Origin: an uncultured Acidimicrobiaceae bacterium
Lineage (GTDB): Bacteria; Actinomycetota; Acidimicrobiia; Acidimicrobiales; RAAP-2
DNA length: 47,237 bases
Direction: 5' to 3'
NCBI GenBank assembly: GCA_937881055.1
Contig: CALGFJ010000311.1
Coordinates: 1 to 47,237 of the forward strand
Every line of letters starts with the position of its first letter. Position 1 is the stretch's first letter. Shown piece after piece: positions 1 through 47,237 of the stretch. The position numbers and the translations under genes are program-made. Below the pieces are notes generated by a model. The model made no database searches and was not told the origin of the DNA. It saw nothing but the letters and a program-made list of their open reading frames with translations.

Positions 1-533
1 GACGATTGTAAATCTTGGTGAGAATCAGATTCTTCTCCTGCAAGACGACGTCGAGTTTTTGCCGAAAGATCTTGGCGTCCAAGAGGTCTTGCACACGAAG
101 TCCGACCCGCGAGGACTTGTCGGCGTAGGCCGGACCGATCCCGCGCTTCGTCGTGCCCAGGGCGTTCTTGCCGAGGAAACGCTCCGTCAAGCGGTCTAAC
201 TCCTGATGATACGGCATTATCAGGTGGGCGTTGCCCGAGACGATTAGGCGCGAGACGTCGACGTTCTTGGAGCTCAACGAATCCAATTCAGCGAGCAGCA
301 CGGCGGGGTCGACCACGACACCGTTGCCGATGACCGGCGTGATCGACGGGTACAGAACGCCCGACGGGACGAGTTGCAGGGCGAACGCTTCGTCGTTGAC
401 GACGATGCGGTGACCGGCGTTGTGGCCACCCTGGTAGCGCACGACCATATCCATGTCACGAGACATGAGGTCGGTCAACTTCCCCTTACCTTCGTCACCC
501 CACTGGGTTCCGACGACCACCGTTGCGGGCACT
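1..533 (-). CDS. purA: Adenylosuccinate synthetase, N-terminal part (runs off left edge)
   Basis: Manual minus-strand translation from GTG at 533: [41 protein letters not shown], the PurA GTP-binding signature; not in the ORF track because it is truncated. Confidence 0.93.
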
Positions 534-633
534 GGGCTCCTCCGAGTCGGCCTCGTTGCGAGCAAAGTCTACTTCACCGAAAATGCTCGCCCGTCTTCCG
601 GCGTGGCATCGAGCGGCGTACGATTCGTTGTTC

Positions 634-2346
634 TTAGGGTCCTCCCACGATCCCCGCGACGACGCCGGCGACATTCGTTGACCTGATTTTCGTGCAGACC
701 TCGTTGACACCAATCGTCACGAAGAACGAGGTCTGATTGAACTCGATTTGCAGCCGGTTCATGTTCTTCGGTTGACATGAACTTTTCGTGTAGTTCGCCG
801 CAGTCTCGATGCCCACGGTGACGCTCGCCTCGCCGCCCGACTGCCCCAGCATCGTCTTTCTCCCGCGTCCGGCCACCCGGATTTTGGTGGCCACGCGACC
901 GACCGGGACGTCACGGGAACCGGCAACCGGTTGGACGCGCGGTATCCCTGACAGCCAACAGGCCGGGGGTCCAAGTTCTTTGAACAGAATCGTGACGTAC
1001 GAGGTCCCCCCAGCCGCACCAGTTCTAGCGACTTTCGCGACCACGTCGTTCTCGCCGGAGCACAGAGACGACACCGGATCGTGACCGACGGGCAAGGGTG
1101 AAACCTTCGACCACGTAATCCCGTTTGACGTCAGATAAATTGGCCCGCCTTCGACGGTGACCACCGATCCGGTCGACCCGAACGTTGACTCGATCGCGGG
1201 AGCGCCATCGAAACCGTTAACGGTCGTGGCACTCCACCGTGAACCGCCGTTCGTACTGAACGTGACACCGCCGCCCGCACCCCCGACGAGACCGAAAAGG
1301 ATCTTCTTGTTGCCACTCAAGAGGAGAGAACTGGACGTGTCAACGATATTGCCGACCACGTTGCCTACTTCTTCATTGGACTTCGCTACGATGCTCCAGC
1401 GCAGTCCGTGGTCGTTCGATTGCCAAAGTTGATGAGCACCCTGATTCATGCCCCCATCCAGGTAGCAGTTGAGCAACCAATGACGTTGGCCGGGGTTGAG
1501 GAGTTGGTCGATGGTTATGTGTTCGCAGGGGTCCGCGAGAAGCGTCCACGAAACGCCGGCGTCATTCGTATCAAGAATCGACGACGCTGTTCCCTCGCCG
1601 CCGCCTTCCACGACAACGTCAGATCTCGACGACAGCGCAGTCAACACGACGACGGCCCGGTAGTTCGTCGCCCCCATCTTTGGGACCAAGTGCGAACTGA
1701 ACGGTTTGGTCGCGTCCAAGTGATACAGGGCCAACTCGCTCGGACACTTCAGAGGCCCATAATTCGGAATTGGCTCAGAGCACACGTCACTCGTGACGGT
1801 GATCGTTGATCCCGCGATCGCGAAGTTCGGCCAAATGCCCGCGGTGACCAGTTTCTTCCACGAGGTGCCGCCGTCATTCGTGACATAGATCGAGTCCTGA
1901 TAGGCCTGCACGTAGCCGAGATTGCGACTAACGAAATTTAGTGTCGGCACCGAAAACGGTTGGTTCCCAACGAATGAGTTCAGAGGTAATGGAGCAATGG
2001 TCGACCAAGTGTTGCCGGCGTCCTCGGTGTGGACGAGGTAGTACCGATTGACGCCGGGGCCGGTGCTCGCCGCTACGGCAACGCCATCATTGGCATTGAG
2101 CATGTCGACGTTTTCGATCTCGGTGAATACTCCGAGTGTCGTCGTCGTCAAGGGGGTTCCGGGCGACACGGTTCGAACGAGATCAGTGGACGACTTTGCG
2201 CTTACTGCGTTGGGCGTCGCCACGATCGACACGGCGACGAAGATCAAGCTCGTCAAGGCACCACGGACAAGTCTCGTCGACGAAGCGGAGTATGCAACGT
2301 TTCCGATTACCCAGCGTCGCGACGCACCCATTTCCCCATTATGCAA
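634..2346 (-). CDS. Secreted BNR/sialidase-like (HCF136-like) beta-propeller protein
   Basis: 570 aa; N-terminal hydrophobic signal ending AVSAKSS; repeated S.DGG..W / TNDGGTSWKKL / TEDAGNTWSTI / DTNDAGVSWTLL motifs. Confidence 0.7.
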   Translation of the reverse strand: MHNGEMGASRRWVIGNVAYSASSTRLVRGALTSLIFVAVSIVATPNAVSAKSSTDLVRTVSPGTPLTTTTLGVFTEIENVDMLNANDGVAVAASTGPGVNRYYLVHTEDAGNTWSTIAPLPLNSFVGNQPFSVPTLNFVSRNLGYVQAYQDSIYVTNDGGTSWKKLVTAGIWPNFAIAGSTITVTSDVCSEPIPNYGPLKCPSELALYHLDATKPFSSHLVPKMGATNYRAVVVLTALSSRSDVVVEGGGEGTASSILDTNDAGVSWTLLADPCEHITIDQLLNPGQRHWLLNCYLDGGMNQGAHQLWQSNDHGLRWSIVAKSNEEVGNVVGNIVDTSSSLLLSGNKKILFGLVGGAGGGVTFSTNGGSRWSATTVNGFDGAPAIESTFGSTGSVVTVEGGPIYLTSNGITWSKVSPLPVGHDPVSSLCSGENDVVAKVARTGAAGGTSYVTILFKELGPPACWLSGIPRVQPVAGSRDVPVGRVATKIRVAGRGRKTMLGQSGGEASVTVGIETAANYTKSSCQPKNMNRLQIEFNQTSFFVTIGVNEVCTKIRSTNVAGVVAGIVGGP

Positions 2347-2428
2347 GAGTCCGGCGCAACCGTCTTATTTGTCATTGCACCGTCAAGCGCGACTCACAAT
2401 CCCTCAATGAGAGGCGATGAGGAGCGGA

Positions 2429-2827
2429 CTACGGACTCTCCCGGAGTCGCCGACGGGCGTCAATGAATTCGGCGATGGTGTTTTGGATCGGGACGAGGTC
2501 GCGTCGGTACTGGCGATGCGTCTCTTCGACATTGGAGCGGCCCTGATCGAGTGCGGCCGCGAGTCGGACGCGAAGGTCGGCGAGTTCGGCCTCGAGACGA
2601 ATGATCTTCTTGACGCCCTCGAGGTTGACGCCCTCGTTGGTCAGCTCTTGGATTCGTCGAAGTGCTGCGAGGTCCGCATCAGAGAAGCGCCGTGATCCGC
2701 CACTCGTGCGCTGAGGGTTCAAGAGTCCACCGCGCTCGTAGTTGCGAAGCGTCTGTGGGTGGACACCCGCCAACTCGGCGAACACCGAGATCACGTAGAC
2801 GGCGTGATTTTGTTGGCGTTCATCCAT
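2429..2827 (-). CDS. hspR: MerR-family heat shock repressor HspR
   Basis: MerR helix-turn-helix (YVISVFAELAGVHPQTLRNYERGGLLNPQRTSGGSRRFSDADL), last gene of the dnaK-grpE-dnaJ operon. Confidence 0.9.
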   Translation of the reverse strand: MDERQQNHAVYVISVFAELAGVHPQTLRNYERGGLLNPQRTSGGSRRFSDADLAALRRIQELTNEGVNLEGVKKIIRLEAELADLRVRLAAALDQGRSNVEETHRQYRRDLVPIQNTIAEFIDARRRLRESP

Positions 2828-3917
2828 TCGCTACCCCTTCTTTTAGAGCGACGGCCAATTTTTCGACTGCCATCTTCTGTTCTTTGTTCAGCTTCTTGGG
2901 AATCGTGACGTTGACGGTGACCAAGAGGTCGCCCGCGGCGTGCTTGCCACCGGCGGGAACGCCGCGGCCACGCACGCGCATCGTGGTCGACGGTTGCGTG
3001 CCGGCGGGGATCTTCAACGTCACTGGTTCATCGAGCGTCGGTACTTCGACGGTCGTGCCAAGCATCGCGGCCGTAAGCGCAACGTTGACGCTCGTCGTGA
3101 CGTTGCGGCCACGACGATCGAAGCGAGCGTCCGGCGACACGTGGACGTCGACGAAGAGGTCACCGGGGGGACCGCCGTGGGTCCCCGGATTGCCCTTGCC
3201 TTTCAGCTTGATGCGTTGCCCGTCATTGACGCCCGCGGGAATGCGGACGTTGACCTTTCGCGACGACGGTTCGCGGCCGGTGCCGTGACACGTCGGACAC
3301 GGCGTCACGATTCGTCCGCCGCGTCCCTGGCAGACCGGGCAGACACTGGACATCGCGAACGGTCCCTGGTCGTCATTGAGTACGCCGCGACCACCGCAGC
3401 GCTCGCAGGTGACGAATCCCGTACCGGGCGCGGCACCACTCCCCTTGCAGGTGTGGCACGCCTCGTTGCTCGGCAGGTTCACCGACGTCGTCACGCCCAC
3501 GACGGCGTCGCGAAAACCCAGGTGTAGCGCCGTTTCGAGATCAGCGCCGCGCTGTGCTCGCTGACGCCGTCCCCCACCGAACAGTCCTCCGAAGAGGTCG
3601 CCGAGGTCGCCGAAGTCGCCCGTTTGGAAGTTGAAACCGCCCGCCCCCGGACCACTCGGACCGCCCGGTCCGCCGAACCCGGCCGCGGCCGGTCCGAGAC
3701 GACGAACGTCGTCGTACTCCTTGCGTTTCTCCTTGTCGCCGAGCACGTCGTAGGCGACCGAAACCTCTTTGAACTTCTCCTCGGAGCCGGGATTGGTATC
3801 GGGGTGCGACGACTTCGCCAACTTGCGATAGGCGCGCGTGATTTCCTTCTCGGTCGCGCTCGAAGAGAGTCCTAGGACCTTGTAGTAGTCCTTGTCGAAC
3901 CACTCTCGTTCGACCAT
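2820..3917 (-). CDS. dnaJ: Chaperone DnaJ
   Basis: J domain (YYKVLGLSSSATEKEITRAYRKLAKSSHPDTNPG), G-rich region, CxxCxGxG zinc-finger repeats. Confidence 0.97.
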   Translation of the reverse strand: MVEREWFDKDYYKVLGLSSSATEKEITRAYRKLAKSSHPDTNPGSEEKFKEVSVAYDVLGDKEKRKEYDDVRRLGPAAAGFGGPGGPSGPGAGGFNFQTGDFGDLGDLFGGLFGGGRRQRAQRGADLETALHLGFRDAVVGVTTSVNLPSNEACHTCKGSGAAPGTGFVTCERCGGRGVLNDDQGPFAMSSVCPVCQGRGGRIVTPCPTCHGTGREPSSRKVNVRIPAGVNDGQRIKLKGKGNPGTHGGPPGDLFVDVHVSPDARFDRRGRNVTTSVNVALTAAMLGTTVEVPTLDEPVTLKIPAGTQPSTTMRVRGRGVPAGGKHAAGDLLVTVNVTIPKKLNKEQKMAVEKLAVALKEGVANG

Positions 3918-3921
3918 CGAG

Positions 3922-4416
3922 TCAGCCTCGAACTTTCACCATCGCAGGACGTAGAACCGAACCCTTCCAACGGTAACCGGCGCGAAGAACGTCTTCGACC
4001 ACGGGTCCCTCGTCACCTTCGACGTGTGCGACCGCGTCGTGCACTTGGGGGTTGAACTCGACACCGACGGCGTCGATGCGCTCGAGCCCCTCTTTGGCGA
4101 GGGCGTCGAGCAGGAGACCCCTCGCTTGATCCAGGGCCTCGGCCTCTTCGGACGGGGCGCTCGAAAAGTGAGCGGCCGCGAGGTCGAAGGCGTCGAGCAC
4201 GGGCAACATCTTGACGACGACTTCACCGGCTGCGCGGTCCGCGGCGTCGATTGACGAACGCGCCACGCGCTTGCGGTAGTTCTCGAAGTCGGCCTGCAGT
4301 CGTTGGAGCGCGTCCAGGTACTCGTCGCGTTCGCGTTCTACGTCAGAGCGTTCGTCAACGACCTCCGTGACGACCTCGGCCGCCACGGTGTCGTTTTCCA
4401 CTACGTCATCACTCAT
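3922..4416 (-). CDS. grpE: Nucleotide exchange factor GrpE
   Basis: LQADFENYRKRVAR ... VGVEFNPQVHDAV; position between dnaK and dnaJ. Confidence 0.95.
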   Translation of the reverse strand: MSDDVVENDTVAAEVVTEVVDERSDVERERDEYLDALQRLQADFENYRKRVARSSIDAADRAAGEVVVKMLPVLDAFDLAAAHFSSAPSEEAEALDQARGLLLDALAKEGLERIDAVGVEFNPQVHDAVAHVEGDEGPVVEDVLRAGYRWKGSVLRPAMVKVRG

Positions 4417-4418
4417 GA

Positions 4419-6230
<1,812 letters not shown>

Positions 6231-6295
6231 GAAAATCTCCTTGATTCGTTTTCTTCCTCGCCGGACCATCCGGAGGGTCAGAACTCACTACAACC

Positions 6296-6326
6296 AGTGT
6301 ACAGAGTTGAGCCTCTTCTTGTCAAG
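6296..6326 (-). promoter_or_regulatory. dnaK promoter with HAIR-like HspR element overlapping the -35
   Basis: Minus strand TTGACA-N18-TACACT (6325..6296); plus-strand GTTGAGC-N7-TGTCAAG at 6306-6326, 10/14 match to HAIR consensus CTTGAGT-N7-ACTCAAG with exact 7-nt spacing. Confidence 0.65.
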
Positions 6327-6347
6327 AAAATATATAGGTCTTATAAC
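6319..6347 (+). promoter_or_regulatory. Candidate gpmA promoter
   Basis: TTGTCA (6319-6324), 17-nt spacer, TATAAC (6342-6347), upstream of the gpmA start. Confidence 0.55.
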
Positions 6348-6434
6348 ACTTTTAGAAAGGCCAGTGATTAGAAGGCCCCCGAGCGCCTACGGACCTCTCA
6401 TTGAGTCTTCGAGCACCCGATGTACGCTGGTTCG

Positions 6435-7190
6435 GTGCCTGACCTTATTCTCGTGCGCCACGGCCAATCGGCCTGGAACGAACTGAATCTCTTCACCGGC
6501 TGGACCGACGTCGATCTCACGCCCCAGGGCGAATCCGAAGCTCAATCTGCGGGCGAACTCGTGGCCGCCGAGTCCGACCTGGACCTTCGCGTCCTGCACA
6601 CGTCGGTACTGACGAGGGCCATCCGCACCGCCGAGATCACCCTCCACGCCGCCGGCAGGTCGTGGCTCCCGGTTCGGCGCACGTGGCGACTGAACGAGCG
6701 CCACTACGGCGATCTCACGGGTAAGGACAAGAAGGAGACCGCGGAGCAGTTCGGCATCGAGCAGGTCAAGCTCTGGCGACGATCGTACGACGTTCCCCCG
6801 CCGCCCATGCCCGAAGGCGATCCCCGCAGCAGCCTCACCGACCCGCGCTATCGCGACGTGCCGGCCGAGTTCATCCCGGCGACCGAGTGTCTGAAGGACG
6901 TCGTCGCTCGGGTGACGCCGTACTTCGCCGACGTGATCGTCGAAGACCTCCGTAGCGAGGCCGTGCGCGGTGGCGCGGTCATCGTCGTCGCCCACGGCAA
7001 CTCCATTCGCGCCCTTCGCATGGTCCTCCAGAACATCCCCGAGGACGAGATCGCCGAACTCGAGATCCCGACCGGTATCCCGTACCGCGTGACGCTGGAC
7101 GACGGGCTCAACATCCTCGAGGCCGACTACCTGGGTGACCCCTCGGCCGCGGCGGCGGCGGCCGAGGCCGTCGCGCGCCAGGCCGGGTAG
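6435..7190 (+). CDS. gpmA: 2,3-bisphosphoglycerate-dependent phosphoglycerate mutase (start GTG 6435 or ATG 6420)
   Basis: LILVRHGQSAWNELNLFTGWTDVDLTPQG ... AHGNSIRALRMVL. Confidence 0.95.
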   Translation: MPDLILVRHGQSAWNELNLFTGWTDVDLTPQGESEAQSAGELVAAESDLDLRVLHTSVLTRAIRTAEITLHAAGRSWLPVRRTWRLNERHYGDLTGKDKKETAEQFGIEQVKLWRRSYDVPPPPMPEGDPRSSLTDPRYRDVPAEFIPATECLKDVVARVTPYFADVIVEDLRSEAVRGGAVIVVAHGNSIRALRMVLQNIPEDEIAELEIPTGIPYRVTLDDGLNILEADYLGDPSAAAAAAEAVARQAG

Positions 7191-7529
7191 CTACAGCGCC
7201 GAGGGACCGCGTTCGTTGGTGCGGATCCGCACCACGTGCTCGATATCGGTGACCCACGCCACGCCGTCACCAATGGTGTCGGTGCGCGCCGCTTGGACGA
7301 TCGCGTCGATCAGCGTGTCGACCAGTTCGTCCGTGCAGATGATCTCGACGCGGATCTTGTCCACGAAGTCGAACTCGTACTCCTTGCCCCGGTAGATCTC
7401 AATGTGACCCCCGGCGTGGCCGAAACCTCGAGCTTGGGTGACGGTCATGCCGGTGATGCCGACGTCCTTGACCGCGGTCTTCACCTCATCGAGCTTGAAC
7501 GGCTTGACGACTGCGGTGACTATCTTCAT
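7191..7529 (-). CDS. glnB: Nitrogen regulatory protein PII
   Basis: 112 aa; MKIVTAVVKPFKLDEVKTAV..GITGMTVTQARGFG, T-loop EIYRGKEYEFDF with Tyr retained; downstream of amt. Confidence 0.93.
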   Translation of the reverse strand: MKIVTAVVKPFKLDEVKTAVKDVGITGMTVTQARGFGHAGGHIEIYRGKEYEFDFVDKIRVEIICTDELVDTLIDAIVQAARTDTIGDGVAWVTDIEHVVRIRTNERGPSAL

Positions 7530-7538
7530 TGTCTCTCC

Positions 7539-8969
7539 TTAGACGTTGTCGGAGTGTAGGTGGCTGGGTGTATCGAGCGGCTCACCGAAGGTCGGCTCCG
7601 GATAGGCCTCTTCTTCGTGAATCGCCACGTCTCCGATGCGCAGTGTCTCTTCATCTTCACGCAGTCCTCCGAGTACCCACTTCACAAAGTAGAAGATGAT
7701 GGCGGTGGCGGTGGCGGTCCAGCAGATGATCCAGGCGGCCGCCAAGAACTGTTCCCAGAGTTGATGAAACGAATGGCCGTAGAACCACCCACTTACGGAG
7801 AACTCTCCGGACCCCTTGTAGTGCTTGCCGGCCACCCCATACTCCGTCATGTGCGGGTCCGCGAGGATTCCGACCAACAGACCACCGATGAGACCGGCGA
7901 TGCCGTGGGTGTAGACCACGCCGAGGGCGTCATCGACCTTGGAGAAGGGGCGGACCTTGGAGAGGTAGTTCCACGCGAACCACACGACGGTCGAGGAGAT
8001 CAGACCCACGAAGATCGCGCCCGTACCGTTCACGAAACCGGCGCTTGGAGTGATTGCGACGAGTCCGCAGAGCATGCCGTTGATGGCGCCGAGGAACGTG
8101 GGCTTCTTCTGCTTCGAGAGGAACATGTCCCACAGCAACCACGTGATGACTCCGACGGCCGTGGCGACGTTGGTGTTGAGCACCGCCGAGGCCGCCGAGG
8201 CTCCGGCGTAGAAGGGGTCGCCGCCGTTGAAGCCGTTCCAGCCGAGCCAGATGATGCCCGCGCCCACGGCGACCATCATCAGGTTGCTCGGGAAGGCGTT
8301 CTCACGGTCCTGCCAACGACGTGGTCCGAGGATCGCCGCACCGGTGAAGGCCGCGACGCCCGCTGAGAGGTGGATGACGTAGCCACCGGAGAAGTCGACC
8401 GCACCCTTTTGCGCGAAGAACCCACCACCCCACAAGAGCGCGGCGTTGACGCAGTAGACGCCCGTGATCCAGAGCGGCACGATCAAGAGCCACGCCTTGA
8501 ACTTGAGTCGCCCGACGAACGCCCCGACGAACAAGAGCGGCGTGATGGCCGCGAAGACGAACTGGAAGTAGGCCAGCGTCGCGGTCGGGAAGTGGAAGGG
8601 GATCAGGGTATTCGCACCCGAAACGGCCTGTCCCTGTTCCGAGCTCGCGGTCGCGAGCGGCGTGAAGTGACCGATGAACCCGCTCCAGAACGAACCCGTG
8701 GCGCCAAAGTGCGCGAGCGGGCCGAAGGCCAGGTTGTAGCCCCAGAGCATCCACACGATGAGCGTGATCGAGAAGCCCGAGAAGATCATCAACATCGTGT
8801 TGACGATCCACTTCTTTCGCACGAGTCCGCCGTAGAGGACGGCGAGACCCGGCAAGCTCATCAGACCGACCAACGTGGCGGCGGTGAGCTGCCACGTGTT
8901 GTCAGCGGGATTCAGCCAATGGGGATACGGGATGTTCACTGCTGAGAGCACGTCCACTCCTCGGGTCAC
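7539..8969 (-). CDS. amt: Ammonium transporter
   Basis: Polytopic protein with GLVRKKWIVNTMLMIFSGFSITLIVWMLWGYNLAFG, DFSGGYVIHLSAGVAAF, GAGIIWLGWNGFNGG. Confidence 0.95.
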   Translation of the reverse strand: MTRGVDVLSAVNIPYPHWLNPADNTWQLTAATLVGLMSLPGLAVLYGGLVRKKWIVNTMLMIFSGFSITLIVWMLWGYNLAFGPLAHFGATGSFWSGFIGHFTPLATASSEQGQAVSGANTLIPFHFPTATLAYFQFVFAAITPLLFVGAFVGRLKFKAWLLIVPLWITGVYCVNAALLWGGGFFAQKGAVDFSGGYVIHLSAGVAAFTGAAILGPRRWQDRENAFPSNLMMVAVGAGIIWLGWNGFNGGDPFYAGASAASAVLNTNVATAVGVITWLLWDMFLSKQKKPTFLGAINGMLCGLVAITPSAGFVNGTGAIFVGLISSTVVWFAWNYLSKVRPFSKVDDALGVVYTHGIAGLIGGLLVGILADPHMTEYGVAGKHYKGSGEFSVSGWFYGHSFHQLWEQFLAAAWIICWTATATAIIFYFVKWVLGGLREDEETLRIGDVAIHEEEAYPEPTFGEPLDTPSHLHSDNV

Positions 8970-9022
8970 TAGGAGAGGGCGACGCTGACCTCAAGTTGAT
9001 GGCACCAGTGTCCCAACCGAGG

Positions 9023-9060
9023 ATTTCGAAACCGTTAGCAACGGGTTTCGAGAGTGTTAA
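9023..9060 (-). promoter_or_regulatory. GlnR-type box upstream of amt-glnB
   Basis: Minus strand TTAAC-ACTCTC-GAAAC-CCGTTG-CTAAC-GGTTTC-GAAAT: four half-sites each separated by exactly 6 nt, as in gTnAC-n6-GaAAC-n6-GtnAC-n6-GAAAC. Confidence 0.7.
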
Positions 9061-9084
9061 CAAGGACTGCTTCTAAGGAAGCCT

Positions 9085-11256
9085 TCAGGCTTGGAGGGAG
9101 CGCTCGACGACCTGGGCGATGTCCATGACCGACACCTCTTCGTCGCGGCCATTGGCCTTCACCGCGTCATCGAGCATGATCATGCAGAACGGGCAGGCCG
9201 TGGAGATGATGTCGGCGCCAGTATTCAGCGCCTCATTCGTCCTCTCCATGTTGACGCGCTTACCGATCGTCTCTTCCATCCACATGCGAGCCCCGCCGGC
9301 GCCGCAACAAAAGCCCTTCTCGCGACAGCGTCCCATCTCGACGGTCGTCACGCCGGGGATCGCGTCGAGCACGTCGCGCGGCTCGTCGAAGACCCGGTTG
9401 TGGCGGCCCAGGTAGCACGGGTCGTGGTAGGTCACCGTGCCCTCGTAGGCCACGCCCGGCACGAGCTTGCCGGTGGCGACGAGGTGGCTCAGCAACTGCG
9501 CGTGGTGGATCATCTCAAATTCGCCACCGAGACCGGGGTATTCGTTCTTCATCGTATTGAAGCAGTGCGGGCAACTGGCGACGATCTTCTTCGCGCCGAC
9601 GTCATTGAGCGTCGCAATATTGGCCTTCGCCATCTCTTGGAAGAGATACTCGTTGCCCATGCGACGGGCCGGGTCGCCGGTGCAGGACTCGCGCGGGCCC
9701 AAGATGGCGAAACGCACCCCGGCTCGGTGCAGCATTCGCGCGGTGGACACCGCCTGCTTGCGGCCCCGCTCGTCGAGTGATCCGGCGCAGCCGACCCAGT
9801 AGAGATACTCGATGTCCTCGGGAATGGGTCCGTCGATGATCGGCACCTCGAAGTCGAGGGCGTCGAGCCACTGGGTTCGCTTGGACGCACCCAGTCCCCA
9901 CGGGTCGCCCTGATTCTCCATGTTGCGCAGTAACAGTGCCGCTTCGCTGGGGAAGCGCGACTCCATCATCACTTCGAAGCGGCGCATGTCGATGATCGCG
10001 TCGACGTGCTCGATGTCGACGGGGCACTGTTCGACGCAACTGCCGCACGTGGTGCACGACCAGAGGACGTCCGGATCGATAGTGGTCGGCACCAGCGTCG
10101 CGACGTCCGTGTTGGATCCGCCCGAAAGAAGTCGATCGGCGGAAGCGAACATGTTGTCGCGCAGCCCCATGATGAGCAACTTCGGGCTGAGCGGCTTACC
10201 GGTCGTCCAGGCCGGACAGACCGATTGACAGCGCCCGCACTCGGTGCACGTGGAGAAGTCCAGCATCTGCTTCCACGTGAAGTCCTCCATCTTGCCCGCC
10301 CCGAAGACCGTGTCCTCGGTGACGTTCTCCATGTCCATGTCGGGCGTCTTGTCCAGTCCTCCGAGGGCGCGCGGCCGACGTGAGACGCCGATGTTGATCG
10401 GCGCGAGGAAGATGTGCAGGTGCTTCGAGTACGCGACGAAGACGAGGAAACCGGCGATCACCGCGATATTGAGGAGCAGGAAGACTGCTTCGAGCACCGC
10501 GTTCACGCCCACCCCGAGCGGAGCCAGCCAACTGGCGACCACGTGGCTCGCGAAGGCCCAGGGCGATGCGAACGACGCAAAGAACTGGGCCGTCGGAGTG
10601 AAGCCGGGCGGAACCTTGGCCAGGAACGGATCCATGCGTTCGAAGGGGAAGTAGCCGGTGTTGATCTGGGCGGCGCGGTAGATCAGCAGCGTGATGATGA
10701 CCAACGAGATCATGAAGAGCACGGCCCACGCCGCACCCAAGTGGCTGCCGTAGAAGCGCGAGTCGCGTTCCTTGCGCGACGGCGCGCTCTTGATGCGGAT
10801 GATGGTGAAGACGACCAGCGAGACCAGCACGGCGGTCGCGAAGAAATCCTCGGTGAAGGCGAGCCAGCTGTCGCGTCCAATGAGCGGAATGTGGAATCGG
10901 CGGCTGAAGAGCGATCCGTAGGCCTCGAGGATCGTCGTCATCAATATGGTGAATCCCCACATCGTGAAGAAGTGCGCCAGGCCCGGTACCGTCCACTTCA
11001 GCAGTTTTCGTTGGCCGGCGACTTCGACGACCTCGGCTTCAGAGACCTTGCGAAACCCCTGCCAGCGTCGAGGCGCGCTTTGACCCGATCTGATGAGCTT
11101 CGAGAGCCAATAGAACCGTCGTCCGGCAATCGCATAGAAGATGACCGTTACCGCGAGGCCGATAATGATTCGTGCTAGCACTGCGGTCCTCTCGTCACTG
11201 AATACATCGTCACTGCTTCTTGAAGTTCTCCGAGTACCGGCTGGGCGTCGGGCCAC
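9085..11256 (-). CDS. Membrane (Fe-S)-binding heterodisulfide-reductase-like oxidoreductase (NarI-like N-terminus, 2x4Fe-4S, CCG domains)
   Basis: CTECGRCQSVCPAW, CTTCGSCVEQCPVD ferredoxin motifs; CCGAGGARMWMEE CCG domain; N-terminal TM helices. Confidence 0.88.
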   Translation of the reverse strand: MARRPAGTRRTSRSSDDVFSDERTAVLARIIIGLAVTVIFYAIAGRRFYWLSKLIRSGQSAPRRWQGFRKVSEAEVVEVAGQRKLLKWTVPGLAHFFTMWGFTILMTTILEAYGSLFSRRFHIPLIGRDSWLAFTEDFFATAVLVSLVVFTIIRIKSAPSRKERDSRFYGSHLGAAWAVLFMISLVIITLLIYRAAQINTGYFPFERMDPFLAKVPPGFTPTAQFFASFASPWAFASHVVASWLAPLGVGVNAVLEAVFLLLNIAVIAGFLVFVAYSKHLHIFLAPINIGVSRRPRALGGLDKTPDMDMENVTEDTVFGAGKMEDFTWKQMLDFSTCTECGRCQSVCPAWTTGKPLSPKLLIMGLRDNMFASADRLLSGGSNTDVATLVPTTIDPDVLWSCTTCGSCVEQCPVDIEHVDAIIDMRRFEVMMESRFPSEAALLLRNMENQGDPWGLGASKRTQWLDALDFEVPIIDGPIPEDIEYLYWVGCAGSLDERGRKQAVSTARMLHRAGVRFAILGPRESCTGDPARRMGNEYLFQEMAKANIATLNDVGAKKIVASCPHCFNTMKNEYPGLGGEFEMIHHAQLLSHLVATGKLVPGVAYEGTVTYHDPCYLGRHNRVFDEPRDVLDAIPGVTTVEMGRCREKGFCCGAGGARMWMEETIGKRVNMERTNEALNTGADIISTACPFCMIMLDDAVKANGRDEEVSVMDIAQVVERSLQA

Positions 11257-11779
11257 GCTGACCGGAGTACTTCGAGCCGAGGCCTTCAGATCCGTAGGGG
11301 CGATCGGCCGGCGTCGTCATCTGGAAGAAGCTGATCTGGCCGATCTTCATGCCCGGATAGAGCGTGATCGGCAGATTCGCGACGTTCGACAACTCCAGGG
11401 TGATGTGCCCGTCCCAGCCGGCGTCGACGAAACCGGCGGTCGAATGGATGACGAGGCCCAATCGTCCGAGCGAACTCTTTCCGTCCAGTCGTCCGACGAT
11501 GTCATCGGGGATCGCAATGCGCTCGGTCGTCGAGCCGAGCATGAACTCACCCGGGTGCAGGATCATCGGCGACTCCGGACCGACGTCAATCAACTCGGTC
11601 AGGTCCTCTTGGGCGTCGCGCACGTCAATGACGCGCTGCGTGTGGTTCCGAAACACCCGGAAGAACTGATCGATGTGGAGGTCGACCGACGACGGCTGCA
11701 CGCAGTCTTCGCCCAAGGGATCAATGATGATTCGGCCCTGCGCAATGGCTTCTTTGATGGAGCGATCGGAGAGGACCAT
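11210..11779 (-). CDS. dcd: dCTP deaminase (the ORF in the track extends artefactually to 12349)
   Basis: MVLSDRSIKEAIAQGRIIIDPLGEDCVQPSSVDLHID...GKSSLGRLGLVIHSTAGFVDAGWDGHITLELSN. Confidence 0.95.
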   Translation of the reverse strand: MVLSDRSIKEAIAQGRIIIDPLGEDCVQPSSVDLHIDQFFRVFRNHTQRVIDVRDAQEDLTELIDVGPESPMILHPGEFMLGSTTERIAIPDDIVGRLDGKSSLGRLGLVIHSTAGFVDAGWDGHITLELSNVANLPITLYPGMKIGQISFFQMTTPADRPYGSEGLGSKYSGQRGPTPSRYSENFKKQ

Positions 11780-11847
11780 AACGACGCCACGATACTCCGT
11801 TCGACCATTTCCATTGAGGTGCGAAACGGCCGTGCCGCAGAGGCCTC

Positions 11848-12708
11848 CTAGGAGAGGACCCGCCGGCGGAAGTTGCGCAATCCAACGGCCAGGAAGAACG
11901 CGCCGAAAGTGATCATCACGGGATAGACGACGTAGAGGTGCATATGGGGGGCGTCGGTGAAAGCGGCGCGCATGCCCTCGTTGACGTAGACCAGCGGATT
12001 GATGAGCACCAGCGTCTGCAACCAGTGAAAGCCGCCGATCTTCACGGGCGCCAGATGCGTCCAGGGGTAGTACGTGCCGCCGAGGAACGTGATGGGCAGG
12101 ATCACGAAGCCGAACATGAGTCCGATGTTCCGGGGTTCGAACGACGTGCCGAGGGTCAGACCGAGCCCGGCCATCGCGACGCAGGCGATGGGCACGAACG
12201 TGAGGATGATCAGCCAATGCAGCGAGATGTTCGCCTCCACCCCCGCGGCGTGCACCACTGAGGCGATCGGAAAGACGATCAGGGCGGCGATGAGGCCCTG
12301 CACCGATCCGGACAAGACCTTCGACATGGCGACGAGCCAGATCGGACACGGCGCCTGCACCCGATCTTCGATCTCACGCGTGAAACCGAACTCCTGGGAC
12401 ATCGTGAGCGCGATCGATTGGACGCCTTGGAACATCACCGAGATTCCGACAACGCCAGGAACGAGCACCGTGGCAAAATCCGCCGCACCGGTGGCGCTCG
12501 AGCCGCCGACCGCTTGGCCGATCTTGGGGAAGACGAAGAGGAACACGAAGCACAGGAGGAACGGTTGGACCAGGGTCCGTAACACGAACTCGCGCTTGGT
12601 CTTCCACAGCACCACGAGGTCGCGCAGAATCAAAGCCCCCAGGGCCGTGCGGCTGGCTTCGAAGACGCTGCGAGTTGGATGCACCTCAAATGTCGTGTTC
12701 GCACTCAT
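11848..12708 (-). CDS. ABC-2 type transporter permease (DrrB-like); ORF 11848..13269 is over-extended
   Basis: Starts MSANTTFEVHPTRSVF; polytopic ABC-2 membrane domain; ATG overlaps the TGA of the upstream ATPase gene. Confidence 0.88.
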   Translation of the reverse strand: MSANTTFEVHPTRSVFEASRTALGALILRDLVVLWKTKREFVLRTLVQPFLLCFVFLFVFPKIGQAVGGSSATGAADFATVLVPGVVGISVMFQGVQSIALTMSQEFGFTREIEDRVQAPCPIWLVAMSKVLSGSVQGLIAALIVFPIASVVHAAGVEANISLHWLIILTFVPIACVAMAGLGLTLGTSFEPRNIGLMFGFVILPITFLGGTYYPWTHLAPVKIGGFHWLQTLVLINPLVYVNEGMRAAFTDAPHMHLYVVYPVMITFGAFFLAVGLRNFRRRVLS

Positions 12709-13667
12709 GCCTCGCGCAACTCCTTGCCGGTCAGGTTGATGAATACCGTTTCGAGGGTCGGCTCGGCCACCGCGAGATCGAGAATCTCGACGTTCGACGT
12801 CTCGGCCGACGCCACGATTCGGGGAACCAGTCGCTCGGTACTCCTCATTTCGACGATGAGTGAATTCTCCTGCACGCGCGTCGACACGATGGCGTCGATG
12901 TCGCGCTTCAGACTTTGCGCCAATTGGTCCGGACTCGCCGCGACCTTGATCGTGACGATGGTGTCGGCTCCGGTGCTCTTCTTGAGATTCGATGGCGTGT
13001 CGAGCGCGAGGATCTTCCCGTGATCCATGATCGCCACCCGACCGCAGAGTTGATCGGCCTCTTCCATGTAGTGCGTCGTCAACATGACGGTCTGTCCCGC
13101 ACCGTTGAGTTCGGTCAGCATGTCCCAGAGCGCGAGACGACTCTGGGGATCGAGCCCCGCCGTCGGTTCGTCCATGAAGAGCACGGCCGGGTTGTGGAAG
13201 ATCGCGCGAGCCACCATGAGTCGCTGCGCCATACCACCCGAGAGTGCGTAAATCGATGCCTTCGACCACTTCGAGAGCGAGAAGCGCTCGAGCAGTTCGT
13301 CCGACCTGCGCCGCGAGTCCTTGGCGTTGATGCCGAACAAGCGCCCGTGGAAATAGAGATTCTCCCAGACGGTGAGCTGTCGATCCAGCGTGTTCTGTTG
13401 CGAGACTATTCCCGAGAGCTGTTTCACGAGAGCGGGATGTTTCTTCACGTCGATGCCCGAGAGGTACGCCGTACCCGACGTGGGCACGACTCGCGTGGTC
13501 AAGATGCCGGCGGTCGTGGTCTTGCCCGCGCCGTTCGGTCCCAGGAGTCCGAAGATCTCGCCACGATGAACCTCGAGGTTGAGTGAATCGACGGCGGGAA
13601 CGTCCATCGTCGGATACTGCTTCGTTAGATTCTCCGTACGAATGATCTCTTCGACGTCAGCGGCCAC
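12705..13667 (-). CDS. Daunorubicin/drug-type ABC transporter ATP-binding protein (DrrA-like)
   Basis: GLLGPNGAGKTTTAGIL Walker A, LSGGMAQRLMVARA signature, VLFMDEPTAGLDP Walker B. Confidence 0.93.
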   Translation of the reverse strand: MAADVEEIIRTENLTKQYPTMDVPAVDSLNLEVHRGEIFGLLGPNGAGKTTTAGILTTRVVPTSGTAYLSGIDVKKHPALVKQLSGIVSQQNTLDRQLTVWENLYFHGRLFGINAKDSRRRSDELLERFSLSKWSKASIYALSGGMAQRLMVARAIFHNPAVLFMDEPTAGLDPQSRLALWDMLTELNGAGQTVMLTTHYMEEADQLCGRVAIMDHGKILALDTPSNLKKSTGADTIVTIKVAASPDQLAQSLKRDIDAIVSTRVQENSLIVEMRSTERLVPRIVASAETSNVEILDLAVAEPTLETVFINLTGKELREA

Positions 13668-13857
13668 TGATCTCTCCGTCTTCGCCGAGCGTCGTCACGG
13701 ATGTACCTTACGGCGAGTCCGCGGCGCAGACTCAGTGTGGCGACTCTGTTGAGGTGGTACTAACACCCCACGATGGTGTGCGGTCAACTTTCTGGCAATC
13801 GGCAAGAGCAACGCCGAAGATGGATCGTCGTCGACCGCGAGGGGATTCGGGCCACTG

Positions 13858-16404
13858 ATGAACAATCAAACGTACGAGTTCGCGTGGTACCGATTCCGCG
13901 CGACCTTCGCACGTCGTTTGACGGCGTACTTAAGTGTGGTCTTGCTGATCGGCCTGACCGGTGGTCTTGCCATGGCTTCGGTCGCGGCCGCGCGACGTAC
14001 GCAGTCCTCCTACCCCACGTTTCTCGCAAGCACGAATCCTTCGACTTTGACGTTGGCCGTCTTCGGTGCCTCAAACGGCGGGAAGGGCACAGCGTCCCTC
14101 GTCCCGAAGATTGCTCGACTAAAGGACGTTGCGAACGTTCGCGCACTCGCTTCCGGCGACGCGGTTCTTCTGAGCCGCTCTGGTGCTCCTCTTCTGAGCA
14201 CGATCAATAGCGTCGTCCTCGGCGGAAGCCTCGACGGCTACCTCGCCCAAGAGGATCGACTTTCGCTAGTGCGGGGACATTTCTCCAATCCGAAGAGTCT
14301 CAACCAGATCGAAGTGACGCCGGGTGCGGCACGCATCTGGAACGTCCACCCGGGCCAAAGGGTTCCCATCGGTTTCTACGCACCGAGTCAAGCGAGACTG
14401 CCGGGATTCGGCACCCCGAAAGTCAAACCAATGTTGACGGTGCACGCAACGGTTACCGCCGTCGTGGCGATGAACAGTGCGATCGTTCAAGATGACGTAG
14501 ACCGGTCCTACGGGTTCGCGTTCTTAACGCCTGCCATGACCAAACGAGCCGCGTCGATCGATCCCGATTGGACCATGCCGGTCTACTACGCGATTCAGTT
14601 GCGCCACGGCGACCGCGGTCTCGCTAAAGTTCAAGCACAATTGGTGCGACTCATTCCTTCGCATGATTCGTATGAGTTTCATAACTCTTCGAGCGTCACG
14701 GCAACGGTCGAACTGGCGGTGAAGCCCGAGTCGGTCGCACTGGGTGCGTTTGGCATAATTGCCGCCCTCGTGTGTCTGACTCTCTCGGTCCAGGCGCTCT
14801 CGCGACTGTTGCGACGTGGCAACGAGGAGCGCAGCATCCTTCATTCGCTCGGGGCGAGCCAAACGGACACCTTCGTTGAGAGCATGATCGGTGCATTCGT
14901 GGTCTTGGTCGTTGGCGTCTCACTGGCGGTCATCATCGCCGTGGCGCTCTCACCGCTCGCACCACTCGGACCGGTGCGTCCCGTGTATCCCGACCGCGGC
15001 ATCGCGTGGGATTGGACCGTGCTCGGTTTGGGAGCGGTAATTCTTCTCGGAGTGCTCGGAAGTTCAACAATTCTCATCGCGCTCGCGAACTCGCCGCAGC
15101 GCATCAGATCGGCCCAGTCCGTCCGATTCAGACGCTCGGCGACCGTTCGCCGACTCGAACTCTTCGGTCTCCCGCTCGCTCCGACCATCGGAGCGCACTT
15201 CGCCCTCGAATCGCCGCGCGGGCGAAGCGAGGTGCCCGTTCGATCGATCCTCGTCGGCGCGGTGCTCGCGGTGACGTTGATGACTACGACACTTACGTTC
15301 TCGAGCGGACTTCACTCTCTGATCACCCGTCCTGCCCTCTACGGCTGGAACTGGAACTACATGCTCAATCCGAGCAATAACGTGCCGCCCATCGCATTGC
15401 GCGAATTGAACCATGATCCCGACGTCGCACAGTGGAGCGGTACAAACTATAACGTCGTGACGGTGGACGGACAGACCGTCCCGATGTTGTTTGGTCCTCT
15501 TCGCGCCAAGGTCGTGCCCCCAATCTTGTCGGGACACGGTCTGCGTAATGACCACGAGATAGTCCTCGGCGACCAAACCCTGGCCTTATTGCACAAACAC
15601 GTAGGCGAGACTGTCTCAGTCAGTTACGGTTCCCCTTCGAGTGCACCGATCTATATTCCGCCCACCAAACTGACGATCGTGGGCACGGCGACGTTTCCCG
15701 CCGTGGGCTACGCCACCGCCATTGCCGAACACACCTCAATGGGTACCGGCGCACTCCTCCCGGAGGGATTCGCCCCGCGCACGTTCTCTCAGGCAATCGC
15801 GAGCAAGGATCCGATTCTCAACGGTCCCGAACTGGTCTTCGTGCGACTGCGCTCCGGCGTGAGCGCGGCGGCCGGCAAGCGCAATCTCGAAAAGATCGCG
15901 CACGACGCGAACGTCGCCTTCAACAAAGATCAGAACGCCTTCGGCAACTACGTTACGGTCCTCGGCGTGCAGCGACCGGCGCAGATCGTCGACTACCGCT
16001 CGATCGGGGCTACACCCGTGTTACTGGCGACCGGCCTCGCCGCTGGCGCCGTGATCGCGTTAGCCCTCACCCTGGCCGCGTCGGTGCGACGGCGACGGCG
16101 CGACCTCGCCATCATGAAAACGCTCGGATTCACAAAACGGATGCTCGCCGCCGCGGTGACGTGGCAGGCGACGGTCGATGGCCTCATCGGCGCGGTTATT
16201 GGCATACCCCTTGGAATCCTCTTAGGCCGAGAACTTTGGACGCTCTTCGCTCGTGACATCAACGCCGTGCCCCAGCCCACGGTTCCCGCAACCGCCATTG
16301 TCATCGTGGGATTCGGTACTCTCGTGGTCGCGATCATGGCTGCGTTGTGGCCCGGTCGACGTGCCGCGTCCACCCCACCGGGACTCGTATTGCGATCCGA
16401 ATAA
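13858..16404 (+). CDS. FtsX-like (MacB-type) ABC transporter permease, 848 aa
   Basis: N-terminal TM, large extracytoplasmic domains, duplicated FtsX domains (AAGAVIALALTLAASVRRRRRDLAIMKTLGFTKRMLAAAVTWQATVDGLIGAVIGIPLGI). Confidence 0.88.
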   Translation: MNNQTYEFAWYRFRATFARRLTAYLSVVLLIGLTGGLAMASVAAARRTQSSYPTFLASTNPSTLTLAVFGASNGGKGTASLVPKIARLKDVANVRALASGDAVLLSRSGAPLLSTINSVVLGGSLDGYLAQEDRLSLVRGHFSNPKSLNQIEVTPGAARIWNVHPGQRVPIGFYAPSQARLPGFGTPKVKPMLTVHATVTAVVAMNSAIVQDDVDRSYGFAFLTPAMTKRAASIDPDWTMPVYYAIQLRHGDRGLAKVQAQLVRLIPSHDSYEFHNSSSVTATVELAVKPESVALGAFGIIAALVCLTLSVQALSRLLRRGNEERSILHSLGASQTDTFVESMIGAFVVLVVGVSLAVIIAVALSPLAPLGPVRPVYPDRGIAWDWTVLGLGAVILLGVLGSSTILIALANSPQRIRSAQSVRFRRSATVRRLELFGLPLAPTIGAHFALESPRGRSEVPVRSILVGAVLAVTLMTTTLTFSSGLHSLITRPALYGWNWNYMLNPSNNVPPIALRELNHDPDVAQWSGTNYNVVTVDGQTVPMLFGPLRAKVVPPILSGHGLRNDHEIVLGDQTLALLHKHVGETVSVSYGSPSSAPIYIPPTKLTIVGTATFPAVGYATAIAEHTSMGTGALLPEGFAPRTFSQAIASKDPILNGPELVFVRLRSGVSAAAGKRNLEKIAHDANVAFNKDQNAFGNYVTVLGVQRPAQIVDYRSIGATPVLLATGLAAGAVIALALTLAASVRRRRRDLAIMKTLGFTKRMLAAAVTWQATVDGLIGAVIGIPLGILLGRELWTLFARDINAVPQPTVPATAIVIVGFGTLVVAIMAALWPGRRAASTPPGLVLRSE

Positions 16405-16440
16405 AGCGACCGACGCGGAGCGTCACGACGGTGGTCCCGA

Positions 16441-17886
16441 TCACGACGAGCGAGTTCGACCCCGCAGATCAGCCACTACCGTGCGTGCGGCCCCGTACCC
16501 GCACATTCCGTGCACGCCACCGCCCGGCGGCGTCGACGCCGAGCACAGGTAGAGCCCCGGCGTCCCGGTGCGGTACGAATTCCAACGAGCCGTTGGGCGA
16601 AAGAGGGTCTGTCGCAGCGTGCCGGCGCCCCCGGTGATGTCGCCACCCAGGTAGTTCGGGTTGTGACGTTCTCCGTCGGCCGTCGAGGTTACGACGCGTT
16701 GGAGGATCAGATCACGAAAGCCCGGAGCGAATCGCTCGATCTGGCTCTCGATGCGCTCGGTCATGTCAACGTCGGATCCATTCGGAACGTGACAGTACGC
16801 CCACAACGTCTGCTGGCCCTTTGGCGCTCGAGTGTCGTCCACTACGCTCGCCTGGACGACGATGCAAAAGGGCGTGTCCGAGTGACGACCCTGCGCGACG
16901 TCCTTTTCCGACGCCGCGACCTCGTCGAACGCGCCGCCTACGTGGACCGTCCCCGCGCGACGACACGCTTCCGCGGTCCACGGCACAGGACCGGAGAGGG
17001 CCCAGTCGACCTTGAACACGCCCGGGCCTCGCTGAAAGCGCGCAACGCCGGACTTGTAGCGCGCGCTGAGCCGTTCACCGGCGATGTCGACGAGGCCGTG
17101 CGCCGAAGTGTCAAAGAGCGTTGCCCGAGACCTAGGGAGATCACCGAGTTGGCGGATGGGCCGATCCACGTGAAGCGTCACGCCCTCAGCGCTCAGCGCC
17201 GTCACGAGCGCGTCGATCAGTTTCGCGCTGCCGCCTTCCACGACGGGCCAGCCACCCTCGTGGGCGGTCACGTTCAAGAAGAGCCCGAAGGCCGCCGTGA
17301 CCGGTGCGTCGAGCGGCAGCATCGAGTGCGAGCACAGTCCCGCGATTAGCGCTTGGGCTTCGGATGTCGTGAATCGCTTCGCCAAGTGTGTGGCGCTCGG
17401 CAGTCCGTTGCGTGCGAAACGCGCCATCGTCAGCGGATGACGCGGTGGTGACCGAAGTGGGGCGAGGACCGAGGCGGCCAGAGCCTCGGCGTCGTCCACT
17501 AACGGAGAGAACAGGCGTCGGTACTTCGCCGCGTCGGCGCCGAGTGACGTCGCGGTCTGCGCCACCGACCCCTCGACGGCGACGGCTTGTCCGCCGTCGA
17601 GCGGGTGGGCCAGCGCGACGTCCGGTCGCAACATCGTCACCGCGTCACACAAGTCGGCGAACGCGCGAAAGAAAGGTGAAATCGTCACCATGGATTGGAT
17701 CGTCGAGCAGACGTCGTGCTGGAAACCCGGCAGGGTCAGTTCCTCGGTGCGACAACCGCCGCCCGGACTCGCCGCTCCTTCGAAGACCTCAACCGAGAGT
17801 CCGGCTCGCGCGAGGGTCAACGCCGCCGCCAGTCCGTTTGGTCCCGACCCGACGACGACGGCGTCCAGCGACGACCCTGAGCTCAC
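16441..17886 (-). CDS. Phytoene-desaturase-like FAD-dependent oxidoreductase (COG1233-type)
   Basis: Rossmann dinucleotide motif VVVGSGPNGLAAALTLARAGLSVEVFEGAASPGGGCRT; C-terminal GLYLCSASTPPGGGVHGMCGYGAARTV. Confidence 0.88.
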   Translation of the reverse strand: MSSGSSLDAVVVGSGPNGLAAALTLARAGLSVEVFEGAASPGGGCRTEELTLPGFQHDVCSTIQSMVTISPFFRAFADLCDAVTMLRPDVALAHPLDGGQAVAVEGSVAQTATSLGADAAKYRRLFSPLVDDAEALAASVLAPLRSPPRHPLTMARFARNGLPSATHLAKRFTTSEAQALIAGLCSHSMLPLDAPVTAAFGLFLNVTAHEGGWPVVEGGSAKLIDALVTALSAEGVTLHVDRPIRQLGDLPRSRATLFDTSAHGLVDIAGERLSARYKSGVARFQRGPGVFKVDWALSGPVPWTAEACRRAGTVHVGGAFDEVAASEKDVAQGRHSDTPFCIVVQASVVDDTRAPKGQQTLWAYCHVPNGSDVDMTERIESQIERFAPGFRDLILQRVVTSTADGERHNPNYLGGDITGGAGTLRQTLFRPTARWNSYRTGTPGLYLCSASTPPGGGVHGMCGYGAARTVVADLRGRTRSS

Positions 17887-18719
17887 AGTTCGAGCACCGT
17901 GTGCTGCGTCGCCACGGTGACGACTGGAGCACCACTGAATCGATCGGCGAGTGCGTCGAGTTCGTCGTCGACGCGACTCTGTTTGTGGTGAAAGAGCACG
18001 ACCTGGCGCACGTTCGCCCGACGAGCCAATTCGACCGCGTACTCCGCCGCCGAGTGACCGAAGTAGGCCTCCGCGGCCAGCTCTTCGCGCACGAGTTGCG
18101 CGTCATGGATGAGGACGTCCGCGTCCTCGCACAGTGACATCGCGGCCTGGTGGTATTCACCCAAATCATCGGGGCCCGGTCCGAGGGCGGTCGGGCAATG
18201 ATCGGGCATGTACACGATCGTCGAGGAGCCGTCGCTGACGCGCAGTCCGTAGGTTCGTCCTCCCTTATGGGGGATCTCCTCGACCAGGACACTGAACCCT
18301 TCGATCTCTAAGGAGGACGAGGAGAGGGGGACGAACGACCAGTCACCGCGCAGTTCATCGGCCCGAACGGGAAAATGGGGCGGTGACATTCCCCGCGAGA
18401 GCACTTCGAGCGGGTCCGAGCCGTCGAGTTGGTCGGGCACGAAGAGCGTCACGCGCGAGTCGGTGCGATCGGTGGCGTCACAGAATGGGAGGCCGTGCAC
18501 GTGGTCCCAATGCAGATGCGTGAGGAGGATCGAACCGCGGAACGGCTCGCCGTTCATCAACGAACTGGTTCGGCGGATCCCCGTACCGGCGTCGAGGAGC
18601 AGCGACGGAACTGCTCCGTCGTGGGCGATCGCCACGCACGACGTATGGCCGCCGTAGCGTACGAACTCCTCGCCCGGTGCGGGTGTTGAACCTCGGACTC
18701 CGAGGAAAGTAACCCGCAC
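17883..18719 (-). CDS. MBL-fold metallo-hydrolase (RNase Z / phosphodiesterase-like)
   Basis: FLGVRGSTPAPG..., metal motif LLTHLHWDHVHGLPF, VYMPDH, IHDAQL, FGHSAAEYAVELA. Confidence 0.85.
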   Translation of the reverse strand: MRVTFLGVRGSTPAPGEEFVRYGGHTSCVAIAHDGAVPSLLLDAGTGIRRTSSLMNGEPFRGSILLTHLHWDHVHGLPFCDATDRTDSRVTLFVPDQLDGSDPLEVLSRGMSPPHFPVRADELRGDWSFVPLSSSSLEIEGFSVLVEEIPHKGGRTYGLRVSDGSSTIVYMPDHCPTALGPGPDDLGEYHQAAMSLCEDADVLIHDAQLVREELAAEAYFGHSAAEYAVELARRANVRQVVLFHHKQSRVDDELDALADRFSGAPVVTVATQHTVLEL

Positions 18720-18723
18720 GCGG

Positions 18724-19728
18724 TCAGCCCGAGTTCGATTCTTCTCGGCGGTGTCCGGTGGAGAGTTCCTGGAGAGACTCGCGATCGAACGACTCCGCGG
18801 GCACGGAGGCCACCCGACAGTCGGTCACCGCCACGAGCGATGACGTCCTCTTCCCACCATCTAGGTGCGCACGCTCGCCCAGCATCGCTCCGGGGCCGTA
18901 CTCGGCCACGCGCTCGCCATCAACCTCGACGCGCAAGACGCCGTCAAGGACCAGGTACACATCCGAACTCTGGTCACCCTGCGTGACCAGCATCGTTCCA
19001 CGCTTCACCTTTCTAATCTTAGGTTTGGCTGCGCCCTTCATCAGTTTCTGGGAGAGGTTTCGTTCGAGGGCGGTTTCCACGGTCGTGACGAAGGCATCGG
19101 AGTCCTGGTGACCCCACGGCGTCTCCTTGCCGAAGGACTTGCGATACCAGTCAGCGAAGTCGATGAGTCCGGACTTCGCACTGAGCTGGCCGTGGTCGTC
19201 ATAGACCCAGTGACGGGGGAACCGACTGGCGCCCACGAGTGCACCCTTGGACTGACCGTTCGTGTACATCGTGAGCGACAGGGTCGTCCACGCCAGCGGT
19301 GCCTGCCATTGCACGAACGGCGCTCGGCGAACTCGTCGCGGGGCGGGCATCCCGGTACGTCCGCCGGCGGTCTGGATGAATCGGACCCAGCCGTCGCCGT
19401 AGACCGGCTTCATCTTGATGTCGGGCAACGCGACGGCCTCGAAGACCTTGCTCACCGGGCCGAGTTTGACGGTCGTCGAGCCGATCATGCCGGCGCCGGT
19501 GTAACTGGCTCCAATGATCTCGCCGCTGGCGTTGACTTGAATCGACGCCGAAAGACGGTTCGCGAAGCGGAATCGATCGGCGGTGCGAAGCGCGTCGAGA
19601 TCCTCGATCTCATCCGGCGGCGCCGGGTCGTAATGGGCCATCCCGACGTCGAAGGGTAAACGGGTTCCCCCCTGAATCGCTTCGGAGGGAATCCATGACA
19701 GTGAAGTGACTGAACTTTGGTATCGCAT
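18724..19728 (-). CDS. Cyclic-nucleotide-binding-domain protein with uncharacterised N-terminal domain
   Basis: C-terminal CNB: VKRGTMLVTQGDQSSDVYLVLDGVLRVEVDGERVAEYGPGAMLGERAHLDGGKRTSSLVAVTDCRVASVP, with GE and R-T of the phosphate-binding cassette; N-terminal ~220 aa unrecognised. Confidence 0.8.
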   Translation of the reverse strand: MRYQSSVTSLSWIPSEAIQGGTRLPFDVGMAHYDPAPPDEIEDLDALRTADRFRFANRLSASIQVNASGEIIGASYTGAGMIGSTTVKLGPVSKVFEAVALPDIKMKPVYGDGWVRFIQTAGGRTGMPAPRRVRRAPFVQWQAPLAWTTLSLTMYTNGQSKGALVGASRFPRHWVYDDHGQLSAKSGLIDFADWYRKSFGKETPWGHQDSDAFVTTVETALERNLSQKLMKGAAKPKIRKVKRGTMLVTQGDQSSDVYLVLDGVLRVEVDGERVAEYGPGAMLGERAHLDGGKRTSSLVAVTDCRVASVPAESFDRESLQELSTGHRREESNSG

Positions 19729-19753
19729 GGGACCATCGTCGCGGCAGAAAAAG

Positions 19754-19777
19754 GTGCGGTAAATAGTGGTACCGCAC
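19754..19777. promoter_or_regulatory. Perfect dyad GTGCGGTA-N8-TACCGCAC in the divergent intergenic region
   Basis: 8-bp perfect inverted repeat between CNB gene and cyclase gene. Confidence 0.4.
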
Positions 19778-19862
19778 TACTCGATGGGGGTCTAACACCC
19801 CCTCATTTCGTGGGGTCTGCCCCCTTTTTGATCACGTGACGAAGACCGAGAATTAGCTCACC

Positions 19863-21236
19863 ATGAGTGAGCACAGCGTCGACAACATCTCGGCCATCAC
19901 CGTATTTCTCGCCGACGACAATTTGCTCGTTCGCGAAGGCGTGCGCGCACTCATCGATCGACAGAGTGACTTACAAATCGTCGGCGTGGCATCGGACTAC
20001 GACGAGACCGTCGCGGGGGCCACCGCGACCGCCCCCAACGTCCTGGTGACCGACATCCGCATGCCGCCGGCGTTCAACCGCGAAGGCATCGACGCGGCCA
20101 AGGAGGTGCGCAAGCGCCACCCCGGCACCGGGATCGTGATCCTCTCGCAGTACGACGACCCCGAATACGCCGTGGCCCTGCTCGCCGAAGGTTCGGCCGG
20201 CTACGGCTATCTGCTGAAGGACAACCTCGCGCAGGGCAACCAACTCATCGAAGCGATACGCATGGTCGCGACCGGGGGAACCGCACTCGACCCCACGATC
20301 GTCGAATCGTTGATGCGACCGGTCACGTCGAACAGCGAACTCTCGGACACCGAAGAGTCGCTCCTCGCGTTCGTCGCGGAAGGTAAGCCGATCAAGGCGA
20401 TCGCTGCTGCGAGGCGAATGACGCCCGAAGCGGTCGACGCCCAGGTCGAGGATCTCTTTCGAAAGCTCGCCGCCGAGGTGAGTGCCGGCCACCAGGGCGC
20501 GCTCGATCGCCTGCGTAATCTCCATCGCGCCATCGTTGACCGCGAGGAGCAGGGCGAGACGCTCTCACGATTGTTGCCGGGTGGCATCGCCGAGAAACTC
20601 CGTAAGGAGGGCAGACGGATCGGTGAAACCGAGCGGCTCAACGTCACGGTCATCATGAGCGACATCCGTTCGTATTCGACGATCGCCGAGCACGCCGACC
20701 CGAGCGAATTGGCCGGACAACTCAACACCCATCGCGCCGCGATGAATCGCGCCATTATTGGGGAAGGGGGAACGGTCATGCAATTCGTCGGCGACGCGGT
20801 GATGGCGGTCTTCGGTGCCCCGGTGCCCAGTGACGATCACGCCGATCGAGCCGTCGTCGCGGCCGCCAGCATGCACGCCCTGCAGAACGAGATCAACGTG
20901 ACCTGGGAAACGGAAGGACTGCCGGCCTTTGGTCTCGGCATCGGCCTTTCGACGGGCGAAGTCGCGGCCGCGCTTCTCGGTTCCGAAGAGCGACTCGAAT
21001 ACACGCTCGTCGGGGATACGGTCAACTTGACCCAGCGGCTCCAGCAGCTCGCGTCGGCCGGCGAGACGGTGATCTCCGAGCCCACCAAGAACGCGCTGTC
21101 ACTCGACATCGAGACCGTCGAGCTGGACGCCCAGTTGGTCAAGGGCCGTGATACTCCCGTGACCTCGTTCAAGATCCTCGCGCTCACCCGCAACGAACCA
21201 AGTTTCAATACATCAAGTGAAGGAGAAACTCCATGA
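19863..21236 (+). CDS. Response regulator (REC) - degenerate LuxR HTH - class III adenylate/guanylate cyclase fusion
   Basis: REC: VFLADDNLLVREG..VTDIRMPP..LSQYDDPEYA..YLLKD; middle LSDTEESLLAFVAEGKPIKAIAAARRMTPEAVDAQVEDLFRKL; cyclase: VTVIMSDIRSYSTIAE...MQFVGDAVMAVFGAP...LEYTLVGDTVNLTQRLQ. Confidence 0.9.
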   Translation: MSEHSVDNISAITVFLADDNLLVREGVRALIDRQSDLQIVGVASDYDETVAGATATAPNVLVTDIRMPPAFNREGIDAAKEVRKRHPGTGIVILSQYDDPEYAVALLAEGSAGYGYLLKDNLAQGNQLIEAIRMVATGGTALDPTIVESLMRPVTSNSELSDTEESLLAFVAEGKPIKAIAAARRMTPEAVDAQVEDLFRKLAAEVSAGHQGALDRLRNLHRAIVDREEQGETLSRLLPGGIAEKLRKEGRRIGETERLNVTVIMSDIRSYSTIAEHADPSELAGQLNTHRAAMNRAIIGEGGTVMQFVGDAVMAVFGAPVPSDDHADRAVVAAASMHALQNEINVTWETEGLPAFGLGIGLSTGEVAAALLGSEERLEYTLVGDTVNLTQRLQQLASAGETVISEPTKNALSLDIETVELDAQLVKGRDTPVTSFKILALTRNEPSFNTSSEGETP

Positions 21237-22000
21237 CCACCACCGAATCTGACGCGAGCCCACGAGAGGCATCGGCGTTACCGGCACTCGAAGTGCGCGG
21301 CGTGCGAAAGACCTTCGAGGCGGAACTCGCGCCCGTGCGGGCCCTGCGCGGTGTCGATCTCACGGTCGAACGAGGAACGTTCGTCGCCTTGATGGGACCA
21401 TCGGGATGCGGCAAGTCGACGTTGCTCAATCTGGTCGCCGGACTCGAAGAGGTTGACGAAGGTTCGATCAGCGTCGCCGGCGAGTCGATGTCCGAAGGAT
21501 CAGAAGACGATCACGCGTTGATTCGACGCAAGCACATCGGCATCGTCTTCCAGTTCTTCAACCTGCTCGAGGGCATGAGCGTGCTCGAAAACGTCGCGCT
21601 CCCGGCGATCATCGCCGGCCGCAATCGCAAGGCCGCCGAGTCGCGCGCGCGCGACCTGCTCGACCTCCTCGGCATCGCCGACAAGGCGTCCGAGATGCCG
21701 GGTGTCCTCTCGGGGGGCCAGCGACAGCGCCTCGCCATCGCGCGAGCACTCGCGAACGAGCCGACGCTTCTGCTGGCCGACGAACCGACCGGTGCGTTGG
21801 ACTCGGTCGGAGGACAAGAGGTCATCGAGTTGCTCAGCCGACTTCACGCGGCCGGCCAAACAATCATTCTGGTGACGCACGACGCGCAGGTCGCCAACGC
21901 CGCCGATACGGTGTTGCGAATGCGCGATGGTCGTATCGTGAGTGACGATGGCGCGGGCGACGGCGACTCCGACGCCGTGACAACGATCGGCACGCTCTGA
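21233..22000 (+). CDS. ABC transporter ATP-binding protein (MacB/LolD type)
   Basis: [59 protein letters not shown] overlaps cyclase stop (ATGA). Confidence 0.93.
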
Positions 22001-22011
22001 GCACCCGCGAC

Positions 22012-24126
22012 GTGGTGAGCACGGTGCGAACCCCCGGCTCGATGACGACACACCGAACGACGTCATCGCGAGATCGACTGGCCTCGGTCGGCGTCGCCCT
22101 CCTCGGCGTGATTGCCGCACTCGTTGCTCTCGTTGACGCACCGCACGCCGCCCAGGTCGTCCTTTGGAGCACGAGCGCGGTCGCGGTCGCGAGTTGGGCG
22201 GTCGCGGGCGTGGTCCTCGTGGGACGAACGCCTCGTCTCGGCTTCAACTGTTCGCTCGTCGCATTCGGCGGCGGTCTGGTGATACTCGTGATGCGCGTCG
22301 GTGACCACCACGGACTCGGCGTCGACAATGCAACACGGCGACTCGCCGACGTGCTCGCCCTTCTCACGATGGCGGTCATCGTCCAGGTCGTACTTTCCTT
22401 GCCCGACGGAGTACTCAAGACCAGGGGTCGTCAACTCGGCGCCGCCGCGTGGTACGGCGTCGCCATCGCCTTATGCGTGTACTACGTCGCCGGCGCGAAG
22501 GCGCTCACACCGTGGCCCCTCGCACTTGGTTGGTGCGTCGCTCTCGGCTCAGCGTTGCCGGCTCTGCGGGGTCGATACGTTGACGCCTCTGCGCGTTCTC
22601 GTCAGCTGGTCCAATCACTCGTCGGAGGTTCGGCGCTGTCACTCACTGTGGTCGTCGTCCTCATCACGCTTCACTCGCTGGTCGACTGGCCCGTTCATGT
22701 CGGTGCGCCACTCATCGCCCTTTCGTGCCTGGTGCCGCTCGGGCTCGCGGTCGGAGCGTCAAACGCCGCGTCGCACGCCGACCGGGTCTTGGTACACCTC
22801 ATCACGACGTTGGGCACGGTCGCGATCGTGGCCGGTGCGTACCTGCTCGCGGTACGCGGGTTCGACAAGGCGCCGGCGACGCACGCCGACCGCAACCTCC
22901 TGTGGTGGGCCATGGCGGCAGCCGCCGTCGCGGCCATTGCCCAGTTGGCGCTCCGAGGTCGCTTCTCGCGGATCGCCACCAGCTTCACCTACGGGGCGCG
23001 CGAGGCCCCTGACGAGGTAGTTCGCTCATTCGGTACTCGCATGACCCGGGCGATCCCCATGGACGAGTTACTACTGCAACTCGTCGAATCGCTCCGCAAG
23101 ACGCTGACGCTCGCGTCGGCCGAGATCTTCACGGGCAACGGTGAGGTGCTGGACCTCGTGGTGTCGGTCCCCGACCGACCGACTCGATCGCTTCACGTGA
23201 CGCGCGACGAACGACAGGTGATTTCGCGCGCCGGGGTGTCCGGGAACGCGTGGGCCTCGGTCTGGTTACCCTCGATTGCCACGAGCGACGCCGTTGGTCC
23301 CATGCGCGTCGCGCCCATCAGCCACGCGGGAGAACTCCTCGGCATCATCGTGGTCTCGAAGGTCGAAGGCGCCGTGGCGTTTCGTGAAGATGATGATCGG
23401 GTGCTCGCCGACCTCGCCCGACAAGTCGGACTCGCCCTTCATAACGCGCAGCTCGACACGGCACTTCAGAGTTCGATGGATGAACTTCGTCGCCAGGCCG
23501 ACGAACTGCGCGCCTCGAGAGCCCGCGTCGTCGCGAGTGGCGACGCGGAACGTCGACGCGTGGAGCGCAACCTGCATGACGGCGCCCAACAACATCTCGT
23601 CGCCTTGGCCGTGAACCTACGACTCACGAAGGACGTCGTCGCCGAGGACCCGGAGATGGCCGCGCAAATGCTCGACGAACTAGGTCAAGCGGTACAAGAA
23701 ACGATTCGCGAACTACGTGAACTCGCCCACGGCATCTATCCGCCACTCCTCGTCGACAGCGGACTGGGAGAGGCCCTGAAGGCAGTGGTAAACCGATCGC
23801 CGCTCGACATTGAGTTGAACACCGAAGGAATTGGCCGCTACGGCGGCGACGTCGAAGCAGCCGTCTACTTCTGCTGTCTCGAGGCCCTTCAAAACGCCGG
23901 TAAGCACGCCGCGTCGGCGCACGTGGTCGTTCGCGTGTGGGAGGAGTCGGGCAGTCTCCTCTTCGAAGTGCGCGACGACGGACCGGGCTTCGACGTGCGG
24001 ACCGCGCAGCGGGGCCACGGCTACGTCAACATGATGGACCGACTCGGTGCTATCGGTGGCGCGGTGCGCTGGGAATCCGAGATCGGGCACGGCACCGCGA
24101 TTCGCGGTTCGTTGCCGCTGGACTAA
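22012..24126 (+). CDS. NarX/LiaS-type sensor histidine kinase with N-terminal TM region and GAF-like domain
   Basis: DAERRRVERNLHDGAQQHLVALAVNLRL (HisKA_3), CLEALQNAGKHA, VRDDGPGFD (HATPase). Confidence 0.9.
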   Translation: MVSTVRTPGSMTTHRTTSSRDRLASVGVALLGVIAALVALVDAPHAAQVVLWSTSAVAVASWAVAGVVLVGRTPRLGFNCSLVAFGGGLVILVMRVGDHHGLGVDNATRRLADVLALLTMAVIVQVVLSLPDGVLKTRGRQLGAAAWYGVAIALCVYYVAGAKALTPWPLALGWCVALGSALPALRGRYVDASARSRQLVQSLVGGSALSLTVVVVLITLHSLVDWPVHVGAPLIALSCLVPLGLAVGASNAASHADRVLVHLITTLGTVAIVAGAYLLAVRGFDKAPATHADRNLLWWAMAAAAVAAIAQLALRGRFSRIATSFTYGAREAPDEVVRSFGTRMTRAIPMDELLLQLVESLRKTLTLASAEIFTGNGEVLDLVVSVPDRPTRSLHVTRDERQVISRAGVSGNAWASVWLPSIATSDAVGPMRVAPISHAGELLGIIVVSKVEGAVAFREDDDRVLADLARQVGLALHNAQLDTALQSSMDELRRQADELRASRARVVASGDAERRRVERNLHDGAQQHLVALAVNLRLTKDVVAEDPEMAAQMLDELGQAVQETIRELRELAHGIYPPLLVDSGLGEALKAVVNRSPLDIELNTEGIGRYGGDVEAAVYFCCLEALQNAGKHAASAHVVVRVWEESGSLLFEVRDDGPGFDVRTAQRGHGYVNMMDRLGAIGGAVRWESEIGHGTAIRGSLPLD

Positions 24127-24127
24127 A

Positions 24128-24517
24128 TCACGTCGCGAACGCGACCTCGTTGCGCTGGTCCCAGAGACGTCGCAACGTCGTCGCGCCGAGTTGCTCCTTG
24201 TGCACGTAGGCGCGGGCCCCACTCGCCGTGGCGTCGGGCGGCAGGTCGCTGATGTCATACGTCGAACAGAGGATGACGAACGTCTCCGGGAGCTCTGCGA
24301 CAATGCGACGCGTCGCTTCGATGCCACCCATCTCGGGCATGTTGATATCCATCAGCACGACATCGGGATGAACCTCTTCCGCGAGTTCGAGAGCCTTCAC
24401 CCCGTTCTCCGCTTCGCCCGCGAGCGAGAAGCCCTCGGACCTGCGTATGACAGCGCGCGCGGCCATTCGAAAAGGTGCTTGGTCGTCCACGACGATGACA
24501 GAGAGGGGCTCTTCCAT
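24128..24517 (-). CDS. Single-domain (REC-only) response regulator
   Basis: VIVVDDQAPFRMAAR..DVVLMDINMPEMGGIEATRRI..AYVHKEQ; no output domain (129 aa). Confidence 0.88.
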   Translation of the reverse strand: MEEPLSVIVVDDQAPFRMAARAVIRRSEGFSLAGEAENGVKALELAEEVHPDVVLMDINMPEMGGIEATRRIVAELPETFVILCSTYDISDLPPDATASGARAYVHKEQLGATTLRRLWDQRNEVAFAT

Positions 24518-24581
24518 GTGTAAAGTATCTCACTTCGGCGTTCCCATAGGTAGTGAGGTGCCTTCCACGAAGGGGGTGTGG

Positions 24582-25331
24582 TTAACCTCCCGCGCTCTCC
24601 CCTAAATAGACGAGTACGGCCTTCACACGGCGATTCAAATCGTGTTCTTCGGATAGGCCGAACTTGGCGAAAATTGAATTCGAATGCTTCTCGACGGCCC
24701 GCTCCGAGACACCGAGACTCTTAGCGATCGCTCCATTGGACTTACCCTGGGCCATCTCGCTCAATATCTCGGTCTCGCGCGGCGTCAACCAATCGAGGTC
24801 ACTCTTCGGCCGATGTGAGCGCGCCTTCACGAGTTCATCGACGACCAACGGATCGATGACCGAACCACCTTCGGCGACAACTCTTATAGCGCGCGACAAT
24901 TCACTCGCTCCGGCCACTCGTTCTTTGAGCAAATACGCGCGGCCGGCCGAACCGTCCTCGAGAAGAGCCAGCGCGTACGCCGGTGCGGTGTACTGACTCA
25001 GCACGACGACACCAACGTTCGGGCGGTTCTCGCGCAACCACGCGGCGGCCCGAATTCCCTCATCGGTGCCGGTAGGCGGCATACGGATATCCGTGACGAC
25101 GACGTCCGGTTCGCACGTCGTGATCAGTTCGATCAATTCGGGATAGTCGCTGCCGACACCCACCAATTCGAAGTAATCGTCACTACTTATCAGACGGGTG
25201 ATGCCCTCGCGCAAGAGCGCGTTGTCCTCGGCCAAGACCACCCGGATAGTCACGAACAGAACGTACCATCGAAGCCCGACCGCATGGATGGTCGTTGACC
25301 GAGTGTCGACAGGTGAGTTGATGAACACCAC
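24582..25331 (-). CDS. NarL/FixJ-family response regulator with LuxR HTH
   Basis: VVLAEDNALLREGITRLI..VVTDIRMPP..LTPRETEILSEMAQGKSNGAIAKSLGVSERAVEKHSNSIFAKFGL. Confidence 0.92.
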   Translation of the reverse strand: MVFINSPVDTRSTTIHAVGLRWYVLFVTIRVVLAEDNALLREGITRLISSDDYFELVGVGSDYPELIELITTCEPDVVVTDIRMPPTGTDEGIRAAAWLRENRPNVGVVVLSQYTAPAYALALLEDGSAGRAYLLKERVAGASELSRAIRVVAEGGSVIDPLVVDELVKARSHRPKSDLDWLTPRETEILSEMAQGKSNGAIAKSLGVSERAVEKHSNSIFAKFGLSEEHDLNRRVKAVLVYLGESAGG

Positions 25332-25347
25332 GGAACCGATCGGTGCT

Positions 25348-27771
25348 CTAGTCCTCTCTAAGCGCCTCGGCCGGACGAACCCGTACCGCGAGGAGAGCGG
25401 GACCTAACGCGAGTGCGACGCCGCCCAGCGCAATGACGCTGCACACGGCGAGGATCAACGCGACGGGAATCACCTCAACGGGCACGGCCCCAAGGTGTGT
25501 GGCGAAGAGACGCCACACCGCCCGACCGGCAACGATTCCCACCGGTACGCCAATCACAAGGCCGACAGCGACGACGGTCAACGCCTGCCAGCACGTCGCC
25601 ACCAATACCTGACGCCGTACGAATCCCAAGACCTTCAAAAGTGCAACCTGACGGCGCCGTCGTGCGACGCTGACGAAGAGAAGGTGCGCGAGCGTTGCGG
25701 CACCGAAGAGGGCCAGAGTAATGCCGAGCAGAAGGGGGAAGTCCACGGCCTGGCCAAAATTGGCGAGGTTCACGGGTACCGACAACACGTTCACCTCTTG
25801 GGAGAACTCGCGCTGCAGCCGCCGCAGCTCGGCGTGACCCGCCGTGCCAGGTGCGATCCCGACGGCCATTCCCAATCCCGAAATCGTCTTGACCAGCCCC
25901 TGCTCACACGTGGACTCACTAGGGCTGCCCGCGCACGCGAGGGACAGCGCCGCGTGGAACGAAATCACCGCTCCGGTGCCAAGTCCCCCGCTGCTGAAGG
26001 TTGGCGGAAGGACCACCGTCCCGACCACCCGAAAGACGCGCAGATGCTTCTTTCCACTCTTATTGACTAATCCAATTCTGACGCTCGATCCGACGTGCAG
26101 TTTCGCTTGGGCCATCGTCGTCGAACCGAGCACGATCTGCGATTCGCCGTGTGGCGCATGGCCGTTGACGAGTGAGAACGCCATGGGGCCCTTGGCGACA
26201 TTGACGAAAGTTCCCTCAACCGGAACGGTCCCGACATCCAGATACTTGCCCGTAAAGCCCCAAGTGATCTTGGTGACCGCGGGGTCGGTCTTCATTGTCG
26301 CCAGGGCCGTTTTCACTTGTGGTGCCGTCATGTTGCCCAAGTCCAGCTGCCAGTTCTGACCGTAGAGCGGTGGTGTCGTGACGAGATGCGTGAGGCTAGC
26401 GCCAAAGACCGATGTCGCCACCAGAGCGACCACGGCCACCGTGGCTCCGACTAGCGCCGTCACCACCGGGACGCTGGTACGTCCTCTCCCTCGATCGAGC
26501 GCGTTTCGCACCCCGACCACCATGCTCGCTGGCGCCCCCGCCCGTGCCACCAGTGTCGCCGCGGACACGCTATGCCCAGCGGGCGGTTCGTGCGTGTTCT
26601 GAGCGCTGCGGCTCTGCGCTGCGCGCGACGACGGCACGACGGCCAACGCGATGACCGTGGCCACGACGATCAAAACACCCACCCCGAACAACACCGAGCT
26701 GAACACGAAACCGAGACTCGAGGAGGCCGCCCTCGCCTCTCCGACCGGCGTCAGATCAGAGAGCGCGTAGGCGAGAGTCACACTTCCGATCGCGCCCGCG
26801 ATCCCAATCGCCCCGGCCCGCATCAAACCCAGTCCCCACAGTTGGCGAGGTCGAAGTCCCAGGGCGGCGAGCGTTGGATACGATTCACGCTCAACGAGAC
26901 TTTGTCGCGACAATGCCTGGCCAATTAGTGCCAGTCCGGCGAGTATCGCGAACAGAACGAAGAACCACCATCCCGTCGCCTGAGGCTGGATCGATTGGCC
27001 CACGGAAGCCAGCGAAGTGTCCAGATTTTGGACGTAGACAAATCCGTGTCCCTGGTGATGGTTGACATAAGGCTGAAATGCCGGCATGTCGTTTTGGCCA
27101 TGACGAAGTCGCACCTCGAAGATTTTGAGTCGTACAACGGACTGTCCAATACTCTGGTCAAACGCGCGACTCGTAAAGAGGGAGTAGCTCGGGGTGCTCG
27201 AAGGAAAGTCGTTCTCGCTGGCTTCGATTCCCACCACGCGAAATTGCACTACGGGTCCGTGTGGAGCGAAGTAGTTGTTGCTCACGATCCACTCGTGGCG
27301 CTGGCTCAACTTGTAGAGCGGTACGGACACGATCGAGCCAATCTGCAGGCCAAACTGTTGTTGCATCGAGAAACCGACAAGTGCGTCGTGCACTCGAGTG
27401 GGAAAGCGACCTGACAAGAGTTTTATGGTCGTGCTTTGGTGCGAAGTCGGCAGGCCCTCGACGTTGAGATCCTGATTCGGAATGAACTGCCCGCGCGTCG
27501 TGCCGTTGCCATTGCCGTAATAAAAGTCGGACGTCACCTTTGACACGTACGGTAGATTGAAGTACTCCTTGGCGAGTTTCGACGATGAAAAGATCTCCGC
27601 GTCGTATCCGTAACGCTGGGTGAAACTCGCAAACGCCGATGACGTCCTTTGGGCCGTCGACGCGCCCGCCAGGACGGTGCCGCCGATGAGGGTCACCAAT
27701 AGTGAGAGAGCCAACCACGAGGTCCAACGCCGATGGAACTCGGCGCGAAACACGACCAAGATTGAGCGCAC
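25348..27771 (-). CDS. FtsX-like ABC transporter permease, 807 aa
   Basis: SWLALSLLVTLIGGTVLAGASTAQRTSSAFASF; C-terminal LAHLLFVSVARRRRQVALLKVLGFVRRQVLVATCWQALTVVAVGLVIGVPVGIVAGRAVWRLFATHLGAVP. Confidence 0.88.
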   Translation of the reverse strand: MRSILVVFRAEFHRRWTSWLALSLLVTLIGGTVLAGASTAQRTSSAFASFTQRYGYDAEIFSSSKLAKEYFNLPYVSKVTSDFYYGNGNGTTRGQFIPNQDLNVEGLPTSHQSTTIKLLSGRFPTRVHDALVGFSMQQQFGLQIGSIVSVPLYKLSQRHEWIVSNNYFAPHGPVVQFRVVGIEASENDFPSSTPSYSLFTSRAFDQSIGQSVVRLKIFEVRLRHGQNDMPAFQPYVNHHQGHGFVYVQNLDTSLASVGQSIQPQATGWWFFVLFAILAGLALIGQALSRQSLVERESYPTLAALGLRPRQLWGLGLMRAGAIGIAGAIGSVTLAYALSDLTPVGEARAASSSLGFVFSSVLFGVGVLIVVATVIALAVVPSSRAAQSRSAQNTHEPPAGHSVSAATLVARAGAPASMVVGVRNALDRGRGRTSVPVVTALVGATVAVVALVATSVFGASLTHLVTTPPLYGQNWQLDLGNMTAPQVKTALATMKTDPAVTKITWGFTGKYLDVGTVPVEGTFVNVAKGPMAFSLVNGHAPHGESQIVLGSTTMAQAKLHVGSSVRIGLVNKSGKKHLRVFRVVGTVVLPPTFSSGGLGTGAVISFHAALSLACAGSPSESTCEQGLVKTISGLGMAVGIAPGTAGHAELRRLQREFSQEVNVLSVPVNLANFGQAVDFPLLLGITLALFGAATLAHLLFVSVARRRRQVALLKVLGFVRRQVLVATCWQALTVVAVGLVIGVPVGIVAGRAVWRLFATHLGAVPVEVIPVALILAVCSVIALGGVALALGPALLAVRVRPAEALRED

Positions 27772-27916
27772 GGTCCTCCCCCAAAATTAGGTCTCAGTAT
27801 GCCCGCGAACGTCGCGACGTGAAATGGTGTCAGCCCCTGAGACAACGTCGTACTACCACCCACGACGTACCAACGGGTCCGGCACCGGTGACCGCAGCGA
27901 TACGATGGACGCCTAC

Positions 27917-27990
27917 GCGGGCGTAGTTCAGCGGCAGAACATCAGCTTCCCAAGCTGAGAACGCGAGTTCGATTCTCGTCGCCCGCTCCA
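27917..27990 (+). tRNA. tRNA-Gly (anticodon CCC), CCA encoded
   Basis: Acceptor GCGGGCG/CGCCCGC, anticodon arm TCAGC-TTCCCAA-GCTGA, T-arm GCGAG-TTCGATT-CTCGT, discriminator T, CCA. Confidence 0.95.
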
Positions 27991-28031
27991 ACGTGTTTGG
28001 TCAAAAAACACTTATTTGCAAGGCATTGAAG

Positions 28032-28061
28032 GTGACCAATAGTGACCGCGGGTGACCGCAA
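28032..28061. repeat. Three tandem 10-bp units GTGACCNNNN
   Basis: GTGACCAATA GTGACCGCGG GTGACCGCAA at 28032, 28042, 28052; starts 42 bp after tRNA-Gly. Confidence 0.7.
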
Positions 28062-28394
28062 ATGCCCGTGGCTCTGGGCCGTCAACCAACACCTCGAGCG
28101 AACTTCGTATCGGGTTTCGTAATTAGTTCCATATAGCGTCCCCTTGGTTATCAACTTTGTTCTTCTGTAAACATTGGAAGGAGCCCGCAGGTGGAGCGAT
28201 CTTGAGCTCTTCTATCGAGATGTGCCAAGTGGCGGCGCCCCGGGATCGACCGCAACGTAGCCGTTATTGACGTCGTTGACGAAACCGGAAAACTGCAGGC
28301 TTGAGGGAGTGAACGCACTCGCACGGAATTGCCCTACGCCGATTCGCACTGTGGTTGCGGCATTGTGTTCTCAGGCCTGCGGGGCAACCTTCAC

Positions 28395-29522
28395 TCAGCG
28401 CACCATTCGAGCCGAACCTCCGTCGACGAGGCGGCGAACCTCTTCGAGGGTGGCCATCGACGAGTCGCCAGGTGTGCTCATCGCGACGGCGCCGTGGGCG
28501 ACACCGTATCGGAGCGCTTCGTCAGCGGGCATCCCTTCGAGCAGTCCAAAGATCAATCCTGCGGCAAATGCATCGCCCCCGCCCACCCGGTCGAGAATCT
28601 CGAGCGAGGGCATGACGTCACTCGAGATGACCACACCGTCGGCCCAACAGACGCCTCCCCAGTCGTTTCGTGAGGCCGAGTGAATTGTCCGGACCGTCGA
28701 TGCGATGACGCGCAGGTTCGGAAACGCCGAGGCAACCGCGCCGAGGGCGGCCACGTCGCCGCTCGCCCAAGAAGCTTCGTCGGAGGATTGCGCACGAGGG
28801 ACGTCTATACCGAGCGCCTCGACGAAGTTCTTCTCGTTCCCGAATACCACATCAGAGAGGCTGATGAGGAGTCGATTCACGTCGACGGCTCGCGCATTAC
28901 CAGCCGCGTCTCCCCAGAGTGAGGCCCGGACGTTGACGTCGTAGGAGACAACAGCGCCCGACCTTCGCGCCGCACGCATCGCCTCTTCGGCGACGTCGGA
29001 AGTAGTCGATGACAGGGCGCTAAAAATCGCACCGGTGTGAAACCATCGCACCCCCCGGTCCACGAAAAGATCGTCCCAGTTCACGTCACCGACCTTCATT
29101 TGACTGGCGGCGGAGTTGGCCCGATCCGAGCAGCCGACCGCGGCCCGAGGTCCGAATCCGCGCTCGGTGAAGTTGAGCCCGTTTCGAACGGATCGACCGA
29201 TCCCGTCATACGGCACCCACCGGAGCCACGACAGGTCAACGCCTCCCTGGCGCATGAGGTCCTCAATGAGCCGACCGATCTGATTGTCGGCGAGCGCCGT
29301 GACCACGGCAGCACGTTGAGCGAAACAGTGACGCAACCCCCGCGCGACGTTGTACTCTCCGCCTCCTTCCCACGCCCGGAACGACCGAGCCGAAGAGATC
29401 CTTTCCTCACCAGGGTCGAGTCGGAGCATGACCTCGCCAAGCGCCACGATGTCGAATTCACAATCCCGGACTGAGCGCGCGACGAACGGATTTTCGCCTA
29501 ATTTTGTAGATTCAGGAGTCAC
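28395..29522 (-). CDS. kdgK: PfkB-family sugar kinase, 2-dehydro-3-deoxygluconokinase-like
   Basis: FDIVALGEVMLRLDPGEERISSARSFRAWEGGGEYNVARGL; PfkB signature DRVGGGDAFAAGLIFGLLEG; next to eda. Confidence 0.82.
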   Translation of the reverse strand: MTPESTKLGENPFVARSVRDCEFDIVALGEVMLRLDPGEERISSARSFRAWEGGGEYNVARGLRHCFAQRAAVVTALADNQIGRLIEDLMRQGGVDLSWLRWVPYDGIGRSVRNGLNFTERGFGPRAAVGCSDRANSAASQMKVGDVNWDDLFVDRGVRWFHTGAIFSALSSTTSDVAEEAMRAARRSGAVVSYDVNVRASLWGDAAGNARAVDVNRLLISLSDVVFGNEKNFVEALGIDVPRAQSSDEASWASGDVAALGAVASAFPNLRVIASTVRTIHSASRNDWGGVCWADGVVISSDVMPSLEILDRVGGGDAFAAGLIFGLLEGMPADEALRYGVAHGAVAMSTPGDSSMATLEEVRRLVDGGSARMVR

Positions 29523-30180
29523 CGCGAACCGCTTCCACTATGCCGATCGCTTTTCGAACGAGTTCGGTGATCTCGTCGAATTTACCGGCCGCCAGAAGTT
29601 CGGTGGCCACCATCCAACTCCCACCACACGCCACCACTTGAGGCTGGCGCAAGTAGTTCTCCAAGTTGTTTTCGCTGATCCCTCCAGTCGGCACGAAGCT
29701 GACGTCTCGAAATGGTCCTGCGAGTGCCTTCAGGAAGCCGACGCCGCCCGCCGCCTCGGCCGGAAAGAACTTGAGCAAGCGAGCACCGGCGTGAAGGGCT
29801 CGGAGCACCTCCGTCGGCGTGCAGACGCCGGGAAGCACGAGCACGTCGTGTTCAAGGCAGTAGTCAATCATCCCCTCATCGGTACCGGGCGAGACGATGA
29901 ATGACGCGCCAATGCCGACCATTCGCCGCGCGTCATCGAGCGTGCGAACGGTCCCCGCTCCGAGCAACGCATCCGGATGTCTCTCGATGAGTTTCTCGAG
30001 AGCGACGGCGCCGTCCGGTGTCCGCAAAGTGATTTCCGCCGCAGCGATACCACCCGCACTCAGTGCCGCGAAGAGGTCGTCGGCTTGGTTGAGGTCCGCG
30101 AGTTCGACGACGGGCAGGATGCCGTATTCGCGCAACCGGACCTCGGCGAGTTCAGCGCGCTTCATGGGAGGTGCCGGCAT
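29512..30180 (-). CDS. eda: KDPG/KHG (or KDPGal) aldolase
   Basis: AAEITLRTPDGAVALEKLIERHPDALLGAGTVRTLDDARRMVGIGASFIVSPG...LLKFFPAEAAGG. Confidence 0.87.
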   Translation of the reverse strand: MPAPPMKRAELAEVRLREYGILPVVELADLNQADDLFAALSAGGIAAAEITLRTPDGAVALEKLIERHPDALLGAGTVRTLDDARRMVGIGASFIVSPGTDEGMIDYCLEHDVLVLPGVCTPTEVLRALHAGARLLKFFPAEAAGGVGFLKALAGPFRDVSFVPTGGISENNLENYLRQPQVVACGGSWMVATELLAAGKFDEITELVRKAIGIVEAVRGDS

Positions 30181-30226
30181 CGACTGAACGACTTCGCATC
30201 GTCTCGGTTCGAAGATCGCTGCTCAC

Positions 30227-31018
30227 TCATCGCGCGAGCCACCCCCCGTCAACCGGCAAGATCACCCCGCACACGTAGTCCGACGCAGATGAAGCTAAGA
30301 AGAGAGCCGCGCCCGCGATGTCGAGTGCCTCGCCCCACCGTCCGGCCGGAATACGGTCCAGGATCGATCGACTGCGCTCAGGGTCGGCGCGCAGCGCTTC
30401 GGTGTTATCCGTCGAGATGTATCCGGGGGCAATTCCGTTCACGTTGACGCCTCGGGGAGCCCATTCGTTGGCGAAGGCCTTGACCAGACCGGCGACACCG
30501 TGCTTGGACGCCGTATACGACGGTACGAGGATTCCACCCTGAAAGGAGAGCAGCGAACCAGTGAAAATTACTTTGCCCGCACCGCGTTCGACCATCGTGC
30601 GCCCTATCTCGCGCGTGAGGATGAAGGGGGCAGTGAGATTGATTGCGATGGTCCGCGTCCACATGTCGTCGGTGTGATCCACTGCGGCCGCTCGCACGAT
30701 CGATCCTGCGTTGTTCACAAGTATGTCAATCGGTCGTGAACTCTGTGCCAGGCGCGACGCCAACTCGTGCACCTGCTTCTCATCGGACATATCGGCACGG
30801 ATTGCCTCGAAAGAACGACCCAGCGACTCGACCGACTGCTGTACCTCCGAGCCCGAATCTTCCAGCTGAGCACTTACGCCCACGATGTCCGCACCGGCAC
30901 CGGCGAGCAACTCGGCAATCGCTCGACCGATGCCGCGACGCGCACCCGTGACGACGGCGAGCTTTCCGGAGAGATCGAACAACCCCTCGAAGTGAATTGA
31001 ATTCTCGTTACTCGTCAC
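30227..31018 (-). CDS. SDR-family oxidoreductase (KduD / gluconate 5-dehydrogenase-like)
   Basis: GKLAVVTGARRGIGRAIAELL; NNAG; YTASKHG; GYISTDNTEALRADPERSRSILDRIPAGRWG. Confidence 0.85.
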   Translation of the reverse strand: MTSNENSIHFEGLFDLSGKLAVVTGARRGIGRAIAELLAGAGADIVGVSAQLEDSGSEVQQSVESLGRSFEAIRADMSDEKQVHELASRLAQSSRPIDILVNNAGSIVRAAAVDHTDDMWTRTIAINLTAPFILTREIGRTMVERGAGKVIFTGSLLSFQGGILVPSYTASKHGVAGLVKAFANEWAPRGVNVNGIAPGYISTDNTEALRADPERSRSILDRIPAGRWGEALDIAGAALFLASSASDYVCGVILPVDGGWLAR

Positions 31019-32034
31019 TTCGAATCACCACAGTCGACGAGCACCTTCATGGCGTGGCCCGCTCGTAGTCGCTCAAATGCGTCCGAAGCATCCGAGAGGG
31101 TGACGACGTCGGTAATCAGATCTTTGGTTGGGATGGCCCCACTTCCGAGTAAACGAAGCGCCTCTTCAAAATCCCCTTGCTCATAGACGCGCGCGCCGAC
31201 GAGCGTCAACTCACGCCAGAAGAATTTGAAGAGGTCGACCGGCGTCGGACGTGAGTGGATCGCGACGAGGGCGAGTCGACCCCGAGCGGCCAACGACGTG
31301 ACAGCCGCTTCCACACCTCCCGCCGAACCGGAAACCTCGAAACTGACGTCGACGCCGGCACCCTGTGTCCAGTCGTCAACGACAGCCGCCAGATTGTCGG
31401 CGGGGTCAACGGTGCGCAGGCCGATCTGGTCGATGAGCTGTCGACGTTGCGAGTTGGGCTCGCTCACGAGTACGTCGCCACCCGCGGCGGTCGCAACCGA
31501 CGCGATGAGAAGCCCAATCGGGCCGCCCCCGACCACCAACGCCTTCTGCCCGGATCGCAGTTCGGAGCGACGAACGTCGTGGACGGCTACCGCGGTCGGC
31601 TCGGCCAGCGCGGCCTCCTTCAGGCCGAGGTTGGAGGGAACTCGGACAAGCGTGCGTTTTGGGACGTTCCAAGTACTCTGCAACGCCCCCGGTGAATCGA
31701 TCCCAATGAAGTTGAGGCGATAACAAATGTGGGAGAGGCCGCGCAGGCACGCCGGACAGGTTCCACACCAATCGAGCGGAACGACCACGACTTCGTCGCC
31801 CGGCACCCACTCGTCAACGTCGTCACCCACCGCCGTAACCGTGCCCGACATCTCGTGCCCGAGAATTGCAGGAAGTGAGACTCTCGCGTCCATGTCACCA
31901 TCGAGAATGTGCAAGTCAGTTCCACAGATACCCACGAACGCGACTTTCAACTGGACTTCTCCAGGTGCGGGTGGTCGTCCTTCGACGTCACGCACCGCGA
32001 TTCGACCCTGACCTTCGTAGTATGCGGCAAGCAT
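31015..32034 (-). CDS. Zinc-dependent medium-chain alcohol (polyol) dehydrogenase
   Basis: GICGTDLHILDGD, GHEMSGTVTAVGDDV, CGTCPACLRGLSHIC, VVGGGPIGLLIA. Confidence 0.87.
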   Translation of the reverse strand: MLAAYYEGQGRIAVRDVEGRPPAPGEVQLKVAFVGICGTDLHILDGDMDARVSLPAILGHEMSGTVTAVGDDVDEWVPGDEVVVVPLDWCGTCPACLRGLSHICYRLNFIGIDSPGALQSTWNVPKRTLVRVPSNLGLKEAALAEPTAVAVHDVRRSELRSGQKALVVGGGPIGLLIASVATAAGGDVLVSEPNSQRRQLIDQIGLRTVDPADNLAAVVDDWTQGAGVDVSFEVSGSAGGVEAAVTSLAARGRLALVAIHSRPTPVDLFKFFWRELTLVGARVYEQGDFEEALRLLGSGAIPTKDLITDVVTLSDASDAFERLRAGHAMKVLVDCGDSK

Positions 32035-32119
32035 CCCTACCTCTCTCGTTGATTTCGCAGCATTGATTCCGACGAGTAGCGACCCGAATTAACCTGAATC
32101 GGTTCGATGCGAGCGTGCA

Positions 32120-32938
32120 TCACGGTCGGGCACCGGTATCAGTACTTTTGGGGATTCTCGTTCCGAGGATGCCCCCATCGACGACGAGATCTGCACCGGT
32201 AGTTGAACCGGCGTCCGGCCCCGCCAGGTAACAAATTGCCGCCGCGACCTCCTCCGGCGTTACCAGTCGGCCATGAGGCTGACGCGCGATGACCGCCGCG
32301 CGTTCAACCAGGGGATCTCCAGTAGCGTCGATGAGCCGTTCGACCCACGGGGTATCCACCGTGCCGGGGCTGACCGAGTTCACCCTTATCCCCTCACGCA
32401 AGTGGTCGGCGGCGAGTGCCTTGGTCAACGCGAATACGGCGCCCTTCGAAGCCCCGTACGCGGCGCGGCGGGGTGCTCCCGTTAGAGCGACGAATGACGC
32501 GATATTCACGATGGAAGCGTGTGGGGACCGACGCAGTGCGGGAAGAGCCGCGCGTGTCACTCGCATGACGCCCAGAACGTTCACTTCGAATAGACGCCGC
32601 CACTCCGCTTCAGCCAATTCCGGACTTTCGTCGACTGAACCCTGCATACCCACTCCGGCATTGTTGATCAACACGTCGAGACCATTGAGATCCTCGACTG
32701 CGGCCGAAACGGCATCGCGAACCGATGAATCGTCGGCCACGTCACAGTATTGCCAGGCGATTCCCTTGACGTCGTATATTTGCTTGAGGTCGAGCGAGAC
32801 AACATTCGCACCTCGTTCAAGGAACCGAAGGCCAGTCGCAAGTCCGATTCCCGAGCTGCCTCCGGTAATGACGACGCGCCAACCAAGAAAATCATCGTTC
32901 GACCTTCGCGGACTCGGCAGACTCACTTCTTCGTTCAT
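32120..32938 (-). CDS. SDR-family oxidoreductase (candidate aldose 1-dehydrogenase)
   Basis: GWRVVITGGSSGIGLATGLRFLERGANVVSLD; NNAGVGMQG; YGASKGAVFALTKALAADHLREGIRVNSVSPGTVDTPW. Confidence 0.82.
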   Translation of the reverse strand: MNEEVSLPSPRRSNDDFLGWRVVITGGSSGIGLATGLRFLERGANVVSLDLKQIYDVKGIAWQYCDVADDSSVRDAVSAAVEDLNGLDVLINNAGVGMQGSVDESPELAEAEWRRLFEVNVLGVMRVTRAALPALRRSPHASIVNIASFVALTGAPRRAAYGASKGAVFALTKALAADHLREGIRVNSVSPGTVDTPWVERLIDATGDPLVERAAVIARQPHGRLVTPEEVAAAICYLAGPDAGSTTGADLVVDGGILGTRIPKSTDTGARP

Positions 32939-33780
32939 GTCAACCTCAACCCGTAGCAGCGAATCGCGGTGTCTCCCCGTAACGCGGACCGCTCATCGTT
33001 AGTCAGATCGCCGGCCAGCTCGAGAAGCGCTCGCATGACCCTCTGGTAGCCCCCAGCCACCTCACAGATCGGCCAATCGCTACCGATCATCAGTCGATCG
33101 ACGCCGAACGCCTCCAGGGCAATGGCGAAGGCGGGGCGCAGGTCATCAACGGTCCAAGGATGTCGGTCACCTTGCGCGGGGTACAGCCCCGACACCTTCG
33201 CGAAGACGTTGGGGCAAGCTGCCGCATACGCCACTAGATCGGACCACGTCGATAGGTCACGCCCAATCGGCGGTTTGGCGAGGTGGTCGATTACCAGCCG
33301 CAAACCGGGGAAACGCTCTGCGATAACTGGTACGTGTTCGAGATGGCGAGCCAATACTGCCACCAGGTCGAATGTGAGGCCCTGTTGTTCGAGCACCCCG
33401 AGGCCCTCTTGGACGTCTTGACGAACGATCCAGTCGGGATCGAGTCGGTTGTGGATCAACACACGTATGCCCACGAGCTTGCCGCTCGTGCGTAGTCGAG
33501 CAATCATCGCGTCGAGAACGGGCGGGTCGTCCAATGGCGCCCAAGCGACGATGCCAGCGATCTCTGAATGACGCGACGCGATATCCATCATGAGTTCGTT
33601 GTCAGCCTCGTCGTCTTCTGACTGCACGAGTACCGTGGCGTCAACGCCGCTCGCGTGCAGATATGGCGCCAGATCGTCGAAGCCGAAGTGTCGATCCAGT
33701 TCGGGGTAGGCGGAGGCGAGCCACGGGTAGGACACACGTGCGGGGTCCCAGAAATGCTGGTGCGCGTCGACGACGGTCAC
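32935..33780 (-). CDS. Amidohydrolase-2 family sugar lactonase (L-fuconolactonase-like)
   Basis: VVDAHQHFWDPARVSYPWL, VIDHLAKPPIG, RLMIGSDWPICEVAG. Confidence 0.82.
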   Translation of the reverse strand: MTVVDAHQHFWDPARVSYPWLASAYPELDRHFGFDDLAPYLHASGVDATVLVQSEDDEADNELMMDIASRHSEIAGIVAWAPLDDPPVLDAMIARLRTSGKLVGIRVLIHNRLDPDWIVRQDVQEGLGVLEQQGLTFDLVAVLARHLEHVPVIAERFPGLRLVIDHLAKPPIGRDLSTWSDLVAYAAACPNVFAKVSGLYPAQGDRHPWTVDDLRPAFAIALEAFGVDRLMIGSDWPICEVAGGYQRVMRALLELAGDLTNDERSALRGDTAIRCYGLRLT

Positions 33781-33973
33781 GACTATCCCCGACCCTGGTA
33801 TACATCCGGGGCCAAAATCTCGGTTCTCTTGAACCCCCGGTCACGCGAAGAGGAGCACGACGATTCGTCAAGGACTCGCGTCGCTGGTCCGGTCATCGAT
33901 GACTTCGAGTGGACGCTCACTGCTGAGAATTGTCGGAGGGTGGCCAAAGGAGAGCCCAACGTTTGAACCTGAC

Positions 33974-35074
<1,101 letters not shown>

Positions 35075-35101
35075 GCGTGTCCTTTCAAAATTGCGAATGT
35101 T

Positions 35102-35120
35102 GAGGCCACGTCGTGGCCTC
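35102..35120 (-). other. Intercistronic hairpin between permease genes and ATPase gene
   Basis: GAGGCCAC-GTC-GTGGCCTC, perfect 8-bp stem, 3-nt loop; 27 bp upstream of the ATPase ATG. Confidence 0.6.
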
Positions 35121-35248
35121 CTTGTCGAGTGACTGTACTTTGCGGGATCGTGCACGTCTGAAGTCGGGTTCTCTGATGGCCCGACATGTCTCGACGCGGA
35201 TAACGGCCCTTCGCCGGACTCGATCCGTCTCTTCGACCATCCGATTCT

Positions 35249-36127
35249 CTATTCCTTCGTGGCACCGGCGAGCATTCCCTTCACAAGTGTGCGCTGCGCG
35301 AACATGAACACAATCGCCACCGGCGCAATCGCAACAAGGATTGCCAATGCGAGCTCGGGTCGCTGGACGAGCTGGGCCCCCGTCCCCGGGTTCCCTGGAT
35401 TGAAGGCCTCAGTCGAGGAGATCAGATACTCCAGTCCGACTTGCACTGGCAACTTGCTATTGCTGGCAATCATTACGAAGGGTAAGTAGTAGTTGTTCCA
35501 GTCCGCGACGAAAGCGAAGAACGCGACGAGCGCTACGACGGGGCGAGCGAGAGGCAGCGCTACGTAACGAAAGACTCCCCACTCATTGCAGCCATCGACT
35601 CTGGCCGCTGACAGTAGGTCTTTGGGAATCGTTGAAGAGAAAAAGATATAGCAGAGGTAGACACCGAAAGGGAAGAACGAGAATGGAAGGATCACCGCCC
35701 ACGGAGTGTCGGTAAGGTTCACCGAGTTCATTTCAAGAAACAGCGGTAGCACGAGCGCGGTCGCGGGCATGATCATTGTCACCAAGGTGATCGCCAGTAG
35801 CGTTCGACGACCGATGAACTGGGTAAGCGCCAGTCCGTAGCCGGCCGGAATCGCAGCAATTATTGCTATAGCCACGCCGCCAAAAGAGTAAATCGCGGAG
35901 TTCTCCAACCAACCGACCATGGCGTCGCTTTGGAATCCGAACAATGCCTTCCAGGCATGGACGAAGTGACTGAGTGTTCCGAGGGAAAAGGGTCCCGATG
36001 ACGTGAGCTGGACGTCGGTCTTGGTCGTCGCAAGTAGAACCCAAATGACAGGTACAAAGAAGAACGCCGTAAAGCCCAAGAGCACAATCAGGCCAACGAT
36101 TCGCCAAGTGAAGTGGGAGAGTTTCAT
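35249..36127 (-). CDS. Carbohydrate ABC transporter permease (MalG-like)
   Basis: Polytopic; EAA-loop-like DLLSAARVDGCNEWGVFRYVALPLARPVVALVAFFAFVADWNNYYLP. Confidence 0.92.
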   Translation of the reverse strand: MKLSHFTWRIVGLIVLLGFTAFFFVPVIWVLLATTKTDVQLTSSGPFSLGTLSHFVHAWKALFGFQSDAMVGWLENSAIYSFGGVAIAIIAAIPAGYGLALTQFIGRRTLLAITLVTMIMPATALVLPLFLEMNSVNLTDTPWAVILPFSFFPFGVYLCYIFFSSTIPKDLLSAARVDGCNEWGVFRYVALPLARPVVALVAFFAFVADWNNYYLPFVMIASNSKLPVQVGLEYLISSTEAFNPGNPGTGAQLVQRPELALAILVAIAPVAIVFMFAQRTLVKGMLAGATKE

Positions 36128-37068
36128 CAGTTGATCTCAAACAACTTGGTGCGCCACACGAGCAACGTGGCACCGACCAGTCCAAGGACGAGGAGCGTGA
36201 CCGAGATCGCTGCAGCCTCGTTGAAATTGTCATTAATGAACGCGATGTAGTACGCGAGCTGATTCGGTGACCACGTATTACTGACTAAGCCCGCCGTTGC
36301 CTGACCGACGAGTTGCGGCTCTACAAATAGCTGCGTGCCACCAGCAAAGGACAGTATGAGCATGTAGACAACCCACTTCTTGATCAGCGGCAATTTGATC
36401 CTCAATGCGGATTGGAAGGCATTCGCTCCGTCAAGTTTGGCCGCCTCGAGAAGTTCGTCCGGAATGTTGTTCAACGCGCCATACATCACGACGATCCAAC
36501 CGCCAGCGCCGGTCCAAAAAGCCATAATCGCAAAGATCAACGGCAGGTGAGATGGCTGGAGAACCAGGTCAATTTGGGCGTACCCAAGAATTGAGAGCAG
36601 AAAGTGCCACGGACTGAGAGTGGGGTCCAACATGAAGAGCCACACGAGCACGCTCGCGGCGCCAGCCAACGCCCCAGGCATATAGAACAAAAAGCGGAAC
36701 GCGGCGCTGGTTCGCCGGGCCAGCGAATGAAGCATCAGCGCCAGCACCAGGATGAGCGTCGCTTCCGCGATCAACCAAATCGCGAGATATTCAGCGACAT
36801 GTTCAAAAGCGGGAAGGAAGCGGAAGTCTTGAAATGCGCGCGTGAAGTTCGATCCCCACGCGATTCCGCCTCCCACCTTTGTCAATGACAAGTAGATCGC
36901 GTACGCAGTTGGGGCGATTCCAAACAATGCAAGGAGCACCACGTACAGACTGACGAAGACGTAGCCAGATAACCGCGAACTACCTATTGGTGCCCCATCC
37001 TCGGAGCGACCACCCCGGCGAGCGCGTGAACGCTCGCCGGGGATAGCCGCAACAGGGGGAACGGTCAT
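36127..37068 (-). CDS. Carbohydrate ABC transporter permease (MalF-like)
   Basis: EAA loop NIPDELLEAAKLDGANAFQSALRIKLPLIKKW; adjacent to SBP and MalG. Confidence 0.92.
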   Translation of the reverse strand: MTVPPVAAIPGERSRARRGGRSEDGAPIGSSRLSGYVFVSLYVVLLALFGIAPTAYAIYLSLTKVGGGIAWGSNFTRAFQDFRFLPAFEHVAEYLAIWLIAEATLILVLALMLHSLARRTSAAFRFLFYMPGALAGAASVLVWLFMLDPTLSPWHFLLSILGYAQIDLVLQPSHLPLIFAIMAFWTGAGGWIVVMYGALNNIPDELLEAAKLDGANAFQSALRIKLPLIKKWVVYMLILSFAGGTQLFVEPQLVGQATAGLVSNTWSPNQLAYYIAFINDNFNEAAAISVTLLVLGLVGATLLVWRTKLFEIN

Positions 37069-38436
37069 CTATGAATGGACTTGGAAGCCATCAGAGCGTG
37101 CGAGATTCGCAGCATCGGAGGCGAAAATACCAAGCCCAGCTGCCTGCGTTCCTCCAGTTGCAAGCGAGGGAACGACATCCGACGCCCAAATCTGGTCGTT
37201 GGCGTATGGCACCGCCGACCAGCCGGACCAGATCTCGTTCGCCGCCTTGTTAAATGCTTGCGAGAGTGTCGGCTGACCACTAAGCGGAGTCGCGTAGCTT
37301 CCGGAAGCGTCCTGCGTGGCAACCCACGGCGCGTCATCTGGACCGTACGCCGGGAATCCCGGTGAGAGATTCTGGCTGGTGAGACTTGTGTCAAGCCAAA
37401 CGACCGCTGACGCCGCGAGCTTCAGGTTCTTGCTGTGCGACGAAACGAACCAGAGACCGCCGCCAATCGCGCCCGTTACAGCCGGACCGCTAGAACTAAA
37501 CGTCAACGGATAGCCCGCCGCCATTTTGCAGTCGGGGTTCGCGGACGTGCACGAGCCGAGGCCGGGGAAGACTCCCCCCATCCAAGAAGCACCTGGATAG
37601 AACACGATTTTCCCACCGTACTGCTGGCCAAAAGTCGAACTGAACATGTAGGCCACTGGAAGCGCAGTACGTGAGACCCCGTCGAGGAGCGAGGCCATTG
37701 CCGTGCAGTTCGTTGAGGCCGGGTTGATCAGTAACGTTCCCGGACTGGTCTCTTGGCTCAAGGGACATTCGTTGCCCCAGTAGTAGGTGTCAGCGTCCCA
37801 CGAGTCGCCCTGGGTGCCGATGATGTCACCCTTTGCTGCGGCCAGAGCACCATCCGTCGCCCATTGCTGCCACGTAGTCGGAACCGAGGTAATGCCGTCC
37901 TGTGCCATGAGTGTCGGGTTGTACCACAGTACGTTCATGGCGAGGTCATTGCGTAGGCAATAAACCTTGCCGCCGATTGTGCACAGAGCTGCTGATCCGT
38001 GTGCGAACTTGGCGAGCGTACTCTTTGAAATGAGCCCCTTGTTCAATACGGCCGCATCGTTAAACGGCGCTTGAGCGAGCGAAGCCGCGTCGTTGTTCTG
38101 TTCGCTGAAGTAGATGTCTGGCCAACCGTGACCGACTCGGTTGTCGAGTGCGAAGGCCGATTGGTACGTGCCGTCTCCGTTGGAGTCACCATCCTTCAAC
38201 ACCGCGACGACATGGACCTTTGGGTGAGCCTTGATGTAGGCCTGAACCATCGACTTACGCGCCGTGTCGTACCAGATAGTTATCGTTGGCTTTTTGGCGG
38301 CACTGGCCCCTGTAGCACCGATACCAGCGCTGACTATCGACAGGCTGACCAGGCTGGCGCACGCTGCTACCGCCAACGTTCGGCGGTGCCAGCGTGTCCG
38401 CCGGTTGCCCCCGCCGGATGATCTATAAATATTCAT
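37069..38436 (-). CDS. Extracellular carbohydrate-binding protein of ABC transporter
   Basis: Signal peptide then KKPTITIWYDTARKSMVQAYIKAHPKVHVVAV...; gene order SBP-permease-permease-ATPase. Confidence 0.88.
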   Translation of the reverse strand: MNIYRSSGGGNRRTRWHRRTLAVAACASLVSLSIVSAGIGATGASAAKKPTITIWYDTARKSMVQAYIKAHPKVHVVAVLKDGDSNGDGTYQSAFALDNRVGHGWPDIYFSEQNNDAASLAQAPFNDAAVLNKGLISKSTLAKFAHGSAALCTIGGKVYCLRNDLAMNVLWYNPTLMAQDGITSVPTTWQQWATDGALAAAKGDIIGTQGDSWDADTYYWGNECPLSQETSPGTLLINPASTNCTAMASLLDGVSRTALPVAYMFSSTFGQQYGGKIVFYPGASWMGGVFPGLGSCTSANPDCKMAAGYPLTFSSSGPAVTGAIGGGLWFVSSHSKNLKLAASAVVWLDTSLTSQNLSPGFPAYGPDDAPWVATQDASGSYATPLSGQPTLSQAFNKAANEIWSGWSAVPYANDQIWASDVVPSLATGGTQAAGLGIFASDAANLARSDGFQVHS

Positions 38437-38499
38437 TTCCTTCTCCCCCTGATTAAGGTACTTATTTTCGCTGTTTGCGATCTCATTTCGATTGACTCA

Positions 38500-39642
38500 T
38501 CATGACGGTGATTTCCCGTTCGTCGAACTCTGAGCCGCCACGGCTCCATCCGTCATGTCGAACACATAAGGCATCAACTCATCCGGATAGTGCGGCCCGG
38601 GCTCCAGACCGACCCCTGGCCCTTTCGGCGCCATGACCATTCCTGCAGCACTCACCCCTACCTCACGCTTCGCCGGATTCGATGTCACGAGAGATTCGTA
38701 ATATGTGCAATTTGGAATCGCCATACAGAGATGTCGGGCGTACATCGTGGGACCGTGAGGCTCTGCGCGCAAGCGATATGAATCGGCGAGGTGAGCTATT
38801 CGCATTGCGCCGGTGAAGCCACCGCGCAGCTCCGTGCTCGTTCGCACATAACTGGCACAGCCGCTCGCTATGAAGTCCGCGGTGTTCATGTGAGCGCCGT
38901 CCGAGGTCTCGGCGACGTTAAGGGGAACGCGGACCCTTTGGGCGAGCCACTGATAGGAGGTGATACTGAATTCGCGAATCGGCTCTTCGTACCAGAGGTA
39001 CCCGGCCGCAGCGAGAGCATCGCCAACGTAGACGGCGTCAGGAAGATCGAATCCAGCCGAACCGTCATACATGAGCGGGAAGGCATCGCCCACATGTTCG
39101 CGAACCGCAGTACACAACTCGGCGTCTCGTCGCGGATCTCCCCAGGCGTGCAACTTGAGTGCCGGGTAGCCCAGTTCGATGCATTGCGTGGTCACATCAA
39201 GGTACTCAGCGACGCTCGAGAATGTGGTTGTCGACGCATACGCAGGAATCTCGCGTCGAAAGCCTCCAATGACTTCCCACGTCGGTGCGTCGTAATAACG
39301 ACCCGCAAGATCCCACAATGCAGTGTCGACGAGCCCTAAGAGCCAGAGAGGAAACTCCTCGGTCCGGTCGAGCTCCCACATACGGTGCCAGAGCCACTCG
39401 CGTTGCAAGGGATCCGCGCCAATTAACTCGTTGCGTAGCACGTGTTCGACGACGTCGGCGACGACCGGCCCGCTGCCTCGACGAGGCGCTATGGCAACCC
39501 CGTCGACGCCCTCGTCGGTCCTCAAACGAATCACGCCGACCTCGCGATCGGGAGGGCTACCACGCAGTCCGTCACGCCAAATGAATGAGGGATTGGCGCC
39601 GGGGGCGAAGACGTTGAACGTTTCAACCTGCGTTATACGCAC
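38500..39642 (-). CDS. Mandelate racemase/enolase-superfamily sugar-acid dehydratase
   Basis: KLHAWGDPRRDAELC, PLMYDGSAGFD, YLWYEEPI, LNVAETSDG, AEPHGPT catalytic/metal motifs. Confidence 0.85.
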   Translation of the reverse strand: MRITQVETFNVFAPGANPSFIWRDGLRGSPPDREVGVIRLRTDEGVDGVAIAPRRGSGPVVADVVEHVLRNELIGADPLQREWLWHRMWELDRTEEFPLWLLGLVDTALWDLAGRYYDAPTWEVIGGFRREIPAYASTTTFSSVAEYLDVTTQCIELGYPALKLHAWGDPRRDAELCTAVREHVGDAFPLMYDGSAGFDLPDAVYVGDALAAAGYLWYEEPIREFSITSYQWLAQRVRVPLNVAETSDGAHMNTADFIASGCASYVRTSTELRGGFTGAMRIAHLADSYRLRAEPHGPTMYARHLCMAIPNCTYYESLVTSNPAKREVGVSAAGMVMAPKGPGVGLEPGPHYPDELMPYVFDMTDGAVAAQSSTNGKSPS

Positions 39643-39802
39643 GTCTTCACTCCCGCAAGAATCGCTCGATTCAACAGAATTGGTCTATTTTGCCCACCAA
39701 ACACTCGAACAAACTCCGAGAGGCGGCCGTGAAATTCCTTAAGCCGGAGGTAAGTCCGTGGATATATGGCCAACGCGATCATCAGGATGTTTCCCCCTAA
39801 AC

Positions 39803-39823
39803 ATAAGACGACTGTCGTATGAT
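39803..39823. promoter_or_regulatory. Pseudo-palindromic candidate operator between dehydratase and GntR genes
   Basis: ATAAGACGAC-T-GTCGTATGAT, 8 of 10 arm positions complementary, in a divergent promoter region. Confidence 0.4.
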
Positions 39824-40023
39824 AACATCGAGATTGTGGAGGCGCAAGAGCGGGTCGCCTTAATGCAATTTCGGGGAGGTCAAGGTGAATGGCATTGAGT
39901 CAAGTGCAGATTCCTCGTCGATAAGAACGTTGAGTCCCGCGTGACACCATCGCCAGCCCTGTCCCACCTTGTCATTGGTGACGTTGACCGAATTGTTCTC
40001 GGTTCGAACACAACGAGCGAATT

Positions 40024-40827
40024 ATGCTGAAAACTGTTGATACACCTGCTTCGGATGAAGGGCGTCAAGAAGTGAGTACTCCGCTCTCCCTTCCAGCGCG
40101 CCCAGCTCGCCTCAATCACATCGTCGTCTCATCATTGATAGACGAAGTTGTGTCCGGAAACCTGTCGGTGGGATCATCTCTCCCTCCAGAACAGATACTG
40201 TGCGAGGACTTCAAGGTCAGCCGTTCGGTCGTCCGAGAATCGGTGAAAATACTCGAAGAGAAAGGTCTGGTTGTGGCTCGCCAGGGTCAGGGGACAACGG
40301 TCCAGCCGGTTGACCTTTGGAATCTACTTGACCCGCTCGTACTCGACGCCTATATCCGCAATGACCGAAGTCTTTCCATTTTCGACGATCTTATGGAGGT
40401 TCGTGCGGCCCTAGAAAGTCAGATGGCTAGCCGAGCGGCGACGAGTTTGAGCCCAGATCAGTTGGAAGAATTACACGTGCGCTTGATGGAACTCGAGTCA
40501 CTTCTCGAAGACCCGCCTGGTTATACCGCAGCTGATATTGCCTACCACGACTTGATCGCTGGATTCTCGGGCCACTTACTGGCTCGCTCGATCTTAAGGA
40601 CAGTGCAACCTGTCGCCCTCGCGAACGCCTACTACGGTCGTACCCATAGATCGCGTGAGGACAATCTGCGCTCTCATGACGGTCACGCGACGATCTACGA
40701 AGCGTTGGCGAAGCGCGATCCAGTCGCGGCCGCCAGTGCCGTAGAGGATCACATACTTGGCTCATGGGAGACCTACAAGAGGTCGCTCTATGAGTCAAAG
40801 TCGAGTACTGGTCAAAATGAGAGTTAG
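40024..40827 (+). CDS. FadR-subfamily (FCD) GntR transcriptional regulator
   Basis: wHTH LIDEVVSGNLSVGSSLPPEQILCEDFKVSRSVVRESVKILEEKGLVVARQGQGTTV; FCD region DLMEVRAALESQMASRAA. Confidence 0.92.
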   Translation: MLKTVDTPASDEGRQEVSTPLSLPARPARLNHIVVSSLIDEVVSGNLSVGSSLPPEQILCEDFKVSRSVVRESVKILEEKGLVVARQGQGTTVQPVDLWNLLDPLVLDAYIRNDRSLSIFDDLMEVRAALESQMASRAATSLSPDQLEELHVRLMELESLLEDPPGYTAADIAYHDLIAGFSGHLLARSILRTVQPVALANAYYGRTHRSREDNLRSHDGHATIYEALAKRDPVAAASAVEDHILGSWETYKRSLYESKSSTGQNES

Positions 40828-40899
40828 GAACTTAAATCGTTAGGAGACGAACATCGTCGCTCGAGGCTCTGTCTCCTCTCAGGCAGAGTTGGCGACCAA

Positions 40900-40984
40900 C
40901 CAAGACCGCTTAAACCGATACGTGAGTTGGACAGTGGTTCCCAACCCCCTCGTCCAACTCACGTGTCGGTTTAAGCGGTCTTGG
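40900..40984. repeat. Near-perfect 33-bp inverted repeat with 19-nt loop
   Basis: CCAAGACCGCTTAAACCGATACGTGAGTTGGAC / GTCCAACTCACGTGTCGGTTTAAGCGGTCTTGG; 32/33 Watson-Crick plus one G-U. Confidence 0.95.
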
Positions 40985-41180
40985 CGGCGAAATAACCATC
41001 GGCAATCGACTCCTGAGATAGTCCTGGTGACAGGACGATCTCACTGACACTCGAGTCAACGCCCGACAATCATATGCTCCCGGAGGCCGCCGCGCCGATT
41101 GATCAACTCGAATTCGCGCCAGCGGTTTCGGTTTCGTGGAGCATGCGGAAAAGGTTGGATCAACAAGAGGAGGCGGACTT

Positions 41181-41495
41181 ATGGGGAAATCTATCGCGTT
41201 GCGAACCTGGCTCAGACCAGGAATGGAAATGGCGTACGAGAAGGCCCACGCGGAGGTGTGGCCTGAACTCGTGGCCGTGCAACGAGACCTAGGCATTGAG
41301 CACTGGCTCATATTTCGCCACGGTGTCGAGCTCTTCCACGTCGTCGAATGCGACGACTTCGATCGAGCCATCGCCGCCCTAACAGAGCACTCGATCGATC
41401 AACGATGGCAGGCCGAGATGGCGCGCTACGTCGTGGTGGCTGACGATGGCAAGGGTGCGGCGGTCGACCGACTGCGTCTTGTCTACGGCCGATGA
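41181..41495 (+). CDS. L-rhamnose/L-fucose mutarotase family (DUF718/RhaM-like)
   Basis: RTWLRPGMEMAYEKAHAEVWPELVAVQRDLGIEHWLIFRHGVELFHVVECDDFDRA; AGGAGG upstream of ATG 41181. Confidence 0.85.
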   Translation: MGKSIALRTWLRPGMEMAYEKAHAEVWPELVAVQRDLGIEHWLIFRHGVELFHVVECDDFDRAIAALTEHSIDQRWQAEMARYVVVADDGKGAAVDRLRLVYGR

Positions 41496-42535
41496 ACTGT
41501 GACTCCGCGAGACCTTCGCCGGTCTCCGCCGACAATATGAATACCCTCGCAACGCGGCCCTTCTTGAAGCGCCCCATTCGACTGACTGAAATATCGCTGG
41601 GCTGCGCACAACTCGGGAACCTCTATCGAGCTATCACCGATGATCAGGCCCGCGCCACAGTCGATGCCGCTTGGGAGCAGGGTGTGCGCTACTTCGACAC
41701 TGCGCCCCATTACGGACTCGGGCTCTCCGAGCGTCGCCTTGGCGCTGCGCTTGCGGGTCGGCCTCGCGACGAGTACGTCCTTTCAACGAAAGTTGGTCGA
41801 CTCCTTGAGCCCACGAGCCACCGAGGGGAACGCGACGATGAGGGCTTCGACGTTCCAGCAACCCATCGACGCGTTTGGGATTTCAGTCGTGACGGCGTCA
41901 TCCGGTCCCTCGAAGCAAGCCTCGAGCGACTCGGTGTGGACGCCGTTGACATCGTGTTTCTCCACGACCCCGACGAGCATCGACGCGAAGCCCTTGACAC
42001 CGCCTACCCCGCACTTGAGGAACTGCGCGCGCAGGGCATCATCTCGGCGATCGGCGCGGGAATGAACCAAACAGGGATGCTGGCCGACTTCGCTCGCCAA
42101 ACCGACATGGACATCTTGATGCTCGCCGGACGCTACACCCTCCTCGAGCAATCAGCCCTCGACGAACTATTGCCAAGCTGCGAAGCGCGTCGAATCGGGA
42201 TCGTCGCCGCGGGCGTATTCAACAGCGGTCTGCTCTCGCGCTCCACACCAGGAGATGGAGCGAAGTACAACTACGGCGACGCCCCCGTGAAGCTCATTGA
42301 GCGCGCGCGACGCATCGCGAAAATCTGCGCACTGCACAACACATCGCTCCCGGCGGTCGCTCTGGCATTTCCATTGACACACCCCAGCGTCGTTAGCGTC
42401 TGTGTTGGCTCGCGCTCGCCAGAACAAATCAAGGCCAACGTTGATTTATTCCGTTCGGGTGTGCCTGACTCCGTGTGGGTTCAGCTGAAGGAGGAGGGAT
42501 TTTTGCGACGGGACGCTCCGGTACCCACTAACTAA
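41492..42535 (+). CDS. Aldo/keto reductase (D-threo-aldose 1-dehydrogenase / L-fucose dehydrogenase-like)
   Basis: GVRYFDTAPHYGLGLSERRLGAALAGRPRDEYVLSTKVGRLL; ATGA overlap with mutarotase. Confidence 0.83.
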   Translation: MNCDSARPSPVSADNMNTLATRPFLKRPIRLTEISLGCAQLGNLYRAITDDQARATVDAAWEQGVRYFDTAPHYGLGLSERRLGAALAGRPRDEYVLSTKVGRLLEPTSHRGERDDEGFDVPATHRRVWDFSRDGVIRSLEASLERLGVDAVDIVFLHDPDEHRREALDTAYPALEELRAQGIISAIGAGMNQTGMLADFARQTDMDILMLAGRYTLLEQSALDELLPSCEARRIGIVAAGVFNSGLLSRSTPGDGAKYNYGDAPVKLIERARRIAKICALHNTSLPAVALAFPLTHPSVVSVCVGSRSPEQIKANVDLFRSGVPDSVWVQLKEEGFLRRDAPVPTN

Positions 42536-43956
42536 ACAATTCGGTGACGGCCGTACTGCTGGCGAATTAGTGGTTGGAAACCACTGTCGACACTCGCGAA
42601 AACGTCAAGCGACCATTCCACCGGACGTCCACGGTAAGCCCAAGCCGCTTGGTTCGCCACCCCCCTGGCTACGTACTCGTCTCGCTTTGGCACCGTAATG
42701 GGAACTCCGAAAACCTGCGATGCGATCTCAACGACGGCGGCGTTCGACGAGGCTCCGCCGATAAGGATGATCCGTTGTGGCTCGACTCCCACGGCGCAGA
42801 GGGCGTCCAGCCCATCAGCGAGTCCACAAAGCAGTCCTTCGATTGCGGCGCGCGCGAGGTTGGCTCTCGTAGTTGAGGCGAGCGTCAGTCCGAACAGCGT
42901 CGCTGTAGCATTTGGAAGATTCGGGGTTCGCTCGCCCTCAAAATATGGTTGGAGGACGAGGCCACCGGACCCAGTATTCGCGGCTTGTGCGAGTCGACCA
43001 AGTTCAACATGATTGGCCCCCATGAGCTGGGCGACGACGTCCAGGATTCTCGCGGCGTTCAGTGTTGCCACGAGTGGTAGATAGTGGCCGGTAGCATCGG
43101 CAAAACCACAAACCGTCCCCGTTTTATCGGCGACCGCTTTGTCACTCGGGGCGAAAACGGTGCCACTCGTACCGATGGAGACGACGACGTCACCGAGAGA
43201 CGCGCTCAACCCTAAAGCAGCAGCTGCGTTATCTCCGGCGCCTGCACCGATGACGATGCCTGCGGGGACGACGGGAGCGACACCGCCGACGGTAGTGCCC
43301 GCGGACTCACCTGGTCCGAGGACACGCGGGAGCGTAGGAACATGCCCCAGCGCCCAGCGGACGATTTCCATATCGTAGGTGCCCTTTTCGGGGCTCCAAT
43401 AAAGGGTGCCACTTGCGTCCGAGCGATCTGTAGTGAGGGCTGACAGATCGGGACCGAGTGGAGTCGTCCCTCGAGGTCCGTAACCTAGCAATCGCCATGT
43501 CAGCCAGTCGTGTGGAAGTGCAACAGCAGCCACTTGCGCCGCATTCTCCGGTTCTTCTTCCAACAGCCAACGTAACTTTGTCGCGGTGAAGGAAGCCACT
43601 GGCACCGATCCAGTGCGTTCGATGAGGGCGGTTCGGCCGAAATACTTGATCAACTCATCGCTGGCCCCCGCAGAACGCACGTCGTTCCACAACAGCGCGG
43701 GTCGAATGACCTTTCCATCGGGATCGAGTACGACCATGCCGTGTTGTTGCGCGGCAATGGAAAGAGCACATACGTCGTCAATCCCTCCAGCGTCTTCCAA
43801 GGCTGCTAGCAGAGCGCGCCACCACGATTCCGGATCAACCTCGGTCCCTCCGGGATGCGGTGCGCGCCCTTCGCGGACGGCGACTCCAGAAACCAGGTCT
43901 CGCACGACGACCTTGCAACTCTGAGTTGATGAGTCGATCCCCGCGACGAGCGCCAC
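42532..43956 (-). CDS. xylB: Xylulokinase
   Basis: LVAGIDSSTQSCKVVVRD; GIVIGAGAGDNAAAALG; SIGTSGTVFAPSD; directly downstream of xylA. Confidence 0.92.
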   Translation of the reverse strand: MALVAGIDSSTQSCKVVVRDLVSGVAVREGRAPHPGGTEVDPESWWRALLAALEDAGGIDDVCALSIAAQQHGMVVLDPDGKVIRPALLWNDVRSAGASDELIKYFGRTALIERTGSVPVASFTATKLRWLLEEEPENAAQVAAVALPHDWLTWRLLGYGPRGTTPLGPDLSALTTDRSDASGTLYWSPEKGTYDMEIVRWALGHVPTLPRVLGPGESAGTTVGGVAPVVPAGIVIGAGAGDNAAAALGLSASLGDVVVSIGTSGTVFAPSDKAVADKTGTVCGFADATGHYLPLVATLNAARILDVVAQLMGANHVELGRLAQAANTGSGGLVLQPYFEGERTPNLPNATATLFGLTLASTTRANLARAAIEGLLCGLADGLDALCAVGVEPQRIILIGGASSNAAVVEIASQVFGVPITVPKRDEYVARGVANQAAWAYRGRPVEWSLDVFASVDSGFQPLIRQQYGRHRIV

Positions 43957-43959
43957 GAA

Positions 43960-45150
43960 TCACCGTGCGCCGAGAAGGTGCTCCGTTGCCAATTGTTGAA
44001 GGCGAACGAACCCGAAACCTTTACCGTCGAAGAATGCCTGGGAGTCGAAATCCTCCCAAAGCGATCGGTCGGACTTGAGAGAATCCACAGTATCTCCCGG
44101 ACTCAGCGTCGGCTCTTCAATTTCGAATACCTTGGCAGCGATCAATGCGGATTGAACTTCAGGGTCTGCTCGGAAGGCTCTCGCGCGCTGCTTGAGCATC
44201 AGGTAGTTGCTCATATTGGCAACAGCGGAATCCCACACGCCGCTCGCGTCCTCCGTTCGGCTGGGCTTGTAGTCAAAGTGGCGCGGCCCGTCATATGTCG
44301 ATCCTCCGTTCGGACCACCGTTCTCAAGCAGGTCGACGAGCGCGAAGGCATTGTGTAGATCCCCGTGGCCAAAAACCAAGTCTTGGTCGTACTTAATGCT
44401 CCTCTGTCCATTGAGGTCTATGTGAAACAACTTGTCATGGTAGAGAGCTTGCGCAACGCCTGCTGCATAGTTAAGACCGGCCATCTGTTCATGTCCGACT
44501 TCTGGATTGACGCCGACCATCTCTGGATGCTCCAAGGAACTGATGAACGCGAGTGCGTGCCCCACCGTAGGGAGCAAGATATCGCCACGGGGCTCGTTGG
44601 GCTTCGGCTCAATGGCAAAACGAATGTCCCAACCTTGCGAAAGAACATAATCAGCGAGGAAGTCAACTGCTTCGCGGTAACGCTCGAGAGCTGCACGCAC
44701 GTTCTTCGCGGAATCGTACTCGGCGCCTTCGCGGCCACCCCACATGACGAAAGTCTTGGCCCCGAGTTCAACACCGAGTTCGAGCTGACGAAGGACTTTG
44801 CGGATGGCGAATCGACGGACACTGCGATCGTTTGAGGTGAATCCGCCATCTTTGAACACGGGTGCCGAAAAAAGGTTGGTCGTCACCATCGGAACGATGA
44901 GTCCCGTGTCGGCGAGCGCTTGATTCAGGCGGTTGATTTGACCCTGGCGTTGGGAGTCGGAAGACCCAAAAGCGAACAGGTCGTCGTCGTGGAATGAAAG
45001 ACCGTACGCTCCTATCTCCGCGAGCTTCTCGAGAACGTGCACGACGTCCATCGGTGCCCGAGTGGGATTTCCGAACGTGTCAATTCCGCTATATCCTATG
45101 GTCCAAAGACCGAACGAGAACCTGTCTTCTGCAGTTGGCTTGGGTGTCAT
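43960..45150 (-). CDS. xylA: Xylose isomerase
   Basis: [78 protein letters not shown]. Confidence 0.96.
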
Positions 45151-45188
45151 GTCAACTCCGCACTGGTCATTTCGAAGATGACCAAGTA

Positions 45189-45211
45189 ATATGTTGCTGT
45201 CGCCAACATAT
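45189..45211. promoter_or_regulatory. Candidate XylR/ROK operator upstream of xylA
   Basis: ATATGTTG-CTGTCGC-CAACATAT, perfect 8-bp inverted repeat about 40 bp upstream of xylA ATG. Confidence 0.55.
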
Positions 45212-45691
45212 CATGTCGATTGAAGTTAAGGCGAGCCGATTGGAAGGGCGGCGATTGGCCAACATCTGTGGGTATTTGAAATCTGAGACGAGAGGTCGCC
45301 GAGAATTTGTGGTGTTTCGCTGGATTGATTTCGAACTCCGGGGCGCCGATGAGGACGCATTTGAGTCCGACGTCATACCTTGGGACCCTAGAGGGGTCCC
45401 TCTCGAGAACTGGTTGGGGTTGTTGCAGTCCGCACGATGATGAGAACTCCGAACGTGAACACGGGAGCAGCGCAGTCTCCAATGATCGTCAAAGATTCGT
45501 CGGCGGCGAATGATTACCGATCATGTCCGCCTCGGGTTTGGTCGGGCGTGCGTGGCGGATCTTGCTAGTGGAAATATCATCAACCGGAATCAGTGATTGG
45601 AACGTTGGCGCGTGATGCAGATTCTGACGAACCAATTCGACACCACGCGTATGAATGAAATGAACACTGTCGAACTGTCTTCTACACGCCA

Positions 45692-46945
45692 ATGGTCAAA
45701 GGGGCCATCGTTCGTCGACAACGGACGAGCTGGATGGATAGTCTCGAACGCCCCGATCAGATGAGTAACAACAATGCAAGTGTTGGCGATTCAGTGCGAC
45801 GCAGGAATCTATCCGAGATTCTGGTTCTCGTGCACGAGAGCGGCCCGCTCAATCGCGCGGAACTAACTCGTGAGTCCGGTCTCAACCGCTCGACCATTGC
45901 TCGACTGGTGGTGGAACTGGCCAACCTTGACCTCATACGAGAATCTGAGCCGCGTGACACGGGAGTTGTGGGTCGGCCAAGCCCCGTCATTCGGGCAAAT
46001 GACGACATCGTTGCGGTATGTATAAATCCCGACATCGACGCGGTCGCCGTCGCATTGATTGGCCTCGGCGGTGAAATTCGTGGTCAGGTTCGACGCGTTA
46101 CGACGAGCGTGCCTTCCGTCGAAGACATGATCCTCCTAACGTCGCGAGTCATCAAGGAGTTGATTGAAGAGATCGAGGGCGATCTTCGGATTATCGCGGC
46201 GGGCATCGCCGTTCCAGGAATTGTCCGAGTTGATCTGGGTGTCGTGGAGTTTGCTCCGCACCTCGGCTGGACGAATGAACCTGTCGCACAGTTGATGCGA
46301 GAGCGACTTGGTTATCCGACGTTTGTTGCTAACGACGCCAATTTGGGAATAATCGCTGAGCGCCTCTACGGAATGGCGCGCGGGAAAAGCGATGTCATCT
46401 ACTTGAACGGGAGTGGGAGCGGAATCGGTGGCGGGGTGATCGTCAACGATCGACCATTGACCGGAATTCATGGTTTTGGTGCGGAACTCGGACATACCTC
46501 CACCTCCCTTAAGGGAGTGCCTTGCTACTGCGGACGACGCGGTTGTCTGGAGACTGAGGTCAGTCTTGCGCGCTTGCTCAGCGTCGTGGGCCAGTCCAGT
46601 ATTGATCCTGATGATCTTGGGCTGCTCATTGGATCGTCGAATCACAGAGCGCTTCGCCGTGAGGCGGACCGACAGCTCGACATTCTCGCCGTCGCCATTT
46701 CCAACTTCATCAGCGTCTTCAATCCTGAGATTGTCGTCCTCGCCGGATTTCTCGGTGGGCTCCTCGAGATGAATCCGACGAGACTGCGCGAGCATGTCGT
46801 GCACAATTCGTTTCACCAACTCAGTTCAGATGTGAAGATTGTCCGGGCAAGCCTGCATTCGCAGCACCTTCTCGTAGGTGCTGCCGAACTGGCATTTTCC
46901 GGAGTACTAAATGACCCGATCACCATTACTCGGACGAGCACGTAA
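45692..46945 (+). CDS. ROK-family transcriptional regulator (XylR-like); start may be ATG 45761
   Basis: N-terminal wHTH ILVLVHESGPLNRAELTRESGLNRSTIARLVVEL; ROK motifs GFGAELGHTS and CYCGRRGCLET. Confidence 0.9.
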   Translation: MVKGAIVRRQRTSWMDSLERPDQMSNNNASVGDSVRRRNLSEILVLVHESGPLNRAELTRESGLNRSTIARLVVELANLDLIRESEPRDTGVVGRPSPVIRANDDIVAVCINPDIDAVAVALIGLGGEIRGQVRRVTTSVPSVEDMILLTSRVIKELIEEIEGDLRIIAAGIAVPGIVRVDLGVVEFAPHLGWTNEPVAQLMRERLGYPTFVANDANLGIIAERLYGMARGKSDVIYLNGSGSGIGGGVIVNDRPLTGIHGFGAELGHTSTSLKGVPCYCGRRGCLETEVSLARLLSVVGQSSIDPDDLGLLIGSSNHRALRREADRQLDILAVAISNFISVFNPEIVVLAGFLGGLLEMNPTRLREHVVHNSFHQLSSDVKIVRASLHSQHLLVGAAELAFSGVLNDPITITRTST

Positions 46946-47076
46946 CCTCCGTTCCAGGGACATGTGAACCACTTAGAGTTCAACCGGGGAAGAACGACCA
47001 CGGTCAAAGCGCCATTGACCCACTCGACTTGATTGATGCTTTGCTGGTGGCGAACTCATCCTGGAAACACGGTGAT

Positions 47077-47237
47077 TCACATGACGCGATGCGCCCCAGG
47101 AGCAGGGAGCGCCCTGAAGATCCGCGGTGGCGTGAAGCCATCGGACGCAAATGCGGCTATCACGCAACGCTCAATCATGCGATGATCCTCGGAGCGGATC
47201 AGCGCAATCACGCAGCCACCGAAGCCCCCGCCGATCA
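47077..47237 (-). CDS. galK: Galactokinase, C-terminal fragment (runs off right edge)
   Basis: Manual minus translation: IGGGFGGCVIALIRSEDHRMIERCVIAAFASDGFTPPRIFRALPAPGAHRVM*, typical GHMP/galactokinase C-terminus; not in ORF track. Confidence 0.75.
   Translation of the reverse strand, partial: IGGGFGGCVIALIRSEDHRMIERCVIAAFASDGFTPPRIFRALPAPGAHRVM

Follow-up and report, generated by a model that had tools for sequence, protein, structure and literature searches.

The window analyzed here is a stretch of 47,237 nucleotides from an uncultured Acidimicrobiaceae bacterium, whose high-GC genome of 2.29 Mb (341 contigs) contains rho as well as four WhiB genes, which mark it as actinobacterial. The neighborhood under study is a sugar catabolic cluster that includes a binding-protein-like gene (assigned by position and sequence, with no Pfam hit), permeases, an ATPase, an enolase-superfamily dehydratase, dehydrogenases, and an amidohydrolase, as well as xylulokinase, xylose isomerase, and a ROK gene. 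On the plus strand, gntR (40024..40827) encodes an FCD-type GntR regulator of 267 aa (Pfam GntR, 2.5e-16; FCD, 3.4e-21). It is followed by a gene for a rhaM-like mutarotase of 104 aa (41181..41495; Pfam rhaM, 1.6e-19), whose likely ATG, picked from the sequence, lies behind AGGAGG, and by an aldo/keto reductase gene (41492..42535; Pfam Aldo_ket_red, 2.2e-51), which overlaps the rhaM stop codon; the latter two genes probably form one transcription unit. An earlier note on this DNA had given the gene context correctly as a GntR regulator and a mutarotase gene, the mutarotase being of the rhamnose type. The aldo/keto reductase gene (plus strand) and the xylulokinase gene (minus strand) converge with a 4-bp overlap (42532-42535), which leaves no terminator space between them. 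A minus-strand reading frame at 41371-40910 covers the 5' part of rhaM and was considered a shadow ORF, not a gene.

The gntR stop codon (40827) and the likely start of rhaM (41181) are separated by 353 nt, and this spacer contains a long hairpin at 40900-40984, which begins 72 nt past the stop codon and ends 196 nt before the rhaM start. Downstream of it on the same strand lie another hairpin, an ordinary one whose loop is GTGA (GAGATAGTCCTG GTGA CAGGACGATCTC; 41016..41043), read from the sequence and present in the whole-spacer fold, and a weak promoter-like site, CTGACA-18-AATCAT (41044..41073). The rhaM transcript could start at this site, which as a consensus match is no better than chance (one found, 1.0 expected in shuffles).

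Structure and stability of the inverted repeat

The long hairpin consists of a left arm (40900..40932) and a right arm (40952..40984), each of 33 nt and given on the plus strand, around a 19-nt loop, AGTGGTTCCCAACCCCCTC (40933..40951); the right arm is followed by CGGCGAAATAAC, and no T-run flanks the stem on either side. The arms are 97% complementary and form 33 pairs, 32 of them Watson-Crick; the sole exception, T40919/G40965, is a U-G pair in plus-strand RNA and an A/C mismatch on the minus strand. These results reproduce the near-perfect 33-bp inverted repeat with a 19-nt loop that the earlier note had described, including its coordinates, its pairing (given there as 32/33 plus one G-U), and the lack of a flanking U-tract.

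The inverted repeat is real and far above chance: in a 47-kb window of the same composition, ~5.5e-11 occurrences are expected of 33-nt arms with no more than one mismatch within 200 nt. The plus-strand RNA has a minimum free energy of -71.1 kcal/mol, while its shuffles average -30 (z -12.1), and the minus-strand RNA also folds well beyond its shuffles (z -10.0). By a wide margin, 40900-40984 is the best inverted repeat of the window, and it is the longest near-perfect hairpin in the sampled sequence. The lone G-U pair, which had been read as a hint of selection for RNA pairing, is no evidence of such selection, since whenever a lone transition alters one of the two arms of a palindrome, one strand shows a G-U and the opposite strand an A/C; the chance of meeting G-U on whichever strand is read is ~1/3 to 1/2 without selection.

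Copies and relatives

DNA similarity searches and pattern searches allowing 3 mismatches found the hairpin as a single copy in its own genome, where one partial match with 3 mismatches, in C81, has no comparable long hairpin. In a 148-genome set of relatives, no genome but its own contains the hairpin, and a search of the 98 other genus members with the whole gntR-rhaM spacer returned no match. When genome and viral collections were scanned for exact 16/17-mers, 56 scattered matches turned up in unrelated organisms, none with an inverted partner within 200 nt; these were taken as chance matches. A 25-nt match to the loop in genome G006 was set aside, there being no such hairpin at that site. 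Among 297 genomes, only G059 has a close rhaM homologue with an adjacent gntR. Its spacer measures 342 nt vs 353 nt here, the two align poorly, and the G059 spacer lacks a long hairpin, its fold being no more stable than those of shuffles (z -0.2).

The hairpin is thus lineage-specific, and the searches gave no sign of a mobile family. The earlier note had offered a MITE or IS remnant and proposed looking for copies in this and related genomes and for a target-site duplication. Near-perfect inverted arms within a spacer do recall MITEs and other palindromic repeats; unlike these, however, the hairpin has one copy in its genome and none in relatives. No direct repeat of 2-12 nt adjoins the arms (GGCGA lies near both sides, at 40891-40895 and 40986-40990, but does not adjoin them), and the nearby genes scanned include no transposase or other mobile-element gene. 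The similar spacer length in G059 also speaks against an insertion, although only weakly because the spacers align so poorly. Overall, we regard a MITE or IS remnant as highly improbable. Rfam yielded no match for the hairpin, and no homologue, such as covarying pairs would require, was found in the genus or in further relatives. Neither a mobile-palindrome family nor a conserved RNA is supported, given the single copy, the absence from relatives, the lack of a target-site duplication or mobile-element gene, and the hairpin-free spacer of G059. A leader RNA or attenuator of rhaM seems scarcely probable: the fold of the spacer as a whole is much more stable than those of its shuffles (z -10), and the GTGA-loop hairpin follows the long one, as a leader might have it, but the excess stability is attributable largely to the long hairpin, and neither the G059 fold, nor Rfam, nor the spacers of the 98 congeners offer a counterpart.

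A role at the level of DNA, as a GntR operator or another cruciform or protein-binding palindrome, would suit the two-fold symmetry of the hairpin and its position beside a GntR-family gene; nevertheless, 66 paired bases around a 19-nt spacer are unlike a GntR operator, and the arm sequence recurs in the window no more than in shuffled controls. A better operator candidate is a palindrome upstream of gntR (39809..39834; core TCGTATGATAACAT at 39815-39828), which is conserved upstream of genus orthologues and is likely to be the GntR operator. Exact copies of the core lie near six gntR orthologues (loci L089-L094), and G059 has a copy with one mismatch, while 0.28 Mb of background contained no hits with 0-2 mismatches; the conserved palindrome around it is also found at L084 1598-1625. 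In several gntR orthologues, a further half-site, CATATCACAACATTCGTATGATAACATATGAAT, precedes the palindrome. The hairpin does not contain the TCGTATGATAACAT motif and was rejected as the GntR operator, and a DNA-level site of any of these kinds is very unlikely.

Hairpins at gene ends in the genome and genus

Hairpins scoring 11 or more were counted in ~0.33 Mb of this genome, made up of the window and ~0.28 Mb of samples, and in three congeners (0.59 Mb), using crude gene calls (longest ORFs), which add noise. In this genome, 8 hairpins lie 0-50 nt after stop codons, where the other bins average 1.3 (Poisson 6e-5); across the four genomes of the genus, the corresponding numbers are 19 and 4.7 (Poisson 6e-7). 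The 10-nt tails of these gene-end hairpins hold on average 2.5 T in this genome and 2.0-2.8 in the others. A stem lacking a U-tract near a gene end is therefore the local norm, as the hairpins peak just past stop codons with tails that are not clearly T-rich. The hairpin studied here, 72 nt past its stop codon, falls outside the 0-50 nt peak. The earlier note had held the missing U-tract against a terminator; this objection is not strong, for the post-stop hairpins of this genome mostly lack T-rich tails, so that the absence is no anomaly here, and U-poor ends are known in Streptomyces clavuligerus (PMC8269248).

Other long hairpins without a U-tract occur at L103 (23-nt arms, placed 31 nt past a stop), L131 (23-nt arms), and L120 (28-nt arms). 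The L103 hairpin separates two very large tandem ORFs of 1621 and 2806 aa (3291-16892), which are secreted-protein-like and contain both repeated domains and linkers rich in glycine. At L101, a perfect 20-pair hairpin with a 14-nt loop (10169-10222) directly follows a sugar-binding-protein gene, at the start of an ATPase gene in the same operon; it possibly stabilizes the mRNA.

These distributions also bear on whether the hairpin has a selected role at all. It may be a neutral by-product, either an inverted duplication that arose recently by a template switch at a small palindrome or the one-off remnant of a palindromic element: it occurs once and turned up in none of the other genomes searched, its near-perfect arms are as expected of a young duplication, and G059 manages without it. 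The concentration of hairpins just after stop codons in this genome, near the place of this one, speaks against such an origin, as does the tendency of bacterial spacers to lose useless long palindromes, and we consider it unlikely.

The hairpin as the probable 3' end of gntR

In our assessment, the hairpin is probably a 3'-end signal of the gntR transcript that lacks a U-tract, acting as a terminator or as a stable end behind Rho termination, and it would separate gntR from rhaM. We infer a terminating or RNA-protecting role, its direction, and a separate promoter for rhaM downstream. Once polymerase has passed the gntR stop codon, the RNA would fold into the 33-pair stem, which could halt polymerase with no need of a U-tract, a mechanism put forward for I-shaped terminators in high-GC actinobacteria; alternatively, the stem could be the stable end that remains after Rho-dependent termination and 3' trimming. 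Either event would keep gntR expression apart from that of the rhaM-aldo/keto reductase genes. Given its near symmetry, the stem could in addition block antisense transcripts that come from the convergent xylulokinase and xylose isomerase genes. This reading is supported by the position in the spacer, 72 nt past the stop codon, by the stable fold on both strands, by the peak of mostly U-tract-free hairpins past stop codons in this genome and genus, and by the presence of rho. Counting against it, the stem has roughly double the length found in most intrinsic terminators, the loop is above the usual optimum, and the distance of 72 nt places the hairpin beyond that peak; moreover, a terminator this strong is not needed at a gntR-rhaM junction, since G059 has the same gene pair without such a hairpin.

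The mRNA could also be read through from gntR into rhaM, with the stem serving as a processing or stabilizing hairpin (an RNase III cut or a 3' exonuclease block) that gives unequal gntR and rhaM levels without termination. The two genes are co-directional, and hairpins occur inside operons of this genome, long ones such as that at the L101 sugar-binding-protein/ATPase junction (20/20 pairs) as well as one of 12 pairs between the binding-protein and permease genes of the window (37013-37042). REP-type hairpins that stabilize intercistronic mRNA occur behind binding-protein genes such as malE, and the present hairpin resembles them as an extended hairpin between co-directional genes of sugar catabolism; it differs from them in its lack of repetition, its long spacer, and its place behind a regulator gene instead of one for a binding protein. 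A gap of 353 nt is indeed long for the inside of an operon, and the weak promoter-like site and the Shine-Dalgarno sequence downstream of the hairpin also disfavor read-through processing, which we hold to be possible but improbable.

The 3'-end reading has its closest parallels in the U-less (I-shaped) terminators and U-poor ends of high-GC actinobacteria, which the hairpin resembles in following a stop codon shortly, in lacking a U-tract, and in its great stability. Mycobacterial polymerase was reported by Czyz et al. in 2014 to need a U-tract in vitro. I-shaped terminators have been described in mycobacteria (PMC12288462), a U-trail was not required in a 13-genome analysis (PMC8355165), and in term-seq of Streptomyces clavuligerus, U-poor transcript ends with a high degree of structure stand apart as a separate class, long stems and bidirectional use also being described there (PMC8269248). 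Whether such ends terminate transcription unaided in Streptomyces and mycobacteria is disputed (PMC8355165, PMC12288462, PMC8269248). The hairpin differs from a canonical (L-shaped) intrinsic terminator in having no U-tract after its stem, and from typical I-shaped terminators in its 33-nt stem, its 19-nt loop, and its distance of 72 nt from the stop codon, its own part in termination being presumptive; a typical intrinsic terminator has a stem of 4-14 bp and a loop of ~5-10 and lies within 50 nt of the stop (PMC8355165), although such ranges are customary and do not strictly define the class. A bolder proposal would have the very long, symmetric hairpin block transcription in both directions, so that gntR would neither read through into rhaM nor be exposed to antisense transcripts coming from the convergent xylAB genes, with stem length replacing the U-tract in this lineage; we view this as rather doubtful.

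Most likely, the hairpin simply marks where the gntR mRNA ends, in the way of shorter ones of its kind at other places in the genome, and only its length is remarkable. If it terminates transcription, it would be an extreme natural case for the disputed question of whether a stem alone can stop actinobacterial RNA polymerase without a U-tract; otherwise, it would be an ordinary gene-end hairpin, unusual in length only.
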